Assembly: GCF_007923295.1 (NCBI RefSeq)
Contig: NZ_VOIR01000012.1
Location: forward strand, 1-64,000
Direction: 5' to 3'
DNA: 64,000 nt
DNA from: Agrococcus sediminis
GTDB taxonomy: Bacteria > Actinomycetota > Actinomycetes > Actinomycetales > Microbacteriaceae
The position numbers and the translations under genes were made by a program. Positions 1 to 64,000 of the stretch are shown here, piece after piece. How positions within the stretch are numbered: the stretch's first letter is position 1; each line of letters begins with the position of its first letter. The notes under the pieces were generated by a model, which did not search any database, had not been told where the DNA came from, and saw only the letters and a list, made by a program, of their open reading frames with translations.

Positions 1-1
1 G

Positions 2-814
2 CTGCGGCACCGCTGGGCCGACCGCGCCGACGTCGAGTTCGCCGGCCGCGACCGCATCGACCTCGCCGACCCGGCGGCGCTCGAGGGCATCCGCTGGTCG
101 GGCTACGACACGATCGTGAACGCCGCCAGCTACACGGCGGTGGATGCGGCCGAGACCGACGAGGGACGCCGCGACGCGTGGGCGGTCAACGCCGTCGCCC
201 CCGCCCGGCTCGCCGCGATCGCCGCCGAGCACGGGCTCACGCTCGTGCACGTGTCGAGCGACTACGTCTACGCCGACCGCGAGGGCGAGCGCCGCGAGGA
301 CGACCCGCTCGGCCCGCTCGGCGTGTACGCGCAGACGAAGGCCGCCGGCGACCTCGCCGTCGCCGCCGCCCCCCGCCACTACATCGTCCGCACCTCCTGG
401 GTCGTCGGCGAGGGCAGGAACTTCGTCGCCACCATGGCCTCCCTCGCCCGCCGCGGCGTCGCCCCCGAGGTCGTCGACGACCAGGTCGGCCGGCTCACCT
501 TCGCCGACGAGCTCGCCCGCGCGATCGACCACCTGCTCGCGACCCGCCCTGCCTCCGGCGTCTACAACGCCTCCAACGGCGGCGAACCCGCCAGCTGGGC
601 GGCGATCGCCCGGCGCCTGTTCGCGCTCGTCGGCGCCGACGAGGGCGCGGTGCGCCCGGTGACCACCGACGCCTACTTCGCCTCGAAGACGGGCATCGCG
701 CCCAGGCCGCGCCACAGCGCGCTCAGCCTCGCCAAGCTCGAGGCCACCGGCTTCGAGCCCCGCGACCAGCTCGCGATGCTCGAGGAGTTCGTGGCGGCCC
801 TGCCCTCGGCGTGA
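2..814 (+). CDS. rmlD: dTDP-4-dehydrorhamnose reductase (RmlD), 5' end outside window
   Basis: Reduces dTDP-4-keto-L-rhamnose to dTDP-L-rhamnose with NAD(P)H, the last step in making the activated sugar for rhamnose-containing wall polymers. The frame is open from base 2, so the true start lies left of the window; an internal GTG at 116 is not a credible start because the conserved NAASYTAVDAAETD segment surrounds it. The short-chain-dehydrogenase YxxxK pair is visible as YAQTK (about 326-340), preceded by the SSDYVYA strand typical of RmlD. In many Microbacteriaceae this enzyme is fused behind an RmlC-type epimerase, which cannot be tested here. It fits the RgpF-like and glycosyltransferase genes that follow. 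The family assignment is firm. Confidence 0.88.
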   Translation: MRHRWADRADVEFAGRDRIDLADPAALEGIRWSGYDTIVNAASYTAVDAAETDEGRRDAWAVNAVAPARLAAIAAEHGLTLVHVSSDYVYADREGERREDDPLGPLGVYAQTKAAGDLAVAAAPRHYIVRTSWVVGEGRNFVATMASLARRGVAPEVVDDQVGRLTFADELARAIDHLLATRPASGVYNASNGGEPASWAAIARRLFALVGADEGAVRPVTTDAYFASKTGIAPRPRHSALSLAKLEATGFEPRDQLAMLEEFVAALPSA

Positions 815-1064
815 GGAACCAAGAGCTCGAGGTTCTCCGGCGGCCGCGACGGCATTCACTCGAAGATGATCTTCGCGATACATGGCGACGGCTGGACGCC
901 TACCTCGTGTCCCGACTGCACAGGCCCCAACCACAGCCTCTATAGACTCCTCCTGGGCGCTGCGGCTCGGACAGTGTCGAAGTGACCTCGCTCTGACGGT
1001 CCACCGCCCAGCCCCATGATGATCGGAAGCGATCGGTCCTTGCGGCCGAGGTCTGGACTTACTT

Positions 1065-2039
1065 ATGAGCTTGCTGGTGGTTGCCGCCCACTTCGACGCG
1101 TTCCGCGTGCTTCGTGCGCACGTCCGTCAGACGCTGGAGAACTACGCTGCTCACGCCGATCGAGTGGTGGTGGTATCGACCTCTGGCATCGATGCCAGTT
1201 CGATGGAAAGGCTCCCCGAACAGGTCGAGTTCGTCGAGCGCAGGAACTTCGGGTACGACTTCTTCAGCTACAAATGGGGCCTCGACATCGTCGGAGACTA
1301 CGCCGACTACGACCAAATCCTCATCGCCAACGACAGCTTCGTGGGCCCAACGATCCCGTTGGCAGAGATCACCGGAAGCCCGCAGGCCCACACTCATGAT
1401 CTCATGGGAATGACACTCTCTCACAACCATGGCGATCACGTTCAGAGCTTCTTCATGCTCGCGAATGGATTTGTGGCACGCTCCAAGGCCTTCCGTAGCT
1501 TTTGGAAGGACATGGTCCCGGTGAGTGACCGCATGGATGTCATTCAGCGATACGAGTTCGGATTCTCGCGAGCAATCACGGACGCAGGCTTCCGGTTGGG
1601 CTCATACTTCCAGCCGACCGCGCAAGAAGAGCAGCTGGCGGCGGCACGCTTCCAATGGCACGCCGAGCACCGGCTAGATCGAAAGTATCCGGACCGGACC
1701 ATCGCGGAGATGCGCCAGATTGATCTGGAAAGCAGGCCCTGGAACCCAGGACTCGCCTACGCGGATCGAGTGCTGCTTGACGATCGGCTGCCTTTGCTGA
1801 AGTTCGATGCCCTTCGCTTTGACCCCTATTCGCTCGGCGCCGACCACCTGCTGGCGATGAGTGTGGAGCAGAAGCCCGAGCACTTCGGTTCCATCCCGAA
1901 CTTCCTGAGCGAGACGCGCTCCCGCTACCCGACTCGCCCGGGCGAGCAGAACAGGCCGACGACGCGAGAGTCCCTCAGGCAGTCAGGCCTGGGGTATGGC
2001 TTCGATGCAGAGTTCGCGAACCCGGCGGAGGAGAACTAG
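1065..2039 (+). CDS. RgpF-like rhamnan synthesis family protein
   Basis: A 324-residue protein that resembles the rhamnan synthesis protein F family (RgpF), proteins encoded in rhamnose-polymer loci. The recognisable segment is near the N-terminus: an NFGYDFFSYKWGL stretch followed by ILIANDSFVGP, which matches the family's typical N-x-G-x-D and N-D-S elements. The gene ends with TAG and the next gene starts two bases later (2042), so the two are surely co-transcribed. GC is visibly lower than in the preceding reductase gene, marking the left edge of a probably acquired block. The family is recognised by motif memory only, so a different GT-A-like assignment remains possible. Confidence 0.7.
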   Translation: MSLLVVAAHFDAFRVLRAHVRQTLENYAAHADRVVVVSTSGIDASSMERLPEQVEFVERRNFGYDFFSYKWGLDIVGDYADYDQILIANDSFVGPTIPLAEITGSPQAHTHDLMGMTLSHNHGDHVQSFFMLANGFVARSKAFRSFWKDMVPVSDRMDVIQRYEFGFSRAITDAGFRLGSYFQPTAQEEQLAAARFQWHAEHRLDRKYPDRTIAEMRQIDLESRPWNPGLAYADRVLLDDRLPLLKFDALRFDPYSLGADHLLAMSVEQKPEHFGSIPNFLSETRSRYPTRPGEQNRPTTRESLRQSGLGYGFDAEFANPAEEN

Positions 2040-2041
2040 TC

Positions 2042-5000
2042 ATGAACATCAGGTCAGTTGCACTCGCTGGCGTTGCCATAGTGGTCCTTGCCATCTATGT
2101 GGCTGCCGCGCTGCTCGAATGGGACGGCCTGCTCTGGGTGGCGACTGCGACACTACTGCTTGCAAGCCTGGCGCTCCAGATCAGCAGCCGGGCAGTCATC
2201 AGTGACCGCCTCTTCGCAGTTGGACGGAAGCTCGAGCGTCTCGTCACGCGGAATCAGCAGGTGCTCGCGAAGAGGACGCCGAATGCCACCGTCACCAAGA
2301 CATCGTCCTCAGCGATCGAGCCGGTGAGTCCGACCGCTTCCCGGACCGCCGTCGCACCGCCAGCACCCGCAGCAAGATCAGTCTCTTCAGCGACTTCTCT
2401 GAAGTCGGCGGCAGAGCCGCAGGATCCGGTCACTCGAATCGCGCAATCGGGCATCTTTGACGTTGAACTGTACTCGATGCAGGTCAGTTTCCACTTTGAC
2501 GAAGCGGAAGCTGCCATCCGTCACTACCTGCGTCGAGGGCGACGATCGGGTTTTCTGCCGCACCCGCTGTTTCTGCCGTCTTTGGTCGATTCCAATTGGT
2601 CCAAGAGCGACGTTGATCCTCTGGTGGCCTATTTGTCAGACCCGAAGGCGGCTCGTGAGACCGTAACGCACCCCCTCTTCGATCCATCCGAGCTCGATCT
2701 GGAGGCTCTGCCGGATGGAGAGACCCCCTTGGAGTGGTTCCTTCGTACATCCGACCCGGCCTTCTCCCTGCCCTCGTCCCCCGGCGCGCTGAGGACTGAC
2801 AGGACTGTCGCGGACGTTCGCGAAGAAGTCATCCAGAGCTTCAGCGAGCTGCGGCGCGTGCACCTGAACTTCGATCCGCTACGCGGCTCCAGTGAGCCTC
2901 CCGCGTACGACGCCGCCCTTCAGGCCAAGGTTCGAGAGTTCACTCGGTCACGCTCGCGACCGCTCGTCTCAATCGTCCTTCCGACGTGGAACCGCGGAGC
3001 GTCCATTCGAACTGCGATCGAGAGCGTCATCGAGCAGACCTACGCCGAGTGGGAACTGTTGATCGCTGACGACGGCTCGACTGACGACACGTGCCTCGTG
3101 GTTGATTCGATCGCGGCACGAGACGCTCGAGTACGGCTTCTACGGCTGCCCCACCGCGGCGTGAGCGCGGCTCGAAACGCTGCGCTAGCGGCCTCGGCCG
3201 GTGAGTTCATCGCGTTTCTCGACTCTGACAAGCGGTGGGATCGGCGGTTCCTGCGCACGATGCTTGCCGTGCTGCAGATCGACAACGTGGACGCGGCCGT
3301 GGCCGCCTGCGAAGTCACGTACGGCGACAAGGTCGTGTACCGCGCGATCCAGCCAACCGTCGGCTCACTGGCGATCGCGAACTCTGTCGACCAGACCGCC
3401 ATCGTCGCTCGCCGGTCGCTCATCCTAGAAACGGGCGGCTTCGATGAGTCGCTTCGCCGAGCGGTAGACTACGACCTAGTGCTCAAGATTGCCGAGCACA
3501 CGACCTTGCATCAGGTGCCGTACGTTGGCTTGCGCTACTCGGAGGACGACACCGATCCGAACCGCATCAGCGAGTTCGAGACTAAAGCCTGGAACCATCA
3601 CGTCAGCGACCGGCACGCATGGTCTGCCTTCCGAGCGGCGAGAGAGCACCGCTCGCTGGACGAAGACTTGGTCACAGTCATCGTGGACGACGTTCGCTCG
3701 CTGCTCGACGCGAAGGCGCAGATAGACTGGCTGCACGAGCATCGCGGTCGGTTCGAGTTGGAAGTGATCCTCGTGCCGCACTCCGGCGGGTGGGCGCTTC
3801 GCGCGGCCCTGGGATCCCTGACGCATGCCACGTTGGATGTCCGTGTTCTCACAACCGGCTTCCGCGCGGATCGCCCGCGATACCTCAACGCAGCTATCCG
3901 CATGGCTCGTGGCGCCACATGCGTCATCTTGGAAGCTAGACAGCGTGTACTGGCAGGTGACGTCGAGGCGCTGTGCTCGCGACTGGACCGGGCTAGCGCC
4001 ACTCACCCTGTGGTGCTCGGGCCTACCCGACTGATCGACAACGCAGGCGTGATTTACCCGGAGTACGGGAGCGACCCCATCGCGTTCCTCCGAGGCATGC
4101 CGGCCGACATCCTGCACGGCATCGACGATCTGCCAGTTCCCGCGGCGCCGTTTCCACTCGCTGCACGTACGCGGGACCTGTTCGACGTGGAGGGCGCGAC
4201 CGCCCTGCTGGATTCGCTGATGGCAGACGTCGAGTTGTCACAGAAGCTCGCACGCCACACCAAGCGAGATGTCGTTGTCGCCTCAGACGTGCTCGTGCAG
4301 CAAGGGGGCGTGATTTGGACGGCGCGCTCGGATAAGGCACCCGACGACGTTCGCACGCTGCGCCAGCTCTGGCCATCGCCTCCCGAGGGCTCGCGTAAAG
4401 CGATGGACGCAGTCGGAGTGGATGCAGCGTTCAACGGCTTCACCGCACTCTCATTCCCCACTGACCATCGCAAGTGGTCGAACGCCGTGCTCACGCCACA
4501 GGTGTCGAGGGTCGCTCACCGCGAAGCTCCTCTGCGGTTCGCGATCCGTACGGCGGCACCATCGGACGAAAGAGCTGTCAACTGGGGCGACTACCACTAC
4601 GCGCAGTCGCTCGCCGACGCCTTCCGCCGCGCTGGCCAAATCGCCAGCGTCGATTACCAGCCCAACGCCGACCGGGGCACGAGTGGCTTCGACGACGTCG
4701 TCATCAACCTCAGGGGCCTGCGAGACGTCCCGGTGCCGAGTAACGCGACGAGCATCCTTTGGATTCTCAGCCACCCGGACATGGTGACTGCGAAGGAGGT
4801 TGAAAAGTACGATCTCGCTTACGCGGCAAGTGTCAGCTGGGCCAAGCGCCAATCGGAGCAGTGGGGGCTACCGATTCAGGCGCTCCTGCAGAGCACAGAC
4901 CCGACCCGATTCCACCCTGCCGCGGGCGAGCGTTCCGAATTGGCCGACTCGATCGTCATGGTTGGCAACTCGCGTCGGCAGTTCCGCCCCGCCGCGTGGC

Positions 5001-5452
5001 ACGCCGCCAACGCTGGCTACCCCGTGAAGATCTGGGGCACGCTCTGGGAGGGAATGGTTCCCGACGAGTGCATCGTAGGACAGAGCTTGCCGAACCAGGA
5101 CCTCGCTCCCGTCTACCGTTCGGCGCGCTGGACGCTCAACGATCACTGGTCGGACATGCGCGACGACGGTTTCATTTCGAACCGCATTTTTGACGTCCTG
5201 GCGGCGGGAGGTCGACTGATCACAGACGATGTGGCCGGGCTGGACCAGGTGTTTGGTGATCGGCTCGCGGTCTTCCGTTCCCCTGCGCAGTTGCTGGAGT
5301 TGCTCGACGCAGATCCGAATGCCGTCTACCCGAGCGAGACACTTGAGGCCCTGTCCGCCGAGGTGCGCGAGTTCCACTCCTTCGACGCTCGCGCTGTCCG
5401 GCTCCTCGAGGACGTGCGGCAGCACCGCGCTCTCCGACGAGCGGGATGGTGA
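2042..5452 (+). CDS. Large three-domain glycosyltransferase, middle domain apparently inactive
   Basis: An 1136-residue membrane-anchored transferase. Two hydrophobic segments lie in residues 5-48. A family 2 GT-A domain starts near residue 306 (LVSIVLPTWNR, IADDGSTDD) with a DxD-type FLDSD near 392 and a later VDYDLVLK. A second GT-A-like region (about 542-740) aligns with the paralogue at 7084-10404 but has lost the equivalent DxD and ED residues. A C-terminal domain from about 830 resembles CgeB/Glyco_trans_1_2 proteins (GT-B fold), ending in a conserved FISNRIFDVLAAGG. It probably builds a surface polysaccharide together with the RgpF-like protein directly upstream. Donor and acceptor cannot be read from sequence. 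Confidence 0.82.
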   Translation: MNIRSVALAGVAIVVLAIYVAAALLEWDGLLWVATATLLLASLALQISSRAVISDRLFAVGRKLERLVTRNQQVLAKRTPNATVTKTSSSAIEPVSPTASRTAVAPPAPAARSVSSATSLKSAAEPQDPVTRIAQSGIFDVELYSMQVSFHFDEAEAAIRHYLRRGRRSGFLPHPLFLPSLVDSNWSKSDVDPLVAYLSDPKAARETVTHPLFDPSELDLEALPDGETPLEWFLRTSDPAFSLPSSPGALRTDRTVADVREEVIQSFSELRRVHLNFDPLRGSSEPPAYDAALQAKVREFTRSRSRPLVSIVLPTWNRGASIRTAIESVIEQTYAEWELLIADDGSTDDTCLVVDSIAARDARVRLLRLPHRGVSAARNAALAASAGEFIAFLDSDKRWDRRFLRTMLAVLQIDNVDAAVAACEVTYGDKVVYRAIQPTVGSLAIANSVDQTAIVARRSLILETGGFDESLRRAVDYDLVLKIAEHTTLHQVPYVGLRYSEDDTDPNRISEFETKAWNHHVSDRHAWSAFRAAREHRSLDEDLVTVIVDDVRSLLDAKAQIDWLHEHRGRFELEVILVPHSGGWALRAALGSLTHATLDVRVLTTGFRADRPRYLNAAIRMARGATCVILEARQRVLAGDVEALCSRLDRASATHPVVLGPTRLIDNAGVIYPEYGSDPIAFLRGMPADILHGIDDLPVPAAPFPLAARTRDLFDVEGATALLDSLMADVELSQKLARHTKRDVVVASDVLVQQGGVIWTARSDKAPDDVRTLRQLWPSPPEGSRKAMDAVGVDAAFNGFTALSFPTDHRKWSNAVLTPQVSRVAHREAPLRFAIRTAAPSDERAVNWGDYHYAQSLADAFRRAGQIASVDYQPNADRGTSGFDDVVINLRGLRDVPVPSNATSILWILSHPDMVTAKEVEKYDLAYAASVSWAKRQSEQWGLPIQALLQSTDPTRFHPAAGERSELADSIVMVGNSRRQFRPAAWHAANAGYPVKIWGTLWEGMVPDECIVGQSLPNQDLAPVYRSARWTLNDHWSDMRDDGFISNRIFDVLAAGGRLITDDVAGLDQVFGDRLAVFRSPAQLLELLDADPNAVYPSETLEALSAEVREFHSFDARAVRLLEDVRQHRALRRAGW

Positions 5453-5814
5453 ACGTTGCGTCGCGGAGTGAGGCGACATCCGACTCAACAGACGACGTCT
5501 CGTTGTGAGGGCCGACGCGATCGCGTTGGCGCCTGAAACGGCTCTCGCAACAACGCTCAGGGTTGGAAGCGGTCTACTTCGCCAGGAGGCCCGCGTCTAG
5601 CCGTACTTCCCCGGCGCCCGGACCGGGTTGCCAGGCCTGGTGGCGTGGGTCAAACCCCACCAGGCGCTCTATCGCCGCTCGGCCCGTACGCCGCTCGCGC
5701 AGGAAGCGACGGCGCCGCGCTGCTGCTCCGTGGGGTACGGCGCCTCACGCCGCGAGCGGGCGCCTCCAACGTTCAGCAAGTCACGCCCGTTTGAACTAAC
5801 CGCGTGCCCAGACC
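5453..5814. other. 362-bp convergent intergenic region without a gene
   Basis: Lies between the ends of two converging genes. I see no coding pattern on either strand. The only structure is a 9-bp stem with a 13-base loop (5635-5643 pairing with 5657-5665), which could stop transcription from one or both sides; no T-tract follows. Confidence 0.5.
5635..5665. terminator. Possible bidirectional terminator hairpin
   Basis: GCCTGGTGG (5635-5643) pairs perfectly with CCACCAGGC (5657-5665) between two convergent glycosyltransferase genes. The position suits a terminator, but the stem is short and no T-run follows. Confidence 0.3.
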
Positions 5815-6810
5815 TCACAGCAAGACGAGTTCCCGGATATCTCGCACCATTTGAGAAATGGGCCCGAAGGGCACCAGCGCAACCCGATTCCCGACAGCTC
5901 TGTCGATGGCAGGCTGAGCACGGTTTCCACCCGGGCGGCGCTCCGTACCGAGAACCAGCACCTTTGTGCCGGGATGGGCGAAGGCAGAGAGATGCAGCGC
6001 AGAGCCCTCGAACCCAGCGAGGATCGAACTGCTGCGAGCGATCTCAATCTGCTCCCGAATGGACAAGGTCTCGGGGAAGATCACCTCAAAACCGAGGGAC
6101 GCGAACTCGTCGTCAAGCTCGCCGAATCCTAGTGTCCGGTTGACGGCTGCTCCCCCTGCTTCCGCCTGAGTCCGAGACAGCCACACGCGTCTGGAGCCAG
6201 ACGCGTCCCCCGCGGCAGCGCGTGCCACACGCCTCCAAAGCCGAACAGCCGCTGGGGACGCGAAGCGGTTAAGCGACACGGGCCGGCTGGGCACAACCAG
6301 ATGCTCCACGCGGAGCGCACGGTCGACAAAAATTGGTTCGCTCGTCACGCCACAGAGGTCTAATAGTTCACGCTTGAAAGAGTCAACGTCACCCAGGCGG
6401 TGGAAGAGGACCGGCTGAACCCCGTCGTGCGCCCACAGAGTCGGGAGCGTCTCGATCAGAAAGTGACCGAAATGCTGCATCCAGAGCCCGCCGTAATAGA
6501 ACGACCCTTCGATACGGTCGGCACCGGGGGGCAGTTCGACGTACTCCTGATCCAGGGAGTGCAAGAAGTCCCCGCGATAGCCGCCTGCCCGCCGAGCGCT
6601 GCTGACGAGCTTCCCTTCAGCGTCGTATGGGGCCCCCACATGCCACGTGATTCGGCGGCCGCTAGTGAGCTCAAGCGTGCCGTGATCCTCTGCGGTCAGC
6701 TGCGCCTCTGTCACGTACTGAATCGAGTCATCAAGGGTCAGGTTGGGTGGGCTTGGGAGGCTCCACCAGCGGCGCGAGTTTGGAGCCGGGGAGTCGTCGT
6801 GCTCCGTCAT
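5815..6810 (-). CDS. GT61 (DUF563) family glycosyltransferase
   Basis: A 331-residue transferase of the DUF563/GT61 type. The evidence is the GHFLIETLPTLWA segment around residue 110, a VWLSRTQ strand, LGFEVIFPETLSIREQI, and the late FEGSALHLSAF segment that characterises the family in bacteria. There is no signal peptide or membrane segment, so it should act in the cytoplasm. It is transcribed on the minus strand downstream of the 1106-residue transferase and wecC, with a 273-base gap that carries no gene. The start at 6810 is the only early ATG and has a weak ribosome site. The sugar transferred is unknown. Confidence 0.78.
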   Translation of the reverse strand: MTEHDDSPAPNSRRWWSLPSPPNLTLDDSIQYVTEAQLTAEDHGTLELTSGRRITWHVGAPYDAEGKLVSSARRAGGYRGDFLHSLDQEYVELPPGADRIEGSFYYGGLWMQHFGHFLIETLPTLWAHDGVQPVLFHRLGDVDSFKRELLDLCGVTSEPIFVDRALRVEHLVVPSRPVSLNRFASPAAVRLWRRVARAAAGDASGSRRVWLSRTQAEAGGAAVNRTLGFGELDDEFASLGFEVIFPETLSIREQIEIARSSSILAGFEGSALHLSAFAHPGTKVLVLGTERRPGGNRAQPAIDRAVGNRVALVPFGPISQMVRDIRELVLL

Positions 6811-7083
6811 CGTAGGGCCTTTCGCCGGTCAGATCGCGACTGGCATCTCAGTGCTCCAGCGTCGCTGTCAGCCTAGCGATCGTGCAAGACGGTCGCACGT
6901 TGGAGCGCAAGCGCGACCCGCGCGCCGCGCTTGGCCCGTCCCATGTCGGAGAGCGCTTGGCGCGTCGAAACACTCCGCAGCGAGAGCGCCGGGAGGATCG
7001 CCGTCGCGCACTGGCTGGCAGGTCTCGGTGAAGTCTCACATTGCATCTGTGCCTCTGAGATTTCGCTAGGATTCGCCACTACA

Positions 7084-10000
7084 TCAAGTGGTTCGAATCC
7101 CCTCGTGCCGCATCTCATCGACGTGGCTGACCAAGGTGGTCGCTCTCGCGTCGAATGAATGTTGACTTCGAATACTCTGCGCTAGCGCCCGTCGTGCCGC
7201 CCAGTCGCCTGCGGGGTGGCTGAAAGAAGCGGCGCAGAATTTCGCAAGGTCTTCCTGCGAATTGTAGATCGCAACAGCACCGCCGAAGGTTTCGTCCAGT
7301 CCTTGCACCGGGTCGCTAATGACTGGAGCGGCACAAGCCAGTGCGTCAAAGATGCGATTCTGGATGAAACCTTCGTCCGCCATCGTCCGCCAGTGGTCCG
7401 CGAGGACTCGTGACGCAGATCGGTAGACTTCGGCAAGGCGCGCGGAGTCGACAAAGTCGCGCTCGAGGACTCCGGGCGGCAGCGACGAATCCCAGCCTTG
7501 CCCTATCACGGTCAGTGCCACACCAGCCGCTACCGCGTCCGCCACCACCCTACGTCGTCGCCCAGGGTGCACGCTTCCAACGAATACCGCCGGCCTGCTC
7601 GCCTCTAGTTCGCGATCCGCCGGGAAAAATCGCGTTGCATCGGTGCACTGCAGCAACGTTCGGATCTCCACACCAGAGTCCTTTGACCGGCGCGCAGCCC
7701 AAGAGGCAGACGCTGCGTAGACGATGTCGAACTCCGCCAGTTCTTCGTCGCTCACCTCGTCGGGATGGCTGATCACCCAGAGGATGTTGCACGCTCCCGG
7801 AACGGGTGGCAACCGCTTCTTCCCACGCAGCACGACCGAAACATCATCGTGCATGTCATCGAGTCGCTCGTTGGCACCGTCTCGGTAGGTGACAACGTTC
7901 TTTCCCTCGGCGCGAAGAGCGTCGGCGAGAGCGGCGACAAAGATTGTGTCGCCCCACGCGTCGCCGGCGGCGCCCCCCGGGGCGGCATGACGGATGCCCC
8001 AGCGAGCCGGGAGTTCCCCCCGATCGAAATGAAACCGCGGCAAGGGGCTCGGGATGGCCATGTTGTCGTGCTCGATCTCGGCAAGCACCAAGCCGTGGTT
8101 CCGAAAAATCTCGTGGCTGGGACGGGGCAGCCGCCCCGACCAGCGGTCCATGAACAGGCGACGGTTCTCGTCCTTGTGCCGCGAGCGGCCCGGAGTCCTG
8201 CCCTCGTCGTGCACGACCTGAGCCCGCGGCAAGACCCTGAACACGCCGCCGTGCAGCTCTCGGAGACGAAGACAGAAGTCGACATCTTCCATACCGTTGC
8301 GGTACCTGGGGTCGAACCCATGAAGCGCCAGTGCCTCATGCGCGCGAACCGCCAGCGCCGCGGCAGTCAGCGCCGGGAACTCGTCGAGTTCCAGGCCGGC
8401 AGCGTCTTCTGGAGGATGGCCGGTCATGAAGTGGACGGGCAGGACATTGTCCTCCACCCAGACTGTGCCTCCCGTCTGGATCGAGTTGTCGGGGTACACA
8501 AGGAGCGGCTGTACCCCAGCTACGTCCCGTGATTGCAACGCGTCCACGAGCGGCGTGAGCCAACCAGGGCGAACGATGGTGTCGTTGTTGAGGAAGACGA
8601 CGAACTGTCCGGTCGAACGCGATAGGCCGACATTCGAGCCAATGGAGAAATCGAGGTTGCGGTTGATGTACGCCACCCGAACACGCGCTTCTCCGCACAA
8701 TGCGCTCGCCAGCTGTACCCGGCTCGCAAAGCTCGATCCGTTGTCGACGACGACTACTTCTACATCAAGCACCCTGGTTGTCTCTAGAGCGGCACGGACT
8801 GCCCGAACCGTCATGTCGGGCTGATCCTTCATCGGAATCACGATCGATACTCGACCGGACACGCGCCCCTCCACGCAGCTCTGCGCCTCTTCCCACCGCG
8901 ACCACGCCTTATCGAGGACTACGCGTTCCCAGTCTCCGCTCTCGCGCTCAGAGATGCGGTTCACGTCGTCACTGTCGGAATACTCGCAACCCACAAAAGG
9001 CAGGAGTTCAGGAACCGCGTGCTCACTCAAACGCAAAGCGAAATCGTGATCGACCCAGCGGCGCAGGCTCTCGTCGAAACGCCCAACGCGCTCGAGCAGA
9101 CTGCGATGAACTATCAACGAGTTCAGATCGATGTGGTTCTTGGTGAGAAGCTCGTCACGGCCACCTTCGAAGGCGAGGTATCGAGCTGCGTCCGCGCGCT
9201 GGCTCTTCAGCACCGCGTGTCCGATGAGCCCGCTCGATCGCTGCAGGGCAGCGATTCCGCAGGAGAGGAAGTCCTCACGCCAGATGTTGTCCGAATCGAG
9301 GAAGGCGACCCACGAGCCTCCAGCTAGATCTAGCCCACGATTCCTCGCCGCCGAAACTCCAGCGTGCTCACTTCGCACAACCTTGATCCGCCTGTCGAGT
9401 TCCGCGATGGCCTGGACAGCTTCGAAGCTGCCATCCTCGGAGCCGTCATCGACGACAATCAGCTCCCACGCACTCCACCGTTGTGCCTGCACTGACGCGA
9501 TTGCCTTGCGCACGGCTCGTCGCCGATTCCAGACCGGCATGATTACACTGACCAACTCCGAGGGCTCCGCAGCTGAACGGCGTGAAGCATTCAAGGTGCG
9601 CTTCCAACTCTTTTCCGCGGCCTCGTCCCAGACCGCGGTCCAGCGAGCTTCGTCGAGCCGCCACCTTGCGTGTTCGGCGGCGACAGCCGACTCGGTCGCC
9701 GCCGTGAACTGCGACCAGCGCGCGTGCACCTTGCGAGACGGCAACAGGTCATCGTGTCGCGCGTTCTCGACGAACCAGCCGAGCGCGCCTCCCGGATGCG
9801 TGCGGAGGTGCTCAGCGGATGCCTCCACCATGGAAGGCGAGAAGGAGTCGCTCAGTCCGGGTAGCGATGCAGGCGACTGGCGAAGGAACTCAAGTAATGC
9901 GACAAGATCGCCCTCTCTGTAGCGCTGCTGCAGGGTGCCCGGTAAGCGCGCCGGATCGAGCAAGCGATTGGGCGACTCCAGGCGGCCCATGCCGGAGCCC

Positions 10001-10404
10001 AGAAAGTCAAGGCGCGCGGCCCTTGCGTCTGCAAAAGCGTGTCTCCGCTGCGCCTCGTAGTAGTCCTGCTCGAAGATGCGCGAGCTCTGCAGCAGGACGT
10101 CGAGCACGTCCAGGCCCACGTCGTTCGAACTGCCGTCGCGCTGCGGCATCGCCTGCCCACCCCGTCTATCAGCGCTTGCACGAGGCGCCTGCCTCTGCGC
10201 TAGCGCGATGCGCTTCAGCCATCGCTGCGACTTGATTGCGCTTCGGCGCTGGTAGAAGGCCAGCATCACGATCGCAGGCAACAGGATGGCCACCGTGACG
10301 CCCGAGCCACGATCCGCAGTCCACGCTAGAACGGTGCCGAGCGCAACGGTCGCCACGATTGCCGCAAGGATCGCGGCGCGTCTTGCTCGAGCCAAACCTG
10401 TCAT
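7084..10404 (-). CDS. Large three-domain glycosyltransferase (GT2-GT2-GTB), both GT2 domains intact
   Basis: An 1106-residue paralogue of the gene at 2042-5452. After an N-terminal pair of hydrophobic segments (residues 9-51) come a first GT2 domain (from about 285: SVIMPVWNR, VVDDGSED, FLDSDNIW near 366), a second GT2 domain (from about 515: SIVIPMKDQP, VVDNGSS, FLNNDT near 604 and GMEDVDFCLR), and a CgeB-like GT-B domain (about 798 to the end, FIQNRIFDALACAAP). All three carry plausible catalytic residues, so it may add two or three sugars in sequence. It begins 16 bases after the wecC stop with a GGGAGGA ribosome site, and the pair is one operon. Confidence 0.85.
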   Translation of the reverse strand: MTGLARARRAAILAAIVATVALGTVLAWTADRGSGVTVAILLPAIVMLAFYQRRSAIKSQRWLKRIALAQRQAPRASADRRGGQAMPQRDGSSNDVGLDVLDVLLQSSRIFEQDYYEAQRRHAFADARAARLDFLGSGMGRLESPNRLLDPARLPGTLQQRYREGDLVALLEFLRQSPASLPGLSDSFSPSMVEASAEHLRTHPGGALGWFVENARHDDLLPSRKVHARWSQFTAATESAVAAEHARWRLDEARWTAVWDEAAEKSWKRTLNASRRSAAEPSELVSVIMPVWNRRRAVRKAIASVQAQRWSAWELIVVDDGSEDGSFEAVQAIAELDRRIKVVRSEHAGVSAARNRGLDLAGGSWVAFLDSDNIWREDFLSCGIAALQRSSGLIGHAVLKSQRADAARYLAFEGGRDELLTKNHIDLNSLIVHRSLLERVGRFDESLRRWVDHDFALRLSEHAVPELLPFVGCEYSDSDDVNRISERESGDWERVVLDKAWSRWEEAQSCVEGRVSGRVSIVIPMKDQPDMTVRAVRAALETTRVLDVEVVVVDNGSSFASRVQLASALCGEARVRVAYINRNLDFSIGSNVGLSRSTGQFVVFLNNDTIVRPGWLTPLVDALQSRDVAGVQPLLVYPDNSIQTGGTVWVEDNVLPVHFMTGHPPEDAAGLELDEFPALTAAALAVRAHEALALHGFDPRYRNGMEDVDFCLRLRELHGGVFRVLPRAQVVHDEGRTPGRSRHKDENRRLFMDRWSGRLPRPSHEIFRNHGLVLAEIEHDNMAIPSPLPRFHFDRGELPARWGIRHAAPGGAAGDAWGDTIFVAALADALRAEGKNVVTYRDGANERLDDMHDDVSVVLRGKKRLPPVPGACNILWVISHPDEVSDEELAEFDIVYAASASWAARRSKDSGVEIRTLLQCTDATRFFPADRELEASRPAVFVGSVHPGRRRRVVADAVAAGVALTVIGQGWDSSLPPGVLERDFVDSARLAEVYRSASRVLADHWRTMADEGFIQNRIFDALACAAPVISDPVQGLDETFGGAVAIYNSQEDLAKFCAASFSHPAGDWAARRALAQSIRSQHSFDARATTLVSHVDEMRHEGIRTT

Positions 10405-10420
10405 CCGTCCTCCCGCACGC

Positions 10421-11665
10421 TCATCGCAGCAAGCCCTTCGTGTCGACGACGACCTTGCCGGTCAGGGCTTTCGGATCCAGTTGCTTGAAGAGCTGATGGT
10501 CGACCAAGATCAGAACCACATCGGCGAGCGCTATTGCCTCGTTCAACTCCGCAAGCTCTACGTTAGCCAGCGACTCGAGCTCGCTGGGCAGCCGCTCGAT
10601 GTGAGGTTCCACCACCAGCAGGCGCGCTTCAGGAAGCTTCTCGGCCAAGCGCCCGACGATCGCGCGGGACGGCGACTCACGCAGGTCTTCGATGTCGGCT
10701 TTGAAAGCGATGCCAAGCGCGACGATCCTCGGTGCTCGGAACGCAGACGCCTCTGCGACCACTTTCTCCACCACGAAGTCGGGCTTCTGGTCATTGACCT
10801 CACGGGCAAGGCGAATAAGGCGCGCTTCATCTGGCGCCGCGGAGACGATGAACCATGGGTCCACCGCGATGCAATGCCCCCCGACTCCGGGTCCCGGCTG
10901 CAGGATGTTCACCCTCGGGTGCCGATTCGCCAGCTCGATGAGCTCCCAAACGTCGATCCCGAGTCGATCGCAGATGACGGACAACTCGTTCGCGAAGGCG
11001 ATATTGACATCTCTGAACGAGTTCTCAGCAAGCTTTGCCATCTCGGACGTGCGGGCATCGGTCACGAGCAGCGAACCCTTGCAGAAGGTGGCATACAGAG
11101 CGCGGGCGCGCTCACCGGCTAGCGGCGTAACGCCACCGATGATGCGGTCGTTATCGACGATCTCTGTCATAATCCGGCCAGGCAAGACGCGTTCAGGACA
11201 GTGTGCGAAATACAGGCTGTTCGGCATGCCACCATCGCCTGACAGATCTGGTCGCTGCTCGAGTACGAATGCAGCCATTTCTTCCGTCAACCCTGGGGGC
11301 GATGTCGACTCCAGGATGATCAGCTCATCACCGCGGAGCACAGGCGCAATAGCGGCAGCGGCAGCCCGAACGAAGCTCGGGTCGACGTCTCGATCGTGCC
11401 CGAACGGAGTCGGCACCGCGACGATGAAGACGTCAGCGGCGGGCACGTCCAGTTGCGCCGACAGCCTACCCTGCGCCACGACGCCAGCAACCACAGACTC
11501 AAGGTCGGGTTCGACAAATGGAACCCTGCCGGCGTTGATCTCGGCAACGCGGTGCGCGTCGACGTCAACGCCGATGACTCTGCTGCCATTCGCGGCCAAG
11601 ATTGCAGCGCTAGGCAAACCGATATAACCGAGTCCGATGACACACACTGTGCTGGACGATTCCAT
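10421..11665 (-). CDS. wecC: UDP-N-acetyl-D-mannosamine dehydrogenase (WecC-type)
   Basis: Oxidises UDP-ManNAc twice at C6 to UDP-ManNAcA using NAD+, giving an acidic sugar donor for surface polysaccharides. The 414-residue protein has the N-terminal Rossmann motif VIGLGYIGLP, the SPPGLTEE and HCPERVLPG segments, ENSFRDVNIAFANE, and the catalytic-cysteine segment GPGVGGHCIAVDPWF. The frame stays open to 11905, but the extra 80 residues are unlike the family and would run through the divergent promoter, so ATG 11665 is chosen. Other UDP-sugar dehydrogenases (UDP-Glc, UDP-GlcNAc) are close relatives. The WecC choice rests on the overall pattern and is fairly but not completely secure. Confidence 0.82.
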   Translation of the reverse strand: MESSSTVCVIGLGYIGLPSAAILAANGSRVIGVDVDAHRVAEINAGRVPFVEPDLESVVAGVVAQGRLSAQLDVPAADVFIVAVPTPFGHDRDVDPSFVRAAAAAIAPVLRGDELIILESTSPPGLTEEMAAFVLEQRPDLSGDGGMPNSLYFAHCPERVLPGRIMTEIVDNDRIIGGVTPLAGERARALYATFCKGSLLVTDARTSEMAKLAENSFRDVNIAFANELSVICDRLGIDVWELIELANRHPRVNILQPGPGVGGHCIAVDPWFIVSAAPDEARLIRLAREVNDQKPDFVVEKVVAEASAFRAPRIVALGIAFKADIEDLRESPSRAIVGRLAEKLPEARLLVVEPHIERLPSELESLANVELAELNEAIALADVVLILVDHQLFKQLDPKALTGKVVVDTKGLLR

Positions 11666-11816
11666 GCGATTCCTTCTGCTCGACGGAGCACCCGGCCGAC
11701 TGGCGCCCCTTAGCCGATTCCAATGTACCCACCCCTCAGCGCGCTCCACGCGCAGCAGGGTCGCCCTGGCTAGGCTTGGTACGTGGCCAACCTCCTCAAC
11801 GACCTTCTGGAGTGCT

Positions 11817-12593
11817 GTGGCTGAGCATGACCGGGCGAGCGCCCGGATCCTTGTGTACGGCAGCTGCGTCGCCCGCGACACCGTCGAGTTCGCGGCGTCC
11901 GACACTGTCGACCTGCGCGGCTACATCGCCCGCCAGTCGCTCATCTCGGCGGGCAACGACGCCTCGACGCACCTCCCGGAGCACATGACGGTGTCGTCGA
12001 AGTTCCAGGAGCGCATGATCCGCGCCGACTTCTCCGGCGGGCTCTTCTCGCGGCTCGAGACGCTCGCCGCCGACGTCGACGTGCTGCTGTGGGATCTCGC
12101 CGACGAGCGCCACGGCGTCTACCGCTTCGCCGACGGCACCGTCGCGACCCGCAGCATCGACACCATCCGCATCCCCGAGCTCGAGGAGCGCTTCGCCGAG
12201 GCCGAGCACATCGAGTTCGGTACCGATGAGCACTTCGCCATCTGGTCGTGGCACGTCCACGACTTCGTGCAGCGCCTGCGCGCGCTCGACCTCTTCGTGC
12301 GCACCGTCGTGCTGGAGGTGCCGTGGGCGGTGCTCACGACAGAGGGCAAGCCCTCCCCCTGGAGCATGGGCGTGCGCGCCGCCGAGGCGAACAAGCGCTA
12401 CCGCCCCTACTACGACCATCTGCGGTCACTCGGCTTCCGCATGGTCGAGCTGCCTGAGGAGGTCGTGCTCGCCGACCCCGAGCACAAGTGGGGCCTCGCC
12501 CCGTTCCACTACACGCCGGCGGTCTACCGCGAGGTGCTGCGGCAGCTGCGCGAGGTGCACGGCGTGGCAGGCCTCGAGGACGCCGGCGCCTGA
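11817..12593 (+). CDS. DUF6270 domain protein
   Basis: A 258-residue protein starting at GTG 11817, with GGAG four bases upstream. The N-terminal ILVYGSCVARD motif is the hallmark of DUF6270, a family often found among polysaccharide genes; the GSC-x-x-RD arrangement recalls a GDSL/SGNH-type nucleophile block, though here a cysteine follows the serine. A late HKWGLAPFHYTPAVYREV segment could supply the His of such a site. No membrane segment or signal is seen. The gene is divergent from wecC, with about 150 bases for two promoters, and sits where GC returns to host level. The function is unknown; hydrolase or acyl-transfer activity is only a guess. Confidence 0.72.
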   Translation: MAEHDRASARILVYGSCVARDTVEFAASDTVDLRGYIARQSLISAGNDASTHLPEHMTVSSKFQERMIRADFSGGLFSRLETLAADVDVLLWDLADERHGVYRFADGTVATRSIDTIRIPELEERFAEAEHIEFGTDEHFAIWSWHVHDFVQRLRALDLFVRTVVLEVPWAVLTTEGKPSPWSMGVRAAEANKRYRPYYDHLRSLGFRMVELPEEVVLADPEHKWGLAPFHYTPAVYREVLRQLREVHGVAGLEDAGA

Positions 12594-12615
12594 GCGCCCT
12601 CCTTCCCGGAGCGCG

Positions 12616-14505
12616 TCAGACCAGCACGTGCTCCGCGGCCAGGCCGAAGCTCAGCACCTGGCTGTTCGCCAGGATCCGCTCGTCCTCGGTGCTCCAGGTG
12701 TGCCCGTCCCGGGCGCCGCGCATCTGGATGAAGCCGAAGCGGTCGGCGCTGTAGATGCCGCCTCCAGCCGCGAGGATGCCGCGCTGGAAGGTGGTGTCCT
12801 CCCCCAGCGTGCGATCCTCGAACGGCGTCGCGAGCCACGTCGAGCGCGGGCCGACCATCGTCGGGCCGCCGACGAGATCCACCCACCGGTGCTCGCGATG
12901 CGGGTTCTGCAGCACGGTGGCGCCCACCGCCTCGAGGTGCAGATAGCGCGCCTCCTTGCCGACCAGCTCCGCCCCCGAGTAGTCGAGCGCGAAGCACGCG
13001 TCGGCGAGGTAGTGCTCGCCGTAGAGGTCGTCGTCGTCGAGCTTCGCGATCACGTCGCCGTCGCTCGCCGCGACGAGCGCGTTGAGGTTGGCGCCGAGCG
13101 AGCGATCCATACCTGCGCGCAGCACGACCAGTTCGGCGAGCCCCGCCTCGCGTGCGAGCGCCTGCAGCTCGGCCTCGTCCTGGTCGAAGCCATGCAGCAG
13201 CAGCAGCAGCTGCACGTCGACGCCCACCTGCTTCGCCGCGGTACGGATGATGCCGGACACGAGGTGCGGGCGGATGGTCGGGGCGATCACGCTGACGCTG
13301 GGCCGCCGCCACGCGGCAGGGTCGTCGACCCCGAGCGCGCCGAGCACCTGTGTCGCACGATGCGAGAAGGTGTGGTGCCGCCAGATGTGGCGCTGCGCCA
13401 GATGCACCTGCCGGTCGCGCAGCTCGGGGCTGCGCACGAGGGCGCGCAGCATGAGCTCCGCCTCCTCCCGATCGTCGACGATCGTCACCTCGCCGTTGGG
13501 GAACCAGTGCTCCACCGCGGCGCTGCGCGTCGACACGACGGGCGTGCCGCTCGCGAGGATCTCGAAGACGCGGCGCGCGAGCATAGTCGGGCTGTCGACG
13601 ACCGAGTTCACGTTGAGCATGACCTTGTGCGCGCGGTACGCGGTCAGCATCCGCTCGTAGTCGAGGGAACCGCGCACGTACGGCAGGAAGGCCTCCGGGA
13701 AGCGGTACTTCGGGTCGTTCTCGAAGCGGGAGTAGATGTCGAAGCCGATCCCACGCCGCTCGGCGACGTCGGCGGCCGCGCCCAGCAGCAGATCCATCTG
13801 CGCCTGGCGCTCGGGGAACTTGTGCGACCAGTAGCTGCCGCCGAAGCCGATGTCGCGCACCTGGTGCAGGCCGCGCTGCCGCATCGGGTGGTGCAGCGCC
13901 GGCTGCGCCGCGAACGCGAGCTCCTCGACCCGGTCGTGGCCGAGCGCCGCGCGGTAGCGGTCGATCAGCGCCGCATCGGTGGTGAACACCTGGTCGAAGA
14001 TGCGCGCCGTGTCGAGGAAGTCCTCGAAGTGCGGCGGATCCTCCTTGTTCCAGAAGGCGGTCGGGATGCCCTGCTCGCGGCAGTGCGCGACGAGCGCGCG
14101 CAAGGGCTCGCTCGGGGCCTTCGAGCCCGTCAGCTGGTAGCGCCAGGCGCCGCCGGAGCCGGCCCAGGCTGACTCGACGAGCAGCAGGTCGATCGGCGCC
14201 TCTCCGAGCTGCCGCCGCCAGCCGTCGGGCGTGAGCTCGACGACCTCGAACTCGTACCCCCACGCGCTCGCCGAGAAGGTGTCCATGATCACGCCGACCC
14301 GCACGCCCGGGCGCCGCGTCGGCCGGTCGGCGACGGGCCAGACCGGCATGTCGTCGGTGAGGCTCCTCCGGGCGACGGGCACGACGTCGCCGTTCCGCGC
14401 CGCGGCCCCGCGTCGCAGGCGCCACGAGCGCAACTGCTGCACGCCTCCCTTGCGCAGATGCCACAGGCCGGTCCTCAGGGTCTGCAGCGTCTTCACGGTC
14501 TCCAT
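12616..14505 (-). CDS. Two-domain glycosyltransferase (CgeB-like GT-B plus GT2)
   Basis: A 629-residue soluble protein. Residues about 68-390 form a CgeB/spore-maturation-like GT-B domain (VGVIMDTFSASAWGYEF at its start, ARRVFEILASGTPVVST near its end). Residues about 400-600 form a GT2-like domain (VSVIAPTIRP, LGANLNALVAASDGDVIAKL, then a DDDD metal-binding run and LGEDTTFQRG). The domain order is the reverse of the two giant transferases upstream. It converges with the DUF6270 gene (23-base gap) and diverges from galE. Base composition is host-like, so it probably belongs to the resident polysaccharide pathway. The substrate is not predictable. Confidence 0.8.
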   Translation of the reverse strand: METVKTLQTLRTGLWHLRKGGVQQLRSWRLRRGAAARNGDVVPVARRSLTDDMPVWPVADRPTRRPGVRVGVIMDTFSASAWGYEFEVVELTPDGWRRQLGEAPIDLLLVESAWAGSGGAWRYQLTGSKAPSEPLRALVAHCREQGIPTAFWNKEDPPHFEDFLDTARIFDQVFTTDAALIDRYRAALGHDRVEELAFAAQPALHHPMRQRGLHQVRDIGFGGSYWSHKFPERQAQMDLLLGAAADVAERRGIGFDIYSRFENDPKYRFPEAFLPYVRGSLDYERMLTAYRAHKVMLNVNSVVDSPTMLARRVFEILASGTPVVSTRSAAVEHWFPNGEVTIVDDREEAELMLRALVRSPELRDRQVHLAQRHIWRHHTFSHRATQVLGALGVDDPAAWRRPSVSVIAPTIRPHLVSGIIRTAAKQVGVDVQLLLLLHGFDQDEAELQALAREAGLAELVVLRAGMDRSLGANLNALVAASDGDVIAKLDDDDLYGEHYLADACFALDYSGAELVGKEARYLHLEAVGATVLQNPHREHRWVDLVGGPTMVGPRSTWLATPFEDRTLGEDTTFQRGILAAGGGIYSADRFGFIQMRGARDGHTWSTEDERILANSQVLSFGLAAEHVLV

Positions 14506-14599
14506 CCACGGTCGCGTCGTGCTCTGCCCGCCATCCTAGGCGGCTGCACGAGCGGCCTCATTAGGCTGAAGCGACCCCTGAACGTGATCTGGAGAGTGC

Positions 14600-15619
14600 A
14601 TGCGCGTCCTTCTGACTGGCGGAGCCGGCTACATCGGCTCCCACACAGCCATCGCGCTGCTCGAGAGCGGGCATGACGTCGTCGTGCTCGATGACTTCTC
14701 GAACTCCAGCTCCGAAGCGATCAGTCGCGCCGGCGAGATCGCAGGCCGAGAGATACCGCTGGTCCGTGGCGACGCGGCCGATCGTTCGCTGGTGTTGGAG
14801 GTGCTGCGCGGCTACCAGATCGATGCGGTCGTGCATTTCGCAGGCCGGAAGTCGGTCGGCGAATCGGTGGATGACCCGCTTCGGTACTACAGCGTCAACC
14901 TCGGCAGCGCTCTCGCGACGCTGGTAGCGATGGCCGACGCGGGAGTGCACCGGTTCGTGTTCTCGTCCTCCGCGACGGTCTACGAGCGGCCGGGCGAGGG
15001 GTTGGTCGAGCATGACCCGGTCGGCATCGACCTGCCGAACCCGTACGGGCGCACGAAGGCGATGATCGAGGCCATCATCGCCGACGCGGCGAGAGCCGAC
15101 GCCCGGCTTCACGCAGCGGTGCTCCGCTACTTCAACCCGGTCGGCGCGCACCCCTCCGGCCGCATCGGAGAGGACCCCAAGGGCGTCCCGAACAACCTGA
15201 TGCCGTTCGTCGCCCAGGTGGCGGTCGGCGAGCGCGAGCGGGTGCGCGTCTTCGGCGACGACTACCCGACCGCCGACGGCACAGGCGTGCGCGACTACAT
15301 CCACGTCGTCGACCTCGCGCTAGGGCACGTCGCGGCGCTTGAAGCACTCGAGCCCGGTCTCTTCACGGTGAACCTCGGCACCGGTCGCGGCGCATCGGTG
15401 TTCGACGTGCTGCGAGCCTTTGAGGCGGTCGCGGACCGCGCGGTGCCGTACGAGGTCGTCGAGCGACGTCCTGGCGACGCAGCGGTCTCGACGGCTGATC
15501 CCTCGCTCGCGCACCAGCGCCTCGGCTGGAAGGCCCAGCGGTCGCTCGACGATGCCGTGCGGGACGCATGGCGGTGGCAACGGGCGAACCCGCACGGCTA
15601 CCGCGAAGGTGAAGAGTAG
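14600..15619 (+). CDS. galE: UDP-glucose 4-epimerase
   Basis: Interconverts UDP-glucose and UDP-galactose using bound NAD+, supplying galactose for glycans. The 339-residue length matches the family. Visible motifs are the Rossmann GGAGYIGSH at residue 7, VVHFAGRKSVGES, the SSSATVY serine, NPYGRTK (YxxxK catalytic pair), RYFNPVGAHPSG and GTGVRDYIHVVDL. The start is ATG 14600. The gene stands alone between divergent and convergent neighbours. Related epimerases acting on GlcNAc or uronic acids exist, but the sequence reads as classical GalE. Confidence 0.93.
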   Translation: MRVLLTGGAGYIGSHTAIALLESGHDVVVLDDFSNSSSEAISRAGEIAGREIPLVRGDAADRSLVLEVLRGYQIDAVVHFAGRKSVGESVDDPLRYYSVNLGSALATLVAMADAGVHRFVFSSSATVYERPGEGLVEHDPVGIDLPNPYGRTKAMIEAIIADAARADARLHAAVLRYFNPVGAHPSGRIGEDPKGVPNNLMPFVAQVAVGERERVRVFGDDYPTADGTGVRDYIHVVDLALGHVAALEALEPGLFTVNLGTGRGASVFDVLRAFEAVADRAVPYEVVERRPGDAAVSTADPSLAHQRLGWKAQRSLDDAVRDAWRWQRANPHGYREGEE

Positions 15620-15631
15620 CTCGATCCCGCT

Positions 15632-16291
15632 TCAGGCCGCGTTCGCGCGCGCGAGCGAGGCCAGCGCGACGACCAGTCGGTCGACCTGCCGTGCCACCGC
15701 ATCCGCCGACCGCCGGTAGACGGCCGCCGATCGCCGATACGGATCCTCGATGTCGAGGTCGGCCCGCTGCGCGTGGTCGATCATCGAGCGGTCGGCGCAC
15801 GCTGCGACGACGCGCGACAGGAAGGCGGGGATGCCGTCCTCGCCGAGCGGCCGCACCTGCGCGCCGCGATGGCCGGCGGCGACTCGCTCCGCCAGGCACG
15901 CGAACTCGACGAGCGTGAACGCCCGTCGATGCGCGGTCGGCGCCGCGGCGACGGCGGCGCTGCGATGCTCGCGCGCGAGGGCGAGCACCAGGTCGGCGCG
16001 CTCGACGAGCGCGGGCTGCAGCCGCCGGGCGCGGTGGCCGTCGGCCCCGTGCAGGCCGAGACGGCCCGCCTCCGCCACCGCGAGCGGCTCCATACGATGG
16101 CCGTCGATCGCCATCATGCCGGCGCTCGTCACCTCGATCACTGCCGGGTCCCACCCGGGGAAGGCGCTCGGCAGGCGCTGCCGCAGCAGCAGCTCGGCCT
16201 GCGGCGAGCGGCAGATGTTGCCGGTGCAGACGGTGAGGATGCGGAACGTGGGCGCCGTCGACCGGATCATCGCGTGTCGAGGTCCCGTCAT
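15632..16291 (-). CDS. Low-molecular-weight protein-tyrosine-phosphatase family protein
   Basis: Contains the N-terminal phosphate-binding loop CTGNICRSP (C-x5-R-S), which defines low-molecular-weight tyrosine phosphatases, and a C-terminal IEDPYRRS whose Asp-Pro is the usual general acid. Such enzymes dephosphorylate tyrosine kinases in exopolysaccharide assembly, consistent with the flanking galE and glycosyltransferases. About 219 residues from ATG 16291; ATG 16270 is an alternative and neither has a clear ribosome site. The middle of the protein is longer than in the shortest family members. Arsenate-reductase relatives share the loop, but the Asp-Pro context favours a phosphatase. Confidence 0.82.
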   Translation of the reverse strand: MTGPRHAMIRSTAPTFRILTVCTGNICRSPQAELLLRQRLPSAFPGWDPAVIEVTSAGMMAIDGHRMEPLAVAEAGRLGLHGADGHRARRLQPALVERADLVLALAREHRSAAVAAAPTAHRRAFTLVEFACLAERVAAGHRGAQVRPLGEDGIPAFLSRVVAACADRSMIDHAQRADLDIEDPYRRSAAVYRRSADAVARQVDRLVVALASLARANAA

Positions 16292-16454
16292 GATCCGAAC
16301 GGTAGACCCGGCGCCGTCGCGGCGGGCGGTGCTCGGCGAGGGCTGATCGAGGCTTCGCACACGGGTGCGGATGCAGTGTGGTCGGTGCTGAGGATCGGTG
16401 CCGTTGCGCGCCCTTCATCAGGTCGCGCAAAGCCTCCCGCGACAGACTCGACGC

Positions 16455-16949
16455 ATGCCCTCCGAGCCTCGCGTCGTCGTCGTGCCCCGCGCGCGACGTG
16501 CGCCGCTGCGGCGGCTCGGCATCGTCGGACTGCTGCTCGGCATCCCCGTGGTGCTCGTCGTGACGCTGTGGCCGACGCACTTCCTGCTGCGGGCGAAGCC
16601 GCGCGTCGTGCGCGGCATCGAGTGGCTGCAGGCGCGCGACCTCGCCGACTGGCTGAGCTGGACGCGGCTCGAGGTGCTCGCCAACGTCGCGATGTTCGTG
16701 CCGCTCGCGCTCCTGCTCGTCTTCGTGCTCGGCGCCCGGCGCTGGTGGATCGCGGTCGCGCTGTGCGTCGCGCTCAGCCTCGGCGTCGAGGTGGTGCAGC
16801 ACTTCCTGCCTGGGCGCGTGGCCTCCGTGCGCGACATCGTCGCCAACAGCATCGGTGCGCTGCTGGGGGCGCTGCTCGGCGTCGTCGTTCGGGCTGTGCA
16901 GCGTCGCGGGGCGCTCGCAGAGGCGCAGCGCCGAGCCAGCGCGGGCTGA
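16455..16949 (+). CDS. VanZ family membrane protein
   Basis: A 164-residue protein with four hydrophobic helices (around residues 20-40, 70-90, 95-115 and 130-148). The segment LANVAMFVPLALLL followed by a charged turn and SLGVEVVQHFLPGRVASVRDIVANSIGALLG is diagnostic of VanZ-like proteins, including the E-x-x-Q and D-I-x-x-N-x-x-G elements. Some relatives lower teicoplanin binding; most have no assigned role. ATG 16455 is preferred over an upstream start at 16398, because the added residues are not membrane-like. It converges on the MarR regulator gene 30 bases downstream. Confidence 0.8.
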   Translation: MPSEPRVVVVPRARRAPLRRLGIVGLLLGIPVVLVVTLWPTHFLLRAKPRVVRGIEWLQARDLADWLSWTRLEVLANVAMFVPLALLLVFVLGARRWWIAVALCVALSLGVEVVQHFLPGRVASVRDIVANSIGALLGALLGVVVRAVQRRGALAEAQRRASAG

Positions 16950-16979
16950 GACGCCCACGAGTCGCCGCGACCGCGCGCG

Positions 16980-17402
16980 TCAGGGCCGGTCGCGCTCGAG
17001 CGTCGATGCCAGGATCAGCGCCGCCCGCTCCAGCGCCGCGCGCTCGCGCCGCCCGAGGTGGGTGAAGCGCGGCTCGAGCAGCACGCCGTCGGCCTCGCGC
17101 TGCGCGTCCCGGGCGGCGATGCCCGCGGCCGTCGGCTCCAGCCGGGTCGTCCGTGCTGAGCCGCGCCGGCGCATCCAGCCCGCCTCCTCGGCCTGCCGCA
17201 CGAGCGCCGTCATCGTCGGCTGCGCGACGTGGCAGCGGCGTGCGAGCGCGGTGACACCCATCGGGCCCTCGAGCTGCAGCACGACGAGCGCGCGCACGGT
17301 CACCGGCGACATGCGGTGCGCAGTGCGCTCGCCTGCCAGCCGACCGAGCAGATGGCCGCTCTCGGCGAGCCGCACGAGGGTGGTTGCGAGTCTGGTGGGC
17401 AT
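16980..17402 (-). CDS. MarR family transcriptional regulator
   Basis: A 140-residue winged-helix regulator. The helix-turn-helix covers MGVTALARRCHVAQPTMTAL, followed by a wing with RRRGSARTTRLEPTAAG, the usual MarR order. No cysteine stands at an obvious redox-sensing position near the N-terminus. It diverges from the HNH gene across 131 bases, so it may control itself or that gene. No clear palindromic operator was found by eye. The ligand is unknown. Confidence 0.85.
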   Translation of the reverse strand: MPTRLATTLVRLAESGHLLGRLAGERTAHRMSPVTVRALVVLQLEGPMGVTALARRCHVAQPTMTALVRQAEEAGWMRRRGSARTTRLEPTAAGIAARDAQREADGVLLEPRFTHLGRRERAALERAALILASTLERDRP

Positions 17403-17533
17403 GGCGCGACTCTATAGCGACCAGATGCCTGAACGGCACGCCTGCGCAAGTCTAAGCGAGACTGTGGAAAGTTCGCGCGTGTCGTAGATACGTTCGATAG
17501 ACTAGCCGCATTCCAACGTTGGAGGGGGCGACC

Positions 17534-18982
17534 ATGGCACAGCAGCCGACCGGCCACACCTCCGATGCGCTGCGCTCCCTCGACATCGCGCTCGACGCCA
17601 TCGCGGCCGCCGCGGGCACCCTCGACGCCCTGCTGCCGCACCTAGACGACGCGCAGCGGCGCGACGTGGTCGCCCGGGTCGGCGACATCGGTCGCGGAGG
17701 CGACGCGCTCAAGGTGCGCGTCGCCGACGACCTCGCGAAGCGCCACGACGGCCTGCCGAAGGACGAGCGCTTCCCGCTGTGCTGCGGCTACAAGGATCCG
17801 CTCGAGATGCTCACCGCCGAGCTCGGCGCGTCCCGGCGCACGGCTCGGCAGCTGCTGCGGGCCGCGAGCGCCACGCGGGCGTCGATCGGCATCACCGGGG
17901 CCACCGTGCCCGCGAGGTTCCCGATCCTGGGCGGCGCGCTCGAGACCGGCGCCATCTCGCTCGAGGCGGTCGGGGCGGTGCTCGATGCGCTCGGCGATGC
18001 ACCCGATCGCGCGCACGCCGACGACGTCGCGGCTGCCGAGGAAGCGCTCGTCGCATCCGCCATCGGCGACCGGGGCACCCACCGCGACGACACCGCCACC
18101 GACGCGCCGATGCCGCCCGAGCTGCTCGCGCGCCTCGCACGCATGTGGCGCGACGCGATGGATCCGGATGGCGCTGAGCCCCGCTACGAGCGGCAGCTGG
18201 CCGAGCGGGGCTTCACCTTCGGCACCCGTCCCGATGGCATGGTGCAGGGCCGGCTCGTCTGCACGCCCGACCAGGGCGCCGTGCTCGCCGCCGCCTTCGA
18301 CGCGTTCACCGGACCACGCACGAAGCCGCGCTTCCAGAGCGACGACGAGCGCGCCGCAGCAGCGCTCGAGGTCGATGATCGCTCGCGGCCGCAGCAGATG
18401 GTCGACGCGCTCATCGCCATGGTCGGGCGGTCCGTCGAGCAGCGCGACGTGCCGCGGGTCGGCGGTGAGGCGCCGGTCGTCGTCGTGCACGTCGCCAAGC
18501 AGAGCCTCGAGGCCGCTGCGACGGGCACCCCGGGCTGCACAGCGACGGTCGAGCGCACGGGCGACTGCATCCCCGTGCACCTCGCCGCCGCGATGCTGTG
18601 CGACGGCCGCATCCAGAGTGCCGTGACCGGCGCCGACGGCCTCCCGCTCCACCTCGGCCGCACCGACCGCCTCTTCTCCCGTGCCCAGCGGCGCGCGCTC
18701 GCCATCCGCGACGGCGGCTGCCGCGCCCCGGGCTGCACCTTCCCCGTCGGCTGGACGGAGGCGCACCACATCGTGCCGTGGGAAGCGGGCGGCCCGACCG
18801 ACCTCGACAACGGCATCCTCCTCTGCTCCCACCATCATCACGAGGTCCATCGCGGCACGCTCGAGGTGCAGTGGGCATCCGGAGGCTGGGTCGTCGTACC
18901 GAGGATCAGGCGCCCCCGGCGCATCCGCGGCTTCAGTCGCCGCATCACCGGCGCCGCACCGCAGCTGCAGCCCACCGCGTAG
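17534..18982 (+). CDS. DUF222 / HNH endonuclease domain protein
   Basis: A 482-residue member of the actinobacterial 13E12-repeat/DUF222 group: a long alpha-helical DUF222 region followed by a C-terminal HNH nuclease fold. The nuclease part shows CRAPGC, WTEAHHIVPWEAGG and DLDNGILLCSHHHHEVHRG, i.e. paired cysteines for zinc and the His-Asn-His residues. These genes occur in many copies in such genomes and are often linked to mobile DNA, but no target is known. The start at ATG 17534 follows a strong GGAGGGGG site. Composition is host-like. Confidence 0.88.
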   Translation: MAQQPTGHTSDALRSLDIALDAIAAAAGTLDALLPHLDDAQRRDVVARVGDIGRGGDALKVRVADDLAKRHDGLPKDERFPLCCGYKDPLEMLTAELGASRRTARQLLRAASATRASIGITGATVPARFPILGGALETGAISLEAVGAVLDALGDAPDRAHADDVAAAEEALVASAIGDRGTHRDDTATDAPMPPELLARLARMWRDAMDPDGAEPRYERQLAERGFTFGTRPDGMVQGRLVCTPDQGAVLAAAFDAFTGPRTKPRFQSDDERAAAALEVDDRSRPQQMVDALIAMVGRSVEQRDVPRVGGEAPVVVVHVAKQSLEAAATGTPGCTATVERTGDCIPVHLAAAMLCDGRIQSAVTGADGLPLHLGRTDRLFSRAQRRALAIRDGGCRAPGCTFPVGWTEAHHIVPWEAGGPTDLDNGILLCSHHHHEVHRGTLEVQWASGGWVVVPRIRRPRRIRGFSRRITGAAPQLQPTA

Positions 18983-19127
18983 GCACTCGCCGCCGGCGCG
19001 CCTCGCGAGCGCCGCAGGCCGCACCGCCCGCCGAGCCGAGCCGCGCAGGCAGCCGTCGGATACGCTCGATCGAGCCGCAGCGACCCGGTCGCGACCGGCG
19101 CACGACGCCGACCACGGGAGCCCGACG

Positions 19128-20654
19128 ATGCTGGAAGCGCTGCTCGGCGACCGCCACGAGCGCCGACAGCGCCAGGCGATGCAGGCGTTCCGCCGCCGCG
19201 AGCAGCAGCTGCGCCCCGCCTACAAGGTCTGGGGCTACAAGAACGTCTTCGCCAAGGGCTTCCTCGTCACCCGCGGCCCGACCGCCCACACGCCCGTCGA
19301 GACGTGGGCGCACGATGCGGTCGGCCCCTGGCACGTGCGCGTCGACCCGGTGCTCGACCGGCAGGTAGCGCGCGGCGAGCGTGCCGAGGTGCTCGTGCTC
19401 GGGCAGGCGTTCGACGACGGCGGCCCGAAGACCCGCGACCGAGTGGCCGAGCGCATCCTGCGCGCGGTCACCGCGCATCCCGACTCCGCCGCGCAGACGC
19501 GCGCGCTCGACGAGACGATCGCCTGGCTCTCGGGCCGCTATGTCGTGCTCGTCGCCCGCGGCGAGCGGCTCGACGCCTGGGGCGACCCGCTCGCCACCCG
19601 CTCGCTCTACTGGCACCGCTCCGCGGCGGGCGTCGCGCTCGCCTCGCACAGCGCGATCCTGGCCGAGCTCGCCGGCGGGCTCGACAGCAGCCGCATGCGC
19701 TGGGTGCTCGAGCACCCTCACTACCGCTCCCCCGCCGGCCGCTGGCTGCCGGGCCTCATCACGCCGCACGACGAGGTCGGGCAGCTCTACGCCAACGGGC
19801 GGCTCACCGTCGAGGGCTCGACCGTCTCGAACGAGCGCTTCTTCCCGCTCGCCGACCGCGTCGAGCTGAGCACGGCGGATGCGTCGGCGCGGTTCCGGGA
19901 CGACCTGCGGCAGCAGGTGCGCAACTGGATCTCGGTCGCTCCCGTCACCGTGCTCTCGCTCACCGCGGGCCGTGACTCGCGGGCCGTGCTCGAGGCCGGG
20001 CTCGTCGACCTGCAGCGGGCCGGTGCGCTGACGCTCACCTACCACCCGTTCCACGTCGCCTCGAAGAGCACCTACGCCGACTTCCTCACCGCCGGGCGGC
20101 TCTCCGCCGCCGCCGGGCTGCCCCACATCGGGCTCGACGTGCCCATCCTGAAGCCCACCTCCGAGATGTCGCGCCTCTACCGCGCCACCTTCCCCACCTG
20201 GCAGCGCTACGCCAACCTCGCCGGCGCGCTCTACCTGCACGCGCCCGCGCGGGCTGCCACGATCTTCGGGGTCGGCGGCGCCATCGTCACCGGCATGTGG
20301 AAGGACACCTCGGTCCGCGAGCTCACCCCGCAGCTGCTCGCCGCCAAGTACGCCGCATCGCCCTTCCAGCACGACCCCGAGCTGCACGACGAGCTGGCCC
20401 GCTGGATGGACTTCACGGGCTTCTCCGACGACGCCCTGCGAGGCTACGACTTCTACGACTTCTTCCACTGGGAGCACCGCATGACCAAGTGGGGCGGCAG
20501 CGGCTACAGCGAGTACGACCTCGCGACGATCCCCGCACCGGTGCTCAGCTCCCGGCGCCTCCTCACCGCGGCGCTGTCGCTCCCCAAGGAGCAGCGGGTC
20601 GCGGCCGAGGTCTACCGCGCCATCTCGGAGACCGGGGCGCTCGCCGCCCGGTAG
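19128..20654 (+). CDS. Asparagine synthetase-like ATP-pyrophosphatase domain protein
   Basis: A 508-residue protein with the architecture of asparagine synthetase B but without the N-terminal catalytic cysteine; the protein begins MLEALLGDRHERR. A glutamine-amidotransferase-like part (about residues 40-230) precedes an ATP-pyrophosphatase-type loop LSLTAGRDSRAVLEAG near 265, corresponding to the family's SGGxDS. Such proteins occur in polysaccharide and lasso-peptide loci and may amidate something other than aspartate using ammonia or another amine. The start is ATG 19128. The neighbours give no clear substrate. Confidence 0.68.
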   Translation: MLEALLGDRHERRQRQAMQAFRRREQQLRPAYKVWGYKNVFAKGFLVTRGPTAHTPVETWAHDAVGPWHVRVDPVLDRQVARGERAEVLVLGQAFDDGGPKTRDRVAERILRAVTAHPDSAAQTRALDETIAWLSGRYVVLVARGERLDAWGDPLATRSLYWHRSAAGVALASHSAILAELAGGLDSSRMRWVLEHPHYRSPAGRWLPGLITPHDEVGQLYANGRLTVEGSTVSNERFFPLADRVELSTADASARFRDDLRQQVRNWISVAPVTVLSLTAGRDSRAVLEAGLVDLQRAGALTLTYHPFHVASKSTYADFLTAGRLSAAAGLPHIGLDVPILKPTSEMSRLYRATFPTWQRYANLAGALYLHAPARAATIFGVGGAIVTGMWKDTSVRELTPQLLAAKYAASPFQHDPELHDELARWMDFTGFSDDALRGYDFYDFFHWEHRMTKWGGSGYSEYDLATIPAPVLSSRRLLTAALSLPKEQRVAAEVYRAISETGALAAR

Positions 20655-20714
20655 CGCCCCGCGCATCCGCCCCTCCCCCTCGACGCATCCAGGGAACGGG
20701 TGCAGGGTGGAGCC

Positions 20715-21311
20715 ATGCCTGAGACCTACAGCCACGAGCCCCCGTACACGATCGGCGTCATCTGCGGCAGCATCGCCGCCTCGTCGATCAACCGCCGCCT
20801 CGCCCGCGCGCTCATGAAGCTCGCGCCCGCCGACCTCGAGTGCTCCTTCATCGAGATCGACCAGCTCGCCCTCTACGACCGCGATCGCGACGACGCGTAC
20901 CCGCCCGAGGCGACCGCCTTCAAGGAGGCCATCCTCGCCGCCGACGGCATCCTCATCGTCACGCCCGAGTACAACCGCTCGATCCCCGGCGCCCTCAAGA
21001 ACGCCATCGACTGGGCGTCGCGCCCGTACGGCGAGAACGCCCTCACGCGCAAGCCCGTCGGCGTCATCGGCGCCTCGCCCGGCGGCATCGGCACGGCCGT
21101 CGGCCAGCAGCACCTGAAGACGATCCTGTCGTTCTGCAACGCCCCGATGATGAACGAGATCGAGGCGTACGTGCAGTACCCCGACGGCCTCGTCGACGAC
21201 GACGACGAGGTCACCGTCGCGTCGACGAAGGATTTCCTCAGCACCTACATGCAGGCGTACGACGACTTCGTGCGCCGGGTGCTGACGGTGGTGCCGCAGC
21301 AGCAGGCCTGA
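20715..21311 (+). CDS. NAD(P)H-dependent FMN reductase family protein
   Basis: A 198-residue flavodoxin-like reductase. The phosphate-binding loop GSIAASSINRRLA at the N-terminus and the TPEYNRSIPGALKNAIDW segment are characteristic of the NADPH-dependent FMN/chromate/quinone reductase family. The start is ATG 20715 with GGTGGAG just upstream. It is a cytosolic enzyme likely used in quinone or flavin reduction. It converges with the PAP2 gene and shows no operon partner. Confidence 0.88.
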   Translation: MPETYSHEPPYTIGVICGSIAASSINRRLARALMKLAPADLECSFIEIDQLALYDRDRDDAYPPEATAFKEAILAADGILIVTPEYNRSIPGALKNAIDWASRPYGENALTRKPVGVIGASPGGIGTAVGQQHLKTILSFCNAPMMNEIEAYVQYPDGLVDDDDEVTVASTKDFLSTYMQAYDDFVRRVLTVVPQQQA

Positions 21312-21341
21312 GCGGCGCCGCCGCGCGAGGCCGGGCCCGCC

Positions 21342-22181
21342 CTACGGCGCGGGCACGGCCTCGCCGTCGGGCTCGACGGAGGCGCGCCTGACGGTCAGGT
21401 AGAGGCGGTGCGCCGTGATCACGAGCACGAGCCACGCCGCCCCGAGCGCCCACGCCGCGACCACGTCGGTGAGCCAGTGGTGGCCGAGCACCACGCGGCT
21501 CAGCCCGATCGTGATCGCGAAGACCGCGGCGACCGCGATCGTGAGCACCCGCTGCCAGCGGCGCTCGAGCCGCAGCACGATGAGGTACGCGACGATGCCG
21601 GCGATCACGGTCGCGTTGAGCGTGTGCCCGCTCGGGAACGAGGCGGAGTGCTCGTACGGCGGCACCGCGAGCTCGAGCTGCGGCCGCGAGCGGCCGATGA
21701 AGCCCTTCGCGACGATCGTCATCAGCAGCGAGCCGAGGCCCGCCGACAGCATGAGGATGACGGGCGTCCACGAGCGGCGGCGGATCGCGAGGAGGAGCAT
21801 CACCGCGATCGCCAGCACCGGCATGCCGATGACGCCCGCGACATCCGTGTAGGCCGTCACCGCCGGCCCGAACCACCCGGGCCGCCAGTCGGCGAACCAC
21901 GCCGTGATGGGCATGTCGAGGTTGGCGAGACCGTCCTCGTCGGTGACCGCCTCGTACACCTCGGCACCGCCCGCGGCGAGCCCGGCCGCGAGCGCGAGGC
22001 CGATCGCGAGCGTCAGCAGCAGCGCCGCGTGCGGGCCGAGCCTGCGCCCGAGCTGCTCGACGAGCCGCGCCACCGCGCGACCGATGCGCGTCGTCCAGTG
22101 CGTGAGGTCGCGCCCGCCCACGTAGCGGTCGCGGCGCACCTCCCCCGCCGGTCCCTGCTCCGGTCGCGCGTCGTCGTCCAT
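21342..22181 (-). CDS. PAP2-family membrane phosphatase
   Basis: A 279-residue integral membrane phosphatase with five to six hydrophobic helices. All three phosphatase signatures are present: KGFIGRSRP (K-x6-RP), SFPSGH, and SRVVLGHHWLTDV (SR-x5-H-x3-D). Family members dephosphorylate undecaprenyl pyrophosphate or phosphatidic acid at the outer membrane face. ATG 22181 has a GGGGTGGG site and is preferred to a GTG six bases upstream. An undecaprenyl-PP role would fit the glycan-rich neighbourhood but is inference. Confidence 0.87.
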   Translation of the reverse strand: MDDDARPEQGPAGEVRRDRYVGGRDLTHWTTRIGRAVARLVEQLGRRLGPHAALLLTLAIGLALAAGLAAGGAEVYEAVTDEDGLANLDMPITAWFADWRPGWFGPAVTAYTDVAGVIGMPVLAIAVMLLLAIRRRSWTPVILMLSAGLGSLLMTIVAKGFIGRSRPQLELAVPPYEHSASFPSGHTLNATVIAGIVAYLIVLRLERRWQRVLTIAVAAVFAITIGLSRVVLGHHWLTDVVAAWALGAAWLVLVITAHRLYLTVRRASVEPDGEAVPAP

Positions 22182-22268
22182 GCCCACCCCGTCCCGATCG
22201 TGGCGACGATCCTCTCGCGCGCGCCTGAGCGGCGGCCCGCAGCGCGCCGGTGCTCCGTCGCCCGGTGC

Positions 22269-23543
22269 TCAGTCGCATGGGGGCGTCGGCACGAGCAGGC
22301 ACTCGACGAGCTCAGCAGCGCGCGACGCCCCGCCGAGCGCCGAGAGCTCGTCGGCGATCTGACGGGCTCGCGTGCGGTAGCGCGGCTCCCGCAGCACCTT
22401 GCGCACCGCCGCGAGCACGCGCGGCGGCCGCGGACGCCCGGTGCGCAGGTCGATGCCCGCGCCCGACCACGCGACCCGCGCGGCGACCTCGGGCTTGTCG
22501 GCCGAGCCGCCCGCGACCACGAGCGGCACGCCGCACGCGAGCATCTCGAGCACGCCGCCCCAGCCCCCGTTCGTCACCCCGACGTCGGTGTGCGGCACGA
22601 CCGCCGAGTAGGGCACGAAGTCGACCAGCCGCGCGTTCGCCGGCACCTCGCGCTCGATGGAATGCCCGGCGGTCGTGCCGATGACGCGCACCGGCACGTG
22701 CGCGAGCGCCTCGATCGTGGGCAGCAGCAGGGCGCTCGGGTCGGTGTCGACGGTGCCCTGCGTGACGAACACGACCTGGCGCGGCTCGTCGGCGAGCGTC
22801 TCGGCCCACAGCGGCGGCGGCGCGAGCGGCCCCGTCCTCGGCTCGAGCCAGCCCACGAAGCGCACCGAGGCCGGCAGGTCACCGGGGTCGTACTCGAGCG
22901 ACGGCGAGCCCGTCGCGAGCACCAGCTTCGGCGAGTAGAGCGCCTCGTCGAACGGGCGCCCCGGCCCGAGCCCGAGCTCGGCGCGGGCGGCGCGCAGCGA
23001 GCGGTCGAGGGGGCCGGATGCGTTGCGCACGACGGCGCGCAGCATGCGGTCGCGCGCGCGGCCGAGCCACGTGCGCGCGGGCTGCATCGCGAGGCCCGGC
23101 GGCGGCAGGTCGCGGCTGCGCATGGTGAGCGGCATGAGCGACACGCTCGCCCACGGCAGCCCGAGCACCTCGGCCGCGAGGCCGGTGCCGACGGCCATCA
23201 CGTCGCCGACCAGCGCGTCGAAGGGCGTGCGCTCGTGCGCGGCGCGGATGTCGCCCACCTGGCCGGGCGCGGTGCCGATGAAGAGCTCGCCGAGGTTGGC
23301 GAGGGTGCCGAGAGGCCCCGGGGGCGCGACGCCGGGGAACGCCTCGGCGAGGCGATGCTCGTCGAAGTCGAGCGCGTCGCGCCAGACGAGCGTCTCGCAG
23401 CCGAGCCGGTCGAACGCCTCGACGTGGCGGTCGCCGGTGTAGGCGGTCACCCGGTGCCCCCGCGCGAGCAGCGCAGCGGCGACTGCCGTCATCGGCCGGA
23501 CGTGTCCGGCGAACGGCATCGCAGTCACGAGCAGGTGCGCCAC
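22269..23543 (-). CDS. MGT-type (GT1) glycosyltransferase
   Basis: A 424-residue GT-B enzyme of the macrolide/UDP-glucuronosyl transferase type. Its start VAHLLVTAMPFAGHVRPM is the family's acceptor-binding N-terminus with the catalytic His. The C-terminal half has VVFVTQGT, VDFVPYSAVVPHTDVGVTNG and GVLEMLACGVPLVV, the nucleotide-sugar-binding segment. GTG 23543 is chosen because translation further upstream would run into the promoter of the divergent gene. It could glycosylate a lipid (carotenoid, glycolipid) or a small molecule; no biosynthetic neighbour identifies the acceptor. Confidence 0.8.
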   Translation of the reverse strand: MAHLLVTAMPFAGHVRPMTAVAAALLARGHRVTAYTGDRHVEAFDRLGCETLVWRDALDFDEHRLAEAFPGVAPPGPLGTLANLGELFIGTAPGQVGDIRAAHERTPFDALVGDVMAVGTGLAAEVLGLPWASVSLMPLTMRSRDLPPPGLAMQPARTWLGRARDRMLRAVVRNASGPLDRSLRAARAELGLGPGRPFDEALYSPKLVLATGSPSLEYDPGDLPASVRFVGWLEPRTGPLAPPPLWAETLADEPRQVVFVTQGTVDTDPSALLLPTIEALAHVPVRVIGTTAGHSIEREVPANARLVDFVPYSAVVPHTDVGVTNGGWGGVLEMLACGVPLVVAGGSADKPEVAARVAWSGAGIDLRTGRPRPPRVLAAVRKVLREPRYRTRARQIADELSALGGASRAAELVECLLVPTPPCD

Positions 23544-23572
23544 CTTCGCACGATACGCCCGCGGCGCGCCGA

Positions 23573-23602
23573 TTGAGGGGATTAGTAGAACACTGTTATG
23601 GT
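23573..23602 (+). promoter_or_regulatory. Predicted promoter, leaderless with respect to GTG 23609
   Basis: TTGAGG (23573-23578) and TATGGT (23597-23602) are separated by 18 bases. The expected start of transcription, about seven bases after the -10 box, falls on the GTG at 23609, and no ribosome site precedes that codon. A leaderless mRNA is therefore likely. Confidence 0.45.
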
Positions 23603-23608
23603 TACGCT

Positions 23609-24085
23609 GTGCCTCGAGCCCTGCAGCTCGCACTCGGCATCGTGGCGGTCGTCGTCGGGCTGGCGCTGGGTGCGGTGATCGCTACGGTGTGGCGGCCCTG
23701 CGCCGCCGCGGTGATGCCGCTCGATCCCGTCACCTCACCGGCGTGCGCGCAGGTCGCGAGCGGCCCGAACACCGCGTGGATCGGGCTGCTGCTGTGGCCG
23801 GTCGCGCTCGCCGCCGCCGGCCTCGCCGCGATCCGTGCGATCTCGCGCGGATGGGGCGCCGTGACCGCCGCGGTGGTCGTCGTGCTGGCGCTCGCCGCGC
23901 TCGCGGCGAACCCCATGGTCGAGTACGTGCTGCTCAACCAGGTGCCGCAGTCGTGGGACGAGCCGCCCGGCACCGGGTCGCTCACCGCCGCCCTGTTCGT
24001 GCTGGCGGGGCTCGTCATCGCCACGACGCTCGTGCCGCGGCCCCGCGGCAGGCCGCGCATGGCGGAGGAGCGGCGCTGGGTCTGA
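23609..24085 (+). CDS. Small integral membrane protein, function unknown
   Basis: A 158-residue protein with four hydrophobic helices (roughly residues 6-28, 50-70, 78-98 and 120-138) and a basic C-terminal tail, RPRGRPRMAEERR. Two cysteines sit in the loop between helices one and two. I recognise no family. It diverges from the MGT-type transferase and ends shortly before the shared hairpin downstream of tRNA-Ala. The start at GTG 23609 rests on the promoter geometry. Confidence 0.6.
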   Translation: MPRALQLALGIVAVVVGLALGAVIATVWRPCAAAVMPLDPVTSPACAQVASGPNTAWIGLLLWPVALAAAGLAAIRAISRGWGAVTAAVVVVLALAALAANPMVEYVLLNQVPQSWDEPPGTGSLTAALFVLAGLVIATTLVPRPRGRPRMAEERRWV

Positions 24086-24103
24086 CGGATGCGCCGGAGA
24101 CGA

Positions 24104-24132
24104 CGAGAGCCCCGCCTCGCGGCGGGGCTCTC
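24104..24132. terminator. Bidirectional terminator hairpin between membrane protein gene and tRNA-Ala
   Basis: A perfect 12-bp inverted repeat (24104-24115 with 24121-24132) with a 5-base loop. It follows the plus-strand gene ending at 24085 and the minus-strand tRNA ending at 24136, so it can serve both. No T-tract is present, as is common in high-GC genomes. Confidence 0.7.
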
Positions 24133-24135
24133 GGT

Positions 24136-24211
24136 GTGGTGGACCCGGGGGGAATCGAACCCCCGACCTTCTCATTGCGAACGAGACGCGCTACCAACTG
24201 CGCCACGGGCC
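24136..24211 (-). tRNA. tRNA-Ala (anticodon CGC), CCA encoded
   Basis: The reverse strand folds into a full cloverleaf. The acceptor stem GGGCCCG pairs with CGGGTCC, the D stem is GCGC/GCGC, the anticodon loop TTCGCAA reads codon GCG, and the T arm contains GGTTCGATTCC. The 3' CCA is encoded. Confidence 0.93.
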
Positions 24212-24272
24212 CGGACCGGTTCAGAGTACCCGACACCCGCCCCAGCGGCGAAATCGGGGCGGCCGCTCGGGC

Positions 24273-25481
24273 TCAGACGACGCGACGCGCGAACGCGGCG
24301 TGCACGTCGAGCCCGTCGAGGTCGTCGTCGACGAGCCCCATGGCGGCGAATCGGGAGCCGCCTGCGGGCGCCGGGCGGCGCGCCGGAGCCTCGCGACGGA
24401 TCGCGTGCTCGTCCTCCTGCGTCTCGAGCGGCGCATCCGACCGCACGACGTCGAGCGACTCGGCCGCGCCGATCGCGGCGTCGAGCTGCACCTCGCGGAT
24501 CGGCACCGCGGGCGCGGTCGGCGCCATGCGTCGCTCGGTCTCGGTCGGCACCTGGGCGAGCTCGCCCGTGACGATCTCCTCGAAGCTCGGCTCGAGCCGC
24601 GTGACGCGCGCGAGCGGGCCGGAGATGGCCTTGCGGTCCTCGGCCAGTTGCTGGCGCGCCCGGCGCAGCAGGTCGTCGCTCGGCGACGGCGCCTGGTACT
24701 GCACCCGCGTCCGCGGCTCGGGCAGCGGCTGCGGCGACCAGGCGCGCGAGGCGAGCACCTCGTCGGTGCGGAGCGCAGCCGCCGGCGCGGCGGCCGCGAC
24801 GCGCGGCGCCTCGCCCGTGCGCGACGCCTGGCGCGCCACGACCTGCTCGGCCATGCGCGCCTCGGACGCGACCGCCTCGGCCGCGACCTGCCGTGCCTCG
24901 ACGAGCGTGCGCACGTGCGGCGCCGTGGCCTCGGCGACCCGGCGCATCCGCGCCGACGACGCGTTCACCGCGACGAGCCCGGCAGCACCGAGCACGGCGA
25001 CCGCGCCGCCGACCGCGAGCAGCACCTGCATGCCCGGCACCGCGGCGCCCACGACCATCGCGGCGACCGCGACGAGCACGAGCGCGAAGCACGCCAGGCG
25101 CGTGCGGCGCAGCCGCTGCGCGCGCGACACCGACGACTTCACGGCGGCGCGCACCTCGCGCTCCACCGCCTTGATCTGCTCGTCGAGCTCGCGGGCGCGG
25201 GCGACGGCCTTCGCGTGCTCCATCGCCTGCTTGAGGCGGGCCTCCTTCGCGACCGCGCGCTGCTGCACGGCGATGGTGCGCGCGTCGGCCTCGAGCCGCA
25301 CCTCCTCCGGCGACTCGGCCGACTCGGCCATGATGCGGAGCGTCTGCTGCAGCCGGATGGCGTTGCGCTCGGTCGCCAGGTACTCGCGCTTCCGCGTCCA
25401 CACGGGCACGAGGTAGACGACCCAGAGCACGACGGCGACGATGAGGATGAGGGTCGTCCCGAGACCTGCGAACTCTGGCAT
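24273..25481 (-). CDS. GlpR-like divisome membrane protein (Rv0996-type, 'large exoprotein')
   Basis: A 402-residue membrane protein. The N-terminal helix TLILIVAVVLWVVYLVPVW is followed by a long charged helical region rich in Arg, Glu and Ala (likely coiled coil, residues 30-120), two adjacent hydrophobic helices (about 130-175), and a disordered Ala/Pro-rich cytosolic tail. Position and topology match the gene after rimJ in mycobacteria and corynebacteria, whose product GlpR is the membrane receptor for the gephyrin-like MoeA homologue Glp at the division site. The rimJ gene lies directly upstream (57 bases), supporting this, but the glp and galU partners are absent here. ATG 25481 is chosen for MPEFAGLG. 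Confidence 0.6.
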   Translation of the reverse strand: MPEFAGLGTTLILIVAVVLWVVYLVPVWTRKREYLATERNAIRLQQTLRIMAESAESPEEVRLEADARTIAVQQRAVAKEARLKQAMEHAKAVARARELDEQIKAVEREVRAAVKSSVSRAQRLRRTRLACFALVLVAVAAMVVGAAVPGMQVLLAVGGAVAVLGAAGLVAVNASSARMRRVAEATAPHVRTLVEARQVAAEAVASEARMAEQVVARQASRTGEAPRVAAAAPAAALRTDEVLASRAWSPQPLPEPRTRVQYQAPSPSDDLLRRARQQLAEDRKAISGPLARVTRLEPSFEEIVTGELAQVPTETERRMAPTAPAVPIREVQLDAAIGAAESLDVVRSDAPLETQEDEHAIRREAPARRPAPAGGSRFAAMGLVDDDLDGLDVHAAFARRVV

Positions 25482-25538
25482 GCCCTGCACGGTAGTGGCG
25501 CGGCGCACCCGATCATGGGAGGGCGCGCGGCGGTTCGA

Positions 25539-26204
25539 TCAGGCGCGCGGCGAACTTCCCGCGCGCGGGTCGCCGCCGACCGGCACGGGGTAGACCGAGC
25601 GGTCGAACGGCGGCACCCGACCGGCCTCGAAGCGCTGCAGGAGCGGCTCGGCGAGCTCCTCGCGCACGAGCGCGAAGCACAGGTGGTCGCGCCAGTCGCC
25701 GTCGATGTGGATGTAGCGGCGGCGGCAGCCCTCGTAGCGGAAGCCGAGCTTCTCGACCACGCGCAGGCTCGCGACGTTCTCGGGCCGGATGCAGATCTCG
25801 ACGCGGTGGAGGCCCATGCCGAGCATGAGGTGATCGGTGACGAGCGCGACCGCCGTGGTCGTGGCGCCGCGGCCCGCGAAGCGTCGCGCGATCCAGTAGC
25901 CGAGCGTCGAGGAGGCGAGGGCGCCGCCGGAGATGTTGGCGACGTTCAGCTGGCCGGCGAACTCGCCGTCGACCTCGATCGCGAAGGCGAGGCCGCTGCC
26001 GTCGCGGTCGCTCTCGAGCAGCGACCGGATCGACGAGCGGGTGTCGAAGCGGCCGCTCGGGCGCGTGCCCGGCAGCGTCGCCTCCCAGCGCTCGAGCCAG
26101 GGCCGGTTGGCGAGCAGCTCGCCCTCGAGGGTCTTCGCGTCGCGCATGCGGATGCCTCGCACGGTGACGGCGCCGTGCGAGAGTCGGGGCGCGCTGTCGA
26201 ACAC
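25539..26204 (-). CDS. rimJ: GNAT acetyltransferase, RimJ-like
   Basis: A 221-residue N-acetyltransferase of the RimJ/RimL group, which transfers acetyl from acetyl-CoA to protein N-termini such as ribosomal S5. The family's LGYWIARRFAGRGATTTAV (acetyl-CoA loop R/Q-x-x-G-x-A/G) and GLHRVEICIRPENVASLRVVEKLGF are plainly visible. The start is GTG 26204, ten bases before the stop of the upstream reductase gene, so it is probably transcribed from gmd onward. The actual substrate in this group is rarely tested. Confidence 0.82.
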   Translation of the reverse strand: MFDSAPRLSHGAVTVRGIRMRDAKTLEGELLANRPWLERWEATLPGTRPSGRFDTRSSIRSLLESDRDGSGLAFAIEVDGEFAGQLNVANISGGALASSTLGYWIARRFAGRGATTTAVALVTDHLMLGMGLHRVEICIRPENVASLRVVEKLGFRYEGCRRRYIHIDGDWRDHLCFALVREELAEPLLQRFEAGRVPPFDRSVYPVPVGGDPRAGSSPRA

Positions 26205-26214
26205 GCTGTCGAGC

Positions 26215-27135
26215 CTAGAGCGTCGCCGCGCGCATCCCCTGGGCCGCGAAGTCGCGCACCGTCTCGGCGAGGCCGATCCGCGGCCGCCAGCCGAGCTCGT
26301 CGCGCAGGCGCCCCGCGTCGCCGACCACCTCCTGGGCGTCGACCGGGCGACGCTCGCCCGCGATCCGCACCCGCGGCGGCATCGGCACGCCGAGCGCCGC
26401 GCAGAGCGCGGCCAGCACCTCCTCGCCCGATCGTGCGATGCCCGAGGCGACGTTGTAGAGCGGATGCTCGAGCACGGGCGCCTCGCACAGGGCGAGGTAG
26501 GCGGCGGCGACGTCGCGCACGTCGGTGTAGTCCCGCCGGGTGGTGAGGTCGCCGACGGGCAGCGCCTCCCCCGGCCGCAGGCGCCGGAGCCCCGCGGCGA
26601 GGTCGGGCAGCAGGAACCCTTCGCCCTGGCCCGGCCCCAGGTGGTTGAAGGGCCGCACGGCGATCGTCTCGAGTCCGCGGCCCCGGTAGTAGTCGAGCTG
26701 CAGCTCGACGAGCAGCTTGCTGACGACGTAGGGCGACGCGCACGCGGTCGGCGCCCGCTCGTCGAGCGGGCCCTCCCCCGGCGCGTAGACGGCGCCGCTG
26801 CTCGCGCCGATGAGCCGCGGCCGCTCGTCGGCCTGCAGCAGCGACTCCGCGAGGTGCGTCACCATCGCGGAGTTCTGCTCGAGGTAGCGCTGCGGCTGCG
26901 CGAACGACGGCCCCACGGCGGCGAGGCCCGCGAGGTGCAGCACGACGTCGACGGGCGGGAGCGCGGAAGCCGCGTGCGCGAGGTCGGCGACGACCGCCTC
27001 GTCGAGGTCGGGCGGCGGCTCGCGCCGCTCGGAGCGCAGCACCCCCACCACGCGGTGGCCGCGCTCGGCGGCGAGCCGTGCGACGTGCCGGCCGACGAAG
27101 CCGTCGGCGCCGGTGATCGCGATCCTGAGGCTCAT
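26215..27135 (-). CDS. rmd: GDP-6-deoxy-D-mannose reductase-like NAD-dependent epimerase/dehydratase
   Basis: A 306-residue extended short-chain dehydrogenase. It has the Rossmann motif ITGADGFVGRH at residue 8, VVLHLAGLAAVG, SSGAVYAPGEG, and the YxxxK pair in SPYVVSKLLVE. FNHLGPGQGEGFLLPDLA is typical of the RMD group that reduces GDP-4-keto-6-deoxymannose to GDP-D-rhamnose. Its ATG overlaps the stop of gmd in an ATGA arrangement, so the two are translationally coupled. A reductase giving GDP-6-deoxy-D-talose is the main alternative. Confidence 0.82.
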   Translation of the reverse strand: MSLRIAITGADGFVGRHVARLAAERGHRVVGVLRSERREPPPDLDEAVVADLAHAASALPPVDVVLHLAGLAAVGPSFAQPQRYLEQNSAMVTHLAESLLQADERPRLIGASSGAVYAPGEGPLDERAPTACASPYVVSKLLVELQLDYYRGRGLETIAVRPFNHLGPGQGEGFLLPDLAAGLRRLRPGEALPVGDLTTRRDYTDVRDVAAAYLALCEAPVLEHPLYNVASGIARSGEEVLAALCAALGVPMPPRVRIAGERRPVDAQEVVGDAGRLRDELGWRPRIGLAETVRDFAAQGMRAATL

Positions 27136-28121
27136 GCAGGCACGCGCCCGCTGACGAGCTCGCGGTCGTGCGCGACCATGCGCCGCACGAGCCCCTGGAA
27201 GTCGACGTCGCGGCGCCAGCCGAGCAGCGCCTCCGCCTTCGAGGGGTCGCCGAGCAGGATGTCGACCTCCGCGGGCCGCATGTACTCGGGGTTCTGCCGC
27301 ACGTAGGGGCGCCAGTCGTCGACGCCGATCTCGGCGAACGCCCGCGCGAGGAAGTCCTCGATCGAGTGCGTCACGCCGGTGGCGAGCACGAAGTCCTCGG
27401 GCGTCGGGTGCTGCAGCATCTGCCACATGCCGCGCACGTAGTCGCCGGCGTAGCCCCAGTCGCGCTTGGGCCACAGGTCGCCCAGCTCGATCGCGTCCTG
27501 CAGGCCCGCCTCGATGCGCGCGACCCCGTCGGTGATCTTGCGGGTGACGAACTCGACGCCGCGGCGCTCCCCCTCGTGGTTGAAGAGGATGCCGCAGGAG
27601 ACGAACATGCCGTAGCTCTCGCGGTAGTTCTTCGCCGTCCAGTGGCCGTAGAGCTTCGCGACGCCGTAGGGGCTGCGCGGGTGGAACAGCGAGTCCTCGG
27701 CGTAGCCCCGGCCGGGGCGGTTGTAGTCGAGGCCGCCGAACATCTCGGAGGTCGACGCCTGGTAGAAGCGCGTCAGCCCGCCGCGGCCGGTGACCCGCAC
27801 CGCCTCGAGCAGGTTGAGCACGCCCTTGCCGGTGACCTCGGCGGTGAGCGCCGGGTTCTTGAAGGAGTAGCCGACGTGGCTGATCGCGGCGAGGTTGTAG
27901 AGCTCGTCGGGCGCCGCCATCTCGACGGCGCGGATGAGCGAGGTCGGGTCGGTGAGGTCGCCCTCGAGCAGCGTGACGGCCGGGAACTCCTCCCGGACGG
28001 CGTGGCGCTTCGGGTTGTGCTGCCCGCGGATGAGGCCGAACACCTCGTAGCCCTGCGCGAGGAGCAGCTCGGCCAGGTGTCCGCCGTCCTGCCCCGTGAT
28101 GCCCGTGACCAGCGCTCGCAT
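27132..28121 (-). CDS. gmd: GDP-mannose 4,6-dehydratase
   Basis: Converts GDP-D-mannose to GDP-4-keto-6-deoxy-D-mannose with bound NADP+. The 329-residue protein shows VTGITGQDGGHLAELLL, YNLAAISHVGYSF, QASTSEMFGG, the catalytic SPYGVAKLYGHW, and FNHEGERRGVEFVTRKI, all classical for Gmd. ATG 28121 follows a GGAGGG site and a plausible promoter. It is first of a minus-strand run gmd-rmd-rimJ-glpR-like. Assignment is firm. Confidence 0.94.
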   Translation of the reverse strand: MRALVTGITGQDGGHLAELLLAQGYEVFGLIRGQHNPKRHAVREEFPAVTLLEGDLTDPTSLIRAVEMAAPDELYNLAAISHVGYSFKNPALTAEVTGKGVLNLLEAVRVTGRGGLTRFYQASTSEMFGGLDYNRPGRGYAEDSLFHPRSPYGVAKLYGHWTAKNYRESYGMFVSCGILFNHEGERRGVEFVTRKITDGVARIEAGLQDAIELGDLWPKRDWGYAGDYVRGMWQMLQHPTPEDFVLATGVTHSIEDFLARAFAEIGVDDWRPYVRQNPEYMRPAEVDILLGDPSKAEALLGWRRDVDFQGLVRRMVAHDRELVSGRVPA

Positions 28122-28146
28122 CGCACCCTCCGTCGCTCCTGCCCTC

Positions 28147-28176
28147 ACAGTACGGTTTGCGTCACACCTTTATCAA
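28147..28176 (-). promoter_or_regulatory. Predicted promoter of the gmd-rmd-rimJ run
   Basis: Read on the minus strand, TTGATA (28171-28176) and TACTGT (28147-28152) are 18 bases apart, with the gmd ATG about 25 bases beyond the -10 box. The low-GC patch stands out from its surroundings. Confidence 0.45.
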
Positions 28177-28257
28177 ACAGTGTTCCGCAACGTCGGCTCA
28201 GGAGAGCGGCAGGACCCAGGCGAAGCCCGTTCACCGGCACGCGCTAGATTCCGGGGC

Positions 28258-28848
28258 GTGAGCGACCCGGAGCACGACGTCGAGGAGGCCAAGAGCGCCC
28301 TGCGCCGACGCCTGCGCACCGAGCGAGCCGAGCGCGGCGCGGCCTTCGCCGCCGAGCGCGCCGACGGCCTCGCTGCCAACCTGCAGGCGCTCACGCGCGC
28401 GCTCGGCGCCCGCACGATCTCGGCCTACCTCTCGCTCCCGGAGGAGCCCGACACGCGCGCCTTCCTCCGCTGGGCCGACGCCCAGGGCATCCGCGTGCTG
28501 CTGCCGGTCATCCGCCCCGACGGCCTGCTCGACTGGGCCGAGCACGACGGCACCGAGACCGTCGAGGCGACGCTCGGCATGCCCGAGCCCACCGCCGATG
28601 CGCTCCCGCCGACCGCGCTCGACGAGGTCGACCTCATGCTCGTGCCCGCGACGGCGGTCGGCCGCGACGGCTCGCGCCTCGGCGGCGGCCGCGGATTCTT
28701 CGACAAGACCATCGCCGCGATGGCAGAATGTCCTCCGGTCTATGCCGTCGTGCACGACGAGGAGCTCTTCGACTCCGTGCCGCACGCGGCCTACGACCAG
28801 CCGGTCGACGGCGTCGTCACGCAGTCCGGCATCCACCACACGTCCTGA
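28258..28848 (+). CDS. 5-formyltetrahydrofolate cyclo-ligase
   Basis: A 196-residue enzyme that uses ATP to turn 5-formyl-THF into 5,10-methenyl-THF, recycling an otherwise dead-end folate. The family signature is near the C-terminus as GSRLGGGRGFFDK, with the earlier ALRRRLRTERAER helix and ISAYLSLPEEPDT strand. The start is GTG 28258, divergent from gmd. It is followed ten bases later by the FmdB-type gene, a common pairing in actinobacteria. Confidence 0.9.
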   Translation: MSDPEHDVEEAKSALRRRLRTERAERGAAFAAERADGLAANLQALTRALGARTISAYLSLPEEPDTRAFLRWADAQGIRVLLPVIRPDGLLDWAEHDGTETVEATLGMPEPTADALPPTALDEVDLMLVPATAVGRDGSRLGGGRGFFDKTIAAMAECPPVYAVVHDEELFDSVPHAAYDQPVDGVVTQSGIHHTS

Positions 28849-28858
28849 GGAGCGCACC

Positions 28859-29131
28859 GTGCCCGTCTACGCCTACGCCTGCACCGCCTGCGGCCACGCC
28901 TTCGATGCGCGCCAGAGCTTCGACGAGCCGTCGCTGACCGTCTGCGAGGTCTGCGGCGGCGCGCTGCGGAAGCAGTTCGGCACCATCGGGGTCACCTTCA
29001 ACGGCTCCGGCTTCTACCGCACCGACTCGCGCGCGAAGAGCGCACCCGCTTCCGGATCCCCCCAGCCCGGTATGGCGAAGACGTCCGCATCGACGACCCC
29101 GTCGTCGGGCGGCGCCGGCACGGCCACCTGA
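28859..29131 (+). CDS. FmdB family zinc-ribbon protein
   Basis: A 90-residue protein starting at GTG 28859 with VPVYAYACTACGHAFDARQ. The four cysteines CTAC and CEVC (about residues 8-37) form a putative zinc ribbon of the FmdB/CxxC regulatory type, and FNGSGFYRTD is the usual end of the conserved part. The remaining tail is Ser/Thr/Pro/Gly-rich and disordered. It is co-transcribed with the cyclo-ligase upstream and perhaps with mscL downstream. The role is uncertain. Confidence 0.85.
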   Translation: MPVYAYACTACGHAFDARQSFDEPSLTVCEVCGGALRKQFGTIGVTFNGSGFYRTDSRAKSAPASGSPQPGMAKTSASTTPSSGGAGTAT

Positions 29132-29170
29132 CCGCGCCGGGTTCCCCGCACCCACACAGAGGAGGACCCC

Positions 29171-29575
29171 ATGGAGGGCTTCAAGAAGTTCCTGATGCAA
29201 GGCAACGTCGTCGAGCTCGCCGTCGCCGTCGTCATCGGCACGGCGTTCACGGCCATCGTCGCCGCGTTCACCGAGGCGATCATCAATCCACTGCTGGCGC
29301 AGGCCTTCAACGCCGACGACCTCGCCGGAGCAACGGTCGGCATCTTCAAGATCGGCCTGCTCATCGCGGCCATCATCAACTTCCTCGTCATCGCCGCCGT
29401 CGTCTACTTCGTGCTCGTGCTGCCGATGGCGAAGCTCAAGGAGCGCCAGGACCGCCGCCGCGGCGTCTCGCCCGAGGAGCCGGCCGAGACCGACGTCGAC
29501 GTGCTGCAGGACATCCGCGAGCTGCTGCGCGCGCAGCAGGCGCCGGGCGCGGCGCCCGGCTCCCCGCGCGGCTGA
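29171..29575 (+). CDS. mscL: Large-conductance mechanosensitive channel
   Basis: A 134-residue pentameric stretch-activated channel that opens under hypo-osmotic shock. MEGFKKFLMQGNVVELAVAV is the family N-terminus, with GTAFTAIVAAFTEAIINPLL forming the first helix and its end. The second helix is IGLLIAAIINFLVIAAVVYF, and a charged helical tail follows. The start is ATG 29171 behind GAGGAGG. It is slightly shorter than E. coli MscL in the periplasmic loop. Confidence 0.93.
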   Translation: MEGFKKFLMQGNVVELAVAVVIGTAFTAIVAAFTEAIINPLLAQAFNADDLAGATVGIFKIGLLIAAIINFLVIAAVVYFVLVLPMAKLKERQDRRRGVSPEEPAETDVDVLQDIRELLRAQQAPGAAPGSPRG

Positions 29576-29682
29576 CGCAGCTACCGCGAAGCTCGGGCCC
29601 GTAGCGGATGTAGGGCCAACGGCTCCCATCGGGCCGCCCTGGCATCCGCCTGCACCTGCATCTGCGGGTGCAGGTGGATGCG

Positions 29683-29892
29683 TCAGCCCCAGTGGGGCGG
29701 GACGTCACGACGCAGCTGCTCGTCGTTCTCGCTCCCGCGCTCCTGCCGCTCGACCGGCGGCTCGCCCGTGTACCCGGGCGACGGCTCGGTCGAGACGCGC
29801 TTGCCCCGCCGGCGGATGACGAGCGGCGCGGGCTGCGGCGCCGCCGCATCCGCTGCCTCCCCGCCGTCGGCCGGGCCGCCCTCGTGCGTCAC
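29683..29892 (-). CDS. Small conserved protein translationally coupled to the helicase-like gene
   Basis: A 69-residue hydrophilic protein beginning VTHEGGPADGG and ending RRDVPPHWG. Its GTG start overlaps the TGA stop of the upstream helicase-like gene in the sequence GTGA, so the two are translated together. The RRRGKRVSTEP segment followed by a charged stretch and a terminal PPHW is a pattern I associate with short actinobacterial hypothetical proteins of unknown function. There is no membrane segment or cysteine. It is easily missed because it lies in a different frame at the end of a long open antisense-looking stretch. Confidence 0.65.
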   Translation of the reverse strand: MTHEGGPADGGEAADAAAPQPAPLVIRRRGKRVSTEPSPGYTGEPPVERQERGSENDEQLRRDVPPHWG

Positions 29893-32800
29893 GACGACGC
29901 ATCCGCCCCGACGAGCTCGGCGATGCGGTCGGCGACGCCCTCGGGGTCGGTGAAGAGCTCGAAGGCGTGCACGCGCATCGTGTGCCAGCCGAAGCGGCGC
30001 AGCACCTCGGGCCGCAGCCGCAGCGCCTCGCGGAGCGTGCGGTCGCCGTCGTCGTGGTCGGCCTCGATCGCGGCGCAGATGCCGCCGTTCGCCACCACGA
30101 GCGGCAGCTGGTCGTCGTAGGAGACGTCGGCGCGGAGGCCCCGGCGGCGCAGGCGCGTCGCGAGGTCCACCATGAGCGGGTCGCCGCCGAAGAACGTCGG
30201 GGCGCGATCCTCGGCCGCGATGTCGAGCAGGATCTCGCGCAGCATCGCCGCGCCGTGCGCGAGCCGCTCGGGGTCGAGCTCGGCCGCGTCGAACGACGTG
30301 ACGATCTGCAGCGCCTTGCGGGCGCGGGTCATCGCGACGGCGAGCAGGCGCTCGCCGCCCGGCTGCCCCAGCGTGCCGAAGTCGACGTTGCGGCCGTGCT
30401 TCGTGCGGCCGTAGCCGACCGAGAAGATCACCCGGTCGCGGCTGAGCGCGCTCGCGTGCGTGACGTCGACGATGACGAACGGCTCCTCGCGGTCGGCGAC
30501 CACGAAGTCGGTGAGCTGGTTCGACGACGCGAGCGCCGCCATCACCGCCTGCTGGATGCGCACCTCGTGCTTCTCGTTGGCGGTCACCACCATGAGCGAT
30601 TCCTGCGGCCGCGAGCGCGCGTGCTGCGTGACGAGCTGCACGACCCGGTCGACCTCGGCGTCGGGGCTCTCGACCGTCGCCGCGCCCTGCTCGGGCAGCC
30701 CGTGGGCGCCGTGCACGATCGAGGCGGTGAGCGAGGCGTGCCCGAGGTAGGCGCCGGCCCACGGCAGCGCCTCGATGCGGCCCTCGTAGAAGCGCTCGTT
30801 CACGGCCGCGACGAGGTCGGCGCCGCCCGTGCGGTACGAGCGCGTCAGGTGCAGCGTCGGCAGCACCTGCCCGAGCCGCGACAGCGCCGACTCGGCGTGC
30901 AGCTCGTCGGGCGTCGCGAGCTCCTCGCTCGGGCGGATGCCGAGGGTCGAGATGCCCACGTCGAACGGCGCGGGCGTCTGCGTCGCCGAGTCGCCGAGCG
31001 CGATCACCTGCCGCGCGCGGCTGATGGCGCCGGCGGCCTCGGCGATCGTGATGGCGCCGGCGTCGGCGATGATCACGGCGTCGAAGGGGAGGCGCTTCGG
31101 CACCCGGTGCAGGTCGTACGGCGAGGCGAGCCACACGGGCGCCACCGAGCGCGTCAGGTGCGGCGCGAGGCGCTGCAGCTCGTCGGCGTCGACGGGACCG
31201 GCCTTGATGAGGCGACGCAGCGCATCCGCCTCGTCCGGGTGGTCGTCGACCGCGAGGCGCCATCCCTGCGCGACCTGGTGCGCGAGGCGTGCGCTCGACG
31301 CGTCGACGTGCGCCTCGTCGACGAGCGCGAAGTCCTGCTCGAGGCGTCGCAGCACGTCGGTGTTGCCGCGCAGCAGCGCCCGCTCCCGGCCCAGCATCGA
31401 CTGCAGCGCCGACTGCCACCATGCGAGGTCGAGCTCGTGCTCGACCTGGTCGTCGGCGACGTGCCGGTCGGCGAAGTCGGTCAGCAGCGCGTCGAGGCCG
31501 AGCCGCTCGACCGAGCTCATCAGCTCGGCCCGCTCCTGGATGTTCTGCAGCGCGTCGCTCGGAGCCGCGAGCTCGGCGATGCGCGCCTCGAGCTCCTCGA
31601 TCGGCAGGTCGACGCTGCGCACCTCGGGCTTGAGGGCCGCGTCGAGGCGGTCGAGCCGCACGACGACGTCGCGCAGGCGCGCGTCGAGCGCGGCGAGGCC
31701 CGCCGGCACCGACGGGATCGAGCCGTCGGGCGCGAACTTCGCCCACAGCCGCCGCTGCTGCTGCGCGGCGACGAGCACGTCGTGCAGGTCGGGCACGTGG
31801 CTGCCGGGGCGGATGTACTCCTCGGCGAGCTTCTTGAGCCGCCGGCGCTGCATCGCGCCGAGCGACTGGATCGCCTCGCGGCGCGGGCCCGTCGCGGTGA
31901 TGAGCTCGCCGAGCGGGCGGTCGTAGAGCGACGGCGTCATGACGTCGAGCGTGGCCCGCACGTCGGTGAGCAGCGCGACCTGGATGCCGAGCTCGGCGAG
32001 GGTCGCCGCGGGCCGCAGCTTCGTGTCGCCGATCACGCGGCGCGCCTCGGTGAGCAGCGCCTCGAGGTCGCCGCCGGAGGTGCCCGGCCCGGTCGTCGCC
32101 GACCCGGCGAGCGCCTGCGAGTCGGCGAGGGCGGCGGATGCGTCGCCCGAGGAATCGAAGGAGGCCCCGTACCAGGGCGTGTCGCTCGGCCCGTAGCGGA
32201 ACTGCCCGAGGGCCGCGGCCTTCCGCATCGTCGCCGCCACGCGCGGCCGGTCGGTCGCGAGCGCGACCGTCGCCTGCTCGCTCAGCCGCGCGCGCGTCGA
32301 CGGCGGCGTCGGCAGCATCGCGAGCCGCGACAGCTCCTTGAGCGCGTCGAGCACCGACACCTGCAGCTTCGGGTCGACCCGCTGCAGCGCGGCACGGTAG
32401 TCGAGCAGCACCTTCCGCAGGCGCAGCATCGCCTCGTCGATCTCGCCGGTGTCGGGGCGCTCGGACTGCTCGATGCGGCGGATCGCGCCGATGAGGTCGC
32501 GCCGCAGCGTCGCCTCCGAGACGGCGAGCGACTCGAGCTTCGTGCTCGCGAGCCGATCGCCGATGTCGCGCAGCGTCGCTCGGCGGGGGCTGACGACGAG
32601 CACGCGGCGGTCGTCGCCCACGAGCGCCGCGATCACGTTGACGATCGTCTGCGTGAGGCCCGTGCCGGGCAGCGCCTCGACGACGAGCGAGTTGCCGGCG
32701 GCCGCCTCGGCGATCACTGCGTCCTGCTCGGCGTCGGCGTCGAGCACGAGCCGGTCGACCTCGGGGTCGCGGCTGTCCTGCGGGGTCTCGTCGACGCCCG

Positions 32801-33740
32801 CGCGGCCCTCGCGCACGCGCCACGCTGCCTGCTCGTCGCCGCGCACCGCGTCGAGCACGTCGTGCGGCTGCTGCTGCAGGTCGGCGGCCATCGGCTCGCC
32901 GACGTCGGCGAAGGTCGAGGCGAGCAGTCGCGCCTCGACGGTGAAGCCGGGCACGTGCGCCGCCGCCTGGCGCAGCGCGTCGAGCACGGCGTTGGGCGTG
33001 AAGGTGCCCTCGCCGGAGCCGAGCTCGATCAGCTGCCGCTCGTCGAGCCGCACGCCGTGGTGGCCGCGCAGGATGCTCGCGATGCGCGGGTTGACGAAGG
33101 GGCGGCCGAGCAGCTGCAGCTCGAAGTCGCGCCCGCGGCGGCGCACGACGAGCGGGCGCAGCAGCACCGGGCCGTACACCTCGCCGCGGCCGCCGCCGGC
33201 GTCGGCGTGCGGGAACCGCGCCATGCCGATGCCGAGGTGCACGGCGTCGATCGAGCGGGCGGCCGCGAGCTCGATGCCCTTCGACGCGATCGCCGCGGCC
33301 GCCGAGCGGGCGGCGCGGAGCGCGAGGTCGTCTCGGATGAGGCTCGAGAGCGCCGTCGGCCGGCCGGTGATGAACTGGGCGAGGCCGCCCGGATGCGTCG
33401 TCGAGAGCTCGATGCGGGTCGCGGTCGTGTCGATGAAGTCGGTCAGCGGGCTCCGCCCGCCCACGCGCCGGAGCGCATCCGCCCACGCCTGCCACTCCCC
33501 CTCGCGCCGGCGCACGCGCGGCGCCGGCTCGGCGGCGGCCGGCTCGGGCGCGAGGCTGCGGTCGGGGCCGGGCTCGGGGGCGTCGTGGGCGTCGAGGATC
33601 GCGTCCTCGGCGGCGTCGGCCACGGCCTCCGCCTCGTTCAGCGCAGCGCGGTCGACGGCGGCGCCGCGGGCGCCCGCCGTCTCGTGCGTCGCCTCGTCGA
33701 CGGGCCCGTCGCCCCGGATCTCGGTCTCGTCTTCACGCAC
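29889..33740 (-). CDS. Superfamily 1 helicase-like protein with degenerate ATP motifs and C-terminal nuclease-like domain
   Basis: A 1283-residue protein related to UPF1/DUF4011-type SF1 helicases. A disordered acidic N-terminus (1-75) precedes the core. At about residue 350 the P-loop reads LPGTGLTQT where GTGK(S/T)QT is expected, so the lysine is replaced by leucine. Near 888 the Walker B region reads FDAVIIADAGAITIAEA instead of D-E-A-S. Later VIALGDSATQTP and LLAVAMTRARKAL (near 1133) keep helicase motifs III and VI recognisable. From about 1165 a Vsr/REase-like fold is suggested by GGDPLMVDLATRLRRRGL, CAAIEADHDDGD and LRRFGWHTMRVHAFELF. The start is GTG 33740. Probably a nucleic-acid-binding or nuclease protein; the helicase activity is doubtful. 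Confidence 0.75.
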   Translation of the reverse strand: MREDETEIRGDGPVDEATHETAGARGAAVDRAALNEAEAVADAAEDAILDAHDAPEPGPDRSLAPEPAAAEPAPRVRRREGEWQAWADALRRVGGRSPLTDFIDTTATRIELSTTHPGGLAQFITGRPTALSSLIRDDLALRAARSAAAAIASKGIELAAARSIDAVHLGIGMARFPHADAGGGRGEVYGPVLLRPLVVRRRGRDFELQLLGRPFVNPRIASILRGHHGVRLDERQLIELGSGEGTFTPNAVLDALRQAAAHVPGFTVEARLLASTFADVGEPMAADLQQQPHDVLDAVRGDEQAAWRVREGRAGVDETPQDSRDPEVDRLVLDADAEQDAVIAEAAAGNSLVVEALPGTGLTQTIVNVIAALVGDDRRVLVVSPRRATLRDIGDRLASTKLESLAVSEATLRRDLIGAIRRIEQSERPDTGEIDEAMLRLRKVLLDYRAALQRVDPKLQVSVLDALKELSRLAMLPTPPSTRARLSEQATVALATDRPRVAATMRKAAALGQFRYGPSDTPWYGASFDSSGDASAALADSQALAGSATTGPGTSGGDLEALLTEARRVIGDTKLRPAATLAELGIQVALLTDVRATLDVMTPSLYDRPLGELITATGPRREAIQSLGAMQRRRLKKLAEEYIRPGSHVPDLHDVLVAAQQQRRLWAKFAPDGSIPSVPAGLAALDARLRDVVVRLDRLDAALKPEVRSVDLPIEELEARIAELAAPSDALQNIQERAELMSSVERLGLDALLTDFADRHVADDQVEHELDLAWWQSALQSMLGRERALLRGNTDVLRRLEQDFALVDEAHVDASSARLAHQVAQGWRLAVDDHPDEADALRRLIKAGPVDADELQRLAPHLTRSVAPVWLASPYDLHRVPKRLPFDAVIIADAGAITIAEAAGAISRARQVIALGDSATQTPAPFDVGISTLGIRPSEELATPDELHAESALSRLGQVLPTLHLTRSYRTGGADLVAAVNERFYEGRIEALPWAGAYLGHASLTASIVHGAHGLPEQGAATVESPDAEVDRVVQLVTQHARSRPQESLMVVTANEKHEVRIQQAVMAALASSNQLTDFVVADREEPFVIVDVTHASALSRDRVIFSVGYGRTKHGRNVDFGTLGQPGGERLLAVAMTRARKALQIVTSFDAAELDPERLAHGAAMLREILLDIAAEDRAPTFFGGDPLMVDLATRLRRRGLRADVSYDDQLPLVVANGGICAAIEADHDDGDRTLREALRLRPEVLRRFGWHTMRVHAFELFTDPEGVADRIAELVGADASS

Positions 33741-33902
33741 ACCGTCACGATAGCCACGCGGCCGGGAGCCGCGCGGGTGCCACACCGCCTGGTGCCACGG
33801 CGCGTGGAGGACACTCCAAGGTGGACCCGGTTCCATGGCCTGCGTCAGCGACGGGCAGCTGGGTGCTGCCCGATCCGACACCCCGACCAGGGAGGAGCAG
33901 CC

Positions 33903-34394
33903 ATGACCCGCTCGGAACAGACCGACGCACACGAGCAGTCCGGGCATGGCCCAGCACGGATGTACCTCAAGTTCGGCGCGATCCTGCTCGTCAGTCTCGG
34001 GCTCATGTGGGTGCTCTCGATGTCGATGATCCGCGAGCTCGGGCACTTCACCTTCAACATCAGCAACTTCTACATGGCGCTCATCATGGTCGCCGCGATG
34101 GGGATCGTCATGACGATCGGCATGTGGTCGATGTTCCCCAGCAGGAAGGCGAACATCGCCATGGTCGTCGGGTTCGCTGCCCTGTTCGTCGTCGCCCTCC
34201 TCATGGGCAGGAGCGAGGCGTTCGTCGGAGACAAGGGCTTCCTCGAGTCGATGATCCCGCACCACTCGCGGGCGATCCTCGTGTGCCAGGAGTCGGACAT
34301 CACCGACCCGGAGATCGTGCAGCTGTGCGACGACATCGTCGAGGCCCAGCAGGAGGAGATCGCGCAGATGGAGGAGATCCTCGAGCGCTACTGA
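33903..34394 (+). CDS. DUF305 membrane protein
   Basis: A 163-residue protein with three hydrophobic helices (about residues 20-40, 50-75 and 85-102) and a C-terminal DUF305 helix pair. That part contains SMIPHHSRAILVC, where the family's M-x-P-H-H-x-x-A metal-binding element is seen, and ends in a Gln/Glu helix that closes on EEILERY. DUF305 proteins recur beside copper genes in actinobacteria. The start is ATG 33903 behind GGGAGGAG. The copper-store gene follows 91 bases later. Confidence 0.78.
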   Translation: MTRSEQTDAHEQSGHGPARMYLKFGAILLVSLGLMWVLSMSMIRELGHFTFNISNFYMALIMVAAMGIVMTIGMWSMFPSRKANIAMVVGFAALFVVALLMGRSEAFVGDKGFLESMIPHHSRAILVCQESDITDPEIVQLCDDIVEAQQEEIAQMEEILERY

Positions 34395-34485
34395 CGTCGG
34401 ACGGGCCGGCGGCGCGAGCTGCGCCGCGGGACCGGACGGACAGGCTGCGACCGTCGCAGCCGAACTGGAAGAAGGAGAGAGAACG

Positions 34486-34896
34486 ATGACCCATCACGTC
34501 ATGTCGATGCTCGACACCTATCCCAAGGACCTCGGAGGCGTCGATCGGGACAAGCTCGCCGCATGCATCGAGGCATGCTTCGAGTGCGCCCAGACCTGCA
34601 CGGCGTGCGCTGACGCGTGCCTGGCGGAGGACATGGTCGCCGAGCTGACCACGTGCATCCGCACCAACCTCGACTGCGCGGATGTGTGCGAGGCGACCGG
34701 CCGCATCCTCTCGCGTCGCACCGGTGCCGACGCCGCGGTCACGCGCGCGGTGCTGGAGGCCTGTCAGGCCGCGTGCAAGGCGTGCGCGGACGAGTGCGAG
34801 CGCCACGCCGACATGCACGAGCACTGCCGGGTGTGCGCCGAGGCCTGCCGGAAGTGCGAGCAGGCCTGCGCCGACCTTCTCGCGTCGCTCGGCTGA
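34486..34896 (+). CDS. Four-helix-bundle copper-storage protein (Csp3-like)
   Basis: A 136-residue cysteine-rich protein with 18 cysteines, arranged as CxxxC and CxxC steps along four predicted helices (for example CIEACFECAQTCTACADAC and CRVCAEACRKCEQAC). This pattern and the count of 18 match cytosolic Csp3 proteins, which bind many Cu(I) ions inside the bundle. No signal peptide is present, so it acts in the cytoplasm. The start is ATG 34486 behind GAAGGAG. It belongs functionally with the DUF305 gene upstream and the metal ATPase farther right. Confidence 0.88.
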   Translation: MTHHVMSMLDTYPKDLGGVDRDKLAACIEACFECAQTCTACADACLAEDMVAELTTCIRTNLDCADVCEATGRILSRRTGADAAVTRAVLEACQAACKACADECERHADMHEHCRVCAEACRKCEQACADLLASLG

Positions 34897-34902
34897 GCCG
34901 GA

Positions 34903-34948
34903 CTCGACTGCCCTGGCGAGTCCTCGTGGACGCGCCAGGGCAGTCGAG
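34903..34948. terminator. Bidirectional terminator, 16-bp perfect stem
   Basis: Bases 34903-34918 pair perfectly with 34933-34948 around a 14-base loop. It sits between the convergent copper-store and FemX-like genes. Confidence 0.75.
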
Positions 34949-34975
34949 CGCAGGCGTCGGGACGAGCCGCGCCGC

Positions 34976-36040
34976 TCAGAACCAGGCGTCGCCCGTGCGG
35001 CGGGTGTAGACGGCGCGCAGCCAGCGGCCCGCCTTCTGCCACAGCGCGTAGCGGCCGGTGAGCGGCAGCTCGAAGGTGGGCATGTACGTGACCGGCTCCG
35101 CCGCCCATGCGGTCTTGAAGGTGTAGAGGCCGCGGATGTCGCTCGTCTCCCACTCGGCCGGGTCGGGGATGTTCGCGAGCTCGTAGAGCGTGACGCCCTG
35201 CGCGTGCAGGTCCTGCATGATCTTCCACTGCATGAGGTAGGGCGCGAAGATCTTCGCGTTCTCGCGGATGCTGCCGGCGTCCTTGTACCAGGCTGTGTCG
35301 CCGAAGCGCATGACGAACGCCATCGACTGCACCTCGCCCTGGTAGTGCGCGACGTAGAAGTGGCCCTGGCCGACGGTCTTGTAGACGTCCCAGATGCGCT
35401 GGAAGTATTCGGGGTGACGGAAGTAGCCGCCCGAGCGCTCCTTCGTCTCGCCGATGAGCCGGTGCATCTCGGCCTCGTGCTCGGGCGTCATCGCCACCTT
35501 CTCGACCGTCACGCCGAACTTGTTCTCGGCGGCGCGGTACGAGTTGCGGGCGCGCTTCTTGAAGCGCGCGGCGACCTCGTCGAGCGTGCCGGTGAGGTCG
35601 ACGGCGACCGCGTGCTGGTACTGGCTCGAGGCGGCTCGCACCCAGCCGTTGCGCTCGAACGCGGCGATGAGCTCGGGGTCCTCCGCCTGGAACGTCTCCA
35701 TCTTCAGGCCGAACCAGCGCTTGGGGTAGGCCTTGGCCCGGGCGGTGATCGCGTCGACGGCCGCGGCGTCGATGCCGGCCACGCGCGGCAGGAAGAGGAT
35801 GCGGCCGGCAAGCGGCACGCTGCGCTCGAAGAGCTGGATCGGGAGAGGCCGCTCGCCGCCGGCGACCGGCACGGTCACGACGTCGCGGAGCGCCCGCCAC
35901 GGGCTCTCCTCACGGGTGCGGGCCCACGCATCCGACTGCATGTAGTGGGCGCGTGGCTGCCCCTCGAGCACCTGCGCGTCCCACGCGGCCCCGTCGGTGG
36001 CCTTCGCGGGCCTCGGCTCGGCCGCAGCGGTGATGCTCAT
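34976..36040 (-). CDS. FemX/FemAB-family aminoacyltransferase
   Basis: A 354-residue protein of the lipid II:glycine glycyltransferase family, which uses aminoacyl-tRNA to add bridge residues to peptidoglycan stem peptides. The segment FKKRARNSYRAAENKFGVTV is the family's basic signature, followed by GHFYVAHYQGEVQSMAFV and YELANIPDPAEW, typical of the second GNAT-like domain. The C-terminus resembles family members that end near a membrane surface. The start is ATG 36040. It is convergent with the copper-store gene and has no obvious operon partner. Confidence 0.85.
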   Translation of the reverse strand: MSITAAAEPRPAKATDGAAWDAQVLEGQPRAHYMQSDAWARTREESPWRALRDVVTVPVAGGERPLPIQLFERSVPLAGRILFLPRVAGIDAAAVDAITARAKAYPKRWFGLKMETFQAEDPELIAAFERNGWVRAASSQYQHAVAVDLTGTLDEVAARFKKRARNSYRAAENKFGVTVEKVAMTPEHEAEMHRLIGETKERSGGYFRHPEYFQRIWDVYKTVGQGHFYVAHYQGEVQSMAFVMRFGDTAWYKDAGSIRENAKIFAPYLMQWKIMQDLHAQGVTLYELANIPDPAEWETSDIRGLYTFKTAWAAEPVTYMPTFELPLTGRYALWQKAGRWLRAVYTRRTGDAWF

Positions 36041-36185
36041 GCGCTCGCTCTCGTCGTGGGACTGCCTGGATGATCCGCTCGGGCGGCCCGGTCCCGGGCT
36101 CGCCGGAGCGGCGGATGCACGGGGCCGCGCATGCGTGGCCCGTCGCGCTCGATGCTACCGGCGTGCGGAGCGAGGGCATGCGCAG

Positions 36186-36707
36186 CTAGAGCCGATCGAG
36201 GATGAACGCGACGCGATCCGCCGGGCTGAGCACGGGCACGGTCACCACCGGGCTCGGGAGTTCGCGGTACACCTCCGTGAGCAGGGCATGGATCCGGGAC
36301 TGGGCTGCGGCATCCTCGATGCGAGCGTAGTCAGGGGCGAGCGGCAGCAGGTCGAGGATGAAGACCTTCCGATACGACACCCGTGGGAGCGCGTCGAGCA
36401 GTTGGGCGTGGGGCTCCAGATCGAGGAATCGATGGTAGGCCAGCGAGTCAGGGAGGGCGCGGTCGAGGAAGACGGTCTCATCGGGGTCGAGGCTCGCCTC
36501 CTGCTCGAGCTGCATGGCGAAGACACCGCACTGGAACTCGCGCTACCGCCCGCGCACTTCCTCGACGCTCCTGCCCTCGATCCGCTGGAGGTCGATGTAG
36601 TGACGGGCGTGCTCGACGGTCGTGGCGTAGCCCCGCTCATGCAGCAGGTTCACCGTCGTGGTCTTCCCCGAGCTCGGCCCGCCGGTGATGACGTACCAGT
36701 TGCTCAT
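36186..36707 (-). pseudogene. P-loop ATPase (AAA, COG3911-like) interrupted by one in-frame TAG
   Basis: Starting at ATG 36707 behind a strong AAAGGGG site, translation gives MSNWYVITGGPSSGKTTTVN, a perfect P-loop, then EHARHYIDLQRIEGRSVEEV. An amber codon occurs at 36543-36545 (codon 55). The same frame continues without another stop for 118 codons to 36186, beginning REFQCGVFAMQLEQE and including an ETVFLDRALPDSLAY segment. I recall homologues having a Gln near this point, which a single C-to-T change would turn into TAG. Full length would be 173 residues. Loss of function, recent decay or a sequencing error are all possible. Confidence 0.75.
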
Positions 36708-36830
36708 GTCGCCCCTTTCACCCGGCCGGCGCCGGGACTAGCGTCATCGACGAGCACCGTACACCGATGCAGGCGCGGACCCGGCGCTGGCGGTGTGGCT
36801 GACATCGCTCACCGTGTCTCGAGGACAGGC

Positions 36831-37140
36831 GGTCGCGTCTTCACCGCCCGCCTCGGCGGCGGCCGCAACGCCCTCGAGTACGTGCTGCCGCTGCTGGGCG
36901 TCCGGCAGAAGAACGGCAAACCCGGCCACCCGCAGACGCAAGGCAAGATCGAACGCTTCCGCACCAGCTACAAGCCTCCGCCGAGCTGGCCGCATGCACC
37001 ACCTCGCCATCGGCGCAGCCCACCGAGGCCGACGCATCCTCGCCCTCATCGACGACACCACCGCCACCGTCATCGACCTCGACACAGGCGAGATCCTCGC
37101 CACCAACACCATCGACCCGGCACGCAGCTACTGGCGCAAC
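36831..37140 (+). pseudogene. IS481-type transposase remnant with internal deletion and frameshift
   Basis: In one frame, 36831-36975 encodes RVFTARLGGGRNALEYVL and then GVRQKNGKPGHPQTQGKIERF, the end of an rve integrase core as found in IS481 and related elements. In the next frame, about 36979-37140 encodes RRAGRMHHLAIGAAHRG and ALIDDTTATVIDLDTGEIL, matching the C-terminal tail of the same transposases. The part between is missing, so this is a dead fragment. It lies against tRNA-Arg. Confidence 0.75.
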
Positions 37141-37146
37141 ACGAGA

Positions 37147-37176
37147 AGAGCCCCCGGCCGATGGCCAGGGGCTCTC
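37147..37176 (-). terminator. Hairpin terminator downstream of tRNA-Arg
   Basis: AGAGCCCC-C-GGCC and GGCC-A-GGGGCTCT form a stem with one mismatch around a 3-base loop. It lies just beyond the 3' end of the minus-strand tRNA-Arg. Confidence 0.55.
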
Positions 37177-37188
37177 TCTTCGTGACAC

Positions 37189-37224
37189 ATGTCGCGACTC
37201 AGGTGAGACCTATGTCGCGACTCA
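37189..37224. repeat. 13-bp direct repeat, probable IS end
   Basis: ATGTCGCGACTCA occurs at 37189-37201 and again at 37212-37224, start-to-start 23 bases. Repeated motifs of this kind are found at the ends of IS481-type elements, and the transposase remnant ends just to the left. Confidence 0.5.
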
Positions 37225-37232
37225 TCACAGCG

Positions 37233-37304
37233 TGCCCCTGGAGGGACTCGAACCCCCAACCAGCTCCTTAGGACGGAGATGCTCTTCCATTGAGCTACAG
37301 AGGC
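37233..37304 (-). tRNA. tRNA-Arg (anticodon CCT)
   Basis: The reverse strand folds as acceptor GCCTCTG/CAGGGGC, D stem GCTC/GAGC, anticodon loop GTCCTAA (reads AGG), and T arm GGGGG-TTCGAGT-CCCTC. One mismatch (T-C) occurs at the base of the anticodon stem. CCA is not encoded. Confidence 0.88.
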
Positions 37305-37404
37305 CAGGCTCACCGAGCCTATCGCGGCACCACGGTGCCGCAGGACTGGTGCGCAGGGATCACCCCGACCCGCCGACTATCCTCGAAGAGGAGAGGGGGC
37401 GGAC

Positions 37405-37824
37405 ATGGGCGCTAGCGGCATCGTCGCGAGACGGTTGCTCCTGCGCTGGCTCCCGGTGGCGGTCCTCCTCGTCGCCGCCCTGACCATCGGCCTGCTCGGG
37501 ATGCACACGGTCAGCGGCCCCGACGGCCACCGCCCGGCCGTCTCCGATGCGTTGCCGCTGGCGGCATCGGGAGCGCCGACACTCCCGGAGCACGCGCAGG
37601 CGCAACCGTGCGAGTGCGCCGCTCCGTCGCCTGATCACTCGTCGGTGCTGATGTCCTGCGTGCTCGCCCTCCTCGCGGGGCTGCTCGTCGTGACCCCTCG
37701 CCGATGGACCGGAGCCCTCACCATCCCGTTGACGCGCGGCGGCGCGATGCTCGAGCATGACCCGCGCGCGATTCCCCGTCCACGGCCTCCCTCATTGATC
37801 TTCCTCTCGATCAGTCGGACCTGA
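37405..37824 (+). CDS. Small membrane protein, DUF6153-like
   Basis: A 139-residue protein with an N-terminal hydrophobic helix (about residues 15-33, including GLLGMH) and a second helix (SVLMSCVLALLAGLLVVTP, about 79-98), separated by an extracytoplasmic segment containing PCECAAP. This layout, with paired cysteines outside the membrane and a DUF305 gene downstream, fits the DUF6153 group seen next to copper genes in actinobacteria. The start is ATG 37405. The role is unknown; metal binding by the cysteines and nearby histidines is inference. Confidence 0.6.
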   Translation: MGASGIVARRLLLRWLPVAVLLVAALTIGLLGMHTVSGPDGHRPAVSDALPLAASGAPTLPEHAQAQPCECAAPSPDHSSVLMSCVLALLAGLLVVTPRRWTGALTIPLTRGGAMLEHDPRAIPRPRPPSLIFLSISRT

Positions 37825-37915
37825 TACGTCCAGCACCGCGCCGGATGCGTCCGGTACGCCGCCGCGTCCTGTGGGACGCGAGACCCATCTGCAATCCGAA
37901 TGATCGAAGGACAGA

Positions 37916-38527
37916 ATGACTATGAAGAAGCACTTCCGCACCATGACCATCGCTTCCGGCCTCATCGCATCCGCTGTGATCCTGGCTGGATGCTCGACCC
38001 AGGGGGGAACGGCCGCAGGCACCTCCGAGAGCCCGGGTGCCAGCACCTCTGCAGAAGCATCCGCCGACTTCAACTCGGCAGACGAGATGTTCGTCACCAT
38101 GATGATCCCTCACCACGAGCAGGCGGTCGAGATGGCCGATGTCGTGCTGGACAAGAACGGCGTCGACCCGCGCGTGCTGGACCTAGCGCAGCAGATCAAG
38201 GACGCACAGGGTCCCGAGATCGAGACGATGCGGGGCTGGCTCGAGGCATGGGGCATCGAGTACGAGGACAGCTCGATGGGCGGCATGGATCACGGCGACG
38301 GCATGATGACCGATGACGACATGCGCCAGCTCGAGGATGCCGAGGGTGCAGAGGCGAGCCGCCTGTTCCTCGAGCAGATGGTCGTGCACCACGAAGGAGC
38401 AGTGGAGATGGCCGAGGTGGAGGTGGAGACGGGGCAGAACGCGGAGGCGGTCGCCCTGGCCGAGCAGGTGATCGAGGACCAGACCTCGGAGATCGAGACG
38501 ATGCAGGAGCTGCTCGAGCAGCTCTGA
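37916..38527 (+). CDS. DUF305 lipoprotein
   Basis: A 203-residue secreted lipoprotein. The lipobox AVILAGC lies near residue 27, followed by a Ser/Thr/Ala-rich linker. The DUF305 domain carries two matching halves, VTMMIPHHEQAVEMADVV and LEQMVVHHEGAVEMAEVE, each with the HHxxAVEMA element, separated by a Met/His-rich stretch GGMDHGDGMM. These residues suit Cu(I)/Cu(II) binding outside the membrane. The start is ATG 37916 behind AAGGA. It forms a likely operon with the DUF6153-like gene upstream and the F510_1955-type gene downstream. Confidence 0.87.
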   Translation: MTMKKHFRTMTIASGLIASAVILAGCSTQGGTAAGTSESPGASTSAEASADFNSADEMFVTMMIPHHEQAVEMADVVLDKNGVDPRVLDLAQQIKDAQGPEIETMRGWLEAWGIEYEDSSMGGMDHGDGMMTDDDMRQLEDAEGAEASRLFLEQMVVHHEGAVEMAEVEVETGQNAEAVALAEQVIEDQTSEIETMQELLEQL

Positions 38528-38533
38528 CCTTGA

Positions 38534-38587
38534 CCGGCACGGGGAGGCCTGCGGCTGCGCGCCCGGGCCCGGGCCTCCCCATGCCGG
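38534..38587 (+). terminator. Possible attenuating hairpin after the DUF305 lipoprotein gene
   Basis: CCGGCA-C-GGGGAGGCC (38534-38549) pairs with GGCCTCCCC-A-TGCCGG (38572-38587), with one mismatch. It may reduce read-through into the next gene. Confidence 0.45.
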
Positions 38588-38630
38588 CACCAACCCGATC
38601 CCTGGTTCGACACCCCTGGAGGCACCGACG

Positions 38631-39485
38631 ATGAAGACCCCCCGCTCGCGAGCGCTCCTCGCCATTCCTGTGCTCGCGCTCATGCTCGCCGGGTGCGCCC
38701 AGGAGCCCGCTCCGGACGCAGCCGCAGCTCCGCTGCACGACGATCCGTTCGCACACGTCCACGGCATCGGCGTGCTCCCGGGCGACCCCGACATCCTCGT
38801 CGCCAGCCACGCAGGCGTCTACCGCGTCGACTCCGCCGGCGAGGCGGAGGGGCCGCTCGGAGGCGAGGACTTCGACGCCATGGGCTTCACCGTCGCCGGC
38901 GGCACCCTCTTCGCCTCAGGGCATCCGGGAGCCGCGACGTCTCCCGAGCTCGGCGCTCCCAATCTGGGGATCGTGCGCAGCGTCGACGGAGCGGCGACGT
39001 GGGAGCCCGTCGCGCGGACGGGGGTCGAGGACTTCCACGTGCTCACCGGCGGCCCCGACGGCAGCCTCTTCGGGATCGGCTCATCGTCGCCCAGCGTGCA
39101 GGCGAGCAGCGATGCCGGCACCACCTGGACCGCCGGGGCAGTGCTGGCAGCCGCTGACCTCGCCGTCGGCGCGGGCGACGAGCTCTACGCGGCGACCGAG
39201 GACGGCCTGCAGGTCAGCGTGGACGGTGCTGCGACGTTCGCTCCGGTGCCCGACGCGCCGCTGCTGTTCCAGATCGCCGCCGGCGCCGACGGCACGCTCG
39301 TCGGCGCGGGCATCGACGGCCAGCTCTGGCGCGCGCAGGACGGCCGCTGGACGGGCGGCGAGCGCTTCAGCGGCGCGCTGCAGGCACTCGCCGTCGGTGA
39401 GGGAGGCTCGCTGCTGCTCGTCGACGACCGCGGCCTGGTGCGCATCGATGCGAACGGCGCCGACGTGATCCGTCCCGCCGGCTAG
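38631..39485 (+). CDS. F510_1955-type lipoprotein with BNR/sialidase-like repeats
   Basis: A 284-residue lipoprotein with lipobox LMLAGC near residue 22. The mature part opens with HVHGIGVLPGDPDILVASH and continues with repeated beta-propeller-like strands containing S-x-D-x-G-x-T-W elements (DGAATWEPV, DAGTTWTAG). This matches proteins named F510_1955 family glycosylhydrolase, although no glycosidase activity is shown and they cluster with copper genes. Its stop overlaps the stop of the convergent GH65 gene by three bases. A role as an exposed sensor or scaffold is equally possible. Confidence 0.75.
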   Translation: MKTPRSRALLAIPVLALMLAGCAQEPAPDAAAAPLHDDPFAHVHGIGVLPGDPDILVASHAGVYRVDSAGEAEGPLGGEDFDAMGFTVAGGTLFASGHPGAATSPELGAPNLGIVRSVDGAATWEPVARTGVEDFHVLTGGPDGSLFGIGSSSPSVQASSDAGTTWTAGAVLAAADLAVGAGDELYAATEDGLQVSVDGAATFAPVPDAPLLFQIAAGADGTLVGAGIDGQLWRAQDGRWTGGERFSGALQALAVGEGGSLLLVDDRGLVRIDANGADVIRPAG

Positions 39486-42400
39486 GTTCGGCGACCGACG
39501 CTCACGCGGGTTGCGGCTGCACCGCGTCTGAGCTGTCGCGCCCGACGCCGTACGAGAACTCGCGAGCCTGCCCGGTATCGATCGGGCCCGACTGCGACAT
39601 CCAGCAGATGGCCCCGGAAGCGGATCCTGAACTCGAGACGCGACAGGCGCGGGGGCAGCCTCGGGTCGAGCGCGAGGAGATCGTCCTCGAGCGTCAGCCC
39701 TGCGAACGCGCGGACGGGGATGTCGACGGTGCCGGCCATCGCGCCCAGGTGCACGCCCTCCCTGGTCGTGCCGCCCTGCGCGTCGTCCAGGTCGGCGACG
39801 AGCGCCTCCCGGAACGCGCTCCACGATCTTGCCGGGTCGATGGCCGCGAGCACCGAGGCATGCACCACGCGGCTGAGGGTCGAGCCGTGCGACGTCCGTG
39901 CGACGTAGTAGTCCATGGTCCGCAGCAGGTCGCCTTGGCAGAACGCGTAGCCGAGCGACGCCAGCTGGCGGCAGACCGTCTCGCAGCCGAGGAGATGAAC
40001 CAGCATGACGACATCGGGCTGCTTGGAGAGCTTGTAGCGGTTCGTGCTGTCGTCCTCGGATTCGAGGATGAGGTCGAGCCGGCCGATGTTGCCGTAGCGC
40101 CGGCGGTAGCCCTCCCAGTCCAGCTCCTCGAGCTGCTCATAGCCGTCGAACTGGGCGAGCACGCCATCGCTGTGGAAGCGGAGGGAGAGCCGCCTGCTCA
40201 GATGCCGCCATCGCTCGACCTCGGCGTCGGTGACGGCGAGGCGGGCTCGGACGGAGTCGCCGAGGTGACCGTGCAGCACCGTGAACGACTGCGCGGCCCG
40301 AGCGGCGAGCCAGGACACGAGGACGTTGGTGTACGCGTTGTCGCGAAGGCCCGCCCCCGGCCGGCCAGGAGGGCCGTCGTGGAACTCGTCGGGCCCCATC
40401 ACTCCGTCGATGTGGAACCGATCGGTGCGCGGATCGTGCTGCGCGAGCGAGGCGAACAGGCGCACGACCTCGATGATCAGCTCGGCGCCGCGATCCGCGA
40501 GCCACTCCCGGTCACCGGTCGCCTGGAAGTGCAGCCACGCGTTGTACCCGATCGCGAGACCGACGTGGTGCTGCCTGCGGGAGTTGTCCGGCATCCACCG
40601 CTCCGACCGGGGGTTGAAGAGCGCGGTCGGAGTCTCCTCGCGCCCGTCGCTGCCGCTCTGCCAGGGGAACAGCGCACCTTCCAGCCCGGCTCGGGATGCC
40701 GCCGCGCGCGCGGCCCCGAGCCGTCGCCAGCGATAGTCCAGCAGCGCCCGGCTCAGGTCGGGCAGCCGCAAGGCGACGACGGGCATGACGAACACCTCAT
40801 CCCAGAACACGTGTCCCCGATACCCCTCCCCGTGGAGCCCCCGCGCCGGTACTCCAGCGTCCAGCTCGACGGTGTGCGGTGAGAGCGTCTGCAGGATGTG
40901 GAAGACCTGGAGGTTGAGGATGAGCTGGCTCTGGCGGTCTGCATCGACCGACACCTCGAACAGCTCCCACAGCCGCCGCCATGCCTCGCTGTGGCGCTCG
41001 CGGAGCACGGCGACGTCACCGAGCTCGCGGACGCGCCCGAGGGCGGCCTCGCCCGGCTCGCTGATCGCACGATCGCGGGAGGTGAAGATCGCGACGAGCG
41101 TGGTGAACGTCACGGCGCGGCCGTCGGCCAGCTGCAGCCGGAACTCCTTGACGCGCCGTCGGACTCCTGAGGGCACATGCAGCGCCTCCACGCCATCGGC
41201 TCCGTCCATGCGCCATCGCACGGCGGCGGCGATCCCCACCCGGCTCTGGCTGGTCTGCACCTCGCAAAGCACCACATCGTCGAACTCACGGAACGCCACG
41301 GGAGACAGGTGTGTCACGTCGGTGCCGACGGATGCCCGCACGTTGGCGTTGCGCACATCCGCATCGATGCCGGCTCGGAGCTCGAGCGATCCGCTCCAGC
41401 CGCGTGCCGTGAGGGTGGTCTCCAATGCGGCCACGTGCGGATCGTCCATGGAGACGAAGCAGCGCTGCACGAGCTCGGCGGTCCCGCCCTCGGGCCCGAC
41501 GAGCGTCGCCCGCCGCACCGCGACAGCACGACGCAAGTCGAGCTCCCGCAGGTCCGAGGAGACGAGCCGGCCGCTCGAGAGCCAGCGTCCCCCACCGAAC
41601 CGCACGTCGACCCGCAGCCAGTTCGGGGCGTTGACGAGGTGCTCCTCCGCCATCTCTCGCCCGTGAACGGTGCTCAGCGTGCGGTTGTAGACGCCCGCGA
41701 GGTAGGTGCCCGGGTAGTGGACGCCGTCGTCGCGGTGCTCGGGGAGGACTCCCCTCGTCGCGAAACGGCCGTTGCCGAGCGCCGTGAGCGCCTCTCGATG
41801 CCCTTCGTGCGCCGGATCGAAGCCTTCATAGGCGAGCAACCAGGGATCGCCAGCACGTGCGCCCAGGTCGAGCTGCGCCACATCGAGCAGCACGACATCG
41901 GCCCCGGCAGCTTCGAGTTCCTCCCGCTGCCCCGACCTCGCGATGCCGATGACGAGCCCGAAGCCGCCCCGTCGCCCCGCCTCCACGCCGGCGACGGAAT
42001 CCTCGACCAGCGCGGCCCGCCCCGGAGAGACGCCCAATCGCGTCGCGGCCTCCAAGAACATCGCAGGGTGCGGCTTCCCGGGCAGGCGGGCGGTCAGCGC
42101 GGCCACACCGTCGACGACGGTGTCGAAGGCGCCCGACAGGTCAGCGGCCTCCAGCAGCGCATGCGCATTGCGGCTGGCCGTGACCAGGCCGGTGGGCACG
42201 CCCGCGTCTCGCAGGCGCTGCAGCAGCGCCAGCGTGCCGGGGTACGTCTGCAGCCCCCGGCTCCGGAGCTCGCCGATGTAGAGCGCGTCCTTCCGTGCCG
42301 CGAGACCTGCGACCGTCCACGCATCGGACGCGTCGCCGACGCTCCCAGCAGGCAGGGCGATGCCGCGCGCGCCCAGATAGGCGGCGACGCCGTCCTCGCG

Positions 42401-42589
42401 GCTGCGGCCATCGACGTACCGCAGATAGTCGGCCACTGCATCGAAGCGGCGCCCCGGATCTCCGACCCGCACTCGCGGGTCTTGCAGCACCTCGTCGAAG
42501 AGGCGCTTCCACGCCGCCGCGTGGACGTCGGCGGTATCCGTGACGACGCCGTCCATGTCGAACAGCACGGCGTCGAAGACGGCGTCCAT
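39482..42589 (-). CDS. HAD beta-phosphoglucomutase-like / GH65 phosphorylase fusion
   Basis: A 1035-residue two-enzyme protein. Residues 1-240 form a HAD phosphatase/mutase with AVLFDMDGVVTDTAD (motif I), VTASRNA (II) and KPHPAMFLEA...EDSVAGVEAG (III/IV), like beta-phosphoglucomutase. Residues about 255-1000 form a GH65 phosphorylase: an N-terminal beta domain, an (alpha/alpha)6 barrel with FWDEVFVMPV and the catalytic acid in DGVMGPDEFHDG, and a C-terminal beta part. GH65 enzymes phosphorolyse alpha-glucobioses such as maltose, trehalose or kojibiose to beta-glucose 1-phosphate, which the HAD half would convert to glucose 6-phosphate. ATG 42589 is preferred to a TTG at 42670. Confidence 0.9.
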   Translation of the reverse strand: MDAVFDAVLFDMDGVVTDTADVHAAAWKRLFDEVLQDPRVRVGDPGRRFDAVADYLRYVDGRSREDGVAAYLGARGIALPAGSVGDASDAWTVAGLAARKDALYIGELRSRGLQTYPGTLALLQRLRDAGVPTGLVTASRNAHALLEAADLSGAFDTVVDGVAALTARLPGKPHPAMFLEAATRLGVSPGRAALVEDSVAGVEAGRRGGFGLVIGIARSGQREELEAAGADVVLLDVAQLDLGARAGDPWLLAYEGFDPAHEGHREALTALGNGRFATRGVLPEHRDDGVHYPGTYLAGVYNRTLSTVHGREMAEEHLVNAPNWLRVDVRFGGGRWLSSGRLVSSDLRELDLRRAVAVRRATLVGPEGGTAELVQRCFVSMDDPHVAALETTLTARGWSGSLELRAGIDADVRNANVRASVGTDVTHLSPVAFREFDDVVLCEVQTSQSRVGIAAAVRWRMDGADGVEALHVPSGVRRRVKEFRLQLADGRAVTFTTLVAIFTSRDRAISEPGEAALGRVRELGDVAVLRERHSEAWRRLWELFEVSVDADRQSQLILNLQVFHILQTLSPHTVELDAGVPARGLHGEGYRGHVFWDEVFVMPVVALRLPDLSRALLDYRWRRLGAARAAASRAGLEGALFPWQSGSDGREETPTALFNPRSERWMPDNSRRQHHVGLAIGYNAWLHFQATGDREWLADRGAELIIEVVRLFASLAQHDPRTDRFHIDGVMGPDEFHDGPPGRPGAGLRDNAYTNVLVSWLAARAAQSFTVLHGHLGDSVRARLAVTDAEVERWRHLSRRLSLRFHSDGVLAQFDGYEQLEELDWEGYRRRYGNIGRLDLILESEDDSTNRYKLSKQPDVVMLVHLLGCETVCRQLASLGYAFCQGDLLRTMDYYVARTSHGSTLSRVVHASVLAAIDPARSWSAFREALVADLDDAQGGTTREGVHLGAMAGTVDIPVRAFAGLTLEDDLLALDPRLPPRLSRLEFRIRFRGHLLDVAVGPDRYRAGSRVLVRRRARQLRRGAAATRVSVGRRT

Positions 42590-42704
42590 GCGGTGCGCGC
42601 CGCTCGCGCCGCGGCGGCGAGGCGCTCCTCTGCTCGTCCTCCGGTCCCGTGACTCCGATGCTGCGTCCAACCGCTCTCGCCACCTGCCGCCGATCAGGTC
42701 GTCG

Positions 42705-45095
42705 TCATCGCCGCGGCGCTGGGGCCGCCGCCGCTTGCTCAGCGGCGGGGGCCGCCTGCGCGGGCAGGCTGAGCCTCTTGAGCAGCAGCGCGTTGACGGC
42801 GACGATGACGCTGGAGCCCGACATGCTGATGGCCGCGATCTCCGGGCTCAGCATGAGGCCGAAGGCCGGATAGAACACGCCTGCGGCGATCGGCAGCGCG
42901 ATGGCGTTGTATCCGATCGCCCAGCCGAGGTTCTGGCGCATCTTGCGCAGCGTGCCCTTGCCGATCCGCAGCGCGACAGCGACGTCGAGCGGATCGGAGC
43001 GCATGAGCACGACGTCCGCTGTCTCGATCGCGACGTCGGTCCCGGCACCGATCGCGATCCCGAGGTCGGCCTGCGCGAGCGCGGGGGCATCGTTGACGCC
43101 GTCCCCCACCATCGCCACCTTCTTGCCGGCGGCTTGGAGCTCGGCGATCCGCGCGCTCTTGTCCTCGGGCAGCACCTCTGCGATCACCGTGTCGATGCCC
43201 AGCAGGGATGCGATCCGCTCGGCCGTCGGCTGGTTGTCTCCGGTCAGCATCACCACGTCGATCCCGGCGTCGTGCAGGGCATCGATGGCTGCCTTGGCCG
43301 TCTCGCGCGGCGCGTCCGCGAGCGCGATCACGCCGGCGGCCCGACCGTCCACGGCGAACATGATGGCAGTCCGGCCGCCCTCGGCGAACGCCCGGTGCTG
43401 GGCCGCGACGGCCGCGAAGTCGACTCCCTCCGCCGTGAGGAGCCGCGTGCTCCCGAGCACGACCGTCCGGCCCTCCACCGTCGCGACCGCTCCTTGGCCG
43501 GTGATGTTGCGGAAGGCGCTCGCGCTGCGGCGAGGCGCCCCGCGTCGATCCGCGTAGTCCACGATCGCACGGGCGAGGGGGTGCTCCGACTCCCGCTCCG
43601 CGGCCGCCACCAGCGCCAGCAGCTCGAGAGCGTCACCTCCGACAGGGACGTAGTCGGTGACTTCCGGCTCGCCCTTCGTGAGGGTGCCCGTCTTGTCGAG
43701 GACGACCGCATCGATGCGTGCGGCGGTCTCGATGCCGGTCGCGTTCTTGAACAGGACCCCGCGCTTCGCGCCGAGCCCCGTGCCGACCATGATGGCGGTC
43801 GGCGTCGCGAGTCCGAGCGCATCGGGGCACGTGATCACGACGACGGTGATCGCGAACAGGATTGCCATCGGCACGTCGGCGCCGGCCAGCCACCAGGCCA
43901 AGAAGGTGGCGGAGCCGCCGACGAGCGCGACGAGCACGAGCCAGAACGCGGCACGGTCCGCGAGTCGCTGCCCGGGCGCCTTGGAGTTCTGTGCCCGCTG
44001 CACGAGCTGCACGATCTGCGCCAGCGCTGTATCGGCGCCGATCCTGGTCGCACGCACCCGCAGCGTGCCCACGGTGTTCACCGTCGCTCCGATCACCTCG
44101 GATCCGGGCTCCTTGGCCACGGGCATGGACTCGCCCGTCACCATCGACTCGTCGACCTCGGAGACGCCCTCCTCGACGTCGCCGTCGGTCGGGATCTTCG
44201 CCCCGGGCCGCACCAGCATGAGATCACCGGGCATGACCTCGGACGTGGAGACCTCCACCTCGACGCCGTCTCGGATGACGACCGCCCGTGGCGGCGCGAG
44301 CTCCAGCAGCCGGCGGATCGCGTCGTTCGCCCCGCCTCGGGCGCGCATCTCCACCCAGTGGCCGAGGAGCACGAAGGTCGCGAGCACGGATGCCGCCTCG
44401 TAGAAGACCTCGCCGCCGCCCGTGAGCGTGACCACCAGGCTGTACAGCCAGCCCGCACCCACGCCGACGGCTACCAGGACCATCATGTCGAGGGTCCGCT
44501 CGCGCAGCGCTCGCCAAGCACCGTCGAAGAAGATCCAGGCGGCGTAGAAGATCACCGGCAGCGAGAGGATCAGCGCGAAGACGTCGTCGCGAAGCCCGAA
44601 CGGGGCCGGAATCGCGAACCCCAGCACCTCCCGACCGATCGGCGACCAGAGCGTGATGGGGATCGAGAGCAGCGCGGCGACCACGAAGCGGTTGCGCATG
44701 TCGCGCGTCATCGCCGCCATGGACATGTCGGCGTTGTGGCCTCCATGTCCCATGACATCCTGCGCGGAAGCTGCGGCCTGGTGCTCTCGGCTGCCGTCGT
44801 CGACCGGGGCGGAAGGCCCCCCGTGCGTGTCGTGCAGGCCCGCGGCTGGATCGCAGATGTGGTCCGGCACGGACTGACCGGAGCAGTGATAGCCGCACTC
44901 GATCACCCAGTCGCGGAGCTGCCCGACGGTGGTGACGCCGGGGTCGTAGGTGACGTTGGCGGTCTGCGCGACCGGGTTGGCGTCCACTGCGACGACCCCC
45001 GGGCGGCGCAGCAGCGCGGATTCAACGACGGACTTCGAGGACGCCCAGTGCACGCCGCCGACCTCGAGGACCACGGTGCTCGGCGCGGTGGTCAT
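42705..45095 (-). CDS. P1B-type heavy-metal ATPase with CPD motif
   Basis: A 796-residue metal-pumping ATPase. An N-terminal ferredoxin-like domain (1-70) lacks the usual CxxC ([10 protein letters not shown] in its place) and is followed by a His/Met-rich linker ([14 protein letters not shown]). Eight membrane helices are expected. ATPase motifs are complete: [18 protein letters not shown] (phosphorylated Asp), [15 protein letters not shown] and [10 protein letters not shown]. The helix-6 site reads [14 protein letters not shown] rather than CPC, whereas helices 7-8 keep GYN and MSGSS as in copper pumps. Copper export is likely given the neighbourhood, but the altered site leaves the ion open. 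Confidence 0.9.
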
Positions 45096-45299
45096 GCGGC
45101 CCGCCGCCGATCAGCGTCGATCACAACGCGTCGCATCCGGCGACCGAGCCGATCCTGCACCACCGAGCGCCGCAGGGACATGGGCGACCTCCCGTCCGAG
45201 CCTATGCTAACCGCGCTCGGGACTCGCGTGCAGGAGCCTCCTTCTGCTGCATGGGCTGCACCCGGAGGATCGCGAGGCTCGTCCTCACGGCGCTGCACG

Positions 45300-45335
45300 A
45301 CGAAGCGCCCGCCCCCAAGGGGGCGGGCGCTTCGT
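45300..45335. terminator. Strong hairpin terminator after the first NlpC/P60 gene
   Basis: A 17-bp perfect inverted repeat (45300-45316 with 45319-45335) lies just past the stop of the minus-strand peptidase gene. The two-base gap means the innermost pair would open. Confidence 0.75.
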
Positions 45336-45345
45336 GCTGCAAGGA

Positions 45346-46137
45346 TCAGGTGATGTCGATGAACACCGGTGCCGTACCGCCGATGTTGACGCCTGCGACG
45401 ACCGTGTTGTAGCCCGACCAGCCGCCGTGCACGGCCTGGCCACCACCGATGTAGATGGCGATGTGCGCGCGTCCCACGCCGCCGTCGGCGTAGTAGATGA
45501 CGTCGCCGGGCGAAGCCTGGGACATCGGGATGGTCGGGCCGAGGTTGAACAGCGAGCCCATGCCCGAGTACGGGAGCCCCGCAGCGCCGATGGCCTTGCG
45601 CACGAGCTGCACGCAGTCCTGCGAGACGCCGACCTGTGCGAGCGCGGTGTTGGCGATGACGCTGCCGGACGCCCCGGCCGACACCGCGGCGGACGGCGCG
45701 CTGGAAGCGGGCGAGGAGGAGGCTCCTCCCGCCGTGCCCCCAGCGGTCGCCTGCTCGGCATCCTGCTGCTGGGCCTGCTGCTCCTGCTCAGCCTGCTGAC
45801 GCTCCAGCTCGGCCTGCGCCGCAGCCTCGAGCTCCGCTCGGATCTGCTCGAGCTCCTCCGCCGTCGTGGCCTGCACGTCGAGACGAGCCTCGAGGCCGGG
45901 GCCCCCTGCCGTCACGACGCCCGAGACCGACTGCGCGTCCTGCGCGACGATGGACGAGTACGAATCGGAGGCGTCGGCGTTGGAGCTCGACGCGAAGGCG
46001 GGGAGGGCGAGGGGCGTGGCGAGTGCCGCAGCGACAGCGATCACGCCCACACGACGGGCGTTGCGCACCACCGACGCGCGGGTGAAGCGCTTCTTGTCGG
46101 TAGACTCGAAGCCGGTCATCTCGGTTGAGGTCGTCAC
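45346..46137 (-). CDS. Secreted NlpC/P60 (C40) peptidase
   Basis: A 263-residue secreted cell-wall hydrolase. A basic N-terminus and hydrophobic stretch (VGVIAVAAALATPLALPAFA) form the signal peptide. A Gln/Glu/Ala-rich, likely coiled segment and a Ser/Ala linker follow. The C-terminal C40 domain has the catalytic Cys in SQDCVQLVRKAIG and His in VGRAHIAIYIGGG. Such enzymes cleave peptide cross-links (D-Glu to diamino acid) in peptidoglycan. GTG 46137 has GGAG nine bases upstream; ATG 46119 is an alternative. Paralogue of the gene at 46237-47034. Confidence 0.86.
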   Translation of the reverse strand: MTTSTEMTGFESTDKKRFTRASVVRNARRVGVIAVAAALATPLALPAFASSSNADASDSYSSIVAQDAQSVSGVVTAGGPGLEARLDVQATTAEELEQIRAELEAAAQAELERQQAEQEQQAQQQDAEQATAGGTAGGASSSPASSAPSAAVSAGASGSVIANTALAQVGVSQDCVQLVRKAIGAAGLPYSGMGSLFNLGPTIPMSQASPGDVIYYADGGVGRAHIAIYIGGGQAVHGGWSGYNTVVAGVNIGGTAPVFIDIT

Positions 46138-46195
46138 AGGCTGATACTCCAAAAATCTCGGTGGAACGAAGCGCCGACAGGCGGCACTTCGACCC

Positions 46196-46226
46196 ACGTT
46201 ACCAAATCGTTATCGTTTTGTCACCC
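46196..46226 (-). promoter_or_regulatory. Tandem GTTAC/GTCAC-type repeats upstream of the first NlpC/P60 gene
   Basis: Three imperfect units at about 10-11-base spacing (CGTTACCAAAT, CGTTATCGTT, TTGTCACC on the plus strand) lie about 60 bases before the start codon. A very similar array precedes the paralogous gene. Spaced direct repeats like these suit an OmpR-family regulator; MtrA, which controls wall hydrolases in actinobacteria, is a candidate. Confidence 0.5.
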
Positions 46227-46236
46227 GACGTGCAGG

Positions 46237-47034
46237 TCAGCCGAACCGGCGGACCTCGGGCGTGCCGAACGCCGCGACCATGGCCGCATAGTTCGAGTAC
46301 TTCACCGGCTTGCCGCTCGTCGCGGCATGCACGATCTGCCCACCTCCGACGAACACGGCGACGTGCCCGTTCCACACCAGGAGGTCACCGGGAGCGACCT
46401 GCGACGCCGGCACCGGAGTGCCGTAGCCGGCCTGGGCGTTGGACGAGTGCGGCAGATAGTGCCCTGCCTGCCCGTACACCCACACCGTGAAGCCGGAGCA
46501 GTCGAAGCCCGTAGCCGGGCTCGAGCCACCCCAGACGTAGGGCACGCCGAGCTGCGACTGCGCGATCGCGGCGATCGAGCCGTTGGCTGGGATGCTCGCC
46601 GCCGCAGGCGTGCTGACGGCCTCGCCGCCCGTCGCCGCAGCGGAGGCGACCTCCGCTGCCTGCTCCCGCGCCTCGGCCAGCTCGGCCTGGCGCGCCTCCT
46701 CGGCGGCGGCGGCGGCCTCCTGCAGCTCGGCGAGCTGCTCGGCGGTCGTGCCGGCGATGCCCTCGCGAGCGACGAGGTCGACGCGCGCGTCGGCGGCGAC
46801 GGTGACGGTCTGCGAGTTCTCGGCGACGATGCTCGCGAGCTCGTCGGCGGAGAACTGCTCGCCCTGCGGCCCGAAGGCCGCCGCGGGCAGCGACAGCGCC
46901 CCGACGAGGGCGGCCGCGATGCTGACCACGCCGACGCTCTTCACGCCGCGGCGGAGCGGCGCGAGCGCGCGCTCCCTCGGAGCAGGTCGTCCGGCCATCG
47001 GGACGGCGATGGCCGTCGAGTGCTGCTGATCCAT
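46237..47034 (-). CDS. Secreted NlpC/P60 (C40) peptidase, paralogue
   Basis: A 265-residue secreted hydrolase. The signal peptide includes GVVSIAAALVGALSLPAAAF; a helical Ala/Glu-rich region (about residues 95-135) leads to the C40 domain. That domain has IAQSQLGVPYVWGG, the catalytic Cys in FDCSGFTVWVYG, PHSSNAQ, GDLLVWNGHVAVFVGGG with the catalytic His, and the C-terminal strand. It is a more canonical family member than its neighbour and probably splits peptidoglycan peptides during growth or division. The start is ATG 47034. Confidence 0.9.
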   Translation of the reverse strand: MDQQHSTAIAVPMAGRPAPRERALAPLRRGVKSVGVVSIAAALVGALSLPAAAFGPQGEQFSADELASIVAENSQTVTVAADARVDLVAREGIAGTTAEQLAELQEAAAAAEEARQAELAEAREQAAEVASAAATGGEAVSTPAAASIPANGSIAAIAQSQLGVPYVWGGSSPATGFDCSGFTVWVYGQAGHYLPHSSNAQAGYGTPVPASQVAPGDLLVWNGHVAVFVGGGQIVHAATSGKPVKYSNYAAMVAAFGTPEVRRFG

Positions 47035-47106
47035 GCTTCGGTGTTCCCCCAGATGCGTGCAGATCCCCGCACCACGGTGCAGGGCTGACGCGGCGAGACT
47101 AGCCGA

Positions 47107-47136
47107 CCGTTACCAATCCGTCACAATCCGTCCACC
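47107..47136 (-). promoter_or_regulatory. Tandem GTTAC/GTCAC-type repeats upstream of the second NlpC/P60 gene
   Basis: CCGTTACCAAT, CCGTCACAAT and CCGTCCACC follow one another on the plus strand at 10-11-base steps, about 75 bases before the start codon. They resemble the array at 46196-46226. Confidence 0.5.
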
Positions 47137-47178
47137 CCCGTCGGCGAGCCTCTGAGGGGCCTGGACGAAGCCTGGACG

Positions 47179-49031
<1,853 letters not shown>

Positions 49032-49646
49032 TCAGCGGTCGGCGCCGGCGGCCTCGTCGTCGGCGTCGTCCGCCTCGTCGTCGTCGCCGAGGTCGTGCTC
49101 GTCGTCGATCGCGAAGTCGTCGTCGAAGTCGTCCTCGAGGTCGGCCTCGAGATCCGACTCCAGCTCCTCGTCGTCGACGAAGTCGTCGTCGTCGTCGTCC
49201 GCGCCCTCGGCGCCCGATGCCTCCTTGGCCGCCAGGTAGTCGGCGAGCCGGTCGGCCCACGGCACCCAGGCGGGCGCGAGCAGGGAGCCCTCGCCGGGCA
49301 GCAGCGCCACCTCGAGCACGGTGGGGCCGCCCTCGAGGCCGCGCGAGAGCAGCACCGTCCACGACCAGTCGGGGTAGCCGCCGAGCGTCGAGGCGTGGCG
49401 GATCGCGAGCACGTGGTCGCCCTCGGCGAAGGCGTCCTGCACCTCGCCCACGGCGCCCTTCGGCGCGACCTCGTCGAGCGCGGCGATCGCGAGCTCGAGC
49501 TCCTGGAGCGTCGGCGTGGCAGGCACGGGCGCGGGCGTCTCCGCCTGCGGGGCGGCCGCAGCCGGCGACTCGGCTTCCGCGGCCGCGTCGGCTTCGGCGG
49601 TCGGGACGGCGTGAGCGGGCGACTCGGCCTCAGGCATCGAGGTCAT
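49032..49646 (-). CDS. DUF3027 family protein with very acidic tail
   Basis: A 204-residue protein. The central region GGYPDWSWTVLLSRGLEGG and VLEVALLPGEGSLLAPAWVPW is the recognisable DUF3027 core. Flanks are low-complexity: an Ala/Pro/Glu N-terminus and a C-terminal Asp/Glu run (from about residue 145) encoded by GTC/CTC-type repeats on the plus strand. It overlaps the cold-shock gene upstream by 17 bases, a pairing conserved in actinobacteria. The function is unknown; the acidic tail could mimic nucleic acid or bind basic proteins. Confidence 0.8.
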   Translation of the reverse strand: MTSMPEAESPAHAVPTAEADAAAEAESPAAAAPQAETPAPVPATPTLQELELAIAALDEVAPKGAVGEVQDAFAEGDHVLAIRHASTLGGYPDWSWTVLLSRGLEGGPTVLEVALLPGEGSLLAPAWVPWADRLADYLAAKEASGAEGADDDDDDFVDDEELESDLEADLEDDFDDDFAIDDEHDLGDDDEADDADDEAAGADR

Positions 49647-50004
49647 CGGCGACCCTCCGGAGCATCTGCGCGACGGTCGAGCCGTGCGCGGCGCTCGGGT
49701 AGCGGCCGCGACGGAGGTCGTTGCCGATGGTGTCGAGCAGGCGCACGAGGTCCTCGACGATGATCGCCATGTCCTCCGTGTCGCGGCGGGCGGCCTTCAC
49801 CGCGGCGCCGCCGACCGTGCGCAGCGAGAGCGCCTGCGGGCCGCGACGGCCCTCGGCGATGCCGTACTCGACCTTCGCGCCGGGCTTGATGACGACGCCC
49901 TCGGGCACCGCGGACGCGTGCAGGAACACCTCGACGCCGTCGTCCCCGGCGATGAAGCCGAAGCCCTTGGCCTCGTCGAAGAACTTCACCCTGCCCGTCG
50001 GCAT
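49630..50004 (-). CDS. Cold-shock domain protein
   Basis: A 124-residue protein with an N-terminal cold-shock domain (TGRVKFFDEAKGFGFIAGDDG, containing both RNA-binding RNP motifs KGFGFI and VFLHAS) and an extra helical C-terminal half of about 55 residues absent from CspA. It probably binds single-stranded RNA or DNA. The start is ATG 50004 behind GGAGGGT. Its 3' end overlaps the DUF3027 gene, so the two are co-transcribed. Confidence 0.92.
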   Translation of the reverse strand: MPTGRVKFFDEAKGFGFIAGDDGVEVFLHASAVPEGVVIKPGAKVEYGIAEGRRGPQALSLRTVGGAAVKAARRDTEDMAIIVEDLVRLLDTIGNDLRRGRYPSAAHGSTVAQMLRRVADDLDA

Positions 50005-50099
50005 GGCACCCTCCCCAGCGTCTGCACTGCGGCGCCCTGCCGCTTGCGCCCCAGCGTAGTCGGCGCCGGATGGGCGGATGACCGCGTTATTCTGGTCGG

Positions 50100-50411
50100 A
50101 TGCCGAAGGCGAGCAGCAACCCGACGCAGCGCCCCAGGAAGCGGGAGCGCGGCACCGCGACCGAGGAGCGCTCCGCGCGCGGCCTCACGGAGCGCGTGCT
50201 CGCGATCGGCGTCGTCGCGTTCGCCGCCATCGCCCTGCTCGGCTTCGCCGCCACCATGCTCCACGTCGGCCTCCGCGACTCGGTCGAGCTCTTCGCCGCC
50301 ACGCTGTGGCAGTGGGCGTTCTGGCTGCCGCTCGTGGCGCTGCCGCTCATGATCGTCTGCCTCGTCGCCCTCGTGATCGTGAGCGCCGCCGGCAAGGCCC
50401 GCAGGCGCTGA
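50100..50411 (+). CDS. Small two-helix membrane protein
   Basis: A 103-residue protein: a basic N-terminus (first 28 residues rich in Arg, Lys and Thr), then two hydrophobic helices (about residues 31-54 and 67-95) and a basic end. Its TGA overlaps the ATG of the next gene (TGATG), so it is coupled to the helicase-associated protein. I recognise no family. It diverges from the cold-shock gene. Confidence 0.7.
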   Translation: MPKASSNPTQRPRKRERGTATEERSARGLTERVLAIGVVAFAAIALLGFAATMLHVGLRDSVELFAATLWQWAFWLPLVALPLMIVCLVALVIVSAAGKARRR

Positions 50412-52087
50412 TGGACGTCGTCGCGCTCGCCGCCCGCATCCAGGCGATGCCCGACGACGCGCTCGACGCGCTCGTGGTCGAGCGGCAGGCGCCGCTGCAG
50501 CTCTCCTCCACGTTCGACCTCGCCGAGCACCTGCTGTCGGATGCGTCGATCGCGCAGGCGCTCCGGTGGCGGTCGGCGGCCGAGCTGGCCGCGCTCGCCG
50601 AGGGCGGCTCGACGCCGAGGCTCGAGGCGCTGCTGCTCGCCGTCGACGGCGTCGCGCTGGCGCCCGTGCAGGCCGCCGCGCGGGCGGCTCGCGAGGCCGC
50701 CGGCCTCGACGAGGCGGCCCCGCGCGCGACCGAGCCCATCGAGAGCCCGACCGCGCCGCAGCTCGCGATCGACGAGGCGATCAAGGTCGCCGAGCTCGTG
50801 CACCGCATCGCCGACCACCCGGTCGTGCTCCGCAGCCGCTCGCAGCTGCCCGCGGCCGTCGCGCGCGACCTCGCCGAGGCGGTGGACGCCGACCCGGCGC
50901 AGCTCGAGGAGCGGCTCGAGCCCGCGCTCCTCGCCGGCCTCGTCGACCGCTCCGACGGTCGGCTGCGCGCCACCGTCGACGCCGACGCCTGGCTCGCCGC
51001 CCCCGTGCCCGACCGCTGGCTCGTGCTCGCGCAGGCCTGGCTCGCCGCCACCCCCGACGTCGAGGCGGTCGCCGGCGACCCGCGCACGGGCTTCCCGCTC
51101 GCCGGCGACGCCGAGCGCGCGGTGCGCGAGCGGCAGCACCGGCAGGCGCAGCGGCTCGGCCTCGTCGCTCGCGGCGCGCTCACGACGCTCGCCACCGACC
51201 TCCAGAGCGGGCGCACCGCCGACGGCGAGCCGGCCGCCCGCGCCGCGCTCGCCGCCCACGTGCCGCCGGCCACCGCATCCGTCTACCTCCAGCCCGACCT
51301 GTCGGCCGTCGCGCCCGGGCCGCTCACGCCCGAGGTCGAGTCGCGCCTGCGCCGCATCGCCCGCATCGAGCGCGCCGGCATCGCCTCGCAGTGGCGCATC
51401 ACGGCGCAGAGCATCACCGCGGGCCTCGCCGGCGGCGAGACCGCCGAGGGGCTGCTCGCCTTCCTCGCCGACGCCTCGCTCACGGGGCTCCCGCAGCCGG
51501 TCGCCTACCTCGTGCGCGACACCGCCGCCCGCTTCGGCAGCCTGCGCGTGCGCGCCGTCGACCCCGTCGCCGAGGGCGGCGCCCGCTCGCAGGCGCGCAG
51601 CGACGACGCGCAGCTCATCCGCACCATCGCCGTCGACCGGGCGCTCGCCGCGATCGGGCCCGCGCAGACCGGGCCCCACCGCGTGACCTTCCGCCCGAGC
51701 GCCGAGGAGGCGCTCGACGCGCTGCTCGACGAGCGCTACCCCGCGGTGCTCGAGGACGAGCACGGCGAGCTCGTCGTGCGCGTGCCCGAGCGCGCGCCGC
51801 GGCGCGAGCGCGAGCAGCACCGGCTCGTGGCGCGGCTGCGCGACGCCGGCTTCGAGGTGGGCGAGCACGAGCGCGCCTGGCTCGAGCGGCAGCTGCAGAC
51901 CGCCGTGCGCGAGCGCGTGCCGGTGCGGCTGACGCTCATCACCGCCACCGATCCGGTCGACATCGAGCTCGTGCCGCTCGCCGTCGCGAACGGGCGCCTG
52001 CGGGCGCGGGACGCGAACCGCGACGTCGAGCGCACCCTGCCGCTCAGCGCGATCACGAAGGTCGCGGGGCTGGGCGCGCTGCGCTGA
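50411..52087 (+). CDS. Helicase-associated domain protein, partner of XPB helicase
   Basis: A 558-residue protein, Ala/Leu/Arg-rich and mostly helical. The C-terminal quarter (LVARLRDAGFEVGEHERAWL, VPVRLTLITATDPVDIELVP, then a last strand) is the helicase-associated/Helicase_C_3 type domain found in actinobacterial proteins encoded next to XPB-type helicases. The helicase gene follows 102 bases downstream. It has no ATPase motifs of its own and may act as an accessory or nucleic-acid-binding subunit. ATG 50411 is chosen because of the TGATG overlap. Confidence 0.78.
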   Translation: MDVVALAARIQAMPDDALDALVVERQAPLQLSSTFDLAEHLLSDASIAQALRWRSAAELAALAEGGSTPRLEALLLAVDGVALAPVQAAARAAREAAGLDEAAPRATEPIESPTAPQLAIDEAIKVAELVHRIADHPVVLRSRSQLPAAVARDLAEAVDADPAQLEERLEPALLAGLVDRSDGRLRATVDADAWLAAPVPDRWLVLAQAWLAATPDVEAVAGDPRTGFPLAGDAERAVRERQHRQAQRLGLVARGALTTLATDLQSGRTADGEPAARAALAAHVPPATASVYLQPDLSAVAPGPLTPEVESRLRRIARIERAGIASQWRITAQSITAGLAGGETAEGLLAFLADASLTGLPQPVAYLVRDTAARFGSLRVRAVDPVAEGGARSQARSDDAQLIRTIAVDRALAAIGPAQTGPHRVTFRPSAEEALDALLDERYPAVLEDEHGELVVRVPERAPRREREQHRLVARLRDAGFEVGEHERAWLERQLQTAVRERVPVRLTLITATDPVDIELVPLAVANGRLRARDANRDVERTLPLSAITKVAGLGALR

Positions 52088-52093
52088 CGCCTC

Positions 52094-52154
52094 CTGACGT
52101 CCGCGACGGACGTCAGCGCTGGCGTCGCGGCGACGACGCGAGGGCGTCGTCGCC
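52094..52154 (+). terminator. Two tandem hairpins between the helicase-associated gene and XPB
   Basis: CTGACGTCCG/CGGACGTCAG (52094-52103 with 52107-52116) and an 11-bp stem (52129-52139 with 52144-52154). Together they could end or weaken transcription from upstream. Confidence 0.5.
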
Positions 52155-52189
52155 CTCAGCTCCACCGCGCGGCAGTAGGCTGGAACGCT

Positions 52190-53842
52190 ATGGATCAGCC
52201 CGGCCCGCTCATCGTCCAGTCCGACAGGACTGTGCTGCTCGAAGTCGCACACCCCGACGCCGCCGCCGCGAGGCAGGCGCTGCAGGTGTTCGCCGAGCTC
52301 GAGCGCGCGCCCGAGCACATCCACACCTACCGCGTCACGCGCCTCGGCCTGTGGAACGCGCGCGCCGCCGGCCACACCGCCGACGAGATCATCGGCACGC
52401 TCGACCGGCACGCGAAGTTCCCCGTGCCCGCCGGCGTCGCGCAGGACATCCGCGAGACGATCGGCCGCTACGGCCGCCTCGTCATCGAGCGCGACGACGA
52501 GGGGCTCGTGCTGCGCAGCCAGGACCGCCCGGTGCTCGAGGAGGTGCGGCGCTCGCGCAAGATCGCGCCGCTGCTCGGCGGCCCCGCGGGCGACGGCATC
52601 CGCGTCGTCGACTGGGCGCGCGGCGAGCTGAAGCAGGAGCTCGTGAAGCTCGGCTGGCCCGCCGAGGACCTCGCCGGCTACACGCCCGGCACCCCGCTCG
52701 AGATCGACCTCGTCGAGGACGGCTGGAGCATGCGGCCGTACCAGTCGGATGCGGTGACGCACTTCTCCGAGGCCGGCTCGGGCGTCGTCGTGCTCCCGTG
52801 CGGCGCGGGCAAGACGATCGTCGGCGCCGCGGCCATGGCCGCGACCGACACCACCACGCTCATCCTTGTCACGAACACCGTCTCGGCCAGGCAGTGGCGC
52901 AGCGAGCTGCTCGCCCGCACGAGCCTCAGCGAGGACGAGATCGGCGAGTACTCCGGGCAGAGCAAGGAGATCAAGCCGGTCACGATCGCGACCTACCAGA
53001 TCCTCACCGTCAAGCGCGGCGGCGAGTACGCCCACCTCGGGGTGCTCGACGCGCTCGACTGGGGCCTCATCGTCTACGACGAGGTGCACCTGCTGCCGGC
53101 GCCGGTCTTCAAGCTCACCGCCGACCTGCAGGCGCGTCGCCGCCTCGGCCTCACCGCGACGCTCGTGCGCGAGGACGGCCGCGAGTCCGACGTCTTCAGC
53201 CTCATCGGCCCGAAGCGGTTCGACGCGCCCTGGAAGGAGATCGAGCAGCAGGGCTTCATCGCGCCCGCCGCGTGCTTCGAGGTGCGCATCGACCTCGACG
53301 AGGACGCGCGGCTCGAGTACGCCGCGTCCACCGACCGCGACCGCTACCGGATCGCCGCCTCCAGCCCCCGCAAGATCCAGACCGTGCGGCGCATCCTCGA
53401 CCAGCACCCCGACGAGCCGACGCTCGTGATCGGCCAGTACCTCGACCAGCTCGACGAGCTCGCGGCGGCGCTCGGCGCGCCGCTCATCACCGGCGAGACA
53501 CCGGTCTCCGAGCGCGAGCAGCTGTTCCAGGCGTTCCGCGACGGCAGCGAGCGGGTGCTCGTGGTGTCGAAGGTCGCCAACTTCTCGGTCGACCTGCCGG
53601 ACGCGTCGCTCGCGGTGCAGGTCTCGGGCTCGTTCGGCTCGCGGCAGGAGGAGGCGCAGCGCCTCGGCCGGCTGCTGCGACCGAAGGGCGGCCGCACCGC
53701 GAGCTTCTACACCGTCGTCGCGCGCGACACGGTCGACCAGGAGTTCGCGCTCGGCCGGCAGCGCTTCCTCGCGGAGCAGGGCTACGCCTACACGATCCTC
53801 GACGAGCACGACCTCGGCGTCGCCGACCACGCGATCGTCTGA
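52190..53842 (+). CDS. XPB-type DNA repair helicase
   Basis: A 550-residue SF2 helicase of the bacterial XPB/ERCC3 group, a 3'-to-5' DNA translocase linked to repair. An N-terminal domain (1-180) precedes Walker A VVLPCGAGKTIVGAAA (near 203), the DEVH box in IVYDEVHLLPAPVF (near 296), LGLTATLVRED, a thumb-like insert, and motif VI in RQEEAQRLGRLLRPKGG. The length is normal for mycobacterial-type XPB. The start is ATG 52190. Its usual nuclease partner Bax1 is not seen here, but the helicase-associated protein lies upstream. Confidence 0.93.
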   Translation: MDQPGPLIVQSDRTVLLEVAHPDAAAARQALQVFAELERAPEHIHTYRVTRLGLWNARAAGHTADEIIGTLDRHAKFPVPAGVAQDIRETIGRYGRLVIERDDEGLVLRSQDRPVLEEVRRSRKIAPLLGGPAGDGIRVVDWARGELKQELVKLGWPAEDLAGYTPGTPLEIDLVEDGWSMRPYQSDAVTHFSEAGSGVVVLPCGAGKTIVGAAAMAATDTTTLILVTNTVSARQWRSELLARTSLSEDEIGEYSGQSKEIKPVTIATYQILTVKRGGEYAHLGVLDALDWGLIVYDEVHLLPAPVFKLTADLQARRRLGLTATLVREDGRESDVFSLIGPKRFDAPWKEIEQQGFIAPAACFEVRIDLDEDARLEYAASTDRDRYRIAASSPRKIQTVRRILDQHPDEPTLVIGQYLDQLDELAAALGAPLITGETPVSEREQLFQAFRDGSERVLVVSKVANFSVDLPDASLAVQVSGSFGSRQEEAQRLGRLLRPKGGRTASFYTVVARDTVDQEFALGRQRFLAEQGYAYTILDEHDLGVADHAIV

Positions 53843-53868
53843 TCGCGTGCACCGACGTCCCGCTGGTT

Positions 53869-53884
53869 CTCAGGAAGCACTCAG
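53869..53884 (+). promoter_or_regulatory. CTCAG direct repeat upstream of the response regulator gene
   Basis: CTCAG occurs at 53869-53873 and 53880-53884, one helical turn apart (11-base period), 22 bases before the ATG. This geometry suits binding of an OmpR-family dimer and suggests autoregulation. Confidence 0.4.
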
Positions 53885-53906
53885 TGAACGACCAGAGACT
53901 TTGCCC

Positions 53907-54602
53907 ATGACCGAACCCAGCGCCAAGATCCTCGTCGTCGACGACGAGCCCCACATCCGCGACCTGCTGACCACGAGCCTGAGGTTCTCGGGCTTCGACG
54001 TGCGCGCCGTCGGCGCGGGGGCCGCCGCCATCTCGGCGGTGCTCGAGGACGAGCCCGACCTCATCCTGCTCGACGTGATGCTCCCCGACATCAGCGGCTT
54101 CGGCGTCACCAAGCGCCTCCGCGCATCCGGCTTCACCTCGCCCATCCTCTTCCTCACCGCGAAGGACGACACGGAGGACAAGATCACCGGCCTCACCGTC
54201 GGCGGCGACGACTACGTCACGAAGCCCTTCTCGCTCGACGAGATCATCGCCCGCATCAAGGCGATCCTCCGCCGCACCATGGCCGAGGCCGACGACGCCA
54301 CGATCCACGTCGGCGACCTGGCGATGAACCAGGACACGCACGAGGTGACCGTGCGCGGCGCCGAGATCGAGCTCTCCCCCACCGAGTTCAAGCTGCTGCG
54401 CTACCTCATGCTCAACGCGAACCGCGTGCTGTCGAAGGCGCAGATCCTCGACCACGTGTGGGAGTACGACTTCAACGGCGATGTCGGCATCGTGGAGTCG
54501 TACATCTCGTACCTCCGCCGCAAGATCGACGACGGCAGCAGCGACCCGATGATCGTCACGAAGCGCGGCTTCGGCTACATGCTGAAGTCCCCCAAGGCGT
54601 AG
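53907..54602 (+). CDS. OmpR-family response regulator
   Basis: A 231-residue two-component regulator. The receiver domain has the acidic pair VVDDEPHIRDLL, phospho-acceptor Asp 56 in LILLDVMLP, and the conserved Lys in DDYVTKPFS. The winged-helix DNA-binding domain covers ELSPTEFKLLRYLMLN to RGFGYML. ATG 53907 gives the normal N-terminus; upstream in-frame sequence is promoter. The kinase gene starts immediately after its stop codon. It resembles mycobacterial TrcR/MprA-type regulators; the stimulus is unknown. Confidence 0.93.
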   Translation: MTEPSAKILVVDDEPHIRDLLTTSLRFSGFDVRAVGAGAAAISAVLEDEPDLILLDVMLPDISGFGVTKRLRASGFTSPILFLTAKDDTEDKITGLTVGGDDYVTKPFSLDEIIARIKAILRRTMAEADDATIHVGDLAMNQDTHEVTVRGAEIELSPTEFKLLRYLMLNANRVLSKAQILDHVWEYDFNGDVGIVESYISYLRRKIDDGSSDPMIVTKRGFGYMLKSPKA

Positions 54603-56210
54603 GTGGTCGAGCGCGTCAGGAGCCTGCTCGGCCGCATGTCGCTGGCCGGGCGCATCAGCGCGCTGACGGTGCTCGTGATGGCGCTCGGCCTCGCGCTCGC
54701 GGGCGTCGGCACGCTCGCGATCATCCGCGACGCGCAGCTCGTCGAGCGCGACATCGAGATCGAGCAGGCGATGCGCGCGTTCACGAGCGAGCCGGTGACG
54801 CGCTCCGACTCGCCCGAGCAGTGCGACCTGGCGCAGCGCATGCCGAACACCTACTTCCTGGGCGTCGCCGACGCGTTCGGCACGGTCCTGTGCGACAACA
54901 AGCTGCCGGGACCGGCCAACCCCGACGTGAGCGGCGTCAGCATCGGCACGGTCGTCAGCCAGGACGAGGCCTTCACCGTCCCCTCCATCGACGGGCAGAC
55001 CCGGTGGCGGATGCTCGTGGCACCGACGACCGTCGAGGGCTCGGGCGAGCTGCTCGTCTCGATCGTCGCCGCCGACATGACCTCGATCGAGACGTCGACC
55101 GCCACGTTCACGCTCGTCTTCGCCGGGTTCTCGGTGCTCGCGGTCGTGCTGGGCGCCGCGCTCACGCGCATCCTCGCCGTCTCGACGCTGAGCGGCCTGC
55201 GTCGCGTCGCATCGGAGGCGCAGCGCTTCGCCGACGGCGACTACGACACGCGCCTGACCGGCGAGCATCCGCACACCGAGGTGGGCTCGCTGCAGCAGTC
55301 GCTCAACGCCATGCTCGACCGCATCGAGGCCGCGATCGAGCAGCGCGACGAGTCGGTCGCGCAGATGCGGCAGTTCGTCGGCGACGCGAGCCACGAGCTG
55401 CGCACGCCGCTCGTGTCGGTGCGAGGGTATGCCGAGCTGTACCGCATGGGCGCGATCACGAAGCCCGAGGATGTCGGCAGCGCCATGGAGCGCATCGAGG
55501 GCGAGGCGAAGCGGATGGCGCGCCTCGTCGAGGACCTCCTCCAGCTCGCCCGCCTCGACGAGCGCAGGCCCCTCGACCTGCAGCCGCTCGACCTCGTGCC
55601 GCTCGTCAACGACGCCGCGAGCGACACCCGCGTCGGCGCGCCCGACCGGCACGTGCAGGTGCTGCCGGTCGACGCTGACGCGCTCGGGCCGGTCGCGGGC
55701 GCCGACGACGAGTCGACGGCGCTCTTCACGCCGCCGCCCCTCACCCCGCCCGCGATCGTGCTCGGCGACGAGCACTCGCTGCGGCAGGTGATCTCCAACC
55801 TGATCGGCAACGCGCTCCGCTACACCCCCGAGGGCTCTCCGCTCGAGCTCGGCGTCGGCGTCGCGACGCGCCGCCGCGAGGCGATCGTGCTCGTCATCGA
55901 CCACGGGCCCGGCGTGCCGGAGGACCTCCGCCACCGCATCTTCCAGCGCTTCTACCGCGCCGACCCGTCCCGCACCCGGGAGAGCGGCGGCAGCGGGCTG
56001 GGCCTCGCGATCGTGCGCGGCATCGTGCGCGCCCACCACGGCCGCGTCGACGTGGTCGACACCCCGGGCGGCGGCGCGACGTTCCGCATCGCCATCCCGC
56101 TCGCCGACGACCGCGCCGTGATGGCGCTCAGCGAGCGGCTGCGGCCCGATGCGAGCACGACCACCGAGGGCGGCCGCGATCCACAGGTGCCGCTGCGCGG
56201 CCTCGCCTGA
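54603..56210 (+). CDS. Sensor histidine kinase
   Basis: A 535-residue membrane kinase partnered with the preceding regulator; its GTG start directly follows the regulator's TAG. It has one N-terminal membrane helix, an extracellular sensor of about 130 residues with two cysteines, a second helix (TLVFAGFSVLAVVLGAAL, about 170-190), a HAMP segment, and the HisKA motif DASHELRTPLVSV with His 264. The ATPase domain has NALRYTPEG (N box), DHGPGVPED (G1), FYRADPSR (F box) and GSGLGLAI (G2). All catalytic elements are intact. Confidence 0.93.
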   Translation: MVERVRSLLGRMSLAGRISALTVLVMALGLALAGVGTLAIIRDAQLVERDIEIEQAMRAFTSEPVTRSDSPEQCDLAQRMPNTYFLGVADAFGTVLCDNKLPGPANPDVSGVSIGTVVSQDEAFTVPSIDGQTRWRMLVAPTTVEGSGELLVSIVAADMTSIETSTATFTLVFAGFSVLAVVLGAALTRILAVSTLSGLRRVASEAQRFADGDYDTRLTGEHPHTEVGSLQQSLNAMLDRIEAAIEQRDESVAQMRQFVGDASHELRTPLVSVRGYAELYRMGAITKPEDVGSAMERIEGEAKRMARLVEDLLQLARLDERRPLDLQPLDLVPLVNDAASDTRVGAPDRHVQVLPVDADALGPVAGADDESTALFTPPPLTPPAIVLGDEHSLRQVISNLIGNALRYTPEGSPLELGVGVATRRREAIVLVIDHGPGVPEDLRHRIFQRFYRADPSRTRESGGSGLGLAIVRGIVRAHHGRVDVVDTPGGGATFRIAIPLADDRAVMALSERLRPDASTTTEGGRDPQVPLRGLA

Positions 56211-56272
56211 GGCGCCGACCTCCGTACGGTGTGCCCTCGAGCGCGGATGCGCCGCGCAGGAGAGAGGGCATC

Positions 56273-56563
56273 ATGAGCAGGTTCGTCGTCGACGCCGACG
56301 CCATCCACGGCGCGCACCTGGCGGTGCGCGGCACCGCCTCGCGGCTGCAGTCGGAGGCCGCCGCCATGCACGGGCAGCTGCAGGCGCTGCAGGACTCGTG
56401 GACGGGCCAGGCGTCCGTCGCGTTCCAGGGCGTGCTGCAGGACTGGCGCGCCACCCAGCTGCGGGTGGAGGAGTCGCTCGCGAGCATCAACGAGGCGCTC
56501 GCGCACGCCGGCAGGCAGTACGCGGAGGTGGAGCAGGGGAACGCGCGCATGTTCGCCGGCTGA
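56273..56563 (+). CDS. WXG100-family (ESAT-6-like) protein
   Basis: A 96-residue helical-hairpin protein. The WxG turn is SWTGQASVAF near residue 42, and the second helix carries an EVEQGN-type end. WXG100 proteins are dimeric substrates of type VII (ESX/Ess) secretion, but no EccC-type ATPase or other secretion gene lies in this window. The start is ATG 56273 behind AGGAGAGAGGG. It follows the sensor kinase after 62 bases and is followed by the repeat cluster. Confidence 0.88.
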   Translation: MSRFVVDADAIHGAHLAVRGTASRLQSEAAAMHGQLQALQDSWTGQASVAFQGVLQDWRATQLRVEESLASINEALAHAGRQYAEVEQGNARMFAG

Positions 56564-56580
56564 CCCTCGCTCCCTCCGTC

Positions 56581-56828
56581 GGTCGAGCAGCCGCCGCTCA
56601 CCTCACCCACTGGTCGAGCCGCGGCCGCAGCCGCGAGTCGAGACCACCGCCGCGGGGGCGTCACCCGTTGGTCGAGCAGGCGCTCATCTCACCCGCTGGT
56701 CGAGTAGCCGCCGCAGGCGGCGTATCGAGACCCAGACACGGCGAAGGGCCCCAGCATTGCTGCTGGGGCCCTTCGCTCTGTGGACGGGGTCTCGATACGC
56801 GGCCGCCGTCGGCGGCCGCTACTCGACC

Positions 56829-56830
<2 letters not shown>
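56581..56830. repeat. Cluster of REP-like GGTCGAG...CGAGACC palindromes
   Basis: At least five copies or half-copies of a GGTCGAG-core repeat occur: 56581-56601, 56611-56648, 56669-56694, 56697-56732, and an inverted copy at about 56788-56828. The best copies read TGGTCGAGTAGCCGCC...GGCGTATCGAGACC and are themselves palindromic in the middle. The last two face each other around the terminator at 56741-56776. Such intergenic palindromes are common in Microbacteriaceae genomes. Confidence 0.75.
56741..56776. terminator. 16-bp perfect hairpin terminator
   Basis: Bases 56741-56756 pair perfectly with 56761-56776 around four bases, in the gap between convergent WXG100 and groEL genes. Confidence 0.75.
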
Positions 56831-59500
<2,670 letters not shown>

Positions 59501-59573
59501 GCCCTCGATCCTACGACCGGCGCGGGCGTCCGCTCACCGCGAAACGCGAACCGGGCGGGCGTAGCATCGAGGC

Positions 59574-59972
59574 ATGACCCCTTCGATCGATCGCTCCGAC
59601 GCCGAGTGGCGCGAGGCCCTCTCCCCCGACGCCTACCGGGTGCTGCGCGAGGCCGGCACCGAGCGCCCCTGGACGGGCGCGCTGCTCGACGAGCAGCGGC
59701 AGGGCGTCTACGCGTGCGGCGCGTGCGGCAACGAGCTCTTCGACGACGAGACGAAGTTCGACTCCGGCTGCGGCTGGCCGAGCTTCTTCGACGCGCGCGA
59801 CGACGCGGTCGAGCTCATCGAGGACACCTCGCTCGGCATGGTGCGCACCGAGGTGCGCTGCGCGAAGTGCGGGAGCCACCTCGGCCACGTGTTCAAGGAC
59901 GCGCCGCAGACCCCCACGGGCGACCGGTTCTGCATGAACTCGCTCGCGATGACCTTCACGCCCGAGGACTGA
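59574..59972 (+). CDS. msrB: Peptide-methionine (R)-S-oxide reductase
   Basis: A 132-residue MsrB that repairs methionine-R-sulfoxide in proteins using thioredoxin. Zinc is held by two CxxC pairs (CGAC near 48 and CAKC near 97). GWPSFFDA and the catalytic cysteine in [13 protein letters not shown] are canonical. The start is ATG 59574. Its 3' end overlaps the convergent transporter gene by 17 bases. Assignment is firm. Confidence 0.95.
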
Positions 59973-60939
59973 CCCGGGGCCTCCTGCGCCGCATCGCAGA
60001 GACGGCGACCGCGACGATCGTGAGCGCGGCGCCGATGAGCGACCACACCGTCACCGGGTGACCGGCGGGCAGCAGCGCATCGAGCAGGAGCGACGTGACG
60101 ACCTGCCCGCAGATGACGCCGAGGCCCATCGTGAGCACGCCCAGGTGGTGCACCGCGACCGACATGAGCGCGATGAACATGATGCCGAGCAGCCCGCCGG
60201 CGTAGAGCCACGGCTCGGTCGGCAGCGGCTGCGCGGTGACGCCCGCCGCGGTCTGCACGAGCACGATCGCGCCGAGCGCGATGGTGCCGACCAGGAAGTT
60301 CGAGACGGTCTGCGCCATCGCTGAGCCCGAGCGGCGCTGCACGATGCCGCCGAACGCCTGCTGCACCGACTGCAGCAGGCCCGCGATGAACGGCAGCACG
60401 ACGAGCCAGGCGCCCTCGAGCCGGCCTGCGCCGACGAGCGCCACCGCCACCGCGACGAGGGCGAGGAGCGCGCCGAGCACGCGCTGCGGCGTGATGTGCT
60501 TGCGCGCCAGTCCCCCGATGCCCAGGCGGTCGATGAGCAGACCGCTGACGGTCTGGCCCGCGACGACCCCCACCGTGTAGAGCGCGACGCCGGTCGTGCC
60601 GACGACGAGGCCCTGCGTCGCCACGAGGAACGCGCCGAACAGGCCCGTGGAGGCGAACCACCACGGCAGCGTGCCGTCGCGGAGCACGCCCACGAGCCGC
60701 CGCAGGCCGGCGCGGATGCCGGGCGAGACGGCGAGCAGCGCCGCGAGCACCGCGAGCCCCACGCCGAACGAGATGAGCGCGGCGAGCATGCCGTGCTCGA
60801 GCCGGGCGCCGAGCTCGCCGTTGATGCGGCTCTGGATCGCGAGGCCGGTGCCTGCGGTGACCGAGGCGAGCACCCACAGCAGCCCGCCGAGGCCGGGCGC
60901 CGCGTCGCGCTGGGTGCTGGACGGGCGCAGTCGACTCAC
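59956..60939 (-). CDS. DMT-superfamily transporter (YdcZ/DUF606 type)
   Basis: A 327-residue membrane protein with ten predicted helices in two homologous halves. Each half carries the YdcZ-like pattern: [16 protein letters not shown] with [21 protein letters not shown] in the first, [20 protein letters not shown] with [16 protein letters not shown] in the second. The repeated GQ elements are typical of this DMT branch. The substrate is unknown. It is transcribed toward msrB. Confidence 0.83.
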
Positions 60940-60987
60940 CGGTCAAGCCTAGAATGGCGGGGCGCCGCGGGCGAATCCGCCCGGCCC

Positions 60988-61062
60988 GCCTCCTTAGCTC
61001 AGTGGTAGAGCAACGCTCTTGTAAAGCGTAGGTCGTCAGTTCGATCCTGACAGGGGGCTCCA
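60988..61062 (+). tRNA. tRNA-Thr (anticodon TGT), CCA encoded
   Basis: Cloverleaf with acceptor GCCTCCT/AGGGGGC, D stem GCTC/GAGC, anticodon stem ACGCT/AGCGT with loop CTTGTAA (reads ACA), and T arm GTCAG-TTCGATC-CTGAC. CCA is encoded. The lower-GC segment starts directly after it. Confidence 0.93.
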
Positions 61063-61184
61063 GGCAAGCACTGGGAAGTCGGCCGACTCGGGGCGCATGC
61101 CGCTACCGGAATCCCCGCCAGAACCCCGCCCACCGGCGGAAGGCGCGTTGGTGGCGAGACGTAGAGTTCGGTCGACCTGGAGGG

Positions 61185-62006
61185 ATGACGATGCAGATCG
61201 CGTTTACGACCGAGCTCGGCACGCTGTACCAAGGCGACTGCCTGGATGTGCTCGCCAGCATGGCCGACGAGTCGGTCGATCTAGTATTCGCCGACCCGCC
61301 CTTCAACCTTGGCAAGGACTACGGACACGGCATCGACGACCTGCTCGATGAAGACCACTACCTGGCCTGGTGCGAGAAGTGGATCAACGAGTGTGCCCGT
61401 GTGCTGAAGCCCGGCGGCGCGTTCTACCTCTACAACATCCCGAAGTGGAACATTCCACTAGGCGGCTTCATGAACGCGACCGGACTGATGTTCCGGCATT
61501 GGATTGCGCTCGACATCAAGTTGTCGCTGCCGATCCAGAAGAAGCTCTACCCCTCGCACTACAGCTTGCTCTACTACACCAAGGGTAAGCCGAAGTTCTT
61601 TGAGCGCCCGCGTCTCCCGATTCAGGTGTGCCGTCACTGCGGCGGCGACGTGAAGGACTACGGCGGGCACCGCAACAAGCTGCACCCTGATGGCATCAAT
61701 CTGTCTGATGTGTGGACCGACATCCCGCCCGTACGCCACCGCTCCACAAAGGTTCGAGGCGCAAACGCGCTGTCGGAGAAGTTGCTGGAGCGCGTGCTGA
61801 CCATCAGCAGCGAACCTGGCGACGTGGTATTCGACCCATTCGGTGGCTCCGGCACAACCTTCGCGGTTGCGGAGCGGATGCACCGCCACTGGTCTGGCAG
61901 CGAGATCGGCGACGTCGAGCCGATTCGTCGTCGCCTTGCGGGAGAGGCGGCCCTGGACGTAATGCCAGGGCTCGGCGACGCTGCGAAGGGCGTCAAAGCT
62001 TCTTAG
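61185..62006 (+). CDS. Type II DNA methyltransferase (N6-adenine or N4-cytosine)
   Basis: A 273-residue amino-methyltransferase. Motif IV DPPFNLGKDYG comes first (near residue 39) and the SAM-binding motif I FDPFGGSGTTFAVAE last (near 215), the beta-class order. A KLYPSHYSLLYYTKGKPKFF segment is typical, and a CRHC pair precedes the presumed target-recognition part. It modifies a base in the site cut by the convergent endonuclease; DPPF occurs in both adenine and cytosine-N4 enzymes. The stop overlaps the endonuclease stop. GC is about 57% in a counted line, well below the host. Confidence 0.88.
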   Translation: MTMQIAFTTELGTLYQGDCLDVLASMADESVDLVFADPPFNLGKDYGHGIDDLLDEDHYLAWCEKWINECARVLKPGGAFYLYNIPKWNIPLGGFMNATGLMFRHWIALDIKLSLPIQKKLYPSHYSLLYYTKGKPKFFERPRLPIQVCRHCGGDVKDYGGHRNKLHPDGINLSDVWTDIPPVRHRSTKVRGANALSEKLLERVLTISSEPGDVVFDPFGGSGTTFAVAERMHRHWSGSEIGDVEPIRRRLAGEAALDVMPGLGDAAKGVKAS

Positions 62007-62578
62007 AGCAAGGCGCGACCGTCAGTGCCCTTCGCGATGGTGGGCACAGTGTGGTCCAGTCGATCATGCTCGACGCTCGCGATGCCGAGGTAGCCGAAGC
62101 CCGGTTGCCCCTGCCAGCGGCTCCAAAGCTCGAGATACGGACGCAGCTCCCGCAGGTTGCCGATGCGGTCGGTCAGGTAGGGGTAGAGCGCAGCGGTCGG
62201 CAGGACGAGCAACCCGCCCGCAATGCGACCCTCCAGCATGCCCTTAGCCATGCGATTGATGGCGCGATGCGACGACGAGATGTTGCCCGTCTCCCATTCG
62301 ACCACGAACGGCAGTGAGTCGCCCCTCGGAAAGGTGTAGTGAGCATCGAAGTAGTCGAACTCGTCCTCCCAGCCATACTGAAGGAGTCGAGTGATGAACG
62401 CATCCTTGATCGGCTTGACGCCGTTGCCCTTCCGGGTGGGATTGATCGCGAAATCGTCCGAACCGTGTGGCCACCGGATGGCGTCGATGCCATCGAGAAT
62501 GTGGTCCTGCACGACCTCAAACTCGGCTGACGTTGAATAGCCGTCGTCCACCAGGGTGATCCACTCGTCAAATCGCAC
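62003..62578 (-). CDS. Type II restriction endonuclease, BamHI/BglII-like
   Basis: A 191-residue endonuclease paired tail-to-tail with the methyltransferase. The central LPFVVEWETGNISSSHRAIN, followed by GGLLVLPTAALYPYLTDRIG and ELRPYLELWSRW, resembles the PD-(D/E)xK core I associate with BamHI/BglII-type enzymes; the E-x-E pair would bind magnesium. The start is taken as GTG 62578. The two stop codons overlap (TAG/TTA at 62003-62006). The recognition sequence cannot be deduced reliably. Confidence 0.68.
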   Translation of the reverse strand: MRFDEWITLVDDGYSTSAEFEVVQDHILDGIDAIRWPHGSDDFAINPTRKGNGVKPIKDAFITRLLQYGWEDEFDYFDAHYTFPRGDSLPFVVEWETGNISSSHRAINRMAKGMLEGRIAGGLLVLPTAALYPYLTDRIGNLRELRPYLELWSRWQGQPGFGYLGIASVEHDRLDHTVPTIAKGTDGRALL

Positions 62579-62642
62579 GTGGTCATGCTGTCAGCGGTGT
62601 GATGCGGCTGCAACTGTGGGTGGCTTGCGAGACAGTCGACGC

Positions 62643-63056
62643 ATGAAGCCGCGCATCACGACAATGCAGGATCTCAAGCCCGAAGACATCGGGCATGTCA
62701 TCTCGTTCCCGCACTACCGGCCGCAGCCCGGCCTCGGCGCAGTGACCGGCGAGCTTGTCGGAATCGACCCGTCGACCACCTACAAGGGCAACATGCCGGT
62801 GCACTGGTTTTCCGTCCGCCTCCGCCAGGGGCGCGGCTTCGATCGCAGACGCCCCACCTCCTACGGTCCCTTCGCAGCCGATTACCCCGTAACGGTGGGC
62901 GACACGTCGACGCCGCCCAGGCCGAGAGCGCCGGGCCGACCGCAGCGGCCCACGGAAGGTGGCGTGGTGTGGAGCAGCGAATGGAGCCAGCGACCGACTC
63001 GGCCCCGCACACTCCCTCGCCCGACTCGCGTGGAGCCCGCCGCAGAGCAGGACTAA
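62643..63056 (+). CDS. Hypothetical protein in the tRNA-Thr segment
   Basis: A 137-residue protein with an apparently folded N-terminal half (LKPEDIGHVISFPHYRPQPG, LGAVTGELVGIDPSTTYKGN, then FSVRL strands), suggesting a small beta-barrel, and a Pro/Arg/Thr-rich tail. No family is recognised. It lies between the restriction endonuclease and the integrase in lower-GC sequence. ATG 62643 is chosen because upstream in-frame codons are the divergent promoter region. Confidence 0.5.
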   Translation: MKPRITTMQDLKPEDIGHVISFPHYRPQPGLGAVTGELVGIDPSTTYKGNMPVHWFSVRLRQGRGFDRRRPTSYGPFAADYPVTVGDTSTPPRPRAPGRPQRPTEGGVVWSSEWSQRPTRPRTLPRPTRVEPAAEQD

Positions 63057-63106
63057 GCGGCATCCGCCCGACGCCGTGGCTCCCTGGCTCGTAGGCCAAC
63101 GAACGA

Positions 63107-63145
63107 ACGCGCCGAGCCCTCCTGTGTGGGAAGAGCCCGGCGCGT
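63107..63145. terminator. Possible terminator hairpin between the hypothetical gene and integrase
   Basis: ACGCGCCG (63107-63114) pairs with CGGCGCGT (63138-63145); the loop contains a second short pairing. It lies between convergent gene ends. Confidence 0.4.
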
Positions 63146-63158
63146 TGGCGAGATGTGG

Positions 63159-64000
63159 CTACGCGGTCGCGGCGTCCAACGCGTCGAAGCGGGCACGGTG
63201 CAGAGCGTCGTCGCCGGGATACAGGTGGGCGTACACGGTGTCTGTCGTGACGAGCGAGCCGTGGCCGAGCCAGCGGGACACCCGGTAGGGCTCGATCCCC
63301 GCTGCCAGCCACAAACTGGCGGCCGTGTGCCGCAGGTCGTGGAAGCGCATCGGCGGAAGCTCGGCGGCGGCGACCGCGCGGGCGAAGGCGTTGCGGCGGA
63401 AGGCTTGCAAGTCGAGTGGACGCGAGTAGTCGAGCCGCTGTCCGGCGTTAGTCCGGGCAGGCCATAGCAGCGCAGTCGGGTCGCCCGAGCGCGGGTGCAG
63501 CATCAGGTAGCGGCGCAAGTCGGCGACGAGCGCCGTGGACAGCAGCGGCACGTCCCGAGACGAGCGGCGCGACTTCGGCGTGCCTGCGACCCACTCCCCC
63601 GCGATCCGCTGGAGCGTCTGCCGCACCGAGACGCGCTGCCGCGCCAGGTCCACGTCACCCACTCGCAGCCCGACGATCTCCCCGGCGCGCAGGCCCGTGA
63701 ACGCGGCGAACCGCACCAGCAGGTCGAACGGTGCCTGGTCGTCGGCCCCGAGCGCCGCTGCGAGTTTGTCGACCTGGGCCTTGGTCAAGAAGCTCGCCGA
63801 GGTGTCCTCGTCGTGCGACTTCGGTAGCCGGACGCCGTCGCACGGGTTGTAGGCGACCTCCCGGTTCAGCAGGGCGTGCTTGAACACCTTGCGCAGCGCG
63901 ACGTAGGCCTTCGCGACGGTCGCAGGAGCCAGTCCCTCGGCGGCCATCTCCGACACCCACAGCTGCACGTCCGCCGTCGTCACCGCCGTGACGCGCCGTG
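63159..64000 (-). CDS. Tyrosine recombinase (phage/ICE-type integrase), N-terminus outside window
   Basis: A site-specific recombinase read from the right edge. A core-binding domain (VQLWVSEMAAEGLAPATVAK) leads to the catalytic domain, with Arg in FTGLRAGEIVGL, Lys near TPKSRRSSRDVPL, HDLRHTAASLWL (His-x-x-Arg), WLGHGSLVTT and the nucleophile Tyr in VYAHLYPGD. All six catalytic positions are present. The reading frame is still open at 64000, so the N-terminus lies beyond. It should mobilise an element that probably uses tRNA-Thr as attachment site, but no second att copy is in view. Confidence 0.92.
   Translation of the reverse strand, partial: RRVTAVTTADVQLWVSEMAAEGLAPATVAKAYVALRKVFKHALLNREVAYNPCDGVRLPKSHDEDTSASFLTKAQVDKLAAALGADDQAPFDLLVRFAAFTGLRAGEIVGLRVGDVDLARQRVSVRQTLQRIAGEWVAGTPKSRRSSRDVPLLSTALVADLRRYLMLHPRSGDPTALLWPARTNAGQRLDYSRPLDLQAFRRNAFARAVAAAELPPMRFHDLRHTAASLWLAAGIEPYRVSRWLGHGSLVTTDTVYAHLYPGDDALHRARFDALDAATA

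Follow-up and report, generated by a model that had tools for sequence, protein, structure and literature searches.

The anti-phage systems Hhe and ProA require intact Walker A and Walker B ATPase motifs. The Vsr-like nuclease REase_MTES_1575 (PF18741) has been described (PMC3710099), and in Pseudomonas aeruginosa a large core gene of the DUF4011 type is reported to flank the defence hotspot cDHS1 (PMC10250203). No inactive DUF4011 helicase was found among the literature matches listed, and the word 'helicase' does not occur in the main text of a TraDIS study of Bifidobacterium breve (PMC5514069).

The locus considered here lies in Agrococcus sediminis (GTDB order Actinomycetales, family Microbacteriaceae), in a stretch of 64,000 nt of contig NZ_VOIR01000012.1 that is referred to as the window. 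Its large gene encodes a protein that is, as judged by alignment and structure prediction, a DUF4011-type SF1B helicase-nuclease fold from which the Walker A Lys and the Walker B Asp have been lost. The features of the locus, with the evidence for each, are the following:

28096..28848 (+), 5-formyltetrahydrofolate cyclo-ligase, open frame with provisional start (Pfam 5-FTHF_cyc-lig, 2.9e-32)
28859..29131 (+), zinc-ribbon gene, a conserved neighbor that we take to be of the FmdB type (Pfam Zn_ribbon_8, 9.6e-15)
29171..29575 (+), mscL, a conserved neighbor facing the tail gene in convergent orientation (Pfam MscL, 9.5e-30)
29683..29892 (-), tail gene, 69 aa, C-terminus ENDEQLRRDVPPHWG (ORF, homologue loci, overlap statistics)
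29889..33740 (-), pseudo-helicase-nuclease, 1283 aa (translation, family matches, AlphaFold model, fold search)
29913..30179 (-), PD-(D/E)XK/Vsr-like domain of the MTES_1575 type, residues 1188-1276 (Pfam, model, column counts)
30318..30329 (-), motif VI TRAR, residues 1138-1141, retained (column counts)
31047..31085 (-), Walker B region FDAVIIADAGAIT, residues 886-898, with Ala892-Asp893 in place of Asp-Glu (alignment)
32646..32669 (-), P-loop PGTGLTQT, residues 358-365, its catalytic Lys replaced by Leu362 (alignment)
32751..33467 (-), N-terminal DUF4011-like region, residues about 92-330 (PF13195 matches of aligned homologues)

Fold and distribution of the large protein

The large gene starts with GTG, and its translation gives a product of 1283 aa. 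Its AlphaFold model, which covers residues 85-1283 (pLDDT 91.1, pTM 0.81), predicts two RecA-like domains of Upf1-like fold, and Foldseek searches with this model returned Setx (4.6e-12), Aquarius, Upf1 (1.4e-9) and IGHMBP2 as top folds, with Dna2 ranking lower. The original prediction of a large helicase-like protein is borne out by a real open reading frame with a predicted Upf1-like core, and the fold appears, from the model, to be conserved. By sequence, the protein had no match at E 1 among solved structures, and in the window protein itself PF13195 (DUF4011) was not recovered by Pfam at E 1. Among the aligned homologues, that domain scored above the cut-off in L091, L160, L102 and L078 and below it in L126 and L131.

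Matches to the large protein were found in 247 of 249 genomes of the family and in 193 of 198 genomes of the order (224/225 and 186/188, respectively, when good-quality genomes are considered), although some of the order matches are weak, e.g., 5.5e-15 and 8.4e-23, and could be paralogues. The gene is retained in order genomes as small as 0.8-0.9 Mb. Values of dN/dS between 0.20 and 0.29 across 10 window-Agrococcus pairs indicate purifying selection.

Motor and nuclease residues

The aligned set of 149 sequences comprises 72 from the window's family, 9 intact ones and 68 other non-intact ones. The intact sequences, which belong to basal lineages, keep the Walker A Lys, the Walker B Asp-Glu pair and the first nuclease Asp. 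At the position of Leu362, Lys is present in all 9 of them and in none of the 72 family sequences or the 68 others. The Walker B Asp, replaced by Ala892 in the window, is likewise found in 0/72 family sequences, and at the position of the Glu an acidic residue, in the form of Asp (Asp893 in the window), is found in 71/72. The column of the lost Lys is unconstrained in the family, with an entropy of 2.21 bits. Around it, the family shows no variation at G359, Q364 and N368 and hardly any at G361 and T363. The Arg of motif IV (72/72) and those of motif VI (R1139, 69/72; R1141, 71/72) are also conserved in the family. All eight DUF4011 paralogues examined, one of them from the window's own genome, retain GKSQT and DEAS.

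Most of what had been read from the window concerning these motifs was confirmed, including the broken Walker A and B motifs, the sequence IIADAGAIT devoid of the DE pair and the persistence of motif VI. The P-loop PGTGLTQT was also correctly recognized, but it had been placed at bases 32656-32676 and in fact spans 32646-32669. The alignment of homologues that had been proposed as a check shows that the loss of the Lys, being common to the whole aligned family, is neither local nor explained by chance or a sequencing slip.

In the tree, a single clade of 107 tips (support 0.974) is wholly devoid of the Walker A Lys. In the history that we favor, this Lys and the Walker B Asp were lost in one event ancestral to most of the order, and ATPase chemistry was probably lost on at least one further occasion elsewhere. 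Because the flanking P-loop residues are near-invariant in the family and dN/dS is low (0.20-0.29), the large protein is best described, on its sequence, as a maintained pseudo-ATPase. As had been predicted, the loss of both residues makes it very probable that the protein does not hydrolyze ATP. It might nevertheless bind nucleotides, given that 71/72 family sequences have Asp at position 893 and that, apart from the Lys, the family retains its P-loop.

A nuclease fold is probably present at the C-terminus, where the order of secondary structures in the AlphaFold model fits the nuclease type. The EADHDD segment initially described as Vsr-like is indeed there, but the region in which it lies matches the Vsr-like MTES_1575 family weakly (PF18741, E 5.2e-6, 26.9 bits, below the gathering cut-off of 38.2). 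In contrast, the intact homologues L160 (7.3e-20), L091 (3.5e-20) and L102 (1.6e-35) score above the cut-off. We take the D...ExD residues to be catalytic, partly from what is known of the MTES_1575 family and partly from their conservation in intact homologues. In the window, Pro1213 replaces the first Asp of this site, and E1226-A-D1228 is kept. That Asp occurs in 9/9 intact sequences, 23/68 others and 0/72 family members, while in the family E1226 is found in 58/72 and D1228 in 72/72. Given this loss in all family sequences aligned, the picture of an inactive motor joined to an active nuclease is not supported, and the claim that a nuclease domain had been kept holds, at most, for its probable fold.

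The tail gene and conserved neighbors

The small gene downstream, referred to as the tail gene, begins with a GTG that overlaps the TGA stop codon of the large gene. Its product matched no family in Pfam or NCBIfam, and the consensus of its C-terminal end is ND-x-R-L-x-x-(D/E)-x-PPHW(G). It adjoins or is fused to the large gene in 124 of 130 loci, as compared with 1-2 of 130 for each of four controls, and it is fused to the large protein in 18/148. Among the 109 separate tails, the four-base stop/start overlap occurs in 55, where about 21 would be predicted on the assumption that frame and stop context do not depend on each other. A chance open reading frame was rejected on the comparison with the controls. 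This coupled small gene had been missed in the original prediction.

Six of the 130 loci have no recognizable adjacent tail, and one of these, L187, has a tail-like end about 3 kb away. In a genome of 927,303 bp, the large gene was kept and the tail was not found. Conversely, the tail does not need the helicase, since many genomes of the class carry it, near mscL and fmdB, without a helicase. The mscL cluster is present in 28 of the 55 larger loci and that of the 5-formyltetrahydrofolate cyclo-ligase in 21 of 55. The same order of neighboring genes is annotated in Actinomyces oris, where the large gene carries the label 'DNA helicase' and the small one that of a 'hypothetical protein'.

Possible function and relation to known systems

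The retention of a relative of this dead helicase in nearly all sampled bacteria of the order, usually beside a tiny partner, suggests a hitherto undescribed core job that is independent of helicase chemistry. We consider it probable, with some reserve, that the large protein is a vertically inherited, non-catalytic scaffold that binds nucleic acids and works with the tail peptide. An ancestral active DUF4011-type SF1B helicase-nuclease would have been placed beside the older tail gene, next to mscL, in the ancestor of the order. Its ATPase chemistry would then have been lost, together with the first nuclease Asp in the window's family, while the fold and much of the motor surface were kept. 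The large protein might play a housekeeping role as an ATP-independent clamp or scaffold, with its pair of RecA-like domains and its DUF4011 region holding DNA or RNA without translocation, and the co-translated tail peptide might dock on it and recruit or regulate another core factor. Docking finds no structural support in the AlphaFold model of the fused homologue L131, since the tail is modeled there with low confidence (block means 48-63). A more ambitious and less probable proposal is that a helicase-nuclease of defence type was captured and became the non-catalytic clamp of an order-wide complex, itself probably essential, on a class-wide small acidic protein whose PPHW/PPHH C-terminus would be an undescribed recruitment motif.

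The protein might instead be a phage-defence sensor or effector akin to Hhe, ProA or PDC-S37, a degenerate helicase recognizing foreign DNA and passing the signal on by way of its nuclease or partner, and its best named family matches are indeed defence models, namely ProA in NCBIfam (E 6.7e-83), PDC-S37 in PADLOC (E 3.6e-91) and Hhe in NCBIfam. However, ProA (279 bits) and Hhe (121 bits) score far under their curated cut-offs of 1500 and 2000. The PDC-S37 profile, for which no curated cut-off is given, aligns in the better of two stretches residues 682-1277 with positions 732-1338 of 1550. The intact relatives L091, L160 and L102 reach 774-865 bits with ProA. No relative was found among viral contigs in a search sensitive to close relatives only, and the 50,697 phage records yielded one distant match (35% of the query aligned, at 24% identity). 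Of the 20 listed among 325 matching plasmid records, 17 are annotated as DUF3320 or DUF4011 proteins, one is 'DNA helicase-related' and one is unannotated; the top match is an A. oris record that carries the chromosomal neighborhood. These searches and the conserved neighborhood disfavor a mobile or defence-island gene. With near-universal matches in the order, synteny with housekeeping genes and retention in genomes of 0.8-0.9 Mb, they leave the defence factor originally suggested a weak proposition, and we regard it as unlikely.

Persistent ATPase activity through a Lys-free, non-canonical P-loop, with another basic residue assisting and Asp893 as the catalytic acid, is unlikely as well. The near-invariance of the other P-loop residues, Asp893 and the Arg residues of motifs IV and VI in the family would agree with it, as would the K to R change of Walker A in lineages L095-L100. 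The metal-ligand Asp of Walker B is nevertheless absent from all 72 family sequences, P-loop Gly and Thr also decay in places in the rest of the order, and no single basic residue stands in for the Lys: a displaced Lys at position 355, as in deviant Walker A motifs, was rejected as a general rescue because the family has K there in 30/72 and E in 24/72. That the C-terminal domain still cuts while the ATPase part serves as clamp or sensor is very improbable; the conservation of the domain, its E1226 and D1228 and its order of secondary structures speak for cutting, and the missing first Asp (0/72 in the family, 23/68 elsewhere) and the sub-threshold Pfam score speak against it. Finally, the lost catalytic residues might point to a pseudogene or a mutation local to the window's strain, a reading refuted by the orthologues to the point of being negligible, since the loss is fixed across the aligned family, the frames are full-length and dN/dS values lie between 0.20 and 0.29.

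Making a protein of some 1,200 residues is costly, yet this one is near-universal in the sampled genomes of the order, reduced ones included. Its motor residues are gone in the great majority of aligned copies, which the label 'DNA helicase' hides. If the scaffold reading is correct, a core function would still lack an assignment in a group of clinical and industrial importance, a class-wide peptide motif would await its receptor, and a helicase-nuclease of a defence type would have been domesticated. On the more ambitious proposal, the complex would be a new core factor of actinobacteria and a case of immune machinery turned to housekeeping.

Among described proteins, the SF1B Upf1-like helicases (Setx, Upf1, IGHMBP2, Aquarius and Dna2) share the predicted core fold. 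The window protein differs from them in that it is bacterial, lacks the Walker A Lys and the Walker B Asp-Glu, and carries a long helical middle in addition to the DUF4011 region; its domain arrangement presumably also differs from that of Dna2. Its C-terminal domain aligns to the REase_MTES_1575 family, from which it departs by the Pro at the first catalytic Asp, a residue absent from all 72 family sequences. The DUF4011 gene at cDHS1 of P. aeruginosa, likened to it by description only, is also species-core and beside a small hypothetical gene, but it belongs to another lineage, and catalytic loss does not figure in the excerpted account. The Hhe and ProA systems (NF042953, NF058533) and PDC-S37 similarly combine an SF1 helicase core with an MTES_1575-type nuclease; in contrast with them, the window protein has lost its catalytic residues, is syntenic across the order and is coupled to a small PPHW protein.

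The big protein and its catalytic motifs

The large gene under study, the motifs of its product and the small downstream gene whose peptide we call the tail are as follows.

29889-33740, minus strand: big gene, 1283 residues in translation
32646-32669, minus strand: P-loop PGTGLTQT, residues 358-365
Residues 886-898 of the window protein: Walker B region, FDAVIIADAGAIT
29683-29892: tail gene, 69 residues; its GTG start codon overlaps the TGA stop of the big gene (as GTGA), and its product ends ENDEQLRRDVPPHWG

Homologues were aligned with the window protein when their best frame scored above 400 bits against a family profile and spanned more than 900 profile positions, and 19 named loci that were near-duplicates, overlapped others or were cut were removed, leaving 149 sequences with the window protein included. 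The Walker A Lys is present in nine of them. In comparison with these intact homologues, the window protein has Leu362 at the Lys position, and Ala892 and Asp893 in place of the Walker B Asp and Glu, which bears out the original prediction that both motifs are broken. All nine also have the Walker B Asp-Glu pair and the first nuclease Asp, an informative agreement because ‘intact’ was defined on the Lys only. The loss of the Lys, for which an alignment of homologues had been proposed, proved to be fixed: the residue occurs in none of the 68 other non-intact sequences and in none of the 72 family sequences (G 33, L 18, V 6, S 6, A 4, Y 3, T 1, I 1), although these rows are related rather than independent events, Agrococcus alone contributing 22 of the 72. 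With an entropy of 2.21 bits, this column is less conserved than about 75% of the columns in the family, whereas G359, Q364 and N368 are invariant, which indicates that the P-loop is kept within the family and that the catalytic residue alone is free to vary. In other parts of the order, decay can extend to the entire loop (e.g. PGSDVAAT, FPKGTAEQ).

When 132 sequences were placed in a tree with DUF4011 paralogues as the root, three maximal clades were seen to lack the Lys. The largest comprises 107 tips (support 0.974); the second has two tips (0.991) and is nested among intact sequences with a support of 0.698, and the third has six tips with a weak support of 0.178. This topology argues for a single ancient loss and, probably, one or more additional losses. 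All eight DUF4011 paralogues examined, including one from the window's own genome, have GKSQT and DEAS. The window's own genome (G000) encodes, at contig C1:16669-17637 (loci L002 and L190), a separate DUF4011-type protein that is much larger than the window protein, with both motifs intact in an open frame of more than 2,000 aa. In six loci of a group outside the order (L095-L100), the Lys is replaced by Arg (GRTQT/GRSQT), which may represent a separate route to losing this residue.

The big gene is under selection, with a dN/dS of 0.20-0.29 in all ten comparisons between the window and Agrococcus homologues (residues 85-1283). Pfam matches of the window protein all fall below the cut-offs (MTES_1575 nuclease, 5.2e-6; AAA_12, AAA_11 and three weaker ones). 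As the three intact relatives that were scanned (L091, L160 and L102) exceed the cut-offs for DUF4011, AAA_11, AAA_12 and MTES_1575, the profile matches identify the window protein as a decayed member of that architecture. Its fold is predicted to be retained despite the catalytic decay, the AlphaFold model of residues 85-1283 reaching a pLDDT of 91.1 and a pTM of 0.81 from a 66-sequence alignment. The best 50 Foldseek matches of this model include Setx, the Aquarius spliceosome helicase, Upf1, IGHMBP2, Sen1 and Dna2, which can be read for the RecA-like core alone, since many of the long alignments have a large rmsd.

The last ~90 residues are predicted to form a helix, three strands, a helix, a strand and helices, an order that fits a PD-(D/E)XK-type domain. 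The first catalytic Asp of the nuclease is found in 9/9 intact and 23/68 other sequences but in 0/72 family sequences; thus, the nuclease of the window's family is probably dead as well, and the proposal that the protein keeps a nuclease is not supported. E1226 is Glu in 58 and D1228 is Asp in all of the 72. In L151, L154, L156 and L102, the big protein extends beyond the nuclease into a further segment that has no counterpart in the window protein and that we take to resemble the DUF3320 wHTH region.

A small tail, separate or fused

The window tail matched no Pfam or NCBIfam family. The 130 loci with 800 or more bases downstream were scanned for ORFs ending PPH[WYFAN]. In 124 of them, a tail was detected, either separate and downstream of the big gene or fused with it, as compared with one hit in the antisense control, one upstream, two upstream antisense and two inside the gene. 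No adjacent tail was found in the other six (L096, L102, L126, L171, L187 and L188), L187 having a tail-like end ~3 kb away. Among L095-L100, 4/6 loci have the tail several hundred bases downstream; in L097 it directly adjoins the big gene, and no tail was detected near the big gene in L096.

In a survey of 148 loci, 109 separate tails were recognized. A further 21 loci yielded no tail, owing in part to the end of the stretch being reached or to the use of a narrower pattern. In the remaining 18, the tail forms the C-terminal end of the big protein; as these fusions are spread over seven families (f1, f6, f10, f14, f16, f18 and f19), fusion seems to have occurred repeatedly. The 4-base stop/start overlap is found in 55 of the 109 separate tails, against an expectation of ~21 under independence of tail frame and stop context. 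With a dN/dS of 0.28-0.77 in the nine of ten pairs for which a value was obtained (one with a doubtful start), the tail is evolving more rapidly than the big gene, but its C-terminal end is conserved. Among 127 tails, 105 have Asp at -8, 84 have Arg at -6 and 98 have Leu at -5, and Trp follows PPH, itself a search requirement, in 101.

Distribution and neighborhood

The big protein is nearly universal around the window's lineage, as counted by matches at E <= 0.001 whose orthology is unproven: 23/24 genus genomes, 247/249 family genomes (224/225 good ones; 85/85 genera) and 193/198 genomes of the order, Actinomycetales in the GTDB sense (186/188 good ones), some of the latter matches being weak (e.g. 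5.5e-15 in G296, 8.4e-23 in G285). In the class, there are matches in 23/98 genomes, 13 of them above 200 bits; those below may for the most part represent other DUF4011 proteins. Genomes of 0.8-0.9 Mb (G038, G318 and G439) retain the gene.

Gene order is conserved as well. Among 55 larger loci of 6-19 kb, 54 of which yielded the cluster of the big gene itself, neighbor clusters correspond to mscL (28), 5-FTHF cyclo-ligase (21), a SAF-domain gene (21) and an FmdB-type gene (15), counts that are lower bounds owing to short stretches and crude gene picking. Pfam confirmed the mscL, zinc-ribbon and cyclo-ligase genes of the window. The annotated order in Actinomyces oris is ‘DNA helicase’, ‘hypothetical protein’, mscL, SAF, cyclo-ligase, glp and GNAT; its helicase has PGSDVAGT at the P-loop position and its tail ends SNDARLRRDVPPHWG. 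A 415-kb A. oris record labeled as a plasmid (L211, NZ_CP116225.1 375016-389100) carries this chromosomal neighborhood, and the label may therefore reflect an assembly artifact or a secondary replicon.

A profile built from 40 tails was searched against the 98 class genomes and matched 62 at E <= 0.1 and 36 at E <= 0.001, rough counts in that chance hits are expected among the 62 (E 0.1 per genome) and that the fused-tail genome G284 was missed. No helicase match above 200 bits is present in 25 of the 36. Twenty class tail sites, strong and weak mixed, were fetched, five of which failed the narrower pattern and were recognized by a looser one alone. At one of them (L248, G461), a helicase is present elsewhere in the genome and the tail is doubtful; the other 19 have an FmdB-type gene in the stretch in 18 cases and mscL in 13. 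Their location near fmdB and mscL without the helicase, which in the window's order stands upstream of the tail, indicates that the tail is older than the tail-helicase pair and that the mscL-fmdB neighborhood was its earlier setting. In many class genomes that lack the helicase, small genes with products ending DDERLLRERPPHW or PPHHG occur in the vicinity of mscL and fmdB (L232-L251); these genes apparently encode a class-wide small acidic protein.

Possible role and relation to known systems

The big protein would not hydrolyze ATP; in the family it may bind nucleotides, since Asp893 is retained there together with most of the P-loop. It may bind nucleic acids independently of ATP and, through the tail peptide, recruit another factor, the two serving a putative housekeeping role. 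Against recruitment via the tail, predicted docking of the tail reached no confidence. Against a helicase-tail module stand the many genomes with a tail and no helicase, and G038, a single contig of 927,303 bases (0.93 Mb; L126/L202), which retains a pseudo-helicase frame of 1175 aa with no recognizable tail gene downstream.

Among the matches listed in open-access literature, no description of an order-wide inactive DUF4011-type form or of its tail was found. The MTES_1575 domain is described in PMC3710099, and a DUF4011 gene that belongs to the core genome of P. aeruginosa in PMC10250203. Profile comparisons with ProA (NCBIfam; 6.7e-83, but 279 of 1500 bits), Hhe (NCBIfam; 121 of 2000 bits) and PDC-S37 (PADLOC; 3.6e-91) place the window protein near DUF4011-type anti-phage proteins.
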